A DNA stretch of 64,000 nt from Longimicrobiales bacterium (GTDB lineage: Bacteria > Gemmatimonadota > Gemmatimonadetes > Longimicrobiales > Gaopeijiaceae), in contig OX638356.1 in the NCBI GenBank assembly GCA_951813395.1, positions 3,236,501 through 3,300,500 on the forward strand. The letters are read 5' to 3'. Each line of letters starts with the position of its first letter. The stretch's first letter is position 1. A program made the translations under genes and the position numbers. Of this stretch, positions 1-64,000 are shown piece by piece. The notes under the pieces are model-generated. The model searched no databases. It was not told the DNA's origin and worked only from the letters and a program-made list of their open reading frames with translations.

Positions 1-129
1 CACCCCACCGTAGATCCGGTGTACGTCCTGCGAGTGCACCACAAGGCTCCGGATGGCCCCGTCGGGGTCCAGGACGGCCGCCGATGTCTCGTCGCACGTG
101 GTCTCGATCCCCAGAATCGGCCTCGTCAA
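1..129 (-). CDS. tsaD: tRNA N6-adenosine threonylcarbamoyltransferase TsaD (N-terminal part, cut by window edge)
   Basis: Only the first 43 codons lie in the window; the gene continues past base 1. The translation carries the TsaD signature [13 protein letters not shown] near residue 7 and ends in HRIYGGV, the start of the family's next conserved block. TsaD transfers the threonylcarbamoyl group to A37 of ANN-decoding tRNAs, working with TsaB and TsaE. The start is TTG at 129. Its last bases overlap the stop of the upstream ybbR-like gene (TTGA), and a GAGGAGG Shine-Dalgarno lies just upstream inside that gene's last codons. It is the last visible gene of the long minus-strand run. Confidence 0.9.
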
Positions 130-1079
130 GGCTCCTCCTCACGCCGTACCGATACCGAGTCCGAACCGACAACCCCTTCGATCCACTGCGGGATGCCACT
201 CAGGACGATGGGCACCCGGACATCTTCCGCCTCTTCGAGCAAGCGCAGCAGTTCATCGACGGCCGTGACCACGCGCAATCCGAGCGCGGCCGAATCCATC
301 CGCGCCAGCAGCTCGCCGGCCCCGTACAGTGTGACCGCAACGGTGTCGGGATCCACCACCAGATCGCCACCACCCGGGACTGCGACCTGCAACGTCACGA
401 CCCGGCTCTGCTTCGGAGCAACTTCTACGCTCACGGTGGCGGAAACCGGGTTCACCGCCAGTCCTCCAAGGCCTGCGGTATCGAGCGCGACATCGAACCG
501 CCCGGATCCCGTGAGCCGGCTCAGGTCGAAGGGCTCGAGGAATACCGTCTCCAACTCGTCGACGACCGAGGCAGCGCCCCGTACCCTGGTAAAGAGGAGG
601 TTGGCGCGCGGCTCGGACACCATCGCAAGCGAATCCGGCAATGAACCCCTCAGGCGGACCGAAACGGGGATCTCTTCCTCCTTGTTCCTCTCGAACAGCA
701 GCCGCACGGAGCTGGGCGCAAAGTTCTCGATCGTGACGCTGCTCCTGTCGACGTTGCTCACCCAGTCGGGAATCAGCGTGACGACCGAATCCTCGCTCAG
801 GACCGAATCCACGCGGATCACCATTGCGGGCTGAGACATCGCCACGCGTACCAGCTCACCCTGCGGCCCGCTGACGCTCATCTGCACGGTCTGCGGCAGC
901 GGCGCCTCCTTCAGAAACCAGTCACGGTGAACCTGTTCCACCCTGACCTCCACATCGGGTATGGTCAGGCGGCTGACGCGGTCGTCGGTCAGGCGCATGG
1001 TGACCCAAAGCAGCACGGCAAGCGCCAATGCGGCGATCTTGAGCCGCCAGTTGCGAACGATCATCCCCGACAGGGACAC
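126..1079 (-). CDS. YbbR/CdaR-like domain protein
   Basis: Protein of 317 aa with one N-terminal membrane helix (about residues 10-28) followed by several repeated beta-rich YbbR-type modules that would lie outside the membrane. In Firmicutes the homologue CdaR controls the c-di-AMP cyclase CdaA. No cdaA is visible here, so that partner role is only possible. The start is GTG at 1079, three bases after the stop of the tlpA-like gene, with AGGTGA upstream. The stop overlaps the TTG of tsaD. The family call rests on N-terminal topology and the repeated 'V.P..V.V.G' style modules. Confidence 0.75.
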
Positions 1080-1082
1080 GCT

Positions 1083-1658
1083 TCACCTGGCTCCCGCCAG
1101 GCGGCGAACCAGCGCGATGTTGGACTCCGAATCCCACGCGGTCGGCCCGGCAACCTTCTTGTAGATGACGCCGTCCGGACCGATAACGAACGATTCCGGC
1201 ACGCCCGACGTCTGGTAGAGGTGCTGGATGCCCCCCGACGGATCCAGGAGGACGGGAAACGTCAGCGCCAGATCCCTCGCGAAAGCGACCGGTTCCCCAC
1301 CGACGTTGCCCGACGAATCCACGCTTCCTGCGGGAGCATCGATACTGATGGCCGCAATCTCGAAGTCATCGCGCGAAAACCGGTCGTAGAGACGTTGCAT
1401 GGAGGGCATCTCCTCTCTGCACGGCGCGCACCATGTGGCCCAGACGTTGAGGAGGACGACCTTGCCGCGGAAATCCTCCAGGGTGACCGGGTTCCCCTCG
1501 GCATCGGTCACCTCGAAGCCCGGCGCGGGGTATCCGGACACGACCGGCTGGATACGACCACGGGTCAGCCAGGCTGCCAGGATCACTCCCGCTACAAAGA
1601 CACCGGCCAGGAGGTACGGTGCCCGGTTCCGGATGCTCGCACGGGGTGTTCGGGACAT
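1083..1658 (-). CDS. TlpA/ResA-like membrane-anchored thiol-disulfide oxidoreductase
   Basis: Protein of 191 aa. An N-terminal anchor helix (about 14-32) is followed by a thioredoxin-fold domain with the WCAPC active site (Cys77, Cys80) and the cis-Pro region SGVPESFVI. Such proteins work in the periplasm, for example keeping cytochrome c or other exported proteins reduced; the substrate here is unknown. The start ATG at 1658 overlaps the stop of the PASTA gene (ATGA), which decides against a longer N-terminus in the same frame. No cytochrome c maturation gene is adjacent. Confidence 0.88.
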   Translation of the reverse strand: MSRTPRASIRNRAPYLLAGVFVAGVILAAWLTRGRIQPVVSGYPAPGFEVTDAEGNPVTLEDFRGKVVLLNVWATWCAPCREEMPSMQRLYDRFSRDDFEIAAISIDAPAGSVDSSGNVGGEPVAFARDLALTFPVLLDPSGGIQHLYQTSGVPESFVIGPDGVIYKKVAGPTAWDSESNIALVRRLAGAR

Positions 1659-2485
1659 CACGGCTGCTCTCTCTGCCTGACCATTGCCTGCCCTACCGTC
1701 AGTCGGACGGCGGCTCCGGCCCCGACCTGCGTGTGCGGGACGGGGTGTTGGGCAAACACGCGGTCCACGTTCAATATGCTGTACCGCATGTCGAATCCCG
1801 ACACGACCAGGCCCAGCGTGTCCAGGACCGCGATCGCTTCCTCTATCCACATCCCGGACAGATCGGGTATGGGCAGGGTTGGCGGTCCCAGGCTCACCTC
1901 CAGGCGCACCGCACCCGGCAGTGGCAATTCGGTTCCCGGCACCGGATCGATCTGCAGGACCCGACCTGCCGCGGCTTCGGACTCGACGGTATCCACCTCG
2001 ACCGCGAAGCCGCTTGCCTCAAGGACCCGTGTGGCCCGGCTACCGAGCAGTCGCGTGACGTCCGGCACCGCCCCGATCTCGGGTCCGAGAGAGAGCGTGA
2101 TGCGGACACCCGCGCCCGGGAGCGCGGTCGGGCCCGGCAGAGGACTCTGTCCGATGACGGTGCCGGCCGCAATCACGGGGTGATGTACCGAATCGACCCG
2201 GGCAACGGTCAGACCCGAATCCTCGAGCAGCGCCAGCGCCGGCCCGACAACACGGCCCGCCACATCCGGTACGTCCTGGAGGGACGGAGGGGGCGCACCA
2301 GGGGGAAACAGCAGCCTGGTCGCCACCAGGTATCCCGATATCAAGCCGATCGCCGCAATCGCGATCACCAGCCGGGAGGACTTTCCCAAGGCCGCGGAGG
2401 GCCGCGCCCACCTTGCCGGCCGTGTCCGCCTTGCCGGCCGTGTCCGCCTTGCCCGCCTGCGACGGATCGAGCTGCCCAGGTCCAT
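1658..2485 (-). CDS. PASTA-domain membrane protein without a kinase domain
   Basis: Protein of 275 aa. A short Arg/Pro/Thr-rich cytoplasmic segment contains a tandem repeat (residues about 10-28). It is followed by a transmembrane helix (about 38-60) and three PASTA modules (about 70-135, 137-205, 207-270), the domain that senses uncrosslinked peptidoglycan or muropeptides in PknB-type kinases and PBP2x. There is no kinase or transpeptidase domain. Two starts are possible, GTG 2488 and ATG 2485; both overlap the rsmB stop and I chose the ATG. The stop overlaps the tlpA-like start. A role at the cell wall is inference from the domains. Confidence 0.82.
   Translation of the reverse strand: MDLGSSIRRRRARRTRPARRTRPARWARPSAALGKSSRLVIAIAAIGLISGYLVATRLLFPPGAPPPSLQDVPDVAGRVVGPALALLEDSGLTVARVDSVHHPVIAAGTVIGQSPLPGPTALPGAGVRITLSLGPEIGAVPDVTRLLGSRATRVLEASGFAVEVDTVESEAAAGRVLQIDPVPGTELPLPGAVRLEVSLGPPTLPIPDLSGMWIEEAIAVLDTLGLVVSGFDMRYSILNVDRVFAQHPVPHTQVGAGAAVRLTVGQAMVRQREQP
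2411..2446. repeat. 18-bp perfect tandem repeat, two copies, inside the PASTA gene
   Basis: Two adjacent copies of CCTTGCCGGCCGTGTCCG (2411-2428 and 2429-2446), followed by a third degenerate start (CCTTGCC). It encodes the Arg-Thr-Arg-Pro-Ala repeat in the cytoplasmic N-terminus. The unit is a multiple of three, so copy-number change would keep the frame. Confidence 0.85.
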
Positions 2486-3807
2486 CACCGGTCCATCCGT
2501 CTGAGGCGTGCCGCAAAGGCACCGTCGAATCCGCTCTCGTGCGGCAGTACCTCAAGGCAGCCGTGCGAGTCCAGAAACCGTTCCGGGGCTCTCCCCGGCT
2601 CTACGCGGAAGTCCGGATGCCGTGCTAGAAATCGCTTCACCTGACCCCAGTTCTCCTCTGGCTCAAGGGCACATGTAGCGTAAACCAGGAGCCCGCCGCG
2701 GGGAACCGCAGCCGCCGCGCCTCGAAGGATCCGACGCTGAACATCGGTAAGCACGCGAAGATCCTGCTGGCTCACCCGCCACCGACCGTCGGGGTGTCTT
2801 CGCAGCGTCCCGGTCCCGGTGCACGGTACGTCGACAAGCACCGTCCCGGCTTCGCGAACCGGGGGGAAACGGGCGTCCGCCACCACCAGCCACGCTCGGG
2901 CAGCCAGGCGCCGTCTGGCTTCCGACACCCTGGCAAGGCGTTTCCGGGAGCGGTCCGCGGCAACCACGCCGGCCGCAATATCGGTCAGTGCCATCGCCTT
3001 TCCCCCCGGGGCGGCGCAGAGGTCCGCCACCACCGACCCCGGATCCGGCGACGTGTAGTCCACCACCAGCGATGCCGCCGGGTCCTGGATGACTCCGGGA
3101 ACGATCCGGAGCGCGTCACCGGGATCAACCCCCCGGCGCAGTCGACACGCCGACGCTCCGTTCGTGACCGACGCCTCCAGGCCCGCCTCGCCAAGGGCGT
3201 GCCCGGCTTGCGCCGCATCCATGCCCACCGGACGCAGGTAGACCGCCGGCTCCCTGTTGTTCGCGTCGACCAGCCGGCGCGCCGCCCCCTCCCCGAAGTG
3301 CCGGATCCACCTGCGCACCATCCAGCCGGGATGCGATCCCCAGGTCTCGAGGTGCCCCGCAAGGTCCTCCGCCGGATCGGGGAACGCCTGGTGCCCGTAA
3401 CGCGAGGCAGCCACCTTTCTCAACACCGCGTTCACGAGTCCGGCAGCCCCTCGCTTCCGCGTCCCCTTGACCTGCGCCACCGCCTGCGACACGGCGGCAT
3501 AGTCCGGCACCCCGCCCATCTCCAGGATCTGATAGGCGCCCATGCGCAACGCGGTACGCACCTCCGGATCGAGCTCGTTCACGGGACGACCGCAGTGCCG
3601 TTCGAGAACGCTGTCGATCCTTCCCCTCAGCCGCACGGTTCCATAGACCAGCGTGCGGATCCAGGCCCGCCTCGGCGAGGCAGGGGCGCCCGATGTCTCC
3701 CATGCCAGGTCGAGCCGGCGTCCGGATTCGACCCGTTCCAGAATGGATACCGCCAGGAGCCTTTCGGGCGACGGCCCGTGCCCCGATCGCCGCCGTGCGC
3801 GGCGCAC
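2485..3807 (-). CDS. rsmB: 16S rRNA m5C967 methyltransferase RsmB
   Basis: Protein of 440 aa, the usual RsmB length. An N-terminal NusB-like RNA-binding domain (about 10-145) is followed by a Fmu/Nol1 methyltransferase domain. The SAM site is LCAAPGGKAMAL. The two m5C-transferase cysteines are in DVPCTGTGTL (catalytic motif IV, PC) and YATCALEPEEN (motif VI, TC). The start GTG at 3807 lies 3 bases after the thiG stop; the same frame stays open far upstream through thiG, but that part is antisense-like shadow. The stop overlaps the start of the PASTA gene. Confidence 0.93.
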   Translation of the reverse strand: MRRARRRSGHGPSPERLLAVSILERVESGRRLDLAWETSGAPASPRRAWIRTLVYGTVRLRGRIDSVLERHCGRPVNELDPEVRTALRMGAYQILEMGGVPDYAAVSQAVAQVKGTRKRGAAGLVNAVLRKVAASRYGHQAFPDPAEDLAGHLETWGSHPGWMVRRWIRHFGEGAARRLVDANNREPAVYLRPVGMDAAQAGHALGEAGLEASVTNGASACRLRRGVDPGDALRIVPGVIQDPAASLVVDYTSPDPGSVVADLCAAPGGKAMALTDIAAGVVAADRSRKRLARVSEARRRLAARAWLVVADARFPPVREAGTVLVDVPCTGTGTLRRHPDGRWRVSQQDLRVLTDVQRRILRGAAAAVPRGGLLVYATCALEPEENWGQVKRFLARHPDFRVEPGRAPERFLDSHGCLEVLPHESGFDGAFAARLRRMDR

Positions 3808-3809
3808 GG

Positions 3810-4598
3810 TCAGGCGCTCTCCCGGTCGAGCATTCCCGCTGCAGGCGACGATGGCACCGCGATCTCGCGCGACTGCATTCGCCCCGCCAGGTAGGCTTCC
3901 CTTCCCGCCCGCACGGAGAGCTCCATCGCACGGGCCATGCCGACGGGGTCGTCCGCGGCCGCGATGGCCGTATTCATGAGCACGCCGTCGACGCCCTGTT
4001 CCATGGTCACGCACGCGTCGGAAGCCGTACCCACGCCCGCGTCCACGATGACCGGCACCGAAAGACGCCGCTTGATCTCCCGAATGTAGTACGGATTGAC
4101 CACCCCCAGGCCACTGCCGATCGGGCTGGCCAGGGGCATGACGGCCACGCAGCCCGCGTCTTCGAGCCGCATGGCCGTGATCAGGTCGTCGTTGGTATAG
4201 GCCATGACCTTGAAGCCGTCCGCCACCAGTTCGACCGCGGCCTCCAGCGTTGCGGCGGTATCGGGGAGCAGGGTCTGCTCGTCGCCGATGACTTCCAGCT
4301 TGACCCAGTCGTTGAGCCCGGCGGCGCGCCCGAGCCGCGCATAGCGCAGGGCATCGGCCACCGTGTAGCATCCCGCGGTGTTCGGCAGGAGGAAGTAGCG
4401 CGAGGGGTCGAGGTGGTGGAGGATTCCCTCTTCGCGGCTGCGGTCCAGGTCGACCCTCCGCACGGCCACCGTCACCATCTCCGCCCTGCTGGCGCGGATC
4501 GCGGCGACCATCTCGCCGTTGCTGCGGTACTTCCCGGTCCCCACAATCAGCCGCGAGGCAAAGCTGTGCCCTCCGATCACGAACGAACTGTCCTTCAC
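3810..4598 (-). CDS. thiG: Thiazole synthase ThiG
   Basis: Protein of 262 aa with a TIM-barrel fold. It builds the thiazole phosphate of thiamin from 1-deoxyxylulose 5-phosphate, the ThiS thiocarboxylate and dehydroglycine. The Schiff-base lysine is Lys100 in DWVKLEVIGD. Other conserved blocks are LIVGTGKY near residue 18, PNTAGC near 72 and the phosphate-binding PIGSGLG. It follows thiS after 6 bases, and thiE precedes thiS. No thiC, thiD or glycine oxidase (thiO/thiH) is visible in the window. Confidence 0.95.
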   Translation of the reverse strand: MKDSSFVIGGHSFASRLIVGTGKYRSNGEMVAAIRASRAEMVTVAVRRVDLDRSREEGILHHLDPSRYFLLPNTAGCYTVADALRYARLGRAAGLNDWVKLEVIGDEQTLLPDTAATLEAAVELVADGFKVMAYTNDDLITAMRLEDAGCVAVMPLASPIGSGLGVVNPYYIREIKRRLSVPVIVDAGVGTASDACVTMEQGVDGVLMNTAIAAADDPVGMARAMELSVRAGREAYLAGRMQSREIAVPSSPAAGMLDRESA

Positions 4599-4604
4599 CC
4601 CCTG

Positions 4605-4871
4605 CTACCCTCCTCCGACGAAGTGCACGAGTTCAATCCGATCGCCTTCCCCGACCTCCGTGCCCGAGAGCGCGCCACGGGCGAGAATCCGGCGGTTGTG
4701 CTCCACCACGACCATGCCCGGATCCAGCTTCAACTGCCGCAACAGCGCTCTGACGCTCATGCCCGCCTCAACCGACCGGGGCCGGCCGTTCAGCATGATG
4801 GACACTTCCCGGCGCCCGCGGCCGACCACGGTCGCTCCGGCTTCCCCGTCGCCATGCCCTGTTGTCGTCAC
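4605..4871 (-). CDS. thiS: Sulfur carrier protein ThiS
   Basis: Ubiquitin-like sulfur carrier whose C-terminus FVGGG is the activated Gly-Gly end that is thiocarboxylated and feeds ThiG. The conserved core runs from IMLNGRP to the C-terminus (about 64 aa). Three starts are possible: GTG 4871, with a strong GGGAGG seven bases upstream; GTG 4805; and ATG 4796. I give 4871 because of its Shine-Dalgarno. This adds an unusual 22-25 residue N-terminal extension, so the shorter start remains possible. Confidence 0.85.
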   Translation of the reverse strand: MTTTGHGDGEAGATVVGRGRREVSIMLNGRPRSVEAGMSVRALLRQLKLDPGMVVVEHNRRILARGALSGTEVGEGDRIELVHFVGGG

Positions 4872-4938
4872 GGTGCCGCCTCCCTGTCCAGCGCCGCCTT
4901 GCCGTTCCGCAGACACCGAGCGGCCCGGACTCGCGTCG

Positions 4939-5610
4939 TCACGGTGCAAAGTGCCTGTCCAGCACCTCAAGGTAGCGACTCACCGCGTCGGGCGGACGGT
5001 CCGCCGACCACACACCGCTCAGGACGACCACTCCGTGCGCGCCCTCGTCGAGGACGTTCGGCAGCGTGGCCGGCAGGATTCCCCCGATGGCAAGCACGGG
5101 AACGCTGGCCAGCCGCACGGTATCGGCCACCGCCGCGGGCCCCAGGGGCTCACGGCCCGGGTGCGAGGGAGTCGCATGGACCGCCCCCAGCACAAGGTAG
5201 TCGAGAACATCCGCGGTGAACTTCGAAGCTTGTCGGGGGTCGTGGACCGATCTTCCGACCCGGAACCCCGCTGCGCCCATCGCCGCGCTGCCGGCCACCT
5301 GCCGCGCGTCGCCGGGCGCGAGCGAATCCTCGCGCAGGTGGACGCCGCCGGCCCCCGCCGCAAGCGCCACGTCAAGGCGGTCGTTGACCACCGCCAACGA
5401 TCCGGTCGCGCGCGCGCTTTCCGCCAACCATTGCGCCACCTCGAAGAGCCGGGCCGTGTGCACGGTCCGCGCCCGCAGGTGGACCGCGATCGACCGGGCT
5501 CCGGCCCGGAGGATCGGGCCGATCCGCTCCCGATAGTCGGCCGCCGCGATGATTCCGTCACCCGCGATGACGTGCAGCCGCGGCAGATCCGTCCCTGATC
5601 GCTCTCGCAC
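4939..5610 (-). CDS. thiE: Thiamin phosphate synthase / TenI family protein
   Basis: Protein of 223 aa with the ThiE/TenI TIM-barrel pattern: VVNDRLDVALAAGAGGVHL, then VGRSVHDPRQA, then the GAVHATPSHPG loop and an AIGGI glycine block. ThiE joins HMP pyrophosphate and thiazole phosphate; TenI tautomerises the thiazole. The usual pyrophosphate-binding QLR.K is HLRAR here, and GQDD is REDS. I therefore cannot separate ThiE from a TenI-like thiazole tautomerase. The start is GTG at 5610, four bases after the fmt stop. Position next to thiS-thiG supports a thiamin role. Confidence 0.78.
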   Translation of the reverse strand: MRERSGTDLPRLHVIAGDGIIAAADYRERIGPILRAGARSIAVHLRARTVHTARLFEVAQWLAESARATGSLAVVNDRLDVALAAGAGGVHLREDSLAPGDARQVAGSAAMGAAGFRVGRSVHDPRQASKFTADVLDYLVLGAVHATPSHPGREPLGPAAVADTVRLASVPVLAIGGILPATLPNVLDEGAHGVVVLSGVWSADRPPDAVSRYLEVLDRHFAP

Positions 5611-5614
5611 TCGT

Positions 5615-6604
5615 CTACTCGAAGCGATCCCCGACCCGGGGTCCCCTGCCCCGAATCCATGCGGCCGCTTCCATGCGCCGCTTTCCGGGCGGCTGGACCT
5701 CCGCAACGCGTATCACCCCGTCTCCCGCCGCAACGACGAGCCCGCGCCTGGGATCGGCCTCCACGACGCACCCCGGGTCGCACGGCCCCACGGACCCCTG
5801 CGCACCGGAAGCACCCTCGCCGCTCGGCTCATCGCCGCTCCGGACCTCCGCCCCGGCCACCTCCGGCGCAAAGAGCTTGACCGGCTGAGCGCGCCAGAGA
5901 GTCCACGCGCCCGGCACGTCGTCCATGGCCCTCACCAGCCGCGCCACCTCGATCCGGCCGCGCCCCCAGTCGATGCGTGCCGACGACCGGACGACCTTGG
6001 GCGCGAAGGTGGCCAGCGCATGGTCCTGGTCCACCTCGTCGACCGGCCCCGCCTCGAGCAGTGCCAGCGTCTCCGCGAGCACGGACGCACCCAGCGCGGA
6101 GAGCCGGGCCGAGAGCAGCGCGGACGTATCCGCCGGGCCGATGGGACACTCCGCCTTGGCGAGGATCGGGCCCGCATCCATCTCCTCCACCATGCGCATC
6201 ACCGTGACGCCGGTTACCGTGTGGCCGCGCGCGATGGCCCAGTTGATCGGCGCCGCTCCCCGCAGGGCCGGCAGAAGCGACGCATGGACGTTGATCGACC
6301 CCAGCGGCGGCACATCGAGCACAGCCCGCGAGAGGATCCGTCCGTAGGCGACCACTACCGAGATGTCGGGGTCAAGCGAGCGGAGCTCCTCCAGGAAGGC
6401 GCCGTCCCGAGGATCCTCGGGAGTCAGCACGCGGTGGGCACGAGCCTGCGCGTAGCTCGCAACCGGCGACGGAGCGGGCTTCCGCCCCCGCCCCCGTGGA
6501 CGCTCGGGCCGCGTGACCACGCCGACGATGCTGTGGCCCGCGCGCTCCACCGCTCGCAGTGACGGGATCGTGAAGTCGGGCGTGCCCCAGAAGAGGACGC
6601 GCAC
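5615..6604 (-). CDS. fmt: Methionyl-tRNA formyltransferase
   Basis: Protein of 329 aa. It formylates initiator Met-tRNA with 10-formyl-THF. The catalytic triad is visible as Asn105 and His107 in INVHASLLP and Asp143 in MDAGPI, matching E. coli N106/H108/D144. It also has the SLLPALRGAAPI substrate loop and a C-terminal OB-like tRNA-binding domain. It lies just downstream of def, the deformylase that removes the same group, a common pairing. Confidence 0.95.
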   Translation of the reverse strand: MRVLFWGTPDFTIPSLRAVERAGHSIVGVVTRPERPRGRGRKPAPSPVASYAQARAHRVLTPEDPRDGAFLEELRSLDPDISVVVAYGRILSRAVLDVPPLGSINVHASLLPALRGAAPINWAIARGHTVTGVTVMRMVEEMDAGPILAKAECPIGPADTSALLSARLSALGASVLAETLALLEAGPVDEVDQDHALATFAPKVVRSSARIDWGRGRIEVARLVRAMDDVPGAWTLWRAQPVKLFAPEVAGAEVRSGDEPSGEGASGAQGSVGPCDPGCVVEADPRRGLVVAAGDGVIRVAEVQPPGKRRMEAAAWIRGRGPRVGDRFE

Positions 6605-6610
6605 GCCCGG

Positions 6611-7120
6611 TCAGCTCCGGTCCCTGTTCTTCCGCCACTTCCTGAGGAGGATTCCTCGCTTCAGCGGCGAAAGCCGGTCGATGAACAACACGCCGTCCAG
6701 GTGATCGACCTCGTGCTGCAGCGCCCTGGCCAACAGGCCGTTCGCCTCGATCCGGACGGGCTCGCCACCGGGAGACAGCGCCTCGACAGCGATTTCCAGG
6801 GGGCGGGTGACCGCCTCTTCCAGCCCGGGAATGCTCAGGCACCCTTCCGTCTCCGTGCCGGTCTCGCGGCTCGACTCGACGATGACGGGATTGACCAGGG
6901 CGTGTACGTGCCTTTCCTCACCCTCGTCGGCTACGTCCACCACCAGAATCCGTTGCGAGACGCCCACCTGGGGCGCCGCGAGACCGATCCCCTCCGCGTC
7001 GTACATGGTCTCGAACATGTCCCGAATCAGGAGCCGGATCTCGTCCGTCACCGTGTCGACGGGGGATGCCTTCTCGCGAAGGATCCTCGCCCCCATGATC
7101 TCGATTTCGAGTACCGCCAC
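6611..7120 (-). CDS. def: Peptide deformylase
   Basis: Protein of 169 aa with all three deformylase motifs: GIGLAAPQVG (44-53), EGCLSIPG (metal ligand Cys94) and QHEVDHLDG (metal ligands His136 and His140, catalytic Glu137). It removes the formyl group from nascent proteins. fmt begins 6 bases after its stop; yajC lies upstream. Confidence 0.96.
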   Translation of the reverse strand: MAVLEIEIMGARILREKASPVDTVTDEIRLLIRDMFETMYDAEGIGLAAPQVGVSQRILVVDVADEGEERHVHALVNPVIVESSRETGTETEGCLSIPGLEEAVTRPLEIAVEALSPGGEPVRIEANGLLARALQHEVDHLDGVLFIDRLSPLKRGILLRKWRKNRDRS

Positions 7121-7129
7121 GTGACCGGC

Positions 7130-7480
7130 CTACTTCGTGGCGCCCTCGTCCTCGGTCTTGCGCGCGATGTGCGCACGGTCGACCACGAGGCGCGTGTTCT
7201 CCCCGCTCCTGATCGTGAGCTCCGTGTCGGTCGCATGCACGATCACCCCGATGATGCCGCCGTTGGTCATCACGCGGTCACCCTTCGACAGCGTCTGCAG
7301 CATCTGCCGGTGCCGCTTCCGCTCCTTCTGCTGGGGTCTGATCAGAATGAAGTAGAAGATGGCGATCATCAGAACGATCTGAAAAAGAAACACGGTCATG
7401 TTGTTGCCGCCCTCGCGGGGAACCAGCGGGGGCGACGCCATGAGCATGTGCGCCGAGGCTGCGGCCGTATGCAGTGACAA
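7130..7480 (-). CDS. yajC: Preprotein translocase subunit YajC
   Basis: Small inner-membrane protein (up to 116 aa) with one transmembrane helix (about 30-47) followed by the YajC hallmark FYFILIRPQQKERKRH and a hydrophilic domain with GDRVMTNGG. YajC associates with SecDF. The farthest start is TTG at 7480; ATG at 7447, 7441 or 7399 are alternatives, so the N-terminus is uncertain. It lies between tgt and def, matching the common tgt-yajC order. Confidence 0.9.
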   Translation of the reverse strand: MSLHTAAASAHMLMASPPLVPREGGNNMTVFLFQIVLMIAIFYFILIRPQQKERKRHRQMLQTLSKGDRVMTNGGIIGVIVHATDTELTIRSGENTRLVVDRAHIARKTEDEGATK

Positions 7481-7504
7481 GTGTCTTCGTCCTCTGAACT
7501 GGGG

Positions 7505-10803
<3,299 letters not shown>

Positions 10804-10821
10804 TTCGCAACGCGGTCCCCT

Positions 10822-11424
10822 CTACCCTCCCGAGCCGGAAGCGCGGCTGGCGAGCACCCGCCGCACGAGCTCTTCCGTCGTATCGGCGCCGTCGCCGCCG
10901 GAAGCGTCGCGCACGGCCGCATCGGCGTCCGCGAAGGAGTATCCGAGACTGATCAGGGCCGCCACCGCCTCTCCTGCCGCGCCGCCGTCCGGCGCGTCCC
11001 CCGTCTCCGCCACGGCAATGTCGCGGACCTTGTCGGACAACTCCAGGATCACGCGTTCGGCCGTCTTCTTGCCCAGCCCGCTGACCTGGACGAGGACCTT
11101 GGTGTCCTGCTCGGCGATGGCCCTCGCAAGCCTGCCGGCATGGTACGCGCTCATCATGGCGAGAGCCAGCCGGGGGCCGATCTTCTGGACGGTCAGGAGC
11201 CGCAGGAAGAGGACGCGTTCACGGGTGTCGAGGAATCCGTACAGGCTGGGCACATCGTCGCGCACGATATATGCGGTGAGGAGTTCCAGTTCGGCGCCCT
11301 GGGCCGGAAGGCGATTGAACACCGTTAGTGGAACGTGCACCTCGTACACGACCCCCGCCCCCGTGTCCACCTCGATCCGGTCGACGTCGAGACCGACCAG
11401 GCGGCCGCGGATACGGCTGATCAA
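10822..11424 (-). CDS. ruvA: Holliday junction DNA-binding protein RuvA
   Basis: Protein of 200 aa. The N-terminal OB domain begins ISRIRGRLVGL, helix-hairpin-helix motifs (LLTVQKIGPRLAL and VSGLGKKTAERVI) follow, and a C-terminal domain III contacts RuvB. The start is TTG at 11424, overlapping the ruvC stop (TTGA). The open frame upstream of that is shadow within ruvC. Confidence 0.95.
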   Translation of the reverse strand: MISRIRGRLVGLDVDRIEVDTGAGVVYEVHVPLTVFNRLPAQGAELELLTAYIVRDDVPSLYGFLDTRERVLFLRLLTVQKIGPRLALAMMSAYHAGRLARAIAEQDTKVLVQVSGLGKKTAERVILELSDKVRDIAVAETGDAPDGGAAGEAVAALISLGYSFADADAAVRDASGGDGADTTEELVRRVLASRASGSGG

Positions 11425-11957
11425 GAGGCCACCCGGGAAGAGGGCGCGCCCTGCGGGAGCGGCCCCGTGTACGCGTGGCAAAGCGCGGCCGCGATTCCGT
11501 CGGCCGCATCGCTCGGCTTCGGGTCCGACCTGAGGCGCAGGTGGCGGCGCACCATGTACGCGACCTGTTGCTTCGTCGCGGACCCCGTGCCGGTCACCGC
11601 GCGCTTGATCGCACGAGGCGCGTACTCGGCCACTTCGACGCCGCACCGGGCCGCCGCCACGATGATCGCGCCGCGCGCCTGCCCCAGCGTCATCGCACTC
11701 CGCACGTTCTTCCCGTAAAACGCGCTCTCGATCGACACAACGGCAGGACCCAATCGCGCGATCAGCTCCTCGACGCCCTCGTGGATCTCGAGCAGCCGCA
11801 CCACAAGGGACGCCCGGGGCGAGGTCCGGATCACCCCGCACTCGAGCAGCTCCGCGCGGCGCCTGGAGTCGACCGCAACCGCCCCGAACCCCGTCACCGC
11901 CGTTCCGGGATCGATGCCGAGCAGTACGCAGCCTCCCGGACCGGCGCCGGTGTTCAC
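11421..11957 (-). CDS. ruvC: Crossover junction endodeoxyribonuclease RuvC
   Basis: Protein of 178 aa with an RNase H-like fold. The acidic metal ligands are Asp16 (LLGIDPGTA), Glu77 (SIESAFYG) and the C-terminal Asp150/Asp153 (SDAADGIA). It resolves Holliday junctions delivered by RuvAB. The start GTG at 11957 overlaps the yebC stop (GTGA). Confidence 0.95.
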   Translation of the reverse strand: MNTGAGPGGCVLLGIDPGTAVTGFGAVAVDSRRRAELLECGVIRTSPRASLVVRLLEIHEGVEELIARLGPAVVSIESAFYGKNVRSAMTLGQARGAIIVAAARCGVEVAEYAPRAIKRAVTGTGSATKQQVAYMVRRHLRLRSDPKPSDAADGIAAALCHAYTGPLPQGAPSSRVAS

Positions 11958-12700
11958 AGGGCCCGGGACAGCACCGACTCGTCGAGATCGGCGTTCGTAT
12001 GCACCTGCTGCACATCGTCGTGGTCGTCCAGCGCCTCCAGGAGCCTTAACAGCTGCTCCCCCGTCTTTCCCCCAACCTCCACCTCGTTCCTTGCAACCAT
12101 CGCCAGCTGGGCCGAAGCGACCGGGAGTCCCGCGCCGACGAGCGCGCGGCGCACCTCGTGCAGCGCACCCGCGCCCGCCGTCACCACGTATTCGCCCCTC
12201 TCGCTCGTCACATCGTCCGCGCCTGCGTCAACGGCCGCCTCGAACACCACGTCCTCGTCGACCTCCACCGCGTCGACGTAGATCATCCCCCTGCGGTCGA
12301 ACTGCCAGGCCACGGAGCCCGCCGTCCCCAGGTTGCCGCCATTCTTGTCGAGCAGATGGCGAACCTCGGCAACCGTCCGCTTCTGGTTGTCGGTCAGGGT
12401 CTCGATATACAGGGCCACGCCGCCCGGACCATAGCCCTCGTACACGATCTCCTCGTAGGTCACACCCTCCAGCTCGCCGGTGCCGCGCTTGATGGCCCGG
12501 TCGATGTTCTCCTGGGGCATGTTGGCGGACTTCGCCGCGTCGACGCCGAGCCTGAGTCGCGGGTTGAAGTTGGGGTCCCCGCCTCCCTCCCTCGCCGCCA
12601 CGGTAAGTTCGCGGATCAGCTTGGTGAACATCTGGCCGCGCTTCTGGTCGTTGACCGCCTTCTTGCGCTTGATCTGCGACCATTTGCTGTGTCCGGCCAC
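11954..12700 (-). CDS. yebC: YebC/TACO1 family protein
   Basis: Protein of 248 aa beginning MAGHSKWSQIKRKK, the family signature, with the long conserved N-terminal helical domain and the acidic C-terminal EALDDHDDVQQVHTNAD. The family was annotated as a transcriptional regulator of ruv genes; more recent work connects it with translation of proline-rich stretches. The GTG start at 12700 has GGAGGGAGCT directly upstream. It is the first gene of the long minus-strand run, and ruvC follows with an overlap. Confidence 0.92.
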   Translation of the reverse strand: MAGHSKWSQIKRKKAVNDQKRGQMFTKLIRELTVAAREGGGDPNFNPRLRLGVDAAKSANMPQENIDRAIKRGTGELEGVTYEEIVYEGYGPGGVALYIETLTDNQKRTVAEVRHLLDKNGGNLGTAGSVAWQFDRRGMIYVDAVEVDEDVVFEAAVDAGADDVTSERGEYVVTAGAGALHEVRRALVGAGLPVASAQLAMVARNEVEVGGKTGEQLLRLLEALDDHDDVQQVHTNADLDESVLSRAL

Positions 12701-12762
12701 AGCTCCCTCCGTAGGAAGATGACCCGGCAACCCGGGGATGCGCGCCAGGCGTCCGATGGGAT

Positions 12763-12852
12763 AATATAGCGAACCGCGACATCGTCCGATCCCGCCGAAC
12801 AGCCCCGCATTCCCAGCGGGGTGTCACCTTTTTCGGCCCGGAACGATATAGT
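12763..12852. promoter_or_regulatory. Divergent promoter region with two -10-like boxes
   Basis: The 248-base gap between yebC (minus) and the plug-domain gene (plus) has two AT-rich islands in otherwise GC-rich DNA. TATATT on the minus strand (12768-12763) lies about 65 bases upstream of the yebC start. TATAGT on the plus strand (12847-12852) lies about 100 bases upstream of the next gene. No convincing -35 boxes are seen, so this is a weak call. Confidence 0.3.
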
Positions 12853-12948
12853 ATCTGAAAGGGTTCAACAGATAAGGCCACGGTCCGTCACCAGCCGCCC
12901 TGAAGCCGGCCGGGCGACGGGCCCGAAGCGAACTGCATTGAAGACACC

Positions 12949-14307
12949 ATGATCGAGCACAGACTCCACGCCCTCGCAGCCGTTGTCATCGCGTCCATGC
13001 AGACGGGTCTGCTTGCCGCGCAGGATGCGAACGCACCGACCGGAACCATTCTGGGCATGGTGTACGACAGCACCACCAGCTCTCCCCTCGTCGAGGCCCG
13101 CGTGGCCGTCATGGGCACGTCCGCGATCGCGAACACCACCGGGAACGGGGAGTTCCGCCTCGACGGCGTCCCGGAGGGCGAGCATACGGTGATGTTCTTT
13201 CACCCGAGGCTCGGCACCCTGGGCGTGGCGGGCTCGACCCAGCAGGTCGTCGTCCGGGGCGAGAGCGTGTCCGAAGCCTATCTGGCGATCCCGTCCCGGG
13301 AGACCATCCTCACCGCGTGGTGCTCGGCCGAGACCTCTCTGGGCGACACCTCGATCGGCGGGATCGTCACCGACGCCCTGACCTCGGTCCCGCTGCCGGG
13401 CGCGCGCGTCGTCGCGCTCGGGGACCGCGTGGGCGTCATGCAGAGGAGACAGGTGGTCGCGGAGGCGCGGACCGAGAATTCCGGCGAATTCATGTTGTGC
13501 GGATTGGACGCGGCCGCGGACTTGTCGGTCACCGCAACCTTCGGCACCAATGCAACGCTCCCCAGGGAGATCGTCCGATCGGGTCCGCATGTGCTGGACC
13601 TGACCATTCACATATCCGATCCCGTCACGATCAACGGCACCGTGATGGACTGGGCGACCCGTGAGCCCCTTGCGGGGGCCCAGGTCCGGCTCGTCGGCAC
13701 GAACCACGACATGCTGACGGACGCCGAGGGCAGGTTCGGATTCGCCGGCATCCCCCCCGGCAAGCAGACCATCCAGACGGACAACCTGGGCTACGCCACC
13801 CGGGTCGACTCCCTGACCGTCTTCAGCAACGAAGCGCTCGGCCTCGAGATTCTGCTGGCCACCGAGGCCATCGTGCTCGAACCCCTCGTCGTGACCGGAC
13901 GCAGGAGGGATCGACGGATCCTGACGACGCCGGGAACGCGCTTTTCGGGACTGACCGAGGCGCAGGTGGACTCCATACTGCCACGGCTGTTCGACTTCGC
14001 CTCGCTCGTACGCGCGGCGAGGGTGCCGGGCGTGTCCGTTGCGGAGACCTACATGGCCAATGGGTTCGGGGACCCGCAAATGGGGGTGTGCATCGAGATG
14101 CTCCGGGGCCGCAGCGGCAGCAACCCCAACGCCTGCAACATGGTCGAGGTGCGCATCAACGACGGTCCGGTGCCGGACCCTTCCTTCTTCCTCCACGAGC
14201 TCAATCCGCAGGACATCAGGAGCATCCAGTTCATCACGCCCCTGGAAGCCGGCCTGCTGTACGGTGACAGGGGAAGGAACGGCGTGCTGCTGATCTATAC
14301 GCGGTAG
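12949..14307 (+). CDS. Secreted carboxypeptidase-regulatory-like protein with TonB plug-like C-terminus
   Basis: Protein of 452 aa. A signal peptide (about 1-24, ending LLAAQ) is followed by three Ig-like carboxypeptidase-regulatory repeats (about 32-105, 130-205, 220-290). The C-terminal domain (about 300-452) has plug-domain features: LEPLVVTGRR near 300 and a final segment with LNPQDIRSIQFI, LLYGDRGRNGV and LLIYT. It looks like the N-terminal part of a SusC/TonB-dependent receptor with no beta-barrel after it. The function is unknown; a surface or outer-membrane role is inferred. It stands alone, divergent from yebC and convergent with the EF-G-like gene. Confidence 0.78.
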   Translation: MIEHRLHALAAVVIASMQTGLLAAQDANAPTGTILGMVYDSTTSSPLVEARVAVMGTSAIANTTGNGEFRLDGVPEGEHTVMFFHPRLGTLGVAGSTQQVVVRGESVSEAYLAIPSRETILTAWCSAETSLGDTSIGGIVTDALTSVPLPGARVVALGDRVGVMQRRQVVAEARTENSGEFMLCGLDAAADLSVTATFGTNATLPREIVRSGPHVLDLTIHISDPVTINGTVMDWATREPLAGAQVRLVGTNHDMLTDAEGRFGFAGIPPGKQTIQTDNLGYATRVDSLTVFSNEALGLEILLATEAIVLEPLVVTGRRRDRRILTTPGTRFSGLTEAQVDSILPRLFDFASLVRAARVPGVSVAETYMANGFGDPQMGVCIEMLRGRSGSNPNACNMVEVRINDGPVPDPSFFLHELNPQDIRSIQFITPLEAGLLYGDRGRNGVLLIYTR

Positions 14308-14347
14308 GGAGCGGGCCCCCATGCGGCGCGGGACCGGCCGGGACCGG

Positions 14348-16438
14348 TCAGTCGTCCTTCTCCTCCGCCTCGGCCACGATCTGCGCAACCCGCGCCGCGG
14401 GGACGAAGTCGTACCCGAGCATCTTGCGCCTGTGGTGCCCCCTGCCCTGGGTGATCGAACGCAACACCGACGCGTACTTGTGGAGCTCCGCCTCGGCCAC
14501 CTGGGCCTTGATCGCGGTCTTTCCGCCCTCGGGCTCCATGCCCAGCACCCGCGCCGAGCGTCCGTTCAGATCTCCCATGATGTCGCCCAGGTACTCGTCC
14601 GGCGCGGTGACCGTGATTTCGAGGATCGGCTCGAGAAGCGCCGGATTCGCCTTCTCGGCAACGTTCCTGAACGCATAGGAACCGGCGACCTTGAAGGCGA
14701 TGTCGGATGAATCCACCGAGTGGTACGAGCCGTCGTAGCACTCGGCAGCGAAGTCGACCAGGGGATACCCCGCAACCACGCCCTTCGCCGCCGCCTCCTG
14801 GATCCCGCGGTCGACCGACGGCACGTACTTGGTGGGGATTACGCCGCCCTTGATCGAGTTGACGAATTCGTACCCCTCGCCCCGACCCAGAGGGCGCAGG
14901 CGAACCCGGCAGTCGCCGAACTGGCCGCGGCCGCCGGTCTGCTTCTTGAAGCGCCCCTGTCCCTCCGCCGATGTCCTGATCGTCTCCCGATAGGCGATCC
15001 GCGGGCGCTCCGTCTCCACCGACACGGAGTACTTCCGCTTCATGCGCTCGAACTGCACGTCGAGGTGAAGCTCACCCATCCCGCGCGCGATGGTCTGCCG
15101 CAACTCCGGGTTGAACTCGGCGACGAACGTGGGGTCCTCCTCGCGCAGCTTGCCCAATGCCTCGCCCAGCTTGTCCTCGTCGGCCCGCGCCGCACCGCGT
15201 ACCGCGATCGAGATATCCGGGCTCGGGAACGCCACCCCCTCGAGGGTCACGGAGTGCGCGGTGCCACAGAGCGTGTCGTTGGTGTGGGTGGACTTGAGCT
15301 TGGCGACGACTCCTATGTCGCCCGCGTGCAGCGCCTCGACCTCCACGCGCTCCTTCGCCTGCGGAATGGCCAGGTGATTGATCCGCTCCGTCGCATTGCG
15401 CGTCGTGTTCCGCAGCTCGGTGCCGTTCACGATCATCCCCGAGTACACGCGGAAGAGCGACAGCTCCCCGACATGAGGCTCCGCGCTCGTCTTGAAGACC
15501 AGGGCGCTCACGCCCTCGTCGTCGGCCGCGCGCAGCCGGACCGAGTCCCCGTTGGCCCCCGCGGCTTCGATGTCCCCGCCCTGGCCCGGATGCGGGAGCA
15601 GTTCGACCATCTTCTCCGCGAGGGCGCGCACGCCGTAGGACTGCTCGGCCGCCCCGCAAAACACCGGGACCGCCTCGCCCTCGGCCACCGCCACCGCCAA
15701 CGCCTCGATCTGTTCCTCCGGCGAAATCCCGTCGCCCTCCAGGTAGCGGTCGAGGAGGTCCTCGTCGGTCGTGGCGAGCGTCTCCATCAGCTCGGTCGTC
15801 CACTCCTCGACCTCATCCGCCATATCGTCCGGGACCGGTCCCTCCTCGTACTCGCCCGTCACCGTGCCCGGCTTGTAGAAGCGGGCCTTCCCCGTGAAGA
15901 GGTTCACGATGCCCCGAAACCCGTCTCCCGTTCCGATCGGAACCTCCACCGGGATCGCTCCCGGGGCGAGCATTTCCTTCACCTCGTTCAGCACCTTCGC
16001 GAAGTTGGCGTGCACCTTGTCCATCATGGACACGAACACCATGCGCGGAAGACCCCGATCCTCGCAGAGCTGCCACACCATCTCGGTCCCCACCTCCACG
16101 CCCGACGTCCCGCTCACCGTGACGACCGCTGCATCGGCCACCCGCGCAGCGGCGGTCGCCTCGCCGATGAAGTCCATGTATCCCGGGGTGTCCAGCAGGT
16201 TGATCTTCGTTCCGTTCCACACGGCGTGCGCGACCGTGAGCTGCATGGACATGCCGTGACCCGTCTCCTCGGGCGTCGTCATCGTCAGCGCCGTGCCATC
16301 GCCCACGTTCCCCTTGCGGCGCGAGGTTCCGGACGCAAAGCACACCGCGTCTATAAGGGTCGATTTCCCCGACCCGCCGTGTCCGAGCACCACCACGTTG
16401 CGGATCTGTTCCGTTCTGAAAGACTTGGCCGCGGCCAT
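14348..16438 (-). CDS. Elongation factor G-like GTPase (EF-G-2 / FusA2 type)
   Basis: Protein of 696 aa with all five EF-G domains. The P-loop is GHGGSGKS (19-26) rather than the GHIDAGKT of housekeeping EF-G. DTPGY lies at 83-87. The G4 guanine-specificity motif is MMDK (138-141) instead of NKxD, a deviation worth noting. Domain IV (GRGQFGDCRVRL) and domain V are intact. The ATG at 16438 has GGGAGGTGGC just upstream. EF-G-2 paralogues are known in Thermus and others; their role is less clear than that of EF-G1. Confidence 0.88.
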   Translation of the reverse strand: MAAAKSFRTEQIRNVVVLGHGGSGKSTLIDAVCFASGTSRRKGNVGDGTALTMTTPEETGHGMSMQLTVAHAVWNGTKINLLDTPGYMDFIGEATAAARVADAAVVTVSGTSGVEVGTEMVWQLCEDRGLPRMVFVSMMDKVHANFAKVLNEVKEMLAPGAIPVEVPIGTGDGFRGIVNLFTGKARFYKPGTVTGEYEEGPVPDDMADEVEEWTTELMETLATTDEDLLDRYLEGDGISPEEQIEALAVAVAEGEAVPVFCGAAEQSYGVRALAEKMVELLPHPGQGGDIEAAGANGDSVRLRAADDEGVSALVFKTSAEPHVGELSLFRVYSGMIVNGTELRNTTRNATERINHLAIPQAKERVEVEALHAGDIGVVAKLKSTHTNDTLCGTAHSVTLEGVAFPSPDISIAVRGAARADEDKLGEALGKLREEDPTFVAEFNPELRQTIARGMGELHLDVQFERMKRKYSVSVETERPRIAYRETIRTSAEGQGRFKKQTGGRGQFGDCRVRLRPLGRGEGYEFVNSIKGGVIPTKYVPSVDRGIQEAAAKGVVAGYPLVDFAAECYDGSYHSVDSSDIAFKVAGSYAFRNVAEKANPALLEPILEITVTAPDEYLGDIMGDLNGRSARVLGMEPEGGKTAIKAQVAEAELHKYASVLRSITQGRGHHRRKMLGYDFVPAARVAQIVAEAEEKDD

Positions 16439-16675
16439 GCCACCTCCCGTTGCTGATTGCCTGATTCCGTTCACCCGAAGCCGCACGCCGCCCATGGGCG
16501 CGCCGCCATCCTCGGGTGATCGGGCACCTTCGCGATTGGCGAAGGGTTGCAGATTGTAGAAACCGTGCCACGCACGGGTCAAGGAGAGGGCCTCTCGGCA
16601 ACCGCGCGCCGCACCGCCCCGGCAACCCGGCGCCCTCGGCGGTCCCGGTGCCCGTGCGGGCCCGTCCACGGACCG

Positions 16676-17677
16676 CTAGTTGGCCTTCGTCTGCCTCGAC
16701 ACCCGGTCCAGAAGCTCGCGCTCGTCAGCGGTGAGCGACTCGATGCCCCTGGCCGATATCTTGTCCAGAACCTCATCGACCTTGTCGAGTTCGGCGCGTT
16801 CCCTGGACGCGCGCTGACGAGCCCTCCGCTCTTCGAAGGCGGCCGCGACCCGTCCCGACCCGGCGGCCTCGTCCCGTCCCTGCCGTCCCCGCCGGGAAGC
16901 CCCCGCCTCCCCTCCAGGCGACGCCCCGCGCGGTCCGGCGCCCCACCTGCGGGCACGCTTCTCCCCGGCCGTCCGGCGAGGACCGGCCCCCCCGCGACCC
17001 CGACCGCGACCCCGACCGCGACCGCCCCTCCGCCCGGACCCCCTGGCCCCCGACCCTCCATATCCATCCCCGTAGACCGGCATCCACCCGCTCTTCACCA
17101 GCAGGAAACCGGCCACCGCGCCCCCCAGGTGCGCCAGGTGCGCGACACCGTCGCGCGCCGGCCCGATCGCACTCACAAAGCTCAGAGCCACCAGAAACGC
17201 GACCAGCCACTTCACCCGCACGGGGAACATGCCCCAGATGTAGACCGGCTGTTCCGGCCACGCCAACGCGAAGGCGAGCATCAGTCCGTAGCACGCCGCC
17301 GACGCCCCCACGATCGTCGCGCCCGAGAACGCGAAGCTGAGCAGCACGCCGCCCAGCCCGCACACCAGGTAGAACCTGATGAACATGTCCGATCCCCAGC
17401 GCTCCTCGAGGGGCGGCCCGAAAAAGAACAGGAAGAGCAGGTTCATCAGCAGGTGCCAGAGGCCGGCGTGCACGAACATGTACGTCACCATGCCCCATGG
17501 CCGGTCCGCAAGACGGGCGGGCGAGAACGCAAAGAGATCGATGATCAGCTCCCGGCCTACGGCGAGGCTGACCAGGAAGGCCAGGGCATTGGCAATGAGC
17601 AGGATCCTGACCCATTGCGTGACGTGCAGGCGCAACGAGGGACCGCCGAACGACGACGACTGGTTCACGTATCTCAC
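16676..17677 (-). CDS. Rhomboid family intramembrane serine protease with Arg/Gly-rich tail
   Basis: Protein of 333 aa. Six membrane helices occupy about residues 20-195. The rhomboid dyad is Ser126 in GASAACYG (usual GASGA) and His183 in HLAHLGG; the WHLLMN motif (75-80) also fits. The cytoplasmic tail has a low-complexity Gly-Arg stretch (about 200-230), then a basic and a charged helical segment. The GTG start at 17677 has GGAGGGATGCC upstream. The substrate is unknown. It lies 4-75 bases from ddl, depending on the start. Confidence 0.85.
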   Translation of the reverse strand: MRYVNQSSSFGGPSLRLHVTQWVRILLIANALAFLVSLAVGRELIIDLFAFSPARLADRPWGMVTYMFVHAGLWHLLMNLLFLFFFGPPLEERWGSDMFIRFYLVCGLGGVLLSFAFSGATIVGASAACYGLMLAFALAWPEQPVYIWGMFPVRVKWLVAFLVALSFVSAIGPARDGVAHLAHLGGAVAGFLLVKSGWMPVYGDGYGGSGARGSGRRGGRGRGRGRGRGGAGPRRTAGEKRARRWGAGPRGASPGGEAGASRRGRQGRDEAAGSGRVAAAFEERRARQRASRERAELDKVDEVLDKISARGIESLTADERELLDRVSRQTKAN

Positions 17678-17753
17678 GGCATCCCTCCTGCCCGGCTCCT
17701 CTCGGCAACCCACGGCAACATTCCGCCACCACCGGGATGCGCGCAACACGACC

Positions 17754-18833
17754 TCACCATCGGCTCCGATGCCCCGTCCGCGAGCCGAGCCTGCAGATCC
17801 GTTCGCACAATTGCGGAAACTCGATGCCCGCCGCCCTCGCGGCCTTCGGCAGCAGGCTGTTCCCGGTCAGGCCGGGAAGCGCGTTGGATTCAAGGCACCA
17901 CGCCTTCCCGTCCCCGTCCACCATGAAGTCTACGCGCGAGAAGTGCTCCATTCCAAGCAGCCGGTGTACGTCCAGCGCCATCCGCTGCAGCGTGCCGGTC
18001 AGCCCCTGGCCAATCCGCGCCGGCGCGATCTCCTGCGCCATGCCCGCCTCGTACTTGCAATCGAAGTCGAACAGTTCGCGCACCGGCCGGATCTCCACGA
18101 CCGGCAGCGCCGCGCCGTCCAGGATCCCGACCGTGAACTCGCGGCCCTTCACATATGCCTCGTACATCACGGTATCCCCGCCTCCGGCCGCCAACGCCGT
18201 CGCCTCGTCCACCGCCGACGCCGTCCTCGCCAGCGTCAGCCGTACCGACGAACCGCCCGATACCGGCTTGACGATCACCGGCAATCCAAGCCGCCGGGCC
18301 ACGACATCGCCAGCCTCCTCGCCCGCGATCCAGTCCGGGGTCGGCACGCCGCCGTCCCGCAGGAGGCGCTTGGTGAGGTCCTTGTTCATGGCCAGCGCAC
18401 ACGCCACGGGGCCGCTCCCGGCGTACGGAATCCCCGACACTTCGAGCAGCGTCTGAATCGTGCCGTCCTCTCCCGCTCCGCCGTGGAGTGCGAGGAAAAC
18501 AACATCCGCCTCGGCCAGCGCGGCCTCCGACGCGATTACCGCGGCGTCCGGAAGGGTGTTCGGCGCGCCTGCGGGAGGCTCGGGCACATCGGCGCGCCCG
18601 ATCCCCGCTTCCAGAATCCCGCGTTCGAGCGCCGGGGAAAGGGGCCCCGCGGCCGAATCGATGCCGGTTACCCGGTGTCCCGCGCTCCGCAGCGCCGCGG
18701 CCACCTGGCAGCCGCTCGCCAGCGACACGCCGCGCTCCTCGGAGCTGCCGCCCAGGAGGACCACAACGCGCATCGGTGCCTCACGCGACTCCGTGTTGCG
18801 CGCTCTCCCCCCGTCCCCGCCCCCGTCGCTCAT
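17754..18833 (-). CDS. ddl: D-alanine--D-alanine ligase
   Basis: Protein of 359 aa with an ATP-grasp fold. It forms D-Ala-D-Ala for peptidoglycan. Seen are LHGGAGEDGTIQ, the ATP-loop VSGGSSV, EIRPV, and the metal/substrate region ESNALPGLT (usual E-N-T-PG-T pattern). The start at 18833 overlaps the stop of the cystathionine beta-synthase gene (ATGA). An ATG at residue 21 (MRVVVLLGG) is an alternative start that fits the family better. Confidence 0.9.
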   Translation of the reverse strand: MSDGGGDGGRARNTESREAPMRVVVLLGGSSEERGVSLASGCQVAAALRSAGHRVTGIDSAAGPLSPALERGILEAGIGRADVPEPPAGAPNTLPDAAVIASEAALAEADVVFLALHGGAGEDGTIQTLLEVSGIPYAGSGPVACALAMNKDLTKRLLRDGGVPTPDWIAGEEAGDVVARRLGLPVIVKPVSGGSSVRLTLARTASAVDEATALAAGGGDTVMYEAYVKGREFTVGILDGAALPVVEIRPVRELFDFDCKYEAGMAQEIAPARIGQGLTGTLQRMALDVHRLLGMEHFSRVDFMVDGDGKAWCLESNALPGLTGNSLLPKAARAAGIEFPQLCERICRLGSRTGHRSRW

Positions 18834-20236
18834 GGCGACGCCGCCAGCGACCGGACAAGGTCGTGCCGGGTCAGGATGCCATCCAGGGAACCGTTCGCGC
18901 GGATCAGGACCGCGTGCGCGCCGCGCGTCAGCAGCCGCGTGGCGGCGTCCGCGTCGGCGTATTCGTCCACCACGGGGTACGGCGGCCCCATCACCGATTC
19001 CACGTCCTGATCGAGCACGGTGCGGTCGGCCAGCACCGCGCCCATGAGCTCGCGCTCCGCGACGCTACCGACGCACTCCCCGGCAACCACCACCGGGAGC
19101 TGCGACACGTTGTGGGAGGACAGCGTCGAGACGGCCATCCGCACCGGTGTCTCGGGCGTCACCGTGAGCAGGCCCGGCAGCCGTTCGAGCTTGGCCGCCG
19201 CCATCTCGCCCACGGTGGCCTGCTTCCGCTCCAGGAAGCCGTTGTTGCGCATCCACTCGTCGTCGTACTGCTTGGTGAGGTACCGCTCTCCCCAGTCGCA
19301 CAGGATGGCGACGACCAGCGCGTCCGGGTCGTCGAGGCGGCGCGCCTCCTCCAGCGCCGCGTGCACGATCAGGCCCGTCGACCCGCCCACGAACAGCCCC
19401 TCCTCGCGTGCCAGCCGGCGGGCCATGGCAAACGCGTCCGCGTCGCTCACCGTCCGGTACTCGTCGATGTACTCGACGTCCAGCGTCCCGGGAATCCCGT
19501 CGTTCCCCAGGCCCTCGACCTTGTAGGGTTCGCCGGCGCCGACCTCTCCCGTCCCGTAGTAGCCCGAGATGACAGACCCCACGGGATCGACGCCCATCAC
19601 CCGGATTTCCGGGTTCCGTTCCTTCAGGTACTTCCCCGTGCCGGAGATGGTCCCGCCCGTACCCGCGCCGGCGATGAAGTGCGTGATCCCGCCCTCGGTC
19701 TGTTCCCACAATTCGGGACCCGTGGTCAGGTAGTGCGCCTCGGGGTTGTCGCGGTTCTGGAACTGGTCGGCCAGAAACGCGCCGGGAGTGGCCTCGGCGA
19801 TGGACCGGGCACGGTTCACGTAGTGGTCCGGATGATCCGGCGGCACGGCGGTCGGGGTGATCACCACCTCGGCGCCGAAGGCCCGCAGAAGCTTGACCTT
19901 CTCCCGGCTCATCTTGTCGGGCATGGTGAAGATGCACCTGTATCCGCGCGACGCGGCCGCCATCGCGAGCGCAAGCCCCGTGTTGCCGCTCGTGCCCTCG
20001 ACCACCGTGCCGCCCGGCCGGAGCAGCCCGCGGGCCTCGGCGGCGCGGATGATCGCGATCCCGATCCGGTCCTTGACCGATCCGCCCGGGTTCATGAACT
20101 CGGCCTTGCCGTACACCGGCGTGCGCGTCCCTGCCGTGACCCGGGTCAGCCTGACCAGCGGCGTCCACCCGATCAGATCGAGGACGTCGTCGTACGGTCT
20201 CGCGTGGCGCGGGGCGCGGCCCGCCCCCGGGGTCAC
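18830..20236 (-). CDS. Cystathionine beta-synthase (PLP domain plus CBS pair)
   Basis: Protein of 468 aa. The PLP domain (about 15-330) has the Schiff-base Lys55 in NPGGSVKDR, the TSGNTG loop and the GAGTGGTISG phosphate loop. The C-terminal Bateman module is two CBS domains (about 340-468). It condenses serine with homocysteine, or acts as an O-acetylserine sulfhydrylase-like enzyme. The GTG start at 20236 overlaps the upstream lipoprotein gene's stop (GTGA), which removes a spurious Arg-rich extension. Confidence 0.9.
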   Translation of the reverse strand: MTPGAGRAPRHARPYDDVLDLIGWTPLVRLTRVTAGTRTPVYGKAEFMNPGGSVKDRIGIAIIRAAEARGLLRPGGTVVEGTSGNTGLALAMAAASRGYRCIFTMPDKMSREKVKLLRAFGAEVVITPTAVPPDHPDHYVNRARSIAEATPGAFLADQFQNRDNPEAHYLTTGPELWEQTEGGITHFIAGAGTGGTISGTGKYLKERNPEIRVMGVDPVGSVISGYYGTGEVGAGEPYKVEGLGNDGIPGTLDVEYIDEYRTVSDADAFAMARRLAREEGLFVGGSTGLIVHAALEEARRLDDPDALVVAILCDWGERYLTKQYDDEWMRNNGFLERKQATVGEMAAAKLERLPGLLTVTPETPVRMAVSTLSSHNVSQLPVVVAGECVGSVAERELMGAVLADRTVLDQDVESVMGPPYPVVDEYADADAATRLLTRGAHAVLIRANGSLDGILTRHDLVRSLAASP

Positions 20237-20898
20237 CGTTGTCTCCGGGTGGCCGGGGCGATCCCGGCGGCGCCGCGCCGCACGACAACCGTGGCGCCGC
20301 CGCCGCGCCAAATGGCAGCCCCGCCACCGCCGCGCCAAATGGCAACCCCGTCACCGGCCCGCCAAATGTTCTTTTCCGCTAACCCTGACGTTACGTCAGG
20401 CTCGGGGGCCAACGTGAGCGCCGTCTCGGGACGGGCGCGGGGATCGGTCATACCGCCATCCGACTCGCTCCACAACGCCGCGGCAACCGTGTCCGGAGTC
20501 TCATCGGATGGCTCCTTCGCGGGCGCTCCTCCGCTCTTCGAGAAGTGTACCGGCACGCGCGCCCACACCTTGAGCGGCTCCCCCGCCCGCCGCGCGGGTG
20601 CGAACTCCATGCTCCTGGCTCCGTGGAGCGCCGCGGAATCGAGGGCTGCGTGACCGCTGCTTTCCAGCACGGCGACGCTGTCCACGCCACCCTCCCGATT
20701 GACCAGCACGCGCACGATGGTGCTCCCCTCGACGTCCTGGTCCCACAGTTCGAGGGGGTATTCCACGGGGCTCTCCGAAAACAGCGGCGTGGGCCGCTCG
20801 ATCCCCTGATCGCCACCGCACCCCAGGGCGAGCCAGGTCACCAGGAGGCCGTAGCGGCTGAACTCGTTCAACGTCACCCATCCTCTCCGTCCAGTCAT
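20233..20898 (-). CDS. Lipoprotein with TonB C-terminal-like domain
   Basis: Protein of 221 aa. A short N-terminus and hydrophobic segment end in LALGC, a lipobox-like site. The TonB/TolA C-terminal-type domain follows (about 45-120: STIVRVLVNREGGVDSV, AALDSAALHGARSMEF). The last 55 residues change character: they hold the repeated AIWRGGG and no recognisable fold, encoded by a DNA repeat and palindrome. The gene overlaps the next one by GTGA and starts just before the mutS stop (20895). Confidence 0.7.
   Translation of the reverse strand: MTGRRGWVTLNEFSRYGLLVTWLALGCGGDQGIERPTPLFSESPVEYPLELWDQDVEGSTIVRVLVNREGGVDSVAVLESSGHAALDSAALHGARSMEFAPARRAGEPLKVWARVPVHFSKSGGAPAKEPSDETPDTVAAALWSESDGGMTDPRARPETALTLAPEPDVTSGLAEKNIWRAGDGVAIWRGGGGAAIWRGGGATVVVRRGAAGIAPATRRQR
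20297..20400. repeat. Short imperfect repeats and a 17-bp palindrome in the 3' end of the TonB-like gene
   Basis: GCCAAATGG or GCCAAATGT recurs three times with about 27-base spacing (near 20307-20371), each within a CACCGCCGCGCCAAATGGCA-like unit. Just beyond lies a perfect inverted repeat, CCTGACGT (20384-20391), T, ACGTCAGG (20393-20400). The stretch is coding in frame, but its composition differs from the domain before it. Confidence 0.7.
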
Positions 20899-23465
20899 CC
20901 CTTGCCCGCCTCGGCCCGAAGCGCGTGCAACAGGTTGAGCGCCTCCAGCGGAGTCATGCGGTCCGGTTCAAGGGCGCGCAGCCGCTCGACCACCGGATGC
21001 CCCGCCACGAACAGCGACAACTGGTCCCGGCCGAGGTCCGGGGAATCGGTCGCCTCCCCCCGGCGTCCGAGACCGGCACCCCCGCCCATGTGTGTTCCCT
21101 CGAGCTCGGCGAGAAGTTCCATCGCGCGGGCGATCAGGTGCGGGGGGAATCCCGCGAGCCGTGCGACCTGGATCCCGTAGGACCGGTCCGCCCCGCCCTC
21201 CTCGAGGCGTCTCAGGAAGACGATCCTCTCGCCCGACTCCCTGACCGCCACGTTCAGGTTCCGCACGCCTGAAAGAAGATCGCCAAGCCGGGTCAGTTCG
21301 TGGTAGTGCGTCGCGCAGATGGCCTTCGCGCCCACCTGCTCATGGAGGTGCTCGGTGACCGCCCACGCGATCGAGACCCCGTCGTAGGTGGAGGTTCCCC
21401 GGCCGATCTCGTCCAGCAGGACCAGGCTCCGCTCGGTAGCCCCGTGGATGATCGCCGCCGTCTCGTTCATTTCCACCATGAACGTCGACTGGCCGCGCGC
21501 CAGGTTGTCGGACGCGCCCACGCGCGTGAAGATCCGGTCGCAGACCCCCAGGCGGGCCTTGTCGGCCGGCACGAACGACCCCACCTGCGCCATCAGCTGG
21601 ATCAGGCCGGTCTGGCGCAGCACCGTGCTCTTGCCGGCCATGTTCGGGCCGGTCAGGATCACGATCCGTCCGTCCCCGTCCAGCGCCAGGTCGTTCGGAA
21701 TGAAGTCCTCGCGCGGCATCACGGTCTCGACCACCGGGTGCCTTCCCGCCCTGACGTCGACGTCGAACTCCGTCGTCACCTCGGGACGCACGTAGCCGCG
21801 CGCTTCCGCCACCTGGGCAAGCCCCGCGACAACGTCCAGCACCGCGATCCTGCGCGCCGCCTCCTGGATCCGCTTGACCGCGAGGGCCAGCTCTCCCCGC
21901 ACACGGAGAAAGAGGTTCTGCTCCAGACGGGCGATCTTCTCCTCGGCCCCGAAGACCTTCTCCTCCCACTCCTTCAGCTCGGGCGTGAAGTACCGCTCGG
22001 CTCCCGTCAGGGTCTGCTTGCGGATGAAGTGCTCAGGAACGCGCTCGAGGTTGGCCCTGGTGACTTCCAGGTAGTAGCCGAAGACCTTGTTGTAGCCGAC
22101 CTTGAGCGACGCGATCCCCGTCTGCTCGCGCTCCCGGGCCTGCAGGCCGGCGATAAAGTCGCGCGCCCCGTCTCTGAGCGCCCTCAACTCGTCCAGCTCG
22201 GCGCTGAACCCGTCGCGGATCACGCCTCCGGCGGCCAGCGCCGGAGGAGCGTCTTCCGAGATCGCGTCCGTGATGAGCGCGTCCACGTCCCCCAGGGTAT
22301 CGAGGTCGCCGCACAGGCCGTCGAGCAAACGGGTGTGCAATGCGTCGCCGCAGCGTGCGACCGCGGGGAGCTGGCGCACCGACAGTCCCAGCCCGAGCAC
22401 TTCGCGCGGCGAGGCGCGGCCGGTCCCCACCTTGGTTGCGAGGCGGTCCAGGTCCCGGATCGACCCGAGGGCGGCCCGCAGTTCCGCGCGCGCCTCCGGA
22501 TTGTCGAACAGCTCGGCCACCCCGTCCAGCCGGTCCCATATCTCCCCGGCGTCGAGCAGGGGCCTGAGAAGCCAGGTCCGCAACAGGCGGGCGCCCATGG
22601 GCGTGGTGGTGGCGTCGAGCACCGACAGCAGCGACGCATCCCCGTCCTGCGGACGCAGCGGCTCGACCAGCTCCAGGTTGCGCCGGGTCATGGCGTCGAG
22701 CGTCATGACCGCCTCGGGACGCTGGATTCGCGGAGCCCGCAGGTGCTCCACGGATCCGGGGCGGATCTCCTCGAGGTAGGAGACCAGCGCGCCGGCCGCC
22801 CGGATCAGCAGATCGTCGCCGCGCTCGAAGCCGAAACCGTCCAGCGACAGCACGGCGTACCGCCTCAGGAGCTCCTCGCGGGCGGCTTCGAGATCGAACA
22901 TCCAGTCGGGCCGGATCGTGCGGATCGCCCCGTCTCCTGCGTTGCCCCATTCTCCGCCGGACTCGGGCACCAGGATTTCGCGTGGCTCCAGCCGGTCGAG
23001 TTCGTCCTCCAGCTCGCCGACCGCGACACGCAGCAGCACGATCTCGCCGGTCGAGACATCCAGCGCACCCAGACCGGCGGCACGCTCGCCCGGCACCAGC
23101 GCCACGATGTAGTTGTTCCGCGAGGGCTCCAGCAGGCTGTCGGACACCACCGTGCCCGGGGTCACGGTTTCGACGACTTCCCTGCGCACGATACCCCTGG
23201 CCTCGGCCGGGTCCTCCACCTGCTCGCAGATCGCGACACGCTTGCCGAGCTTGACCAGTCGTCCCAGGTACTCGTCGAGCGCCTTCGCGGGCACCCCGGC
23301 CAGCGGCACGCGGCTCGCCGCGCCGTTGTTTCGCGACGTCAGCGTCAGCCCGAGCAGGCGGGACCCCTCCTCGGCATCTTCGCAGAAGAGCTCGTAGAAG
23401 TCACCCACCCGGAAGAAGACGAGGGCGTCCCGATGACGCGACTTCGCGTCACGCCACTGGCGCAT
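20895..23465 (-). CDS. mutS: DNA mismatch repair protein MutS
   Basis: Protein of 856 aa. Mismatch-binding FFRVGDFYELF (Phe-x-Glu) is near residue 18. The connector, lever and clamp follow, then the ATPase with Walker A GPNMAGKST, the ARGQSTFMVEM signature and DEIGRGTSTYDG. In-frame codons just upstream of the ATG read Thr-Pro-Leu before Met, matching the family consensus TPMM, yet no ATG, GTG or TTG exists before an in-frame stop. The true start may therefore be this ATG or a rare CTG about 10 codons upstream. Confidence 0.96.
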   Translation of the reverse strand: MRQWRDAKSRHRDALVFFRVGDFYELFCEDAEEGSRLLGLTLTSRNNGAASRVPLAGVPAKALDEYLGRLVKLGKRVAICEQVEDPAEARGIVRREVVETVTPGTVVSDSLLEPSRNNYIVALVPGERAAGLGALDVSTGEIVLLRVAVGELEDELDRLEPREILVPESGGEWGNAGDGAIRTIRPDWMFDLEAAREELLRRYAVLSLDGFGFERGDDLLIRAAGALVSYLEEIRPGSVEHLRAPRIQRPEAVMTLDAMTRRNLELVEPLRPQDGDASLLSVLDATTTPMGARLLRTWLLRPLLDAGEIWDRLDGVAELFDNPEARAELRAALGSIRDLDRLATKVGTGRASPREVLGLGLSVRQLPAVARCGDALHTRLLDGLCGDLDTLGDVDALITDAISEDAPPALAAGGVIRDGFSAELDELRALRDGARDFIAGLQAREREQTGIASLKVGYNKVFGYYLEVTRANLERVPEHFIRKQTLTGAERYFTPELKEWEEKVFGAEEKIARLEQNLFLRVRGELALAVKRIQEAARRIAVLDVVAGLAQVAEARGYVRPEVTTEFDVDVRAGRHPVVETVMPREDFIPNDLALDGDGRIVILTGPNMAGKSTVLRQTGLIQLMAQVGSFVPADKARLGVCDRIFTRVGASDNLARGQSTFMVEMNETAAIIHGATERSLVLLDEIGRGTSTYDGVSIAWAVTEHLHEQVGAKAICATHYHELTRLGDLLSGVRNLNVAVRESGERIVFLRRLEEGGADRSYGIQVARLAGFPPHLIARAMELLAELEGTHMGGGAGLGRRGEATDSPDLGRDQLSLFVAGHPVVERLRALEPDRMTPLEALNLLHALRAEAGKG

Positions 23466-23623
23466 GAGCGGTGTCTCGAGGCCGCGGTTCAGAAGCTTTG
23501 CCTGGGGGCGATGGAGGGTGACTGAGGGCCGGGAAGAGGATCACGGATGGACCAACGATACCGCGGCGATGACCGCCGATCAACGCCGCCCCGGAGGGCC
23601 CGAGGCGAACGTCGCACGCCAGG

Positions 23624-26017
<2,394 letters not shown>

Positions 26018-26111
26018 GTAAGTTCAATCAGGACTGCACGATCTGCGTTTCCTGCCGTTGGACTGGACCTTGCTGGACCGTGCCGCGAAAGCGGGAATAC
26101 TGGGCATGAAT

Positions 26112-26123
26112 GGCGGGAATCGG
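26112..26123. repeat. Candidate left attachment core
   Basis: GGCGGGAATCGG, identical to 38506-38517 just after the integrase gene. The flanks are also partly alike (AAT before, CTG soon after). At 12 bases in GC-rich DNA it is suggestive, not proof. Confidence 0.4.
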
Positions 26124-26176
26124 TCTGCGGTCTCCGGCAACGGAGCATGGTCTGACCAGCGCCTTCGTGCACCAGA

Positions 26177-29100
26177 TCATTCCCGTTCGACGTCAAGCCA
26201 GTTCCGAAGCCTGTCCACGCTTCGACGATCAACCAAACGGACATCGCTCGCGTCAGCAAGGCGGCGGGCATCACGCGTAAAGCCCGCTGCGTTGGTGACC
26301 ACCATCGGTCTTGCCTCTCCCTCAAGCTTGTATTCGCCAATCGAACCCAAGACTTCCCGCACTGCTCCGATGCCACACTGCCGATCCGGTGCCAAGTGCT
26401 TGCACTGCAGGATGATCGTGTGCGATTCCTCACCCCGGTGGATCGCTAGCCCGTCGGCACCGCGATCGCCACTTCTGGGAGTGCGCCGCGTCTCGTAACC
26501 TGCCTCGGCGAGTTGCCGGAGCACCCAGTCCTCGAATCGAGTAGGCTCCAATAGGTCGATATCGATTCCGGTCTTGGGTTTATCATCTGCAGTGGCGATC
26601 GACCTCGCCGTCTCCGCTTTGCGAGCCTCGGTCATTGTGCTTCGATACAGTTCTTGGACATCCGTGGTAGTGGCGGCCGGGGGCGCGAGTACGAGCCGGT
26701 TCATTTCGCGCTTCCGCTTCATGAGGCCGTCGAGCCTGAGGTCGAAGCTGTAGTCGCCGAACCACGGATGTCTCGCCAGCGGCAGGTATACGTGGACGGT
26801 CCTGCGCTGGCCAATACGGAAGATCCGGTCGGTACACTGATCCTCTACGGCCGGGTTCCACCATCTGGAGAGGTGGATGACGTGATTGGCCGCCGTCAGC
26901 GTCAGTCCGACACCACCGGCTCGGGGAGACAGGATCATCACGTCGAACCCCGTCCGCTGTTGGAAGGTGTCCACGCGGGCCTTCCGGGCGCGACCGGAGA
27001 CGGCACCGTTGATGACGAGAACATCGTCTCGAAGCCAGAACCGCTGCCGAAGGGCTCCGATCAGGAAGTTCTGCATTTCGCGTGATTCGACGAAGAGAAG
27101 GGCCTTCTCGCCACTATCGGCTATCTGCTCTAGGACCCTGAACGTCTCGGAGAGTCGAGCGGATGCCCCGATATAGGAGTCAAGATCCAAGGCGTCGGGA
27201 GCGAACGGGTGGAGGGAGATGCTTCGCAGACGATGAAGCGCCTGAAGCATGCTAGATCCATGGCTGTGGCCCAGGACGGCCTTCTCGTACTCCTCTGCTT
27301 GCAGCGGGGGCATTTCGACCACGCGGCGGTGCAATCTCTTTTGGGGCAGGTCCGGAATACGATCTTCCTTGAGTCGGCGCAGCATGAGCGCGGGGGGCAT
27401 TGGGGCCGGAGGTCCCTCGGGAGTCGCGGGTACCGTGAGAGCTCGGTGTAACTGTTCCATCCGCGACGTTGCCCCGTTCGCACGTTCGTACCGGGCGCTG
27501 AAGTCCTTGAGGGATCCGAAGCTCCCGGGTTCGGCGCGGTCGAGAATCGACCAGATGTCCGCCGGGCGGTTCTCGACCGGAGTACCGGTCATGAGTAGCG
27601 CGAAGTCCACATTCAGTGCGAGGGCCGCCTCGGTGAGGCGCACCCCCGGGTTCTTGATCTTCTGCGCTTCGTCGAAGACGCCCGCTCTCCAGCGAACGCG
27701 GCCAAAGCTGTGCTGATGGTCGCGCAAGGTCTCATAGGTGGTCAAGACCCACCCGGCGTTCTTGAGGGCGTCAATGTCGAGCGTAGGTCGGCCTGTGGCG
27801 AGTTCGTGTCGCACCTGGCTCTGACGGAGCATGCGTAGGCGTCGCAGCGATTTCCCGTGGGCCTCGAGTGCAGGGCCAAGGCCGTCCCCTGCGAGATGTG
27901 CGTCGTGCTCGTCCTTCCAGTTACGGAGTAAGCCCGCGGGGGCCACTAGGAGCAGCGGACAGATTTGCAGTCGCTCGTGGAGGGCGCGGGTCCGTTGGAG
28001 CCAAGAAAGAAATGCCAGCGCCGAGAGTGTCTTGCCGAGTCCCATGTCGTCGGCTAGGAGCGCCCCCCAGCTACCCGCGTTCCAGTGCCGCATGAGCCAA
28101 ACCAGAGCCTCCTCCTGGTGTGCCAAGAGTCGGGTGCGCAGCAAGGGCGTGACAGACTCGTTGGCGGGCTCGCGCTCTTTCCGGCGACGACTAAACCGTG
28201 TCTGTTCCAGATTGTCGATCACCAGCAGAACTCTGTCGCCGACCTTGCGGTCATGTTCCGTTCCGGCCGCAGCGTTTCCGGGCTCAGGCGGTTGCACGGC
28301 CGGCATCATTCGCATCAGTTCCTCGACTGCCGCAATCGCCGAAACGTCGGCCGGGATGTCGACGCCCTCTCGGACACGAACCGTCGGGTCGCCTCGCTCA
28401 GCCGCACTCTTGATGCGTTCCAGCAGACCGTGCAATTCATCGGCCGAGAGGCGCACGATTCGGTCGCCGATCCGCAGTCCCAATGCTTCGGGAGGCAACC
28501 ACGGTTCGGCGGCTCGCTGGATCCAAGGCAGTATCTTCTTCGTCCAGATGCCGACGCCTTCAACCCGTTCGCTCAAGTCGTCATCGCTGAACACACGATC
28601 GAAGTCGTCGGCGTCGCCACCGACATCAAGTTCCGCGCGAAGATGCGCCGAAGCGTTCATCAGAAAGTCGCTTCGTTCGGCGGCGCTTCCCGCCTGAGCA
28701 CGCCGCACGATAACCAGAGCCCTCTCTACATCGGGAGTCAATACAACGTACCAGCCGGCTCCGACCGGGTAGCGGTGCTTCACGCGGCGCAGTCCGCGAA
28801 AATACTGAGCGAAATCCCGTTGACGAGCGCTCGGCAAGGCTGCGGTGAACGCCTCTTCTTCTTCCCCTGTCTCTGTCTCTCGCGTTTCGCGCGTGCCCAC
28901 GACGGGATCGAAATCTGGCTCACCGTCCGCATTGACGAATGGGCTGAGCTCGAAGCTTGATGCAACGATAATCCTGAGAGAGCGCAGGTGTTCGTTCTTT
29001 ACGATGGCGTCCCTTGGCAGCATGTCGGCGATGCGCGCCCACCGTAGCATTCGGGATTCGAGGCCGGGGTCGTCCGTCTGGTTGAAACGATCGACATGGT

Positions 29101-29521
29101 CCGCGATGGTGTAGAGGGGATCGAGCAGGATGTAGGGCTTCCCACCCGCGCTCAGCCATGCGCCCTGACGCCGGATGCCCAGCACGCGCCTCCCGTCGCG
29201 CAAGAAGCCGTAATTGATCGTGAAGTCGTCGTCCAAAATGGAGCCACTCGCGGTGATTTCGAGCGTGAACGGGGCGGCATCTGGAAGACCTGTGTACCGT
29301 AGCTCGTTGCCGTTCATTCGGGCGACGGTCGGCCATGGCACCAACATCGTGTCGCCGTCAAGTTCTCTCGCATCGCCGTCGTCCCGCAGCCGAATGACCA
29401 CACCCGCGCCTACCGAGCTGCCAACCTGAGAGGTCCAGTCGCCTATTGGGATCGGCGACTCGCCACACATTCCAACGCGAAGCCCCTCGGTTCTCGGGCT
29501 AATGGACAGGCCACCTACCAA
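26177..29521 (-). CDS. zorD: Zorya protein ZorD: SNF2 helicase with C-terminal Mrr-type nuclease domain
   Basis: About 1114 aa. A long N-terminal region (about 1-460) resembles nothing I can name. The SNF2 ATPase follows: DDMGLGKT near 494, DEAQ box near 618, TGTPVENR, and helicase motif RIFRIGQRR near 902. The C-terminal Mrr_cat-like nuclease (about 1000-1114) shows GDRGAD, then ILQCKH near 1039. In type I Zorya, ZorD degrades phage DNA after the ZorAB motor signals. I chose TTG 29521, which has AGGGAG 7 bases upstream and overlaps the zorC stop region; GTG 29566 lacks a Shine-Dalgarno and would overlap zorC by 52 bases. Confidence 0.9.
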   Translation of the reverse strand: MVGGLSISPRTEGLRVGMCGESPIPIGDWTSQVGSSVGAGVVIRLRDDGDARELDGDTMLVPWPTVARMNGNELRYTGLPDAAPFTLEITASGSILDDDFTINYGFLRDGRRVLGIRRQGAWLSAGGKPYILLDPLYTIADHVDRFNQTDDPGLESRMLRWARIADMLPRDAIVKNEHLRSLRIIVASSFELSPFVNADGEPDFDPVVGTRETRETETGEEEEAFTAALPSARQRDFAQYFRGLRRVKHRYPVGAGWYVVLTPDVERALVIVRRAQAGSAAERSDFLMNASAHLRAELDVGGDADDFDRVFSDDDLSERVEGVGIWTKKILPWIQRAAEPWLPPEALGLRIGDRIVRLSADELHGLLERIKSAAERGDPTVRVREGVDIPADVSAIAAVEELMRMMPAVQPPEPGNAAAGTEHDRKVGDRVLLVIDNLEQTRFSRRRKEREPANESVTPLLRTRLLAHQEEALVWLMRHWNAGSWGALLADDMGLGKTLSALAFLSWLQRTRALHERLQICPLLLVAPAGLLRNWKDEHDAHLAGDGLGPALEAHGKSLRRLRMLRQSQVRHELATGRPTLDIDALKNAGWVLTTYETLRDHQHSFGRVRWRAGVFDEAQKIKNPGVRLTEAALALNVDFALLMTGTPVENRPADIWSILDRAEPGSFGSLKDFSARYERANGATSRMEQLHRALTVPATPEGPPAPMPPALMLRRLKEDRIPDLPQKRLHRRVVEMPPLQAEEYEKAVLGHSHGSSMLQALHRLRSISLHPFAPDALDLDSYIGASARLSETFRVLEQIADSGEKALLFVESREMQNFLIGALRQRFWLRDDVLVINGAVSGRARKARVDTFQQRTGFDVMILSPRAGGVGLTLTAANHVIHLSRWWNPAVEDQCTDRIFRIGQRRTVHVYLPLARHPWFGDYSFDLRLDGLMKRKREMNRLVLAPPAATTTDVQELYRSTMTEARKAETARSIATADDKPKTGIDIDLLEPTRFEDWVLRQLAEAGYETRRTPRSGDRGADGLAIHRGEESHTIILQCKHLAPDRQCGIGAVREVLGSIGEYKLEGEARPMVVTNAAGFTRDARRLADASDVRLVDRRSVDRLRNWLDVERE

Positions 29522-31056
29522 TTCATTTCTCCCTGCACATCCCTTCTCCGTTTGCCGTAACGCCACCCAGTAGTGTCGCTGGCAATGCCATCTGCAGACC
29601 CTCTCAGGTGGTTGGGGAAGTAGCGATCACGGGCCAACCTGATCCCCGTGTTATCATGAAGCCACGCAGCGATGGCGGTCTGCCAACGTCCGCTCGGGCT
29701 GCCGTCGTGCCTTTGCGAATGTGCTCCGACGACCCGCTCGTACGGGTATGAACGCCGCATTTCGGACGCGGAATACCGCAGTCGGTACAGCACAGGAGCA
29801 CCCGCAACTCCGTCCAGCCAAAGATGACACGAACCATCGTGACTCCATTCCGCGATGGTGACCTCACGTATGCGCATCAGCAAAACCGACTGGTCGGATT
29901 TGGCCCTGCGGAGCTGGGCGGTCGTCGCCATCGCCGCAGGATCGCTGCTGATTCTCCGTAGCATCGCCTTGGCCTTCGCGCCCAGCACAAACCAGATATC
30001 ATCGATCAGGCCCTCATCCAGAAACGCCCTCCAGAAGGCTTCCCGGTAGCGCCAGTGATGATCGTACGCAGATTCCTCGACAAGCGCGAAGAAATCCGCC
30101 AGCCCTTGCTCGACCAGCCACTTGATCATCACTCGTTTGGCGTCATCCGGCACGTCGGACCACCTGTGTCTGCCGGATGGGAGGCGGGGATCGCGGAAAT
30201 GACGCAGAAAGAACGACTGCAGCTCCTTCTTGGCATCGGGCTGGGGAGACTTTCTGATGAACGGACAGAGCAGTGCTTGGGCGACTTCCGCCCGCATCCC
30301 TCTGTCGTCAAAGCACAGGTCGCCATCGTTCTGCAGGAGGTTGAGAAGCCGATGAAGGTGGGGGACCGGCATGTCGCCCCTCGTCAGCCTGTTCTCGTAC
30401 TCGGGCAGAACGGAGCGTATCCCCGACTTCAGAAAGCCGCACCGGGACAACCCGGCGTCCAGCCCCGCATCGGCTAGGATCTCGCCGGGCGATGTCACGG
30501 AGAGCAGCTTGGACACGAACAGTCCACTGCCATCCTCTTCGAGAAACCAATACTTGGAGCAGCGTTCCTTCCATGTCTCCAGCGAAGGCGGAGGTGTCGA
30601 GTCCACGCCCTCGACGACCTCTCGCAGGAGCTGTCGCAAGTTCGGGAAACTGGGCAAATCGGTCGGGTAAACTCGCAAGAATTCGTAAAGCAGCGCCAGA
30701 GCCGACCGAGTTCGGCGACCATCGAAGAGCCATGCGCCGTATTCGGCTACAATGCGAGGTTCGGCGCCCAGCCAACGGGTCGGCTCGCTGCGCGGGGGAT
30801 AGAAGAGAATCCAGGGGAGTTGCCTCATGTCCCGGCTGACGGTCCCGGAAAGGGAGTAGCGAGTGTGCCACTCGTCCCGGACCCGGGTGTACAGAGCTCC
30901 TAGGTCGAGTTGCCGGGCGGGTTTGGGCTCCATGTCGCCTAACAGCCGGCTCACATGGTTTGCCGCTTCGCGAAAGGCGTGCGGTGCGAACGCAGCATGT
31001 AGTCTGGGGAGACCCACCCAACGTGTGACGCTCGTCTTGAGGGACCTGCTCGTCAT
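29515..31056 (-). CDS. zorC: Zorya protein ZorC (EH-signature domain)
   Basis: Protein of 513 aa, mostly helical. It is called ZorC from its place between zorB and zorD and from a C-terminal-half segment matching the EH-signature idea: a conserved Glu and His around EESAYDHHWRYREAFW (about residue 340). In studied type I systems ZorC binds DNA and works with ZorD inside the cell. Its ATG overlaps the zorB stop (ATGA). The N-terminal half has no motif I recognise. Identity is strong by context, moderate by sequence alone. Confidence 0.82.
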   Translation of the reverse strand: MTSRSLKTSVTRWVGLPRLHAAFAPHAFREAANHVSRLLGDMEPKPARQLDLGALYTRVRDEWHTRYSLSGTVSRDMRQLPWILFYPPRSEPTRWLGAEPRIVAEYGAWLFDGRRTRSALALLYEFLRVYPTDLPSFPNLRQLLREVVEGVDSTPPPSLETWKERCSKYWFLEEDGSGLFVSKLLSVTSPGEILADAGLDAGLSRCGFLKSGIRSVLPEYENRLTRGDMPVPHLHRLLNLLQNDGDLCFDDRGMRAEVAQALLCPFIRKSPQPDAKKELQSFFLRHFRDPRLPSGRHRWSDVPDDAKRVMIKWLVEQGLADFFALVEESAYDHHWRYREAFWRAFLDEGLIDDIWFVLGAKAKAMLRRISSDPAAMATTAQLRRAKSDQSVLLMRIREVTIAEWSHDGSCHLWLDGVAGAPVLYRLRYSASEMRRSYPYERVVGAHSQRHDGSPSGRWQTAIAAWLHDNTGIRLARDRYFPNHLRGSADGIASDTTGWRYGKRRRDVQGEMNW

Positions 31057-31925
31057 CGCCGCGGCTCCCCGATGCGTCTGCGAATTGCACCCTCAATTCC
31101 GGATTCGCCCCGCCGCACGACCCCGGCTGGCGGTTCGAGCAGAAACCGGAGGTCGATCCGGCGGTTGCTGGCGCTTCGTTCTGGAGCCAGTGTTGCCGGA
31201 CGAGCATCGCCATAGCCGCTGGTGCTCAGGATCGGATGGCCCGACGTGTTCGCCAGAAGTTCCACTCCGGCTTCACATGCGGCGATCATCCGGTGCACGG
31301 TCGCAGCCCGCATCGAGGAGAGTTCAAGATTGTCCCTGTAGCGACTGCCAGGGGCCACGGGAACGGAATCCGTGTGGCCCTCGATGAGCAGGGTTTCGAG
31401 GAGCCAGGCGTACTCCTGTCCGTGGCGCTGACAGTCGTACGATGCCCTTTCGGCGCCGGCTTGACAGTACGGAGGGCGCGGAGTTTCCTCCTCGATGGCC
31501 GCATCACGTCCATCGGGTCCGCCGGCCTCAATCCGCACGGGCGGAACGTAGCACGGCACGACTTCGGCAATGGCTCTCGCGACGATTCCCACATTGCCTT
31601 CATGCTGCGAAACCGGGATCTCACTGCCCAACGGGAAATTGATTGCGTTCTCGGACAACCGCAGAACGCCTTGATTCCGGAGCACCTGCACCCGCATTCC
31701 GGAATCCTCTAGCCGCGTGGCGATCTGCGTTAGAATGCTATCGCGCACCTCGTCGGCTGCCGTCAACTGGGAGGTGATCTCGGCCTGCTCTTCAGTGGCG
31801 GTGGCAAGCCGGTACGCGAAGATGGCAAGCATGACGATGAACACGAAGATGAAGGCGGACACGAGATCACTGACGCTCGCGAGGTAGTTCTGTCCCTCGG
31901 CGCCGGTTTCGGAACCCCGGCGCAT
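31053..31925 (-). CDS. zorB: Zorya protein ZorB (MotB/OmpA-like)
   Basis: Protein of 290 aa. One N-terminal membrane helix (about 20-42) carries the proton-path Asp20 (SVSDLVSAFIF), as in MotB. A linker leads to a periplasmic OmpA-like peptidoglycan-binding domain (about 170-265: LIEGHTDSVPV, LSSMRAATVHRMI, GYGDARP). ZorB dimers form the shaft of the ZorA5B2 proton-driven motor and anchor it to the wall. It starts 18 bases after zorA and overlaps zorC by ATGA. Confidence 0.92.
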   Translation of the reverse strand: MRRGSETGAEGQNYLASVSDLVSAFIFVFIVMLAIFAYRLATATEEQAEITSQLTAADEVRDSILTQIATRLEDSGMRVQVLRNQGVLRLSENAINFPLGSEIPVSQHEGNVGIVARAIAEVVPCYVPPVRIEAGGPDGRDAAIEEETPRPPYCQAGAERASYDCQRHGQEYAWLLETLLIEGHTDSVPVAPGSRYRDNLELSSMRAATVHRMIAACEAGVELLANTSGHPILSTSGYGDARPATLAPERSASNRRIDLRFLLEPPAGVVRRGESGIEGAIRRRIGEPRR

Positions 31926-31943
31926 CCTATGTCCGTCTCGGCA

Positions 31944-33803
31944 TCAGGTACTTACTCCCAGATGTTCGGTCAGATCGTCGATCGACTGGCCGAGTTCGTG
32001 AGTTGCCGCCGCCAGTTGCTGGACGGTGTTCGCGGTCTTGTCATCAAGTTCGTTTGCGAAGCGCCTCACCTGTTCGCAGTATCCGGACAGCCCGTCGTCA
32101 ATCTGCCGGAAGACATCTGCGAGCGATTCGTCAATGCCTTCGAACCGGTCTTGGTAGTCGGCCCAAGCTGAAGCGACAGCTTCCTCATGCCGCCCGAGTT
32201 TGTCAACCGCTTCGTTGATCAGCGCCACCAGGCCGGTGGCCTCGGCAAGTGCGCCGGCGGTTTGATCGCTGGATTCTCGTATGTGGCTCGCCGCTGTGCG
32301 GATCGGTGCAGCAAGATCCGAAATGCTCTTATGCGTGATCTCGATGGTGCTACGGAGCTGGTTGAGCTGCTTAACGAACTCTGCCGCGTCGTCGAGCACC
32401 TCCCGGTTGCGCCGAGACGCTGAGCTCAGGTGCTCGGCCGCATCTTCGAGCGATTTCGTCGAGCCGGTGATCCGGGATGCCGCTTCGACGCCGGTCTCGG
32501 TAAGGCCTTGCGTTGCGGACACCACAGCGTCCCGCATCCTCTTCGCGGCAGCGTTGCTCGAATCGGTCATGCTTGCCGCGACTTGCAGCGAAGCGTCCGT
32601 CAACTCGCTGGTGACCGCCGTCAGTGACGACCCCAGCGCCTGGGTCATGGCAGAGGCACTGTCGTTCATGGATGTCGTGACCTTGCGGACGACCAAGTCC
32701 AGCGCCTCTCGAACGTCACGCTGCGATTCGGCCATCCGGTCGGTGGACTTCTCCAGAGTCCGGTTCAGCTCGGCCACGACCCCCGCCATCTCGTCGAACT
32801 GCGATTCGGTGCGCTCCCGCATGACTGCCGTGAACCGCGAGAGAGCGTCCGTGATCATCTGTCCAGCGTCGGTCGCGCGTTCCTGGCGCAGTTTTTCCAT
32901 CTTGCTAGTGAGGCTCTGTAGATCCGGCGAGAGGTCATCGGCGATCTTCTGCGGTAGCGCGTCCAGTTTTTCGGGCTGCTTCCCGCTCCGAACTGCAACG
33001 AGGGCGCGTTCAACGGCACCCCGCTCCCAGCCAAGTGCCTCTTCGAGGGCGAACACCAAGTCGGTGTTGAACCTCTCGATACCCCCCGCCACCGTTCTTA
33101 GCTGATTGAGTTGCTCGTCCGCGATCGCCTCGGCTGTGGTCCTTTCGAGACAGGACTCAAGCGACTTCACCCACTCGTCCACGCCGCGCGTCAGCGACCC
33201 AGAAAAACGCCGAGCCTCCAGAGTGAATATGATCGAGCATCCAATGCCGACAATGGATGTGAGGAACGCCAGTGACGCCCCTCGAAGTAGCTGCTGCAGG
33301 GACTCGGTAATCGCATCGGGAATGCCGGACGATAGACCAGATTGTGCCGCACCGACACCCGCGGCCAAGCCAATAAACGTGCCCAGAATGCCGATGCCGG
33401 TCAGTAGGTTCGGGATGGACCGCGACAACACGAAAGACGGCTCCTGCTCGAAGAGGGTGGAGCTGTTGAAGTACAGTGATGCCGCCCGCGGGCTTTGGAA
33501 GATCTGGGATTCGGAGCCTGAGGCAGGCTTGATCAGAGTCGCCGCGAACTCCCGCCAAGGCCTGCCGAAATCCTCTTCCAACTTGGGTCGTCGCTCTTCG
33601 AACGTCTTGACGAACTCCACCTTGGGATCGCGACCACGCGGCGGCAGTACTTCGCGTGACCCTTTGAGACGCTCACGGACTGCGCGGGTCGTCGAACGCA
33701 GCCAGAGGTAGGCCACCAGGAAGGACACGAAGATCACCACACAGTACGCACCGACAAACCAAGGCGTGATCAGAAAGCGAAACAGGAAATCGAAGCTCAT
33801 CAC
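31944..33803 (-). CDS. zorA: Zorya protein ZorA (MotA/TolQ/ExbB-like motor subunit with long tail)
   Basis: Protein of 619 aa. Three membrane helices (about 14-35, 132-153, 176-197) hold the MotA/ExbB signature IPNLLTGIGILGTFIGLAAG. About 420 residues of cytoplasmic coiled-coil tail follow (heptad-like, rich in Ser, Thr, Ala and Glu). In Zorya the pentameric ZorA tail reaches into the cytoplasm and is needed to pass the phage-infection signal to ZorC and ZorD. It is the first gene of the zor operon, with 227 non-coding bases upstream. Confidence 0.93.
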   Translation of the reverse strand: MMSFDFLFRFLITPWFVGAYCVVIFVSFLVAYLWLRSTTRAVRERLKGSREVLPPRGRDPKVEFVKTFEERRPKLEEDFGRPWREFAATLIKPASGSESQIFQSPRAASLYFNSSTLFEQEPSFVLSRSIPNLLTGIGILGTFIGLAAGVGAAQSGLSSGIPDAITESLQQLLRGASLAFLTSIVGIGCSIIFTLEARRFSGSLTRGVDEWVKSLESCLERTTAEAIADEQLNQLRTVAGGIERFNTDLVFALEEALGWERGAVERALVAVRSGKQPEKLDALPQKIADDLSPDLQSLTSKMEKLRQERATDAGQMITDALSRFTAVMRERTESQFDEMAGVVAELNRTLEKSTDRMAESQRDVREALDLVVRKVTTSMNDSASAMTQALGSSLTAVTSELTDASLQVAASMTDSSNAAAKRMRDAVVSATQGLTETGVEAASRITGSTKSLEDAAEHLSSASRRNREVLDDAAEFVKQLNQLRSTIEITHKSISDLAAPIRTAASHIRESSDQTAGALAEATGLVALINEAVDKLGRHEEAVASAWADYQDRFEGIDESLADVFRQIDDGLSGYCEQVRRFANELDDKTANTVQQLAAATHELGQSIDDLTEHLGVST

Positions 33804-34030
33804 AGGAACGATGCACCCGTGGGATTGGCGTTGGGGTCAGCAGTCAGGAAGAATCCGCGCGAGCACCGTAGCAGGGAGGCACCGGCCCGGCAAGGCGCTG
33901 TCCGCATGAAGCAGAGTCCGGGCAGATCAGCAGGATCTCGATCTTCCACCTCGGGATGTTGCCGGTAACCGGGTGGCGGTAGATCGGTTCGAGCGTGTTC
34001 CGGTGTCACATGGGATGCCGACATCGACGG

Positions 34031-35233
34031 TCATCGCTCGAACCCTCCACCGCCACGGTCGGGGCCTCGTGGCCGGGGCGGCCGTGGGGGAACGCGGGTT
34101 ATGCTGGGGCCGCGCTCCTTCATCTCCCGCGCCGCCCGCTGGACGAGGTCCTGGACAGTGATCCGTGCGTGCCGTTCCGCCTCCTGCAGCCCCTTTCGGT
34201 ACACCTCGCGCACCTTCCTCTCGATCTGCCGAGCGCTGTCGGCGTGTGCCTTGCCCAGCGCGGCTCGCTCGCCCTTGTTGTACCGGTCGAGATCCTCACG
34301 CCAGCCCTCGACAAGGTCCTCCCGGCCCCGGACCGCCCCGGCCAGTTCCCGCAACGAGCGGTCGATCCGCCAGATCCGGAGCCGCCCGAGCAGCGAGCGG
34401 CTCTCCCGGTCGAGCCTCTGGCGCATGTCCTCCTGCCGCTTGAGCAGCTCGGCCCATTCCTCCCGCGCCCGGCTCTCCAGCCGCGAGAACTCCAGCATGC
34501 GCCGATCCTCGACCTTCTCCCAAGCCTCCGCCTCGGCACGCCGCCAGGCCTCCATGTCGACCCACCCTTCGTCGACCGGCCCCCTCGCCCGCCGCGCCCG
34601 CCCGGGCACCATCCTCTCGCGGCGGACGCGCGCCCAGTGGCGCGGCCGCTCCCACGGGGTGCGAACCACCTCCTGGCCCGCTCGCCGCCGCTCGTTGTTC
34701 TTGACCCGCCTCTCGACCCGGATCCGGCCCTGTTCCCGCTCGTAGCCCTCGGCCCAGCGCGACAGCCGGAGCTTGCTGTTGCCGAGCTTCGCCGCCTTCC
34801 CGGTCTCCGGATCGACCCTGTTGGCGACCACGTGGACATGCGGGTGCCGGGTGTCGTCGTGCGCGACGATCAGCGCCTCGTGGCCCTCCAGCCCCAGCGC
34901 CTCCAAGCTCCCGTCCACGGCTTGACTCATCTCCTGCCGGGTGGGCGTCTCGTCCCTCGCCCAACTGAGCGAATAGTGCAGGACCGGCTTCTCCAGCTTG
35001 CGCCCCCCTCGCGCCGCGCCCGCCAGCCGTTTGAGGTCGGGGGCCGCCTTCGCGGTCGCGGCCATCAGCCGCGCGGCCCGCTCCGCCCGGATCGTCGCAA
35101 GGTTCCGGGTGTCGGTCCACGCGACCCGCTCCGAGGTCTCCGGACTCCGGTCGTCCGGCGTTGGGGCGTCGTGCAGGCAGTACGCCGCGACCCCGGCGAA
35201 CGACCGCCCCAAGCCGTTGATCTTCGGGATCAT
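34031..35233 (-). CDS. Relaxase/mobilization nuclease (MobA/VirD2-like)
   Basis: Protein of 400 aa. The N-terminal relaxase domain has a Tyr candidate (Tyr18 in AAYCLHD) and the metal-binding triad in HDDTRHPHVHVVANRV (His125, His132, His134). An Arg/Glu-rich helical tail (about 150-400) with coiled-coil character follows. It nicks oriT and pilots the strand. The ATG at 35233 overlaps the mobC stop (ATGA). Longer open frame upstream is shadow. No coupling protein or T4SS is near, so the element is mobilizable rather than self-transmissible. Confidence 0.9.
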   Translation of the reverse strand: MIPKINGLGRSFAGVAAYCLHDAPTPDDRSPETSERVAWTDTRNLATIRAERAARLMAATAKAAPDLKRLAGAARGGRKLEKPVLHYSLSWARDETPTRQEMSQAVDGSLEALGLEGHEALIVAHDDTRHPHVHVVANRVDPETGKAAKLGNSKLRLSRWAEGYEREQGRIRVERRVKNNERRRAGQEVVRTPWERPRHWARVRRERMVPGRARRARGPVDEGWVDMEAWRRAEAEAWEKVEDRRMLEFSRLESRAREEWAELLKRQEDMRQRLDRESRSLLGRLRIWRIDRSLRELAGAVRGREDLVEGWREDLDRYNKGERAALGKAHADSARQIERKVREVYRKGLQEAERHARITVQDLVQRAAREMKERGPSITRVPPRPPRPRGPDRGGGGFER

Positions 35234-35574
35234 CGGCCCAGCGCCTCGCCGCTCAAGAGATCGGCCGCGAGCTCGCCCACCCGCTCGACCGCCTCCAGAG
35301 TCCCCGGCGGCGCAGAAGCCCCGGAGTTCAGGGCGCGGGCGATCTGATTTAGATTGACCCCGATCCGGTGGAGTTCGACGCGCTCCCGGGCGCCGAGACG
35401 GTGAACGGCCGCCTCGCGGACCGGCTGCCCCAGCGCCCTGCGGCGCATGTAGCCGCCCCTCGTCATGCGGGCCGCTCCGGCCCGCTCGGCGATCTCTGCG
35501 GCCTCCGCGGTCGTGACGCGCACGCCGATCGTGCGGGTTCTGCGCTCGGCCTCGGGCTTCCGGGGACGGGCCAT
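35230..35574 (-). CDS. mobC: MobC-like relaxosome accessory protein
   Basis: Protein of 114 aa. The N-terminal basic segment and ribbon-helix-helix-like pattern (TRTIGVRVTTAEAAEIAERA) are followed by the MobC-type LGARERVELHRIGVNLNQIARALN. Such proteins bind oriT and help the relaxase open the nick site. The ATG at 35574 was chosen over longer upstream frame because the family starts at MARPRKPEAE and AGGAGG lies upstream. It directly overlaps the relaxase gene. Confidence 0.85.
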   Translation of the reverse strand: MARPRKPEAERRTRTIGVRVTTAEAAEIAERAGAARMTRGGYMRRRALGQPVREAAVHRLGARERVELHRIGVNLNQIARALNSGASAPPGTLEAVERVGELAADLLSGEALGR

Positions 35575-35644
35575 GTCGGGCGGCCTCCTTTGGTGGCGCG
35601 CGGAATGTCGTTGCGGGGGTCCGGGGGCATCCCCCCGGCCAGAG

Positions 35645-35663
35645 GTTTTCGTGAAGCGAAAAC
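35645..35663. repeat. Perfect 7-bp inverted repeat, candidate oriT hairpin
   Basis: GTTTTCG (35645-35651), loop TGAAG, CGAAAAC (35657-35663), about 70 bases upstream of the mobC start in locally AT-richer DNA. Such hairpins commonly lie next to relaxase nick sites. Confidence 0.5.
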
Positions 35664-35742
35664 ACATCTCGCTCCACGGAGACCCGCAAAATAAAACGGG
35701 CCAGCGGGCGGCGGCCAGCCGCCCACCCACCGGGGCAGCTCC

Positions 35743-35914
35743 GGCGGTTGCCCCGGTGGCCATGATCGCGCCCTCCGCGCGGGAGCGGATCGAGGTCCTG
35801 CGGCACCGCCGGAATGATGCCTACGCATCTGCCGGAAAGACGGTTTCGTGCCACTCCGCGGCAGCAGCGACGGCGGCTGCCCCGGAGGCCATGATCGCCC
35901 CCTCGGCGCGGGAG
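35743..35914. repeat. Pair of 43-bp imperfect direct repeats, 129 bp apart
   Basis: Copies at 35743-35785 and 35872-35914 differ at about 4 positions. Both contain GGCCATGATCG flanked by GC-rich runs and end in CGCGGGAG. They may be relaxosome or accessory-protein binding sites, or a remnant duplication. Confidence 0.7.
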
Positions 35915-35957
35915 TCCGACGCACGGAATCCCCGGGTCGTCGGAATCGCCGTGACGT

Positions 35958-36001
35958 ACAGTCAGGGGACTGTTTCGGGCGGTGTCAACAACCGCCGAAA
36001 C
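35958..36001. repeat. Two adjoining hairpins in the candidate oriT region
   Basis: First: ACAGTC-AGGG-GACTGT (35958-35973). Second: left arm GTTTCGGGCGGT (35972-35983), loop GTCAACA, right arm ACCGCCGAAAC (35991-36001), perfect apart from one bulged G. No T-run follows on either strand, so they do not look like simple intrinsic terminators. Confidence 0.6.
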
Positions 36002-36342
36002 GGCGATGTCCAACGGCTTCCAGAGCCGTCCCAAAGGCGAACCGGCCGCCGCCAGCGGTGCCTCCGCCGCCAGCGTCCAACCGATGCTCGATGTGGCCGG
36101 GCCGGAGGTCCAGCGCCCTGGTCCAGAGTCGTGCGCGCCATGACCCAGAATTCGTGAAGGGTCATCCGAATCGCGGGGATGTCCAGCACCCGAAACGCGC
36201 TCGATGGAGTGGCGAGGGGCTTGGCGAGGAGCTCGGCCCCTTTTCGAACCCCCAACCGACCCGCGCTACGGATTGTCGGGGGACGCCGCCTCCCGAACCC
36301 GTTGGCGGTGTACTCGTGCCTGACGTGGACCTCCCCTAGCCA

Positions 36343-37017
36343 TTACGCTGTCAGGAGCCACTTGATGAAGGAACGGCAGCCGATCCAGGCAGACGCCACA
36401 TGGTCGAGAGCGTCCGGGGTTTGAATCGCCGGGCAGTGCTCGTAGGGGAAGGTTGCACCGGCCTGAAGTTCCAGATTCGAAGCCTTGTTGGCGACCACGT
36501 GCTGGGCCGCTTCCATCCACTCGCGCTGTCTCTTCACCCCCGAGTCCGGGTCTCCCCGGAGGGTTCGCAGATCGACGTCCAAGTAGGCATCCTGAAAGTG
36601 CGGGCCGCTGCGCGTGCGCCAATGCCGTTGCTTCAGAATCAAGCGGGGCTCCATCCCCGGGCAATTCGCCATCGCAGGTTCCATCTCCCGCGACACTTGG
36701 GACATGAGGCGGGCCAAGCTCCGAGATCGCAGCTTGGTCCACAACCCGCCCCGCGCCTTGTTCGGCAGGATCACTCTCGCGCATACGTCCTCGTCCGCGA
36801 CATGCAGCAAGAGGTGCGGGCTCTCGTTGAACCCGCCTCTGGACCCACGAAACCCAAACACACTCCAGCCTCCCGTCCGCAGCTTCCTCGCCGGCTCAGG
36901 CTCGATACGGAGGCCCTCCAAGTCGGGGCGAAGGCCCAGCAGGGCCATCGCACGATCCACCTGCTCTTGGGGGTCAGCGGCCGGGCTGAACCCCGGAAAC
37001 TCTTCAGTTGGTGTCAT
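36343..37017 (-). CDS. Hypothetical protein of the mobile element
   Basis: Protein of 224 aa from ATG 37017. It has no signal peptide or membrane helix, is mixed alpha/beta, and has a central LLLHVADEDVCARVILPNK and a C-terminal half rich in His, Trp and Cys. I do not recognise it. It lies between the integrase (divergent) and the mob region, with codon use in the normal GC-rich range, so it is likely an element-specific gene such as an accessory, regulatory or second defence protein. No function is claimed. Confidence 0.65.
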   Translation of the reverse strand: MTPTEEFPGFSPAADPQEQVDRAMALLGLRPDLEGLRIEPEPARKLRTGGWSVFGFRGSRGGFNESPHLLLHVADEDVCARVILPNKARGGLWTKLRSRSLARLMSQVSREMEPAMANCPGMEPRLILKQRHWRTRSGPHFQDAYLDVDLRTLRGDPDSGVKRQREWMEAAQHVVANKASNLELQAGATFPYEHCPAIQTPDALDHVASAWIGCRSFIKWLLTA

Positions 37018-37316
37018 GTGACATTTGCCCGCTATCCTTGCCTTGGAGATCCGGCACCCTACAACGCTAACGGTCCATCCCGCAAACCCGTTCCCCGGAC
37101 GCAGTTGGTTGCGGGAGCCTCATACAAGGACCTTCCGCTCCCGCCTCGGGAACCTCGCCGCCATCGCTCCCAAGGGGCTGTCCGATGGTGAGCGGAGCGG
37201 CGGCCCACCAGCATGGGACCCTTAGCAGGTCGAGGGGGCTCCCATCTGGCGGAAACATCCTTCCTTGGCGAGATTCTCGACGCGCAGATCGTGCAGTCCA
37301 TCACGCGAGGAATCGA

Positions 37317-38480
37317 ATGATGGCACGCACGAAACGAAAGCGCCGGAGCTACGGCGCCGGTGAATGGGGCCGGAACCGGGTGAGGGTCTTCCCTGACCCG
37401 AAGACCGGCCTTTACCAGATGGAGTGGCGCGAGAACGGGCGCAGGCTCACCCGGTCGCTGGGTCACCGCGAATGGGTGAGGGCGAAAAAGCAGGCAGACG
37501 AGTTCGCCGCTGGTTTCGCCGGCCCGGACCTGAACGGCAAGGCGGAAGCCGAGCCGGAGCCGCTCACGCTGGGAGGGCTTCTTGACATCTACGGTGAGGA
37601 GGTGACGCCCACCAAGGGCGTGCATACGCGGCGGCACGACCGGGCCGCCATGGACATGTTCCTCCGATTCTTCGGACGGAACCGCGACCCGGCCACCCTG
37701 TCCCAAAGGGATTGGGACCGCTTCATCCGGGAGCGGCGCGCGGGCAGGATCGGACCGAGCGGTAGGCCCGTGTCCGACCGGTCGGTCGAATACGACCTCA
37801 AGTTCCTGATCGCGGTTCTGAATTGGGCTGCGAGGTCGAGGGACGAGCGGGGCCGCCCGCTCCTCGACAGGAATCCGCTCAAGGGTTTCAGGAAGCCCAC
37901 GGAGAAGAACCCGACTCGGGTGGTGCTCACCGAGGACGAGTACCGGGCGCTTCTGAAGGTGGCGTCCCGGGTGGACTGGCGGTTCCACCTCGCGCTCGTG
38001 CTCGCGCACGAGACCGGCCACCGGATCGGAGCCATCCGCCAGCTTCGGTGGTTCGACATCGACTTCGAGGGTGGGACGATCCTCTGGCGCGCCGAGCACG
38101 ACAAGTCGGGGCACGAACACGTCACGCCCGTCACCGCCGAAGCGCTCTCCGCACTGAATGAGGCGCGCAGGAGCCACCCCGGAACCGGGGAAGCGCCGGT
38201 GCTGCCCGCGCCGAGGAATCCGTTGGCGTGTCTCGGCGCGGCTCGGTTGCACGCTTGGTGGAGCAAGGCCCAGATTCTTGCGGGGCTGGACCCGAAGCCC
38301 GGCAGGGGCTGGCACTCGCTGAGGCGGAAGTTCGCCAGCGACCTGATGGATCAGCCGCTCAAGGTGCTTTGCGCGTTGGGAGGCTGGAAGACCGCCAAGA
38401 CGGTGCTCGAATGCTATCAGCGACCGGATGCAGGACAGCTTCGGAAGGCACTGGAAGCTCGTCGGCGGTCTCGCAGCTGA
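37317..38480 (+). CDS. int: Tyrosine recombinase integrase of the mobile element
   Basis: Protein of 387 aa. A basic N-terminal DNA-binding arm (1-70) and a SAM-like core-binding domain (about 82-175) precede the catalytic domain with Arg236 (ETGHRIGAIRQL), Lys263, His333-x-x-Arg336 (WHSLRRKF), Trp357 and the nucleophile Tyr367 (ECYQRPD). ATG 37317, followed at once by a second ATG, has GAGG upstream. It sits at the right end of the element, pointing outward to the candidate att core. Confidence 0.93.
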   Translation: MMARTKRKRRSYGAGEWGRNRVRVFPDPKTGLYQMEWRENGRRLTRSLGHREWVRAKKQADEFAAGFAGPDLNGKAEAEPEPLTLGGLLDIYGEEVTPTKGVHTRRHDRAAMDMFLRFFGRNRDPATLSQRDWDRFIRERRAGRIGPSGRPVSDRSVEYDLKFLIAVLNWAARSRDERGRPLLDRNPLKGFRKPTEKNPTRVVLTEDEYRALLKVASRVDWRFHLALVLAHETGHRIGAIRQLRWFDIDFEGGTILWRAEHDKSGHEHVTPVTAEALSALNEARRSHPGTGEAPVLPAPRNPLACLGAARLHAWWSKAQILAGLDPKPGRGWHSLRRKFASDLMDQPLKVLCALGGWKTAKTVLECYQRPDAGQLRKALEARRRSRS

Positions 38481-38486
38481 GGTTGC

Positions 38487-38514
38487 CAATCGGCGGGAGT
38501 CAATCGGCGGGAAT
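38487..38514. repeat. 14-bp tandem repeat after the integrase gene
   Basis: CAATCGGCGGGAGT (38487-38500) and CAATCGGCGGGAAT (38501-38514), one mismatch, starting 7 bases after the integrase stop and overlapping the candidate right att core (38506-38517). Short direct repeats here are typical of integrase arm-binding sites. Confidence 0.6.
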
Positions 38515-38677
38515 CGGGCCTGTCAGACTCCCAAGTTCAATACCCGCAACGGATTGTGACCATGCGACCATCTGCCGGGCTGGCAAGGCGCGACGAAGGG
38601 CCGGTAGCAGCGCTACAGGTCCAAGGAGCAACGCAGAGCGCAGCGGTCCGGCCCGGATGCATCGCCGTTCGAATGCC

Positions 38678-38699
38678 GGGGGGATTTTGTCCACGGGCT
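38678..38699. repeat. 22-bp direct repeat, copy 1 (downstream of holA)
   Basis: Near-identical to 39706-39727 with one mismatch (GATTTTGTCCACGGGCT versus GATTGTGTCCACGGGCT, after six G). It lies immediately beyond the holA stop. The repeats flank holA exactly. Confidence 0.8.
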
Positions 38700-38700
38700 G

Positions 38701-39699
38701 CTAGGCCGCGCCCCGCCGACGTACCTGCAGGCCGAGCAGCCACTCCTCGAGAAGGACCTCGTCGGAGATGGCGCTCGCCTTCAGCAGCTGGTCCAGTCGG
38801 CGGAGTCCGCGAACCGCGCGGACCAGGTCGGCGCGGGTCCAGCGCCGGGACTGCGCGGTGATCCTGCGGGTGAGGAAGCGCTGGTAGGGTGGCAGCGAAT
38901 CCTGCAGGGCGGCAGCGCCCCCCTCGACGGCCACCCCGATCCGAAGGAGCGTGGTCGAGAGGCCGATCACCAGGCCCACGGCCGTCTCGCCCTGCGCAAG
39001 CAGGACGGGAAGTCCCCTCACCGCATCGTGGATCTTCCGGTTGCCCACCAGATCGAACCACGCCCAGCGATCCTGCTGCGGCAGCTGGAGGCCGCCCTTT
39101 CGCACGGCATCGACATCCACGGGCCGATCCTGCCCCACCATTTCGGCGAGCTTGCGCACCTCCTGCGTGAGCACCCCCAGATCCGTGCCCGCAGCTCCGG
39201 CCAGCACCTGCGCGGCATCGATCTCGACCGTCGTGCCGAGTTCCCGGGCCGCCCATGACACGAGCCAGGCCGGAACCGCGTCGGCGGGCACGGGCTTGAA
39301 CTCGGCCGCCTGCGCGATTCGCGCCAGGTCCTTGTAGAACCTGGCCCGGGACTGTTTCGGCACGGTGGCCTGCAGGATCAGCACTAGCCCCCGGGGGGGC
39401 TTGCCCGCCGTCTCGAGCACCACCTTGCGCGCCGCCGGACTGGACGCCAGCGCCTCGGCCTCCCGGACCAGCACAACGCGCCAATCGGCCATCATCGGCG
39501 GGGTGGAAATCACCGACGCGAGCCGTTCCACGGAGGTCTCGGACCCCCGGAGCACATCGACGTTGAAGTCGCGTGTCGCCGAATCGGCGTATTGCTCCAC
39601 AAGGGACCTGACGGCGACGGCTTTCCGGAACTCGTCACCGCCGTGGAGAAAGAACACGCCCCCCCGACCGGAGGCGCTCAGAGACCGGGGCAGGGACAC
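38701..39699 (-). CDS. holA: DNA polymerase III subunit delta
   Basis: Protein of 332 aa resembling the clamp-loader delta subunit: N-terminal VFFLHGGDEF, STPPMMADWRVVLVREAEAL, an AAA+-like fold without Walker motifs, a central LTQEVRKLAEMVG helix and a C-terminal domain with DLVRAVRGLRRLDQLLKAS. Delta opens the beta clamp. The farthest start is GTG 39699 without a clear Shine-Dalgarno. Both its stop and the region just upstream of its start carry the same 22-base repeat. Confidence 0.88.
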   Translation of the reverse strand: MSLPRSLSASGRGGVFFLHGGDEFRKAVAVRSLVEQYADSATRDFNVDVLRGSETSVERLASVISTPPMMADWRVVLVREAEALASSPAARKVVLETAGKPPRGLVLILQATVPKQSRARFYKDLARIAQAAEFKPVPADAVPAWLVSWAARELGTTVEIDAAQVLAGAAGTDLGVLTQEVRKLAEMVGQDRPVDVDAVRKGGLQLPQQDRWAWFDLVGNRKIHDAVRGLPVLLAQGETAVGLVIGLSTTLLRIGVAVEGGAAALQDSLPPYQRFLTRRITAQSRRWTRADLVRAVRGLRRLDQLLKASAISDEVLLEEWLLGLQVRRRGAA

Positions 39700-39705
39700 C
39701 GTCGG

Positions 39706-39727
39706 GGGGGGATTGTGTCCACGGGCT
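39706..39727. repeat. 22-bp direct repeat, copy 2 (between anti-sigma gene and holA)
   Basis: Second copy of the repeat at 38678-38699. It begins in the TAG stop of the anti-sigma gene and ends 7 bases before the holA start. Confidence 0.8.
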
Positions 39728-40328
39728 AGTATTGATCCAGTCCCGTCTCAACCTCGCGGGATACGGGGCGGGCCGGCGTGTGGCCGTATTCGAAGAGCAT
39801 GGCACGCGCGATTGCGACCGGCGCCGTTCGCGTCTGCTGGACGGCGAACGGACCGGGAAGCTGAAACACGAGCGGCACGGCCGGCGCCGCAGGCGCGCTG
39901 GCCATGACCGGAGGCATCTCGACCTCGGGGGCAGGCAGCGACAGGAACGGGAACCAGGCCGCGGCGGTCAACAGCACCGTCACGATCAGGGAGGCGGCCA
40001 GCGTCAATCCCGAACCCGCCGCACCCAGTGCCTGGGGCCTGCGTTCCTCGGCAAGGGCCAGGCGGCGCACGGCAGCCACCCGGGTCGGGAGTCCAGCCGG
40101 GTCCGGCTGCTCCGCGCGCAGGACCCGGACCCCTCTCCGGATGATCCGGTCGTACCGCGCGCAGGAGGCGCAAACCTCGAGGTGGCCGGTCACCCGGGAC
40201 CTGGCCTCGGGCGCGAGGCGGTGATCACGGTAGTCCGAATAGGCGTCCAGGAAGCGCCGGCACTCCGGCGACTCGGCATGCCGCCCTTCGCGGCTCGCTT
40301 GCCGGAACGTCGAGATGTTGCTCTTCAC
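39726..40328 (-). CDS. Zinc-finger anti-sigma factor
   Basis: Protein of 200 aa. An N-terminal anti-sigma zinc-finger domain (Cys23, then HLEVCASC with H-x3-C-x2-C near 49-56) is followed by a single membrane helix (about 105-130) and a Pro/Ala-rich extracytoplasmic tail. It likely holds the ECF sigma factor encoded upstream until a signal releases it. The two genes are separated by 199 bases, where such pairs usually overlap. Confidence 0.85.
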   Translation of the reverse strand: MKSNISTFRQASREGRHAESPECRRFLDAYSDYRDHRLAPEARSRVTGHLEVCASCARYDRIIRRGVRVLRAEQPDPAGLPTRVAAVRRLALAEERRPQALGAAGSGLTLAASLIVTVLLTAAAWFPFLSLPAPEVEMPPVMASAPAAPAVPLVFQLPGPFAVQQTRTAPVAIARAMLFEYGHTPARPVSREVETGLDQY

Positions 40329-40482
40329 GAATACGGCACCCGTCGATCAGTTCCCGAATGGTCGGTCCGCCAACCAATATCCTCGCCGGACAGCCGGCCC
40401 GCCAGAGGCATGAGATACCAGCTGGGACGAAATACACCCCGGCGGGCCGGGTGTTTCGGTCCGCCGGCGCTCTTCAGGAATT

Positions 40483-40512
40483 GTATACAGCCGGGCCGCG
40501 AAGAAGGTTCCC
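40483..40512 (-). promoter_or_regulatory. Candidate promoter between sigma and anti-sigma genes
   Basis: On the minus strand GGAACC (40512-40507), an ECF-type -35 sequence, is followed after 18 bases by TATACA (40488-40483). It sits in the unusual 199-base gap, about 155 bases before the anti-sigma start, and could let the sigma factor drive its own antagonist. Confidence 0.3.
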
Positions 40513-40527
40513 CGCGGATGCGGGTTT

Positions 40528-41184
40528 TCAGTCGATCATCGGGGCGATGATCCGCGCGAAGCTGTTGCGCGCACGGTTCAATCGGCTCTTGACCGTGCCC
40601 AGGTTACACTCCGTGATCTCGGCAATTTCCTCGTAGGTCTTGCCTTGCAGCTCCCTCAGCACGAATACGGTCCGGTGGTGGTCGGGCAGTTCGCCGACTG
40701 CTTCGTTCACCTTCTCCCGCAGGAACCGACGTCGGTACAGGTCGTCCGGGCGTGTCCTGGGGTCTTCCCATTCGAGCGGCCGAAAGTCCGCATCCCAGTT
40801 TCTCGTGATCGTCTGAAAGAGCACCAGTGGATTCCTGGCCCGGTTCCGCAGTTCGTTCTTGGCCAGGTTCCCGGCGATCGTGTAGATCCACGTCGAAAAC
40901 TTTCTGGCCTGGTCGAATCGATGCAGGTGCCTGTATACGCGCACGAAGGTCTCCTGGACGAGGTCCTCTGCCCGCTCGCGGTCTCCGACCGTGCGGTGGA
41001 CAAAGTTCTTGAGGCGTCGGTCGTATCGGCGCACCAACTCGGCAAATGCGCTCTCTTCGCCATCGAGGAAGCACTGAACAACCTGGCTGTCGTCGAGGAC
41101 GGCGAGCTGCCGTCTCAGCTCCCTGGCTGAATGGCGCCGACGGACACCGTCTCGCTCGACCGGCAACGGCTTGGTTCGTGCCAT
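40528..41184 (-). CDS. ECF-type RNA polymerase sigma factor
   Basis: Protein of 218 aa. Sigma region 2 (about 40-108: FAELVRRYDRRLKNFVHR, DLVQETFVRVYRHL, FSTWIYTIAGNLAKNELR) and region 4 (about 160-212: LPDHHRTVFVLRELQGKTYEEIAEI, LGTVKSRLNRAR) are clear. There is no region 3 or 1.1. It is paired with the downstream zinc-finger anti-sigma gene. GGAG lies 9 bases before the ATG. Confidence 0.93.
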   Translation of the reverse strand: MARTKPLPVERDGVRRRHSARELRRQLAVLDDSQVVQCFLDGEESAFAELVRRYDRRLKNFVHRTVGDRERAEDLVQETFVRVYRHLHRFDQARKFSTWIYTIAGNLAKNELRNRARNPLVLFQTITRNWDADFRPLEWEDPRTRPDDLYRRRFLREKVNEAVGELPDHHRTVFVLRELQGKTYEEIAEITECNLGTVKSRLNRARNSFARIIAPMID

Positions 41185-41266
41185 GTGAACACGCTCCTCT
41201 CAGGGGACCCGAGGAAGTGAAACCAACCATGATTCCGCACACGGGTGCTGTTGCGGACCAGTAATG

Positions 41267-41282
41267 CGCAGGAACCGTGCCA
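41267..41282 (-). promoter_or_regulatory. Sigma-54-like -24/-12 promoter upstream of the ECF sigma gene
   Basis: Minus strand TGGCACGGTTCCTGCG closely matches the RpoN consensus TGGCACG-N4-TTGC (one mismatch, C for T), with GG and GC in the right spacing. It lies about 82 bases upstream of the sigma-factor start. No RpoN activator gene is nearby, so this is sequence-match evidence only. Confidence 0.4.
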
Positions 41283-41445
41283 ACCGCATTTCCGGCTGGA
41301 AACAAGGTTTCGGTGATGAACATGTCCTCTGTGGAGGACACCTGATTCCCGGTGGAAAGACAGGGGCGACGGCCGGCGGGCATCTCCCGCGGATCGGTGC
41401 GAACGCCCCCGGGCGCAGCGGACGCCGGCGGACGCCCGGCCTGTC

Positions 41446-42051
41446 CTACAGCTCCGGAGGCCTTGTCGCGGCTTCCGCGGCGTCGCGGGTACCGGGGCGG
41501 CGCAGCAGGAAGCGCGCGCCGTACAGGATCGTCACCAGGGTCTTGCCGTCGGTGATCTCTCCGGAGCGCACCATCTCCAGAACCCTGGACAGCGGAAGCC
41601 GCACAACCTCCAGGAATTCATCGTCATCGGCCCGCGACTGTCCGGGCACCAGGTCGAAGGCGGCGTACAGGTGGATCTCCTCGTTGGTGAAGCCCGGCGT
41701 GGTGTGGATCGTGGTCAGCTCGACCAGCCTGCCCGCGCGGACGCCCGCCTCCTCCTCCAGCTCGCGCTTCGCGCACTGCTCCCAGCTCTCGCCGGGCTCG
41801 ACGATGCCCGCCGGGACTTCGTAGATCTCGCCGCCGGCGGCGTACCGGTACTGGCGCACGAGGAGGACGTCCGGATCCGCGTCGCGCTCGCTCCCGAGCA
41901 CGGGCAGCACGGCCGCAGCGCCACGATGGCGTACGAGTTCCAGTTGCCCGACCGAACCATCGGGGAAGCGAACCGTGTCGACGCTCAGGTGCACGACCCG
42001 GCCGTCGTGAACGACCGACGTGCTAACCAGGGCCCGCCGATCTTCGCTCAT
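41446..42051 (-). CDS. Nudix hydrolase, ADP-ribose pyrophosphatase-like
   Basis: Protein of 201 aa. The Nudix box is complete (G82...E87...REL.EE.G, GIVEPGESW then KRELEEEAGV). The upstream VRQYRYAAGGEIYEVPAG is typical of ADP-ribose or nucleoside-diphosphate-sugar pyrophosphatases. The start overlaps the stop of the M16 gene (ATGA). Confidence 0.88.
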   Translation of the reverse strand: MSEDRRALVSTSVVHDGRVVHLSVDTVRFPDGSVGQLELVRHRGAAAVLPVLGSERDADPDVLLVRQYRYAAGGEIYEVPAGIVEPGESWEQCAKRELEEEAGVRAGRLVELTTIHTTPGFTNEEIHLYAAFDLVPGQSRADDDEFLEVVRLPLSRVLEMVRSGEITDGKTLVTILYGARFLLRRPGTRDAAEAATRPPEL

Positions 42052-43421
42052 CCGCCTGCTTCCGGCCCGATCTCGTCGTGGACATGAACCGGACCGATGT
42101 CGAGCTTCTCGAGTGGCCCGGCAACCTCGCCGGCGTCACCCACCACGACCGTGCACAATTCGGCGGGACGGATGTGTCTGCGCGCCGCAGCGGCGACGTC
42201 CGCCCTCGTCACCCTTCCGACCCGGTCCCGGTACCTGCGGTAGTAGTCGTCGCCAAGGCCGTAGACGATCATCCCGGCGATCCTGGACGCGATCTGGCCG
42301 GTCGTCTCCAGCCGCAGCGGAAACACGCCCGCGAGGTAGTTGCGCGCGGTCTCGACCTCATCCCGATTCGGACCGGCGGCCACGATACCCTCGATCTCCC
42401 GGAAGATCTCGGTTACGGCGGCGGCGGTCACGGCGCTATCGACGGCCGTGGAAACGGCGAATGGCCCGGGCCCCCGGCGAACGGCGAACGACGAGGTCAC
42501 CCCGTAGGTGAAGCCGTGCCGTTCGCGCAGGTTCAGGTTGAGCCGCGACGAAAACGAGCCACCCAGGATGAGGTTGAGCACGATCGTCGCGAAGTAGTCT
42601 TCGACGGCGCGGTCCACCCCGACGTGCCCGACGCGGATCTGGGACTGGACGGAACCCGGCCGGTTCACCACGTGGACGGCCCGTTTCCGGCTGCGCGGGC
42701 GGGCACTCGGCTCCGGCAACGCCTCAACGCGCCGCTGCCAGCCTCCCAGTCCCTCCTCCAGTACCGCCACGGCCTCCGCCGGATCGAGATTCCCCACGAT
42801 CACGCCCGCCGCCTCGGCCGGACCGTAATGACGCGCGGCAAAGGCACGCGCGTCGTCCGCGCCCAGGCGAGCCAGAGAGGCCTCGATTCCGCCCAGCGGC
42901 CGGCCGTAGGTGGCTCCGTTCGCGAAAACGAAACGGGCGTGCGCATCGACGGCCAGCGCCGAGGGGTTCATCCGCCTTTGCACGGCCGTGGCGAGCCGCT
43001 GCTGCCTGTAGCGCCCGAACTCCGCCTCCTCGAAGGCCGGCCGCCGAATCATCTCGGCCAGAAGCGGCACTGCCCGCGCCAGGTGTTCCGCGTGACAGGA
43101 GACGGCCACCGTGGTCGAATCCCATCCGGTGGCTGCTCCGAAGCTCGCGCCGACATCCTCGAGGGCACGCGCCAGCTCGGTGCTCGAAAAGCGTGAGGTC
43201 CCTCCCTCGAGAGCGTCGGCCGTCAGAACCGCCAGCCCGGAATCGCCCGCCGCCACCGCGGTCTCGCCGGCGCGCAGCACGACCATCGCGGTCACGATCG
43301 GAACCGTGTCCTGCGAGACCACGCGCACGTCCATTCCGTTGCTCAGGCGTCGCCGGTCGATCGTCGGGAATTCGTAGGGACGGATCGCGCCAACCTGGGG
43401 CGGAGACCGGCCGGCGCTCAT
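42048..43421 (-). CDS. M16 family peptidase-like subunit lacking the zinc motif
   Basis: Protein of 457 aa with the two M16 halves, but the HxxEH zinc motif is absent: the equivalent segment reads LAVLTADALEGGT. It is the structural partner (subunit B type) of the active M16 enzyme encoded directly upstream, whose stop it overlaps (ATGA at 43418-43421). Together they likely form the known heterodimer of one active and one inactive subunit. No signal peptide is seen. Confidence 0.87.
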   Translation of the reverse strand: MSAGRSPPQVGAIRPYEFPTIDRRRLSNGMDVRVVSQDTVPIVTAMVVLRAGETAVAAGDSGLAVLTADALEGGTSRFSSTELARALEDVGASFGAATGWDSTTVAVSCHAEHLARAVPLLAEMIRRPAFEEAEFGRYRQQRLATAVQRRMNPSALAVDAHARFVFANGATYGRPLGGIEASLARLGADDARAFAARHYGPAEAAGVIVGNLDPAEAVAVLEEGLGGWQRRVEALPEPSARPRSRKRAVHVVNRPGSVQSQIRVGHVGVDRAVEDYFATIVLNLILGGSFSSRLNLNLRERHGFTYGVTSSFAVRRGPGPFAVSTAVDSAVTAAAVTEIFREIEGIVAAGPNRDEVETARNYLAGVFPLRLETTGQIASRIAGMIVYGLGDDYYRRYRDRVGRVTRADVAAAARRHIRPAELCTVVVGDAGEVAGPLEKLDIGPVHVHDEIGPEAGG

Positions 43422-44701
43422 GTTGCCGGTTCGTCCGCGGTGGGCGATCCACCCGGGATGTACCGTACGCTGACCCGGTTCGCGGGGTGCAGAAAGCTGC
43501 GGCCCCATTCGCGCGCTTCCGCCACGGTGACGATGCGTAGCCGGGAAAGGTCGTCGTTCAGGCGCGCGGCATTCCCGAAGCAGGTGGCGTACATGGAGAG
43601 GAGGTCGGCCCGGGTCTCCACGCGCTGCAGCTCCCTGAGCGTGCGCGTCTCCGCCCCGACCACCGCCCGCGCGACCTCCTCTTCGGTCAGCGTGCCCGCA
43701 TCGTCGATCTCCGCCGCGACCGCGTGCTCCAGGTCGTCGATGCCGGTGTCGGGGAAGCCGGTCGCGATGACCAGAAAGATTGTGACGCCGGTGGTGAGCG
43801 GCAGCAGGTGGCAGGTGGCCGACCTGGCCCGGCGGGTGCGCACCAGGCGGTCGTAGAACCGTGATGACCGCCCGGAGCCGAGGCAGTTTGCAACCACCTC
43901 CCCGGGGTAGAACGCGTCGGTCGTGAAGGGCGGCACGCGCGAAGCCATGTAGATGCGCGGCAGCGGCACCGCCGCGTGAACGTCGGTGCGCAGGGTCTCG
44001 CCGGTGGCAAAGGGAATCGTCGCCGTGCCCGGGACGGGGGGCGGGGGCGGGCCCGGGGGTATTTCGTCGAAGTAGCGCCTCACCCGGCTGTGCGCGTGAT
44101 CGGCGTCGAAGTCGCCGCAGACCGAAATCACGGCGTTGTTGGGGAGGTAGTGGGTTGCGAAGAACTCGTGCACGTCTTCAAGCGTGGCGGCGGCGATATC
44201 CTCCATGGTGCCGATGACCGTGTGATGGTATGGATGGGTCGCCGGGAAGAGGAGCGACTGCATCCTCTCGTCCCAGTCCCCATAAGGCTGATTGTCGTAC
44301 CGCTGCCTCCGCTCGTTCATGACCACGTCGCGCTGGTTCTCCAGCTTCTCGTCGGTCATGGCGGCAAGCATCCAGCCCATGCGATCCGATTCCAGCCACA
44401 GCGGCAGGTCGAGGTGGTGGGACGGGACGGTGTCGTAGTAGTTCGTGCGGTCGAACCACGTCGTGGCGTTGGCCGAGCCCCCGACCCTTTCGATGTGATG
44501 GAAATGCCCGTTCTTCGGGACGTGCGCCGACCCCTGGAACATCATGTGCTCGAAGAGGTGCGCGAATCCCGTGCGCCCCGTCGTCTCGTTCCTGGAACCC
44601 ACGCCATACCAGAGGTTGACCCCCACGACCGGGGTCGTCCGGTCGGGTGCCAGGACAAGCCTGAGGCCGTTGGCAAGCGTGTGCTGCTCGATCTCGATCA
44701 T
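43418..44701 (-). CDS. M16 family zinc metallopeptidase (active subunit)
   Basis: Protein of 427 aa. The inverted zinc motif HLFEH (His48, Glu51, His52) follows the TGFA lead. The third ligand lies in VVMNERRQRYDNQPYG. The C-terminal half carries the usual RADLLSMYATCFG pattern. It probably degrades peptides. It is the first gene of a three-gene run with the inactive M16 subunit and the Nudix gene, divergent from the aminotransferase. Confidence 0.93.
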   Translation of the reverse strand: MIEIEQHTLANGLRLVLAPDRTTPVVGVNLWYGVGSRNETTGRTGFAHLFEHMMFQGSAHVPKNGHFHHIERVGGSANATTWFDRTNYYDTVPSHHLDLPLWLESDRMGWMLAAMTDEKLENQRDVVMNERRQRYDNQPYGDWDERMQSLLFPATHPYHHTVIGTMEDIAAATLEDVHEFFATHYLPNNAVISVCGDFDADHAHSRVRRYFDEIPPGPPPPPVPGTATIPFATGETLRTDVHAAVPLPRIYMASRVPPFTTDAFYPGEVVANCLGSGRSSRFYDRLVRTRRARSATCHLLPLTTGVTIFLVIATGFPDTGIDDLEHAVAAEIDDAGTLTEEEVARAVVGAETRTLRELQRVETRADLLSMYATCFGNAARLNDDLSRLRIVTVAEAREWGRSFLHPANRVSVRYIPGGSPTADEPAT

Positions 44702-44840
44702 GTCCGGCCGCGTGCGCCTCCATCGTGTCCCTCCGGGGCGCGGCCCCGTTTCCCTCGTCCACGGGTTGCGCCATCTTTCCCTGCGTGCGACAACACTCTA
44801 GCGATCGATCACGCTGCACAAGGCGGAGGCAGGCATTCCC

Positions 44841-45962
44841 GTGGGCTTCACTCCCTTCGAAATGGAGCGGTGGCAATCCACCTGGGAGCATCGGGTGGCG
44901 TTCAACCTGTCGGAGAGCGGTGTACATCCACTGACGGTCGGGGAACTGCTCTCCATGGCCGGCCAGTCCACCGATCTCGCGGGCGTCCGGCTCGGATACG
45001 GGCAGTCGAACGGCTCGGACGAACTCAGGGCGCTCATCGCTTCGCTGTACCCGGGCGCGTCGGACCGCTCCGTGGTCGTCACCATCGGCGGAGCCGAGGC
45101 GAATTTCGTGGGATTCTGGGAGCTTGCGGCGGCCGGCAAGCCGGTGGCGGTCATGCTGCCCAACTACATGCAGGTTCCGGGGTTGATCGAGAACTTCCAC
45201 GGGGGGTACGTGCCCTTCCACCTTCGCGAGGAGACCGGTTGGCGACCCGATCTCGACGAGCTGGAGGCGGCACTGCGGGGCGGGGCGGGATTCATCCTGG
45301 TCACGAACCCCAACAACCCCACGGGCGTTGCCCTGACCGAGGACGAAACGGACGACATCGTCGCGCTGGCGGACCGGTACGGTGCCTGGATCCTCTCGGA
45401 CGAGGTGTACCGGGGCGCCGAGGTGGGTGAGGACACGGTTCCGTCGTTCTGGGGCCGCTATGACAAGGTGCTCGTGACGAACACGCTGTCCAAGGCGTAC
45501 GCGCTGCCCGGACTGCGCCTGGGGTGGGTGGTGGGACCCGAGGACGTCGTCGAGCGGCTGTGGGCCCGGACGGACTACACCACGATCGCGCCCGCCTCGC
45601 TCTCGGACGCGCTGGCAACCGTCGCCCTCTCGCCGGACGTGCGTCCCCGGATTCTCGCACGGACCCGCGGCATCATCCGCAACAACCTGAGCGTCATGAG
45701 CGACTGGATGGACGCTCACGGAGACCTGTTCAGCCATACGCCGCCCGACGCGGGGGCAATCTGCATGGTGCGGTACCATGTGCCGACCGCGTCGCTGGAA
45801 CTCGCCGAGCGGCTTCGCGTCGAGCACAGCCTGCTCATCGTTCCGGGCGCCCATTTCGGGATCGAAGGGACGATGCGGATCGGGTTCGGCCCGCCGGAGG
45901 ACGAGCTTGTGCAGGCGTTGGAGCGCCTGGGGTCGGTCTTTGCGACGGCGGGCGCCGTCTAG
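44841..45962 (+). CDS. PLP-dependent aminotransferase, class I/II
   Basis: Protein of 373 aa, fold type I. The PLP lysine is in NTLSKAYALPGLRLGW. TNPNNPTG, SDEVYRG and the C-terminal carboxylate-binding MRIGFG are present. Substrate is uncertain; the short N-terminus and NLSESGVHPLTV are unlike the well-studied AspC or HisC groups. The GTG start at 44841 follows a 139-base gap shared with the divergent M16 gene. Confidence 0.87.
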   Translation: MGFTPFEMERWQSTWEHRVAFNLSESGVHPLTVGELLSMAGQSTDLAGVRLGYGQSNGSDELRALIASLYPGASDRSVVVTIGGAEANFVGFWELAAAGKPVAVMLPNYMQVPGLIENFHGGYVPFHLREETGWRPDLDELEAALRGGAGFILVTNPNNPTGVALTEDETDDIVALADRYGAWILSDEVYRGAEVGEDTVPSFWGRYDKVLVTNTLSKAYALPGLRLGWVVGPEDVVERLWARTDYTTIAPASLSDALATVALSPDVRPRILARTRGIIRNNLSVMSDWMDAHGDLFSHTPPDAGAICMVRYHVPTASLELAERLRVEHSLLIVPGAHFGIEGTMRIGFGPPEDELVQALERLGSVFATAGAV

Positions 45963-45972
45963 CATCTAGCCG

Positions 45973-46653
45973 TCAGTCGTCCGGGTCCACCGCGGTCACG
46001 CAGTCGGGCTCGTCGTAGCCCGCGCGATTCACGGACCGTGAGACGGGATGCAGGTTCAGTTCCGGGGGTTCGGCGCCGCCGAGGATGGCGTGCAGCGCCG
46101 CGGGTGTGGTGCCCCGCGCCAGCCAGTCGTCCCAGCTGTGCGGAGGCAGGATGACCGGGACCCGATCGTGGAGCCAGCGGATGGGTTCGGGAGCGTCCCG
46201 CGTGAGAACCGAGAACGTCAGGAGCCTGGAGCCCGTCCGCGAACGCCAGGCCGACCAGATCCCGGCCATGGCGAAGATGTCCCGCCGGGCCAGGTGAATC
46301 CAGTACGGCTGCTTTCCCGACGGGCGGTTCTCCCACTCGTAGAAGCCGTCGGCGGGCACCAGGCAGCGGCGCGCCAGGAAGGACTCGCGGAAGGCGCTCC
46401 GGCGTGCCACCGTTTCCGATCGCGCGTTGATCATGCGGGGCCCGACCCGGGGGTTCTCCGCCCAGTGCGGGACGAGGCCCCACCGCATGAGACCGGCCCG
46501 CCGCCCGCCGGGCGCGGCAATGACGATCGGCGCGTCCTCGGTTGGGGCGATGTTGTAGCGAGGCCGGTGGTGCGTCAGGGCCGGAGCGACATCCGCGTGG
46601 AACGCGCCGGCGACGGCGTCGATCTCCTGCGTGAGGCTGAACCGGCCGCACAC
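45973..46653 (-). CDS. SRAP/YedK-HMCES family abasic-site DNA-protein crosslink protein
   Basis: Protein of 226 aa. The thiazolidine-forming Cys2 (MCGRFS), Asn76 (NARSET), Glu106 (GFYEW) and His162 (LHDRVPVIL) match the SRAP active site. These proteins shield abasic sites in single-stranded DNA by covalent binding. It stands between the convergent aminotransferase and the next minus-strand gene. Confidence 0.93.
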   Translation of the reverse strand: MCGRFSLTQEIDAVAGAFHADVAPALTHHRPRYNIAPTEDAPIVIAAPGGRRAGLMRWGLVPHWAENPRVGPRMINARSETVARRSAFRESFLARRCLVPADGFYEWENRPSGKQPYWIHLARRDIFAMAGIWSAWRSRTGSRLLTFSVLTRDAPEPIRWLHDRVPVILPPHSWDDWLARGTTPAALHAILGGAEPPELNLHPVSRSVNRAGYDEPDCVTAVDPDD

Positions 46654-46657
46654 GGGC

Positions 46658-47677
46658 TCAACCGCCGGACGGAGCGACCTCCGCCGCCCCCGCCACCGTT
46701 TCGCTCGTTGCGGCGGTGATTTCCCTCACGACGAAGAAGCCGTCCTCTCCCTGCTCCTGGTAGAGGGGCATGAGGAGTCGCCCGCTCTTCGGCACCGCTA
46801 CTTCACCATGTCGGTCGTCGCCCACGATGTCGCCCGCGCGCACGCGCTGGAAGTTGCGGAAGCCCGGACGGGTCCTGTAGCGATCAGCCGGCTCGACAGG
46901 GTGGCGGTACGTGCTCTCGAGGACCCGGGGAAACCCCCGGTACGCGTGCCTGAGCGCCCGGTACGCGGCCGCCGCCTCCGGCGCGTCCCGCCAGTCCAGC
47001 AGACCCGCTGCATGGATCGCCAGCCAGACCGCGCTGGCCGCCCTCAGCCTCGCCTCCGCCTCCTCGTGCTGTCCGCATTCGAAGACCGCCGCCGTGTACC
47101 CCAGGTGGTCCATGTAGCCGTTGAACGTGCCCTCGAGGTGCTGGTCGAGCCGCATGACCAGGGGCACCGGTATGGCGATCGCGAAACGCCTGTTGTGCGG
47201 CGTGTCGCTCGCGGTCGTAAAGGCCCCGCCACCACCCGAAGTCGTGTGGATGTCGAGAACGTACACGGGACCGCGGCGCCGCTCCGCGACCTCGTCGAGC
47301 ACGTCGAGGATCCGGAGCATTTCCAGGTCCTCGGGGTCCAGCGCGCTGCCGTTCGCGGCATCCGGAGACCTGGCCGCGGCGACCCTGGCCGGAGTCCACA
47401 CCCGGTTCAGATCGTACGCAAGGAAGCGCCGTCCGGCTCCGAGCGCCTGCAGGTTGCCCGCGACGGCCACAAAATCGCCCTTCAGATGGCGCCGGCGCGC
47501 GGCGATCGTCTCGATCATCGCCTCCAGTGCCCGCACTCCGGCCGGCTCGTTGCCGTGCAGCCCCCCGATGCATAGAAGCAGGGGGCCCGGACCGGCACCC
47601 TTGACATGCTCGATGACGCCGGGACGCGAGAGCCAGGTCGCACGGCCTCGTGACGCGCCCCCCGTCCCGTGGGTCAC
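46658..47677 (-). CDS. Succinylglutamate desuccinylase/aspartoacylase-like M14 enzyme
   Basis: Protein of 339 aa. Zinc ligands are seen in GGLHGNEPAG (His41, Glu44) and LDIHTTSGGG; the catalytic Glu is in VFECGQHEE. A C-terminal beta domain follows (about 245-325). Family members deacylate N-acyl amino acids; the substrate is not clear. It ends 4 bases before the SRAP gene and follows the GCS2-CBS gene closely. Confidence 0.85.
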   Translation of the reverse strand: MTHGTGGASRGRATWLSRPGVIEHVKGAGPGPLLLCIGGLHGNEPAGVRALEAMIETIAARRRHLKGDFVAVAGNLQALGAGRRFLAYDLNRVWTPARVAAARSPDAANGSALDPEDLEMLRILDVLDEVAERRRGPVYVLDIHTTSGGGGAFTTASDTPHNRRFAIAIPVPLVMRLDQHLEGTFNGYMDHLGYTAAVFECGQHEEAEARLRAASAVWLAIHAAGLLDWRDAPEAAAAYRALRHAYRGFPRVLESTYRHPVEPADRYRTRPGFRNFQRVRAGDIVGDDRHGEVAVPKSGRLLMPLYQEQGEDGFFVVREITAATSETVAGAAEVAPSGG

Positions 47678-47683
47678 CCGCTG

Positions 47684-49594
47684 CTAATCCTCTTGAAGCC
47701 GTTCTTCGAGGAGATGATAGGCCATCGGCATGAAGTCCGTTTCGCTCACCAGGCCGACCAGTTGGCCGTCCTGGACCACCGGGAGGGCCGAGACCCGGTT
47801 GCTCCGCATGCGGTTGATCGCCTCGAGGGTCGTCGTATCCGGCGAGGCCGTCACCGGCTTGCGCTCCATGATTTCGCTCACCGGGATGCTCTCCGCTTCG
47901 GCCTGTGTCCGGCCCTCGGCCATCAGGCGCAGGATCGAACGATAGGACACGATCCCGACCAGCCGGTGTTCGTTGTCCTCGATCAGCACATGGCGAATCT
48001 GCCGGACGTGCATGAGGTAGGCGACCAGTTCCACCAGCTCGTCCTGGTTCACCGTGGTCAGCGAGGTCGTCATGTACTGCTCGACGCGCATGTAGTTGTG
48101 CTTCCAGCCTCCGGCCTCGCCGAGTTCAGCGGGCTCCCACTGCGCGACCGGCAGCCCCTTCTTCTGCTGCCGCACGGTGGCGGACGTGAGCGCCGCCAAC
48201 TGCTCCCCCTTCGTGCCCGCACCCTTGAGGTTGCTCAGGGATCGGATGGCCCAGCTGGCCCCGGTCACCCCCGCCGACACACGCTCTTCGATCACGCCCA
48301 GGTAGCGGTCCACCTCGGTCTTGTACACCGGGTAGCGGCTCAGTGCGTCCGCGGCGAAGGGGAGCAGCGTGTCCAGAACCAGCCGGTCGGCCGGGCCGCT
48401 CTTCCCGTCGAGCCACGCCATTCCGGCTCGCAGCCCCAGCCGCGAGGCAGCCAGGAAGTTTGCCTTCGCGTCGTCGAATTCCATGCGCTCGGTGAGGTCG
48501 GGTACCGCCTCGGCAACGCCCAGCACGGTCCCGATCCAGAACACCGTATTGGCCATCTCGTCCAGCGTGGAGGGACCGGCCGGAAGCGCCCGGCACTCGA
48601 TGCGCAGGTGCGGTTTCCCGTTCGAGATGCCGTAGCAGGGCCGGTTCCACCGGTACACGGTGCCGTTGAAGAGCTGAAGGGCATGCAGTTTGGGGACGCC
48701 CCCCTGGTCCAGCACCTCGATCGAGTCCTCCTCCACATCCATGGCCAGCAGCACGCGGAAGTTGGCGATGTCCTCCTGAAAGAGCTCGGTCACGGACTTC
48801 TCCAGCCAGCTGCCCCCAAACCGCACGCGCGGACTCATCTCCCGCATGTGGAGGTCCGCTCCACGGGTGTCGAGCGACTGCCTGAAGAGGGCGATCCGCG
48901 TCTCGGCCCACAGCCGGCGGCCGAAGAGAAGCGGCGAGTTGACCGAGGCGGCCAGTATGGGCCCCGTGACGGCCTGGGCCACGTTGTAGAAGTGCGCGAA
49001 TTCGTCGGCCGACACCTGCAGATGGACCTGCGCGCTCGTGTTGCAGGCCTCGAGCATCACCGAATCGTGCTGGATCATGAGCTCGTCGGTGCCCCTGATC
49101 CGCAGGCGGAACCCGCTTCCCGCGCGGTTCATGGCTTCGTTGAGGGCGTAGTAGCGATCTCGCGGCGTGATGTTGTCGAGGGAGAGGTCCGACTTCATGA
49201 GCGTGGGAAGGATGCCGGTGAGCACCGCGTCCGAGTTGTGCAGCCGGGCGGCGTCGCGTACACGCGTGACATAGCTGTCCAGCTCCGCGTGCATGTCGGA
49301 AAAACACGACTCCGCAAGAAGCCGTGGAGACAGGTTGGCCTCCAGATTGAAGCGCGCCAGCTCGGTCGTGAACGGCTCGTCGTCGAGCTCGTCGAGAACC
49401 TCGACCGCCACCGGAGCGGGCCGCCAGGCTTCGTCTACGAGAAAGAACTCCTGCTCCGCGCCAAAACGACGGACGCCGGATTCGATCCGGCCATCCGCGA
49501 GGAGGCGCTCCAGCGCCTGGAGGTCCCTGAGAAGCGCGCGCGTGAAGACGCGAATCGCCTCCGGAGATGTCTGGGGTTTGAGATCGACGCCCAT
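47684..49594 (-). CDS. GCS2-type glutamate-cysteine ligase-like protein fused to a CBS pair
   Basis: Protein of 636 aa. The first about 460 residues match the GCS2 (carboxylate-amine ligase) fold: FGAEQEFFLVD near 44, RFNLEANLSP near 83, LEACNTSAQVHLQV and CRALPAGPS. Two CBS domains (about 505-625: VEQYMTTSLTTV, IMERKPVTASPDTTT) follow. The CBS pair suggests adenine-nucleotide control. It may make gamma-glutamyl-cysteine or another gamma-glutamyl amide; no glutathione synthetase is nearby. Confidence 0.83.
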   Translation of the reverse strand: MGVDLKPQTSPEAIRVFTRALLRDLQALERLLADGRIESGVRRFGAEQEFFLVDEAWRPAPVAVEVLDELDDEPFTTELARFNLEANLSPRLLAESCFSDMHAELDSYVTRVRDAARLHNSDAVLTGILPTLMKSDLSLDNITPRDRYYALNEAMNRAGSGFRLRIRGTDELMIQHDSVMLEACNTSAQVHLQVSADEFAHFYNVAQAVTGPILAASVNSPLLFGRRLWAETRIALFRQSLDTRGADLHMREMSPRVRFGGSWLEKSVTELFQEDIANFRVLLAMDVEEDSIEVLDQGGVPKLHALQLFNGTVYRWNRPCYGISNGKPHLRIECRALPAGPSTLDEMANTVFWIGTVLGVAEAVPDLTERMEFDDAKANFLAASRLGLRAGMAWLDGKSGPADRLVLDTLLPFAADALSRYPVYKTEVDRYLGVIEERVSAGVTGASWAIRSLSNLKGAGTKGEQLAALTSATVRQQKKGLPVAQWEPAELGEAGGWKHNYMRVEQYMTTSLTTVNQDELVELVAYLMHVRQIRHVLIEDNEHRLVGIVSYRSILRLMAEGRTQAEAESIPVSEIMERKPVTASPDTTTLEAINRMRSNRVSALPVVQDGQLVGLVSETDFMPMAYHLLEERLQED

Positions 49595-49669
49595 CAGCGT
49601 TCCTGCGTTCTTCCGGTCGGAGGTCGTTGCGAGTCGGCTTCGCGACGGATTCTATCTGAAAGGCATGTA

Positions 49670-50383
49670 CTAGCGAAAGGTCGCGATGGCCGCGAGCGCC
49701 TTCTTCGTGATCACCGGCACGCGGACCTCGTCCGCCGGATACCCCGTCACGAGCAGCAGAAACGGACGCTCATTCGGCGGCCTGCCCAGAATCTCGTTGA
49801 GAAAATTCATCGGCGAAGGGGTGTGAGTCAGCGTCGCCAGGCCCGCGTAGTGAAGTGCCGTGATCAGGATGCCCGTCGCGATGCCCACGCTCTCCTGCAC
49901 GTAGTAGTTCTTCACCTTGCTGCCGTCGCGCCCGACCATGTAACGCTCGGCGAAGATCGCGATCAGGTAGGGCGCGGTCTCCAGGAAGGGCTTGTGCTCG
50001 TCGGTCCCGAGCGCGGCGAGCGCGTCGAGCCACTCCCTGGGGGCGCCGCCGCGATAGAACGCCCGCTCCTCGGCCTCGGCCGCCACCCTGATGCGGGCCT
50101 TAACCTCGGGGTCGGAAACGGCCACGAAGTGCCACGGCTGATGATTCGCGCCGCTCGGGGCGGTCCCCGCCGCCCGGATACACTCCTCGATCAAGCCGCG
50201 CGGGACAGGCCGGTCGCTGTATTCCCTTATCGTGCGGCGCCGCTGCGCATCGGCCCTGAACTCCGCCGCGCGCGCCGTCATCTCGGCGGGCGAGCGCTCG
50301 ATCCACGATTCGAGCGGAACGAAACGGGGCTCGCTCAACGGGAATGGCTCCGGGGCGCCGTGCTCACGCTCCGTCGCGGCCAC
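49670..50383 (-). CDS. Nitroreductase-fold flavoprotein of the iodotyrosine deiodinase type
   Basis: Protein of 237 aa. FMN-binding [13 protein letters not shown] (48-60) and [12 protein letters not shown] (75-86) are present. The active-site lid keeps the trio typical of iodotyrosine deiodinase: Glu106, Tyr110 and Lys131 (EERAFY, then [11 protein letters not shown]). The C-terminal half ([33 protein letters not shown]) follows the same family. Reductive dehalogenation of halotyrosines is therefore the first guess; a plain nitroreductase is the alternative. The GTG start overlaps the end of the preceding gene by 20 bases. Confidence 0.8.
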
Positions 50384-50909
50384 TCAGGCGGGTGTACGCC
50401 GCCACGACGTCCCCATCACCCAGCTCGAGCACCACACTGGAAGCGGGCACGCCGAGGGAGCGCGACAGGAAGCGGACGTTCACCAGTCCGACCAGCTCGT
50501 CGTCCGAGAGCGACACATGGCGCCATTCGGAGGCTACACGGGCCCCGAAGCGCTCGTACGCCCCGGTGAGGAACCCCGGCGAGCCGTCGATGGGAACGTG
50601 AAAATCGCCTGCGTGCACGGAGTAGGACCGGGCGATCTCCAACCAGCCCGCACCGCGCCTCCGCTGAGCCACGACGACGTCGGGGGGCACCCCGGCACGG
50701 GTCGCAAGGCGCAGGACGACCGGAATCTCGGCGGCGGACAGTTCCCACCGCGTCAGAACCGTGACCTCGCCTGCAGGCGTGCCGAAGTACTCGCCCACCG
50801 CGCGGAGGAACACGGCTTCGTTCGCGTTCCCTCGCTGTGCCTCAAGCACGCCCGGTGCGAGCACGAAAAGCAGTGCCGCAGCGGCTCTTGATCTTCCTGC
50901 TTTCCACAT
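50364..50909 (-). CDS. Secreted hypothetical protein
   Basis: Protein of 181 aa. A signal peptide (about 1-24, ending VLEAQ) is followed by a region with [10 protein letters not shown], helical segments and a repeated-looking [16 protein letters not shown] / [20 protein letters not shown] do not recognise the family. ATG 50909 has GGAGACGGCGCA upstream and was chosen over the longer open frame. It overlaps the nitroreductase start by 20 bases. Confidence 0.7.
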
Positions 50910-51028
50910 TGCGCCGTCTCCTGTCGCTGCCGAAATGTCACCGCACCGGGGCCTGTCCGCCACCCCCGAACCTGTGCGGAGCCGCCCCGCGAGCCGTCTT
51001 CGACAGAGCGACGACCATGGAATGCGGG

Positions 51029-52144
51029 TCAGCACCGTCCGAGCGCCCGCGACGCCCGCTCCCGGGCCGCGACGACCGGAGAGCACCCCGAGTCGTCCGC
51101 CTCGCGGAAGATCGCCGCAAGCGACTCACCGATTGAGCGGACCCGCGACTCCAGGTCGCCATGGTCGAGTATTCCCTGCTCCAGGAGCCCGAACGACATC
51201 GCCCCGCCGCCGTTGATCACGTAGTCGGGCGCGTAGAGGATCCCTCGTGCCCTCAGGCGCTCCGCGTCCTCGGGCACTTCGAGCTGGTTGTTGGCGGGCC
51301 CGGCCACGATACGGCAGCGAAGGCGCGGAATCGTGCGCTCGCTGACGGTCGCACCGACCGCGCCCGGGGCGTACACGTCACATTCGGTGTCGTACACCGC
51401 AGCCGGGTCGATTTCGGTCCCGCCGCACCGCGCTGCGACGGCACGTGCGCGCTCCCGGTCGATGTCGGAGACGAGCACGCGGGCGCCGGATTCGTGCAGA
51501 AGGCGTGCCAGGGCCCCGCCCACGTCTCCCGCGCCCTGGATCAGCACGGACTTGCCCGTGAGGTCCGCGCCGCCGTCGAGATGGTTCACCGCCGCCTCGA
51601 TTCCCGCGTGAACCCCCACCGCCGTGTAGGGACTGGGATTCGGCGGCGGATTGCCGTCACGACTGCCGGCAACCGCCTCCGTGAGCGTGGCCAGGAACGT
51701 CATGTCGTCGCGGGTGGTCCCCAGGTCTTCGCCGACGCTGTAGCCTCCGTCCAGGGCATTCAGCACCCGGGCGAACCGCTCGAAGAGGCTCCGACGCTGC
51801 TCGCCGACGATCGGGCCGGGCACCGCCAATACGGACTTCCCGCCTCCGTACGGCATGTCCAGCGCCGCCCACTTGCTGGTCATTCCCTCGGCCAGCCTCA
51901 TTGCGTCGCGCAGCGCCTCGGCGGGAGACGGATAGCTCTTCAGGCGGCAGCCCCCCGTGGGACGGCCAAGAGTACCGTCATGGAGCGCCACGAAGATCCA
52001 GCTCCCGGTCTCCCGGTGACGGGACACGACCACGCCCAGACCATCCCATGCCCCGATCAGCGATTCCAGGCTGATCTGCGCATCTTCGGCGCCGATGTTC
52101 GCACGCGCCTCACCGCGCCGCGCCTCCGTGTCGGAATTCTTCAC
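51029..52144 (-). CDS. Glu/Leu/Phe/Val-type amino acid dehydrogenase (leucine dehydrogenase-like)
   Basis: Protein of 371 aa. The dimerisation/catalytic domain has GGCRLKSYPS and KWAALDMPYGGGKSVL with the two catalytic Lys. The Rossmann domain has LIQGAGDVGGALARLL, then ANNQL and APDYVINGGG. It oxidatively deaminates branched-chain or aromatic amino acids with NAD. The GTG start overlaps the DUF3052-like gene's stop (GTGA). Confidence 0.92.
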   Translation of the reverse strand: MKNSDTEARRGEARANIGAEDAQISLESLIGAWDGLGVVVSRHRETGSWIFVALHDGTLGRPTGGCRLKSYPSPAEALRDAMRLAEGMTSKWAALDMPYGGGKSVLAVPGPIVGEQRRSLFERFARVLNALDGGYSVGEDLGTTRDDMTFLATLTEAVAGSRDGNPPPNPSPYTAVGVHAGIEAAVNHLDGGADLTGKSVLIQGAGDVGGALARLLHESGARVLVSDIDRERARAVAARCGGTEIDPAAVYDTECDVYAPGAVGATVSERTIPRLRCRIVAGPANNQLEVPEDAERLRARGILYAPDYVINGGGAMSFGLLEQGILDHGDLESRVRSIGESLAAIFREADDSGCSPVVAARERASRALGRC

Positions 52145-52554
52145 GTCGGCCGATCCTCCTTTCGGTAGACGAAGCGCAATCCCGACCAGTCCCCGTCGAT
52201 TGCGCAGATCTTGTTGTCCACCAGACCGCCCGCGAGGCCTGCGTGCCGCACGTCGGACTCGCGGATATCGCTTGCCAGGCTGCCGGCGAGCTTCGGCCAG
52301 GCAAGCCAGAGTCCCCCGTTCCAGTTCAGCTGGCTGCTGAAGCGTTCAACGGTTCCCGCGATCGCCGCAAGCGCGGGCAGGAAGACCACGATCACGTCGT
52401 AGCAACGTGGTCCCGAGAAGCCGTGGTCGACGATCACCGAAGCCGGGAGGTCGAGCGCCGCCGCGAAGTCGTCCGGTCCGCCCGCCCATCCGACCCGATG
52501 CCCCTCGCCGATCCCGAGCTTCCGCGCGAGCGGGGTTCCCGAGTAGCCCGCCAT
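52141..52554 (-). CDS. DUF3052-like protein
   Basis: Protein of 137 aa beginning MAGYSGTPLARKLGI, a typical DUF3052 opening, with a central CYDVIVVFLP and SQLNWNGGLWLAWPKL and a C-terminal VDNKICAIDGDWSGLRFVYR. Function is unknown. ATG 52554 has GGAGGACTGC directly upstream; an ATG four codons earlier lacks this. It is coupled to the dehydrogenase gene. Confidence 0.82.
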   Translation of the reverse strand: MAGYSGTPLARKLGIGEGHRVGWAGGPDDFAAALDLPASVIVDHGFSGPRCYDVIVVFLPALAAIAGTVERFSSQLNWNGGLWLAWPKLAGSLASDIRESDVRHAGLAGGLVDNKICAIDGDWSGLRFVYRKEDRPT

Positions 52555-52628
52555 GCAGTCCTCCATGAAGTTTGGTGGAAACGATGGAGTAAGTTAGAAG
52601 ACCACCAACCGCCGAGAGGCCAACGCCA

Positions 52629-53402
52629 ATGGAATGGATTGCCAATCCGGAAGCCTGGGTTGCCCTGGCCACCCTGGCCGTGCTGGAGATCGTTCTCGGG
52701 ATCGACAACATCATCTTCATTTCGATCCTCGCCGACAAGCTGCCCAGGGAGCGGCAGGCGAGCGCCCGACGCCTCGGCCTGCTGCTGGCGATGATCACCC
52801 GGCTCGCACTGCTGGGCACGATCAACATGATCATGCGGCTTACGGCGCCCCTCTTCAGCTTCGTGGGGCACGCCTTCTCGGGACGCGATCTGATCCTGGT
52901 CGTCGGGGGGCTCTTCCTGCTGACCAAGGCCACCCGCGAGATCCACCATCGACTGGAGGGGGACGAGGAGCACGACGGAAAAACGCGCGCCGCGAGCTAC
53001 GGGGCCGTCCTTGTCCAGATCGCCATCATGGACATGGTCTTTTCCCTCGACTCGGTGATCACCGCCGTGGGACTCGCGGAGGACTTCGCGGTGATGGCCA
53101 TCGCAATCGTCCTGGCCGTCACCGTAATGCTGCTCGCCGCGGGTGCCGTCTCGCGGTTCGTGAACCGCCATCCGACGGTCAAGATGTTGGCCCTCAGCTT
53201 CCTGCTCCTTCTCGGCATGACGCTCGTCGCCGAGGGCTTCGGACAGCACATCCCAAAGGGCTACATCTACTTCGCGATGGGCTTCTCGATCTTCGTGGAG
53301 GGCCTGAACCTGCGGATCAGAGCCGGTCAGCCGGTGAAGCTGCGGCGGCCACCGCGGAAGCCCGCGCTGCAGGCCGATCCGCCCGCGACCGGGTCCGGCT
53401 GA
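52629..53402 (+). CDS. TerC family membrane protein
   Basis: Protein of 257 aa with about seven membrane helices. TerC signature: LEIVLGIDNIIFISILADKL near 20 and the second acidic motif MDMVFSLDSVITAVG near 140, whose Asp residues lie within membranes. TerC/Alx-type proteins export or balance manganese and other metals, often for secreted proteins; the exact role here is unknown. It lies next to tRNA-Arg. Confidence 0.93.
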   Translation: MEWIANPEAWVALATLAVLEIVLGIDNIIFISILADKLPRERQASARRLGLLLAMITRLALLGTINMIMRLTAPLFSFVGHAFSGRDLILVVGGLFLLTKATREIHHRLEGDEEHDGKTRAASYGAVLVQIAIMDMVFSLDSVITAVGLAEDFAVMAIAIVLAVTVMLLAAGAVSRFVNRHPTVKMLALSFLLLLGMTLVAEGFGQHIPKGYIYFAMGFSIFVEGLNLRIRAGQPVKLRRPPRKPALQADPPATGSG

Positions 53403-53403
53403 G

Positions 53404-53477
<74 letters not shown>

Positions 53478-53525
53478 AACGAGCAGTAATGATCCGAAAC
53501 GGCCGATGCGGGGTCAAGGGGAATG

Positions 53526-53918
<393 letters not shown>

Positions 53919-54024
53919 TGAATGATGATAGCGACCGCCCGGTGCCGGCCATAGCCCGCGACGGCAACGAGATCGGGAATCCGAGACTCGCTGTCCTCTA
54001 ACTCAAGTCAGCACAACGGAACAA

Positions 54025-54050
54025 ATGTCTTGCACATTTGTGCAAGACAT
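54025..54050. promoter_or_regulatory. Perfect 26-bp palindrome, candidate operator
   Basis: ATGTCTTGCACA (54025-54036), centre TT, TGTGCAAGACAT (54039-54050): 12-base arms without a mismatch, in an AT-richer island between rnpB and the histidine phosphatase gene, 65 bases before that gene's ATG. No T-run follows, so an operator is more likely than a terminator. The bound regulator is unknown. Confidence 0.65.
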
Positions 54051-54114
54051 GCGATTGTGGGTCCGTGACGTTCCCCGAGTCCACGACCTTCCAACCTGGG
54101 AAGCCCAGCTCGGA

Positions 54115-54759
54115 ATGACCCGGAACCGCTTTGCGAAGGCTTCGAGAGCCTTGTGCTGGCTCCTCGCGACAGCCGCCCTCGGATCGTCCCCGGACGCCGC
54201 GTTCGCGGTGTCCCCCGCCTGGATGCAACTGCCCCCGGCCGCGCCCGACAGCGAGGCTGTTGTCGTGTATCTGGTGCGCCACGCGGAGCGAGCTGAAGAC
54301 GGAACGGACGATCCACCGTTGGCGCTTGCCGGCCAGATCCGCGTTCGGCAGCTCCTGGGCATGCTCGCGGACGTGACCCTGACCCACGTACACACGAGCG
54401 ACTTCAAGCGCACTCGGGACACGGCTCGTCCATTTGCCGAGAGGGCCGGGGTGGAATACGCGATCTACGATCCGCGCGAGCTGGAGGCGCTGGCCACGGA
54501 GATCGCGGCGACTCCCGGGCGCCATCTCGTGGCCGGTCACAGCAACACGACGCCCCAGCTGGTGGCGGCGCTGGGAGGCAACCCTTCGGATCCGATCGAC
54601 GAACTCGAATACGATCGGCTCTACATCCTGGTCATTCAGCCGGACAAACCGGCGATGACAACCCTGCTACGCTTCGGGGAGCCATACGTCGAAGGCCAGG
54701 ATTTCGGCCTGCGCGCCGGATCCACTGCGCTCAGAAGCTCACCACGAGGGCCACGGTAA
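54115..54759 (+). CDS. Secreted histidine phosphatase (phosphoglycerate mutase/SixA-like)
   Basis: Protein of 214 aa from ATG 54115. A signal peptide (about 1-31, ending DAAFA) and then LVRHAER with the nucleophile His, HTSDFKRTRDTARP and the second His in VAGHSNTTPQLV are present. These fit a compact histidine-acid phosphatase exported to the periplasm. Substrate is unknown. The frame is open 30 codons further upstream through the palindrome, but the signal peptide begins at 54115. Confidence 0.85.
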   Translation: MTRNRFAKASRALCWLLATAALGSSPDAAFAVSPAWMQLPPAAPDSEAVVVYLVRHAERAEDGTDDPPLALAGQIRVRQLLGMLADVTLTHVHTSDFKRTRDTARPFAERAGVEYAIYDPRELEALATEIAATPGRHLVAGHSNTTPQLVAALGGNPSDPIDELEYDRLYILVIQPDKPAMTTLLRFGEPYVEGQDFGLRAGSTALRSSPRGPR

Positions 54760-55615
54760 CGACCTGGTCCAGCTCCTTGCGGGGGACAAGCACCTCGCCC
54801 GCGGGTTCTCCCAGCTGCGACGACAACGGGACGCTCGCAAGCGCGGGCCGATTGTCGAAGGTCGAGCGGAGGGAAGTCTTCAGGCCGAGGTGCTCGTTCA
54901 TCGCGACGCTCAGCGAATTCGTCCAGTCGGCGCGCACGTCGCGTGGATCATCGCCATTTCCGTCGAGCACGAGATCGCTTCGCCAGTCCGAGTTGTCCGT
55001 CACCTGCAGCCGGAACTCACACGACACCCTTGCACCCAGGAAGCGGTCGCTCCACTCCGGATCCGGGACCACGTCCTGCTGGACCGTGTGGGTGAAGCCA
55101 TATGCGGTGCGCAGACTCAGTGCCTCCGACTCGGTCCAGCGGGTGGAGATGCCGAGGACGTTGACGAGCCGGTTCCGGATGCCGGCGAAGGTGTTGCGGG
55201 TCCAGCCCGATTGTACGAAGAACGCCGTCCGGTCGGATACCCGGCGGTCGAATCGCATTCTGGCATAGTAGTTCTCCACCGACGTCGTTGTGGTCGACTG
55301 CTCGACGAGGCGATAATCCGCCGGAGTACCGACCGCCGTGCGCGCCAACCGTGTGGTGCGGGTCCGGATTCCTCCGGCTTCGATCTTTACGTCGCTTCGT
55401 TCCCACGAACGGGTCAACGTGCTCGCGATTCCCAGCGTCGACGACACGGCGTTGCCCCCGGTGCGCACGAAGCTGAGTTCGCTCGAGTTCATCCAGCGGT
55501 TCTGGCCCTGAAGCGAACCGGCCGTGGAAACCGCCGCCAGCAGGAGACACACCGCCGCCAGGGAGGCCGGTGTGCGAATCGGTGTCACACGCCACATTAT
55601 CATTGCTGCCTTCAC
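54731..55615 (-). CDS. DUF481-like outer membrane protein
   Basis: Protein of 294 aa. A signal peptide (about 1-38) and then alternating beta strands with aromatic girdles (SWERSDVKIEAGG, YYARMRFDRRVSDRTAFFVQSGW, LSLRTAYGFTHTV) fit the DUF481 beta-barrel family, including the C-terminal Phe. Function unknown. Starts at GTG 55615 or ATG 55603/55597 are possible. Its 3' end overlaps the convergent histidine phosphatase gene by 29 bases, and its 5' end is only 30 bases from the divergent aquaporin start. Confidence 0.77.
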   Translation of the reverse strand: MKAAMIMWRVTPIRTPASLAAVCLLLAAVSTAGSLQGQNRWMNSSELSFVRTGGNAVSSTLGIASTLTRSWERSDVKIEAGGIRTRTTRLARTAVGTPADYRLVEQSTTTTSVENYYARMRFDRRVSDRTAFFVQSGWTRNTFAGIRNRLVNVLGISTRWTESEALSLRTAYGFTHTVQQDVVPDPEWSDRFLGARVSCEFRLQVTDNSDWRSDLVLDGNGDDPRDVRADWTNSLSVAMNEHLGLKTSLRSTFDNRPALASVPLSSQLGEPAGEVLVPRKELDQVVTVALVVSF

Positions 55616-55645
55616 GTTCCTTCCCTTCCCCTGAGTTTCCCAACG

Positions 55646-56311
55646 ATGCCACGTTACGCTACGGAATTCACCGGTGCCTTCTTCCTTGTGCTCACGATCG
55701 GCCTGGCCACCGTTCAGGGCGTCGTGCCCGCACCCCTCGCCATCGGCGCGGCCCTGATGGTCATGGTCTACATGGGTGGGCACATCTCCGGAGCGCACTA
55801 CAACCCGGCGATAAGCATTGCGATCATGGTCCGGGGGAAGCTCGACCGTGGCGATCTGCTGCCGTATGTCGTGGCCCAGATCGGCGGCGCCACCCTCGCC
55901 GCGATCGCCGTCTCCAGTCTGACCGGCGAGTTCCTGGTCGTGGCCCCCGGCTCCGGCACCGCCGCCGCCGCCGCGCTGCTGGCCGAACTGCTCTATACCT
56001 TCGCGCTGGCGCTGGTGATCCTGAACGTAGCCACCTCACCGCGAACCGAGGGGAATTCCTACTACGGATTGGCCATCGGATTCACGGTCATGGTGGGGGC
56101 GTTCGCGGTCGGCGGCATCTCCGGCGGGGCCTTCAATCCGGCGGTCGGAACCGGCCCGATCCTGGTGGCGCTTGCGGATGGTGGTTCTCTCGGCGCCCTT
56201 TGGATCTACTGGGTGGGACCGTTGGCCGGCGCGCTCCTGGCGGTGCCGGTATACCGCCTTCAGCACCGGGGCGACGGGGACGGCGATGGCGACGGCGGCG
56301 ATCGGGGATAG
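55646..56311 (+). CDS. MIP family aquaporin/glycerol facilitator
   Basis: Protein of 221 aa with six membrane helices and both half-helix NPA motifs (HYNPAISIA near residue 53 and FNPAVGTG near 170). The residue ahead of the first NPA, GGHISGAHYNPA, fits the water-channel subtype more than the glycerol subtype, but this is not decisive. The C-terminus is a short Gly-Asp repeat. ATG 55646 begins MPRYATEFTG. It lies divergent from the DUF481-like gene at 30 bases. Confidence 0.92.
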   Translation: MPRYATEFTGAFFLVLTIGLATVQGVVPAPLAIGAALMVMVYMGGHISGAHYNPAISIAIMVRGKLDRGDLLPYVVAQIGGATLAAIAVSSLTGEFLVVAPGSGTAAAAALLAELLYTFALALVILNVATSPRTEGNSYYGLAIGFTVMVGAFAVGGISGGAFNPAVGTGPILVALADGGSLGALWIYWVGPLAGALLAVPVYRLQHRGDGDGDGDGGDRG

Positions 56312-56320
56312 CGGGGTCCG

Positions 56321-56754
56321 CTACCAGACGCTCACATAGCCATCCGCTGCGAGGTTCCAGCGCCGGCCGTAGACGTGGAGTCGCCTTGTGGGCGTTCCGC
56401 CGGACGACAGCATCCCCCCGGCGTGAGTCCATGCAAGGACACTGCCTTCCAGGTTCACTCCTCCGCGGCAATCGCCCCGGGCAGCGTGGACACGGCCCGC
56501 TCCCGGGCGCTCCGCACGTCCACGAGTACGAAGTCCGTGGATGGGAGCGCCAGTCGGAGTGACTCCGCCGAGATCGTGGGGACATCGGGGTAGTCAGCCT
56601 TCAGTTCCTCCACCAGCCGCAGCACCACGGCGTATCGGGCCGCCTCGGTGGCGCGCGACTGGGCGTGCGCGGCGGTGACGGGCGAGACGCCGGCCGCCAG
56701 GGCGAGCAGCGCGAGGAACTTCCGGTTGAACGGCCGGGCGAGGGGGCTATGCAT
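56321..56754 (-). pseudogene. Broken secreted rhodanese gene (catalytic loop missing, frame shifted)
   Basis: The first part (56754 to 56455, 99 aa) has a signal peptide and the first half of a rhodanese domain, ending VDVRSARERAVSTLPGAIAAEE and a stop. Immediately after, in another frame, comes a rhodanese C-terminus: VNLEGSVLAWTHAGG, then RLHVYGRRWNLAADGY, with the stop at 56321. The middle, including the active-site CxxGxRS loop, is absent. A deletion that shifted the frame explains this. It overlaps the end of the MBL/rhodanese gene by 8 bases. Confidence 0.75.
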
Positions 56755-58162
56755 GTCGGTACGCCGGCGTGAAGATGTCGTTCACGGCCGCGACCCGAAA
56801 ACCCTTCCGTTCGAGCAGGGAAGCGGCTGCCGACGCGCGGGCGCCCGTGAGACAATGGACGAGCAGTTCCCCCTCGCGCGGGAGTTCCTCGAGTCTTGCC
56901 GCGAGCCGCGTGTGGGCGATGTTCGTCGCCCCGTCAATTCGGGACCGCGCGAACTCGGTGGCGCGCCGCACGTCCAGCACGTGCACGTCGGCGGCGGCAC
57001 GGCGGCGCTCCACCTCCTCGAAATCGATCGCCTCGATGCTTGCCAGGCGGCTGCCGTTGGCACGGCACGCCTCCAGCTCGGCGGGCGGCGTCCAGGTCGC
57101 CACCTGGTCCAGGCCTATTCTCACCAGGTCGCGCACCGCCTCCTCGACCTGCGCCTCGTCGCAGACCAGCGAAATCCGCGATGCCGGGTCGACGTAGCAG
57201 CCCGCGATGGTGGGGAAGGACTTGTTGAGCGGTGCGTAGATGGAACCGGGGATATGGGCTTCGTAGTATCCGAGCCGGTCGTCGCGGGTGTCGAGGACGA
57301 CCGAGCCCGGGCCGGCAGCCAGGGACAGGAGCTCGGCCCCCGTCACCCGCCGGGGCCTGGGCCGAGGACCCAGGAGCGGCGGGCCGCGCCGATTCTCGAT
57401 CTTCATGCGGCCGAAGTAGAGGGGGGGCTCGGGCTGGCCATCGAGAATGTACGCGACGAACGCATCCTCGCCGCTACTCACGGCCGCCAACGCGGGGCTG
57501 AAGCGCTTCTCGTACCCGGCGGTGGTGTCGGGGAGCGCGCCGAGAGCCTTGCCGCAGGCGCTGCCTGCGCCGTGACCGGGCCAGATGCGCAGGTAGTCCG
57601 GCAGTTCGAAGACGCCGACCGCGGAGGCGTATAGGCGGCGCGCCGACGGCTCCATCTCCCCCGTGTGCCCCGCGGCGGACTCGAGAAGGTCGGGACGGCC
57701 GAGATCGCCGACGAAGATGAAGTCGCCCGATACCATGCCCATCGGCTCGGAGGCGCCGCTTCCCCGGTCGGTGATCATGAAGCTCAGATGCTCGGGCGTG
57801 TGCCCGGGGGTGTGCACGGCGCGGATATCGATCCCGCCCACGCTGAAGCCGTCCCCGTCGCGAAGCAGGGTGACCCGGTCGCGGCCCTCCGCCCACTCGT
57901 ACTCCCAGTCCGGTCCGCCTTCGGCCGACAGGTAGGCTCGGCACCCGCGGCGATCCGTGAACTCGAGGCACCCGGAGAGGAAATCGGCGTGTATGTGCGT
58001 TTCGGTCACGGCCGTGATCCGCAGTCCCTCTCGCCGCGCGATCGCCACGTAGCGGTCGATGTCCCGCTGGGGGTCGATCACAACCGCCTCGCGCGACCGC
58101 TGGCACCCCACGAGGTACGCGTGCTGAGCCAGCTTGTCGTCGACGATCTGTCTGAAGAACAT
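56747..58162 (-). CDS. MBL-fold persulfide dioxygenase-like protein with two rhodanese domains
   Basis: Protein of 471 aa. An ETHE1-type metallo-beta-lactamase domain (about 1-245; THIHADFLSG, HTPGHTPEHLSF, VSGDFIFVGDLGRPDL, PGHGAGS) is followed by a degenerate rhodanese domain (about 265-360, Cys in SLVCDE) and a second rhodanese domain with active-site CLTGARAS (about 375-470). It probably oxidises glutathione persulfide or moves sulfane sulfur. ATG 58162 has AGGA 7 bases upstream. It lies next to the broken rhodanese gene. Confidence 0.9.
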   Translation of the reverse strand: MFFRQIVDDKLAQHAYLVGCQRSREAVVIDPQRDIDRYVAIARREGLRITAVTETHIHADFLSGCLEFTDRRGCRAYLSAEGGPDWEYEWAEGRDRVTLLRDGDGFSVGGIDIRAVHTPGHTPEHLSFMITDRGSGASEPMGMVSGDFIFVGDLGRPDLLESAAGHTGEMEPSARRLYASAVGVFELPDYLRIWPGHGAGSACGKALGALPDTTAGYEKRFSPALAAVSSGEDAFVAYILDGQPEPPLYFGRMKIENRRGPPLLGPRPRPRRVTGAELLSLAAGPGSVVLDTRDDRLGYYEAHIPGSIYAPLNKSFPTIAGCYVDPASRISLVCDEAQVEEAVRDLVRIGLDQVATWTPPAELEACRANGSRLASIEAIDFEEVERRRAAADVHVLDVRRATEFARSRIDGATNIAHTRLAARLEELPREGELLVHCLTGARASAAASLLERKGFRVAAVNDIFTPAYRHA

Positions 58163-58277
58163 GTGTTTCCTAACGGACCCGCGGCCCTGCCTGTCGTACA
58201 CCCTGAACGTGGAAGCTACAGCGCGTTCCCGGAAGATGCAGTATCAGGCCATACAACCAGGTGAAGAAAGAAGAAAC

Positions 58278-58841
58278 ATGATGAATACGGCACATGGCAA
58301 CATCAGGACGACAGCCGTCACGGCATTCGTGCTGGCCGCGATCACCGCGACCGCCGCGCAGGACGCCGACGGCCAGCGGCGGGCAAACACGGGGATGCGG
58401 GCCCGGGGTGACGCGGTGTCGCCCGTGGAGCACGCGCTGCGGCGCGCTGACGCGCTCGAACTGACGGAGGACCAGCGCAACCGGCTGGAAGCGCTTCGGG
58501 TCGAGCGGCTCGCGGAGCGAACCGCCAGTGCAGCCAGGCTCATGGAAGTGGTCTCGGAAATCCGCGCCGGGATCGTCGAGCGCAGCGCCGTGCGGGAGGA
58601 GTTGGCGGCGCTCCGGGAAGCGGGCGCGGCAACCCGCGGGAACCTCCGCGACCAACTCGGCGAGATCCTCGACGATGATCAGCAGGAGGAGCTCCGGCGG
58701 GCGCTCAGGCGCTCCGCCTGGCAGAACCGGCGCGGGCAGATGCCACGCGTCGACCGGCAGCGCGGCCCGTGGCGCCGGGGCGGTTTCGGCCGCGGTCGCG
58801 GGGGCTCTCGAGCACCGAGGCGCGATCGCCCGGGACGCTGA
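58278..58841 (+). CDS. LTxxQ-type (Spy/CpxP-like) secreted protein
   Basis: Protein of 187 aa. A signal peptide (about 1-27) is followed by a helical domain with LELTEDQRNRLEAL, the LTxxQ-like motif, and a second copy-like stretch ILDDDQQEELRRAL. The C-terminal 40 residues are Arg/Gly-rich. Spy/CpxP relatives are periplasmic chaperone-like or metal-stress proteins. Gap to the divergent MBL gene is 115 bases. Confidence 0.7.
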   Translation: MMNTAHGNIRTTAVTAFVLAAITATAAQDADGQRRANTGMRARGDAVSPVEHALRRADALELTEDQRNRLEALRVERLAERTASAARLMEVVSEIRAGIVERSAVREELAALREAGAATRGNLRDQLGEILDDDQQEELRRALRRSAWQNRRGQMPRVDRQRGPWRRGGFGRGRGGSRAPRRDRPGR

Positions 58842-58952
58842 GCGGCCGGACCGGGCCCGGCTGGCAGGACTCCGGCTTTATGGTATATTGATCGTCGCCG
58901 AGTCACCCGCGAAACGGAAAACGTGATTTCGGCACGAACAGCACGCCTCCCG

Positions 58953-59026
58953 CGCCCTGCTAGCTCAACTGGTAGAGCATCCGACTCTTAATCGGCAGGT
59001 TCGGGGTTCGAGTCCCTGGCGGGGCA
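58953..59026 (+). tRNA. tRNA-Lys (anticodon CTT)
   Basis: A complete 74-base cloverleaf. The acceptor stem is GCCCTGC/GCGGGGC, the D arm TAGCTCAACTGGTAGAGCA, the anticodon loop CTCTTAA (CTT, reads AAG), and the T arm has GGTTCGAGTCC. CCA is not encoded. Confidence 0.95.
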
Positions 59027-59072
59027 CTGCGGCAAGGGGTGGCTTCGGCAACCGCCGGGGCCGCCCCTTCGT

Positions 59073-60086
59073 TCATGGGAGATATGCGCGCAGCGCGACC
59101 ACGGCTTCGCCGGCGCGCACCCGGACCCTGCCGATCGTCGCGGGCAGCAGTGCGAACCCGACCGATCCCAACCGGAGCGCACCGCCCCGGCCGGCCTCCA
59201 GCGCCGCCGACCCCGACAGGACCCCCCATATCTCGCAGGTCTCGCCGTCGAGCCGGGCCTCGTAGTCGCGGCCGGCCTCGATGCCCACGCGCTCGACGAC
59301 GAATTCGCCGCACGCGGCCAGCACCTCCCGCCTCACCCCGCCACCGTCCTCGACAAGCCGCGGGGCCACCGGCGCGGGGCCGGAGCCCGGGAAATCGATC
59401 ACGTCCAGCGCCCTTTCGACATGCAGCTGACGCGGCTTCCCGTCGGGACCGGGGCGGTCCCAGTCGTGGATTCGGTAGGTCGTGTCGGAACACTGCTGGA
59501 TCTCGACCAGGACAATCCCGGACAGGATGCCGTGAACCGTCCCCGCCGGGACCAGGATCGCGTCGCCGGGTTCGACGGGCACCCGGTTGAGGCAGTCCGG
59601 GACGGTACGGCGCGAAACGGCCTGACCGAGCGCGGCCCGATCGATGCCCGCCCTGAGGCCGTGAATGATGCACGCGCCCTTGTCGGCGTGGAGGACGTAC
59701 CACATCTCGGTCTTGCCGGATTCACCCAGGTTGTGGGCCGCCGCGTACTCGTTGTCGGGGTGCACCTGAACCGAAAGGGCGTGCGTCGCGTCGAGCAGCT
59801 TGACCAGGAGCGGGAAGACGCCGCGCCCGGCGGCCTCCCGTCCGCGCCTGCCCACGAGCGACACCCCGTACTCGGCCACGAGGCCGGGCAGATCACGTCC
59901 CGACAGCGGCCCCCGGTTCACGACGGACGGCTCGCTCGGGTGCCCGGACACCTCCCAGCTCTCGGCAACGACCCCGTCCGGCAGGTCGCGGCCGAGGAGC
60001 TCCGCCAGGCGCCGCCCGCCCCACATGTAGTCCTTGAGCCGGGGCGCGAAGCTCAGAGGGGCGGACAGCGGGTGCGCATTGGACAT
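59073..60086 (-). CDS. manA: Mannose-6-phosphate isomerase, class I (type I cupin)
   Basis: Protein of 337 aa. The opening PLSFAPRLKDYMWGGRRLAELLG, ESWEVSGHPSEPS, LSVQVHPDN (zinc ligands), KTEMWYVL and GTVHGI match ManA. It interconverts mannose-6-P and fructose-6-P. The nearest genes are tRNA-Lys and the M56/TonB gene; no sugar-nucleotide genes are close. Confidence 0.93.
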   Translation of the reverse strand: MSNAHPLSAPLSFAPRLKDYMWGGRRLAELLGRDLPDGVVAESWEVSGHPSEPSVVNRGPLSGRDLPGLVAEYGVSLVGRRGREAAGRGVFPLLVKLLDATHALSVQVHPDNEYAAAHNLGESGKTEMWYVLHADKGACIIHGLRAGIDRAALGQAVSRRTVPDCLNRVPVEPGDAILVPAGTVHGILSGIVLVEIQQCSDTTYRIHDWDRPGPDGKPRQLHVERALDVIDFPGSGPAPVAPRLVEDGGGVRREVLAACGEFVVERVGIEAGRDYEARLDGETCEIWGVLSGSAALEAGRGGALRLGSVGFALLPATIGRVRVRAGEAVVALRAYLP

Positions 60087-60152
60087 GCGTGTAAGGTATC
60101 GCCGCGGACTGCAGGAGTCCGGGCGACGGACCTCACCGTGCCCGTTTCATGG

Positions 60153-61718
60153 TCAGTTCGTCGTGAAGGTGATCGGCAACTGCACCCAGACCGGCACCGG
60201 CTCGCCCTGATTGAGGGCCGGCGTGAACCGGAAGACGGGCGCAACGCGCAATGCGGCCTCATCCAGCGCCTCGCTGCCCGAACTCGTCCGGATCTCCTGC
60301 CGCTGCACCTCTCCCGTCCTGTCGATGAAGAACCATACGATGGTCGTGCCACCGATACCGGCATCCCTCAGCAGCGGCGGATACTCGCGTTCCAGCGCCC
60401 TCAGGACTTCGGCGGCGTTGACGTATTCGGGTGCGGCCGTGTAGGGCGTGAAGGCCGGCCCGGCGGAAAGGTCCGCCTCGGCTTCCTGAGCTCCCGATCC
60501 CGTCGTGAACGTGATCGGCAGCTGGACCCAGACCGGCACCGGACGGTCGCGATTGAGCGCCGGCGTGAACCGGAACACGGGCGCAACCCGCAACGCGGCA
60601 TCATCGAGGGCGGTATGCCCGCTGGTCTCGAAAACGACCTGATTCCTCACCGTTCCGGTCTCGTCGATGAAGAACCAGACGATCACCCTCCCACCGATAC
60701 CCGCATCCCGCAGCAGGGGCGGGTATTCCCGTTGGAGCGCCGCCATGACTTCGGGAGCGTTGACGTAATCGGGTGCGACCGTGTAGGGCGTGAAGACCGG
60801 CGAGCCGGAAATGTCCGCCTCCGTGCCTTCACCCGTAATCCCCGGGATCACCACGGCCAGCCCGACGACCAGGATCGCGCCGAAGAGCAGCAACGCGCCC
60901 TGGGCCAGCCGGATCTGCGGCGCCTTGCCCAGAAGCGCGCGCAGGCGTCGTTCCAGCAGGGAGGGCTGTTCGGCAAGCGCCGCCACCGCCACGCCAGGCA
61001 TGAGTCCGCGCGCGGTCCCGACGCGAAGCAGCAGGTCACCGTACAACGCCCGCCTGTCGGGCCAGCGGCGCATCACGCGGCTGTCGCAATCGAGTTCGAG
61101 CGCAAGACCGAGACGATGGTACTGGATCCAGAGCGCGGGATTCCACGGGAACGCAACGAGCAGCGCCGCAGCCATGAAGCGAAGCTGTGCGTCGCGCGCC
61201 TTCTGGTGCTCCTCCTCGTGCGCCAGAACCAGCTCCTGCCGCGCCCGGCCCGCACCCCGCACCCACGCGGGAAGCACGATGCGCGAGCTGACGAGCCCCA
61301 CGACGGCGGGACCGGAGTCACGCGACCACAGCACGCGGCGCCCGAGGAGCTTACCCTCCCGCCAGGACGCACGGCGGCGCACAAACCGCGAGGCCCCGAT
61401 CAGCGCCGTGATCAATAGCACGGCCGAAAGGCCGGCCCAGCCCAGTTGCAGCGCGCCATCCAGGGAGTGAAGCGCGGAATCCCCGCTTACCGTAACCGCC
61501 AGGGGCTCCAGAACCATCGGGGCCGACGGGGGAGCGCCCGCCGCCGGGGAGCCGAGGGCATTCGCGAGCAGACGCGCCGCCGGCAGAATCAACGTCCCGG
61601 CGCCGGCCGCCACCCACACCCAGCGCCGCCGGCCGTCGAGCAGCTTTTCCAGGGCAAGTCCCGCGACGACAAAGAGGAGCCCCGCTCCAATCGACCATAG
61701 CATCCACGCGGCAGTCAT
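60153..61718 (-). CDS. BlaR1-like M56 peptidase with two TonB C-terminal domains
   Basis: Protein of 521 aa. N-terminal membrane helices and the M56 zinc motif HEEEH (LAHEEEHQKARD) are followed by LDCDSRVMRR, a further helix (about 280-300) and then two nearly alike TonB_C-type domains (about 320-400 and 435-521; each with EYPPLLRDAGIGG, VIVWFFID or IVWFFID, ALDDAALRVAPVFRFTPALN). It is coupled to the BlaI-like repressor upstream by ATGA. The usual beta-lactam sensor domain is absent, so the signal it senses is unknown. Confidence 0.87.
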   Translation of the reverse strand: MTAAWMLWSIGAGLLFVVAGLALEKLLDGRRRWVWVAAGAGTLILPAARLLANALGSPAAGAPPSAPMVLEPLAVTVSGDSALHSLDGALQLGWAGLSAVLLITALIGASRFVRRRASWREGKLLGRRVLWSRDSGPAVVGLVSSRIVLPAWVRGAGRARQELVLAHEEEHQKARDAQLRFMAAALLVAFPWNPALWIQYHRLGLALELDCDSRVMRRWPDRRALYGDLLLRVGTARGLMPGVAVAALAEQPSLLERRLRALLGKAPQIRLAQGALLLFGAILVVGLAVVIPGITGEGTEADISGSPVFTPYTVAPDYVNAPEVMAALQREYPPLLRDAGIGGRVIVWFFIDETGTVRNQVVFETSGHTALDDAALRVAPVFRFTPALNRDRPVPVWVQLPITFTTGSGAQEAEADLSAGPAFTPYTAAPEYVNAAEVLRALEREYPPLLRDAGIGGTTIVWFFIDRTGEVQRQEIRTSSGSEALDEAALRVAPVFRFTPALNQGEPVPVWVQLPITFTTN

Positions 61719-62110
61719 TCTTCTTCTCCTTTTTCGGGGCGGCCCGTCGCCGCCAGGCGCTGGTCAAGCAGTTCGCGGAGCCGTCTCACGGCTTCCGGCG
61801 ACAGCTGTTCCTCTGACACGAGTTGGGTCATCAGGAGCTCTGCGGAACCCGAGAAGACCTTGTCCTTCAGGCGGCCGAGCACGGAACGTCCCGCCTCCAC
61901 CCTTCCCAGCAGCGGCTGGTACCGGTGGGCCCGTCCCTCCTTGATGTGATCCACCATGCCCTTGGCCTCCAGTATGCGCAGCATGGTGAGGACGGTGTTG
62001 TAGGCCAGATCGTCGTCCAGGCGTTCGCGGACCTCGGCGACGGTTGCCGATTCGAGGTCCCACAGGACGGCCATGATGTCCATCTCTCGAGCGGTGAGCG
62101 TTCGGCTCAT
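61715..62110 (-). CDS. BlaI/MecI/CopY family transcriptional repressor
   Basis: Protein of 131 aa. The winged-helix domain (1-75: LTAREMDIMAVLWDLESATVAEVRERL, AYNTVLTMLRILEAKGMV, HRYQP) and the C-terminal dimerisation helices are typical. It partners with the M56 protease gene that its stop overlaps. Cleavage on signal would relieve repression. Candidate operators lie about 190-230 bases upstream. Confidence 0.92.
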   Translation of the reverse strand: MSRTLTAREMDIMAVLWDLESATVAEVRERLDDDLAYNTVLTMLRILEAKGMVDHIKEGRAHRYQPLLGRVEAGRSVLGRLKDKVFSGSAELLMTQLVSEEQLSPEAVRRLRELLDQRLAATGRPEKGEEE

Positions 62111-62300
62111 GCCGTTTTCCTTTGCTGTGGGGGGTCCACCCGCCCTGGGGTGACCGGGGCGTCCCTCCGGCCTTCCGGACGAGAGCCTCCGACACCAACT
62201 CCTATGTTATTAGTAGATGTTGGGGCGATTTGTTCCCCATGTCAAATCGGGGGCGTTCCCGCATGGCCATCCTGGGCATTCTCCCAGGTGTCGCTGCCCC

Positions 62301-62339
62301 TGTAAACTCCGGTTTACATAATGGAAACTTCAGTTTACA
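62301..62339. promoter_or_regulatory. Two tandem dyads TGTAAAC-N4-GTTTACA, candidate BlaI-like operator
   Basis: Dyad 1: TGTAAAC-TCCG-GTTTACA (62301-62318), perfect. Dyad 2: TGGAAAC-TTCA-GTTTACA (62322-62339), one mismatch. The dyads are 21 bases apart, two helical turns. They sit at the 3' end of the DPP-IV-like gene and upstream of the blaI-like gene. An extra lone half-site-like TATTAGTAGATGT is at 62208-62220. Confidence 0.5.
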
Positions 62340-64000
62340 GGACGGGTGATCTCGTACTCCTTCGGCGGCTCGGCCCCAAGCAGGTGCTCCACGAAGTAGT
62401 CCCAGCGGCGGCGGATGAAGTAGGGCTCGTTCAGTCCGTGGGCACGGTCCGGCGCCCACACGAGATCGTAGTCCTTGTTGGCCTTGGTAAGTTCGTCGAT
62501 CAGCTGGACCGTCATGGCCGGATGCACGTTGTCGTCCATGTCGCCGTGCATGAGCAGCAGCTTGCCCTTCAGGTTGGCGACGTGGGTCTTGTTGGCCTCG
62601 TCGGTGAAGTTGGTCGTGCCGCTGGCCGAGTCGGCCACCAGCAAACCCTGGTACTTCTCGGCCCAGTAGATGTTGTAGCTGGCGTTGTCGTGGTTCCCCG
62701 CCCCGGACACCGCGACCCTGAAGAAGTCGGGGAATCGCACCATGGCATCGGTCGACGCGAACCCGCCCCCCGAGTGTCCGTAGATGCCCACCCGGTCGAG
62801 ATCCATGAAGGGGTAGCGCGCGGCCAGCTGCTTGATCGCGGTGACGTGGTCGGGAAGGCCGTTATCGTTGAAGTCCCCGTAGTAGATGTCGTGAAACGCC
62901 TTGGAGCGGTGGGGCGTCCCCATGTGGTCGAGCTGAATCACCACAAACCCCAGCTTCGCCAGCGAGAAGTCCTCGCCGCCGGACTTGAAGGTCCACGAAC
63001 CCACGCTCCCCACCTGCGGACCCGGGTAGATGTGGTCGATGACCGGGTACAACGCGGTCTCGTCGAGGTCGTCGGGGAAATGGATGAGGCCGTAGATGTC
63101 CGTCACGCCGTCCCGGGCCTTCACCGAGAAGACCTCCGGGGCACGCCACCCCACTTCTTCCAGCTTCGAGATGTCGGCGGTCTCCAGGGTGCGGACGACC
63201 TCGCCGGTCGTGAGGCGCCTGAGCAGGGAGACGGGCGGATCGCCGATCGTGGAGTAGGTGTCGACGAAGAAGCGGCCGGAGGGCGACACCGAGATGGCGT
63301 GGTTGCCAACTTCGCCCGCGACGGTGGTCAGACCGCTGCCGTCGTAGCCGACGCGGTAGAGGCGCCCGTAGTAGGGGACTCCCTCCTCGCGTCCGTAGGC
63401 CGTGAAGTAGATGTTCCGGTTCGCCTCGTCGACGTGCCAGATCGCGCCGACGGCCCACGGCCCCGAAGTCACCTGGTTCTTCACCGTCCCGTCCCTGGAG
63501 AAGCGCCAGATGTGGGCCCAGCCGTCCCGCTCCGACCACCAGAAGGCGTCGTCGGTGCTCTCGGAAACGAACCACGAGGTCGGGTTGCGCTGCGCCGTCT
63601 CGACCCAGGTGCGCGCGCTGTCTCCCGCGACGAGCCGGAAGCTGCCGGTGGACGCATCGACTTCGGCCAGGTGATTGCTCTTCGACGCACGCGTCTCCCA
63701 GTGCATGTACGCGAAGCGCGAGTCCGCGGACCAGAGCGAATCGACCTGTGAGCCGCCCAGGTAGAGGCGGTTGGGACGGGGTTCGAGCACGACCCGGATG
63801 TTGCCGACTTCGGGGAGCACGTTCGCAGCACCATTGGATCCCGCGCCCGTGTCGTCATCGGATCCGCCCGCCGCGACCGCGCCCAGCGTCTCGCCCACAT
63901 CCAGAATGTGGAAGGCCGGAAGCGGCACGACCGAGTCTCCGGGAAGCGCGTAGGGCTGGGAAAAGTGCACGGTCCGCTGCGGCGTGTACGACACGTAGTG
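62330..64000 (-). CDS. S9 family prolyl oligopeptidase / DPP-IV-like peptidase (N-terminus beyond window)
   Basis: The 557 codons in the window run to the right edge without a start; the first visible residues HYVSYTPQR look internal. A beta-propeller region is followed by the alpha/beta-hydrolase domain with the catalytic Ser in GHSGGGF, Asp in GDMDDNVHP and His in DRAHGL. It cleaves after X-Pro or releases short peptides and is usually exported. Its stop lies inside the tandem dyads. Confidence 0.93.
   Translation of the reverse strand, partial: HYVSYTPQRTVHFSQPYALPGDSVVPLPAFHILDVGETLGAVAAGGSDDDTGAGSNGAANVLPEVGNIRVVLEPRPNRLYLGGSQVDSLWSADSRFAYMHWETRASKSNHLAEVDASTGSFRLVAGDSARTWVETAQRNPTSWFVSESTDDAFWWSERDGWAHIWRFSRDGTVKNQVTSGPWAVGAIWHVDEANRNIYFTAYGREEGVPYYGRLYRVGYDGSGLTTVAGEVGNHAISVSPSGRFFVDTYSTIGDPPVSLLRRLTTGEVVRTLETADISKLEEVGWRAPEVFSVKARDGVTDIYGLIHFPDDLDETALYPVIDHIYPGPQVGSVGSWTFKSGGEDFSLAKLGFVVIQLDHMGTPHRSKAFHDIYYGDFNDNGLPDHVTAIKQLAARYPFMDLDRVGIYGHSGGGFASTDAMVRFPDFFRVAVSGAGNHDNASYNIYWAEKYQGLLVADSASGTTNFTDEANKTHVANLKGKLLLMHGDMDDNVHPAMTVQLIDELTKANKDYDLVWAPDRAHGLNEPYFIRRRWDYFVEHLLGAEPPKEYEITRPVN

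Follow-up and report, generated by a model that had tools for sequence, protein, structure and literature searches.

A perfect 26-base palindrome in front of a histidine phosphatase gene is absent from the nearest relatives of the genome that carries it and coincides with a tight cluster of base changes. In our estimate there is about an even chance that it records a lineage-specific change of promoter made by a template switch, in which case its perfection would not come from selection for a repressor. Coordinates below are those of the window, by which we mean the whole stretch of DNA that was analyzed (64,000 nucleotides), and the features on which the argument turns are the following.

53529 to 53910, minus strand: rnpB, the class A RNA of RNase P, divergent from the phosphatase gene
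53925 to 53930, minus strand: possible -10 element of rnpB (TATCAT), assigned by eye and identical in the four closest genomes
53997 to 54009, no strand assigned: TCTAACTCAAGTC, identical in the four closest genomes and about 21 bases upstream of site B
54017 to 54032, no strand assigned: site B (CGGAACAAATGTCTTG), a degenerate copy of a dyad found in the genus, shared without change by this genome and the three nearest relatives
54025 to 54050, no strand assigned: perfect inverted repeat ATGTCTTGCACA-TT-TGTGCAAGACAT, with 12-base arms that are 100% complementary
54030 to 54035, plus strand: probable -35 hexamer TTGCAC of the phosphatase gene, inside the palindrome, with an aligned TTG in most same-genus loci
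54034 to 54041, no strand assigned: ACATTTGT, the palindrome's center, reverse complement of ACAAATGT at 54021 to 54028
54034 to 54046, plus strand: cluster of substitutions that creates the palindrome, where the three nearest relatives differ at 8, 7 and 11 positions
54053 to 54058, plus strand: probable -10 hexamer GATTGT, placed by comparison and reading GATTAT in the three nearest relatives
54115 to 54759, plus strand: histidine phosphatase, branch 1 (PF00300, E 2.3e-12), starting at about 54115

The palindrome itself is as an earlier note had described it, with two arms free of mismatches around a central TT. The AT-rich island in which that note placed it, between rnpB and the phosphatase gene, proved to be among the AT-richest spots of the window: the 60 bases from 54005 to 54064 have a GC content of 46.7%, against 67.6% window-wide, and 0.2% of the window's 60-base segments are equally GC-poor. 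The further claim that the palindrome is too perfect for chance depends on scale. Base composition alone predicts, per 64 kb, 0.17 perfect inverted repeats whose arms have at least 12 bases and whose gaps are 0 to 10 (0.015 with a gap of 2), which makes the palindrome rare for the window, but it predicts about 11 genome-wide (4.09 Mb, a single contig); the palindrome is therefore unusual where it lies and not unique in kind. Over 864 kb, made up of 40 sampled stretches and the window, we observed seven perfect inverted repeats with arms of at least 12 bases against 2.2 expected. The other six have more G+C than the studied palindrome (38%), and two of these six sit in identical copies of one repeated stretch. 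Three identical copies of another perfect palindrome, 36 bases long, are also present in the genome (L113:17402-17437, L117:16374-16409 and L179, at genome positions 1017402, 1816374 and 1654189, respectively); the two copies that were compared lie inside an identical 1547-base stretch that adjoins a transposase-like gene (by eye) and is probably an insertion sequence. At L108:12703-12741 we saw a perfect inverted repeat of 39 bases whose arms are 19 bases long.

The perfect form was found in no genome but the one that carries it. With up to one mismatch allowed, the inner 20 bases were absent from the other 394 of the 395 phylum genomes searched, and the three nearest relatives, whose phosphatases are 87-88% identical, lack the palindrome. 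These relatives retain its left nine bases (AACGGAACAAATGTCTTGC) and the -10 region, while the bases in between differ; the spacer sequence also varies among the three themselves. Relaxing the query to the inner 18 bases with up to two mismatches gave matches in 25 of 148 genomes, its own among them, with two mismatches at every place outside that genome, and in the 22 other genomes of the genus there were 3 matches against 27 for the reversed control. The earlier note had proposed looking for other copies in the genome; at up to three mismatches there is no second one. Nor is the core TTGCACNNNNGTGCAA enriched there: allowing up to two mismatches, it has 45 forward matches and its reversed control 65, and at up to one mismatch it has four, itself counted. 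On the strength of the single copy and this lack of enrichment we rejected the idea of a repeated motif, and a phage origin was likewise rejected, since the inner 20 bases have no exact match in viral_contigs. As a candidate for a conserved operator, the palindrome is neither kept in orthologous promoters nor repeated before other genes.

The changes that distinguish it are concentrated. Beside those within 54034 to 54046, the other 68 columns of 54000 to 54080 hold 4, 6 and 6 changes against the same three relatives. When an equal number of random substitutions was placed in the same stretch, arms of at least 12 bases arose in 1, 0 and 1 of 20001 trials per relative (2 of 60003 in total). Two reverse-complement copies account for 8 of 9, 8 of 9 and 11 of 12 substitutions over 40 columns, a single copy for 5, 5 and 7, and random substitutions in the same columns reached the two-copy fit in 28, 6 and 1 of 2000 trials. 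A control that allowed two direct-copy events explained 7, 5 and 8 changes against 8, 8 and 11, which leaves a margin of a single change for the first relative. The polarity of the change is based on the three close relatives together with more distant ones.

We infer a template switch from these comparisons and picture it as follows. The left nine bases of the palindrome would be old, comprising the right side of a conserved stretch that resembles an operator and the start of the -35 hexamer, and the center and most of the right arm would be new, filling the 17-base spacer with reverse-complement copies of conserved bases upstream. A polymerase switching template at a quasi-palindrome could have produced these copies, ACATTTGT from ACAAATGT (54021-54028) and GCAAGACAT from ATGTCTTGC (54025-54033). 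Perfection would then be a by-product of the mutation mechanism rather than of repressor selection; with a copying slip as the origin, perfect arms need not mean shaping for repressor binding, and a dedicated repressor would not be needed. We go no further than even odds because two copied segments are required and because the copy test shares information with the palindrome's own perfection. In addition, ACATTTGT matches the core of the genus dyad, as selection for a second operator would explain.

Processes of this kind have been described elsewhere. In E. coli, template switches make quasi-palindromes more perfect (PMC7202029), and the likeness is that clustered changes perfect an imperfect inverted repeat; unlike that case, ours is deduced from three related genomes, involves two segments and lies in a probable promoter spacer. 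According to a second study (PMC8794818), one template-switch event can create perfect stems, with a reverse-complement copy of adjacent sequence giving the stem as it would here, but there the setting is RNA genes and here it is promoter DNA that is probably untranscribed. We found no case of a template switch in a promoter in the literature searched and make no claim that none is in print.

The altered bases fall within what is probably a weak sigma-70-like promoter of the phosphatase gene, TTGCAC-17-GATTGT, as judged by comparing loci. A search that required both TTG and NANNNT found TTG-17-NANNNT with an aligned TTG in 16 of the 22 loci from the genus, a count made without a shuffled control and including one locus (G018) in which another candidate tied. 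The pattern is not at the aligned place in five loci (G001, G005, G009, G013 and G015), and in G008 it is positioned differently relative to the dyad. The hexamers of the studied genome agree with the consensus at 6 of 12 positions, the weakest of the 16 (the others agree at 7 to 10), and a stricter scan, for which 9 of 12 were required, did not report a phosphatase promoter. The palindrome spans the candidate -35 and 15 of the 17 spacer bases, and it would therefore lie upstream of transcription and not act as a terminator. Matches to the phosphatase were found in 44 of 59 genomes, the own genome counted. Although the frame can be read without a stop from 54025 in all four closest genomes, we preferred 54115 as the start, judging by eye, because more distant relatives start nearby and because a stretch that by eye resembles a signal peptide, and would stand at the N-terminus, would otherwise be internal.

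Beside the palindrome lies an older dyad. Thirty loci were fetched from the 44 genomes with a phosphatase match, only 8 of them from outside the genus. Upstream of the phosphatase gene, 15 of the 22 same-genus loci have a match to the dyad GGAAACAWWTGTTTCC that outscores at least 99% of 200 shuffles, as none of the 8 outside loci does, in a test that is partly circular because the consensus was drawn from the loci then scored. The dyad was noted before the phosphatase gene in loci L033-L050, and in one locus, G008, it is perfect. A second match stands 43-45 bases downstream in 10 loci, and a match stands 22 bases away in 4 loci at a score of at least 9, or in 5 with a weaker pair in G011; further spacings are 19, 24, 26, 27 and 37. 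Being close to two and four turns of the helix, such spacings suggest an array of proteins, on a pattern taken without a spacing control. Site B is the downstream site of this array, and its right part is the palindrome's left arm; it matches 9 of 14 positions of the consensus GGAAACANNTGTTTCC, which 35% of shuffles also reach, so that it does no better than shuffles. TCTAACTCAAGTC is a possible remnant of the middle site, by its likeness, seen by eye, to the middle stretch of other members, and in two of the three nearest relatives (G019 and G016) another weak match to the dyad overlies the -10.

Outside the phosphatase loci, we found no group of genes that the dyad defines. At up to two mismatches, GGAAACANNTGTTTCC matches the own genome at 12 places, against 3 for the reversed control; 11 lie within frames predicted by a crude caller (those at L058, L061 and L064 being doubtful) and one, L069, lies outside. 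Across the genus there are 18 places at up to one mismatch, 3 of them upstream of the phosphatase, and 14 of the other 15 were inspected, with 11 in predicted frames and 3 outside (L080, L089 and L092). The dyad before a sodium symporter gene (L061) is not conserved: it scores 12 here, and the 13 other orthologues that remained after 4 of the 18 had been left out score 7-10. On these results we rejected a shared regulon. We also noted GGAAACATATTTTTCG at L064:1501-1516, close to the start of a gene for a SurA-like foldase and to a divergent gene for a type II dehydroquinase. In the literature, matches to spellings of the dyad included two primer sequences.

The dyad bears on the earlier note's view of the palindrome as a dimeric repressor site, which is upheld to the extent that an operator-like dyad is nearby in 15 of 22 loci but not for the perfect palindrome itself, confined as it is to one genome and one copy. 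Like the operators of dimeric repressors that lie over a -35 and spacer, the palindrome has two-fold symmetry over the candidate -35, an AT-rich promoter context and an older dyad adjoining it; unlike them, it is not conserved and has neither a second copy nor a known regulator. It could be a working second operator of the dyad's putative regulator, with an ACAWWTGT core in the spacer blocking RNA polymerase, a reading we think unlikely while giving it real weight. ACAWWTGT is the core of the dyad GGAAACAWWTGTTTCC, the palindrome's center carries it where a repressor would act, and dyad matches do come in pairs (43-45 bases apart in 10 loci, 22 in 4-5), although their spacings vary, lack a control and belong to a consensus taken from the scored loci. 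The four bases flanking the core on each side, however, disagree with the dyad (TTGC versus GGAA), and the palindrome does not qualify as a copy of GGAAACANNTGTTTCC: it agrees at six core positions and at none of the eight outer ones, and therefore scores 6 of 14. Its center is moreover 13 bases from that of site B, so that two dimers would overlap, and no other genome searched has it. We favor a merely altered spacer over a second operator. That the template switch copied the conserved operator core into the -35/-10 spacer, so that this lineage gained a new repressor site and the gene's control was rewired, strikes us as rather improbable. An operator for another, dedicated dimeric regulator, LexA-like for example, is very improbable. 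LexA-like sites in Fibrobacter have the form TGCNC-N4-GTGCA, which the inner TGCAC-ATTT-GTGCA fits, and a location over the -35 suits a repressor, but TTGCACNNNNGTGCAA is no commoner than its reversed control, and none of the five neighboring proteins scanned (the phosphatase, TerC, DUF481, a Glu/Leu-dehydrogenase-like protein and one without a hit) is such a regulator. The earlier note's statement that the regulator is not encoded nearby thus holds for those five.

Two readings dispense with a regulator altogether. The spacer may simply have drifted, the palindrome arising by chance and being noticed for its striking look; variation of the spacer among the three relatives and the genome-wide expectation of about 11 such repeats speak for this, but random substitution of the relatives' sequence so seldom gave such arms (2 of 60003 trials) that we hold it to be quite improbable. 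The palindrome might also work as RNA, as a terminator or attenuator hairpin, and a 56-base segment of its strand, taken as single-stranded DNA, does fold well (-15.5 kcal/mol, z -4.5). This reading is scarcely credible: the ten bases directly 3' of the palindrome are GCGATTGTGG, bearing out the note's remark that a terminator T-run is missing, the terminator scan did not report the palindrome, and it lies downstream of no transcribed gene. The transcripts of rnpB and of the phosphatase gene would each begin past the palindrome and lead away from it, and a terminator at this place would have no transcript to end. A terminator was accordingly rejected, and the palindrome is very probably not one.

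The wider point is that perfect symmetry does not by itself mark a promoter palindrome as an operator shaped by selection, and that comparison with relatives can reveal a mutational origin. Should this palindrome function as an operator, it would be an instance from nature of a gene acquiring regulation by way of a copying event, and if a new repressor site was born here, it would have arisen by hairpin-templated copying instead of point mutations. The dyad array before the phosphatase gene offers a separate lead to a putative regulator in a little-cultured phylum.
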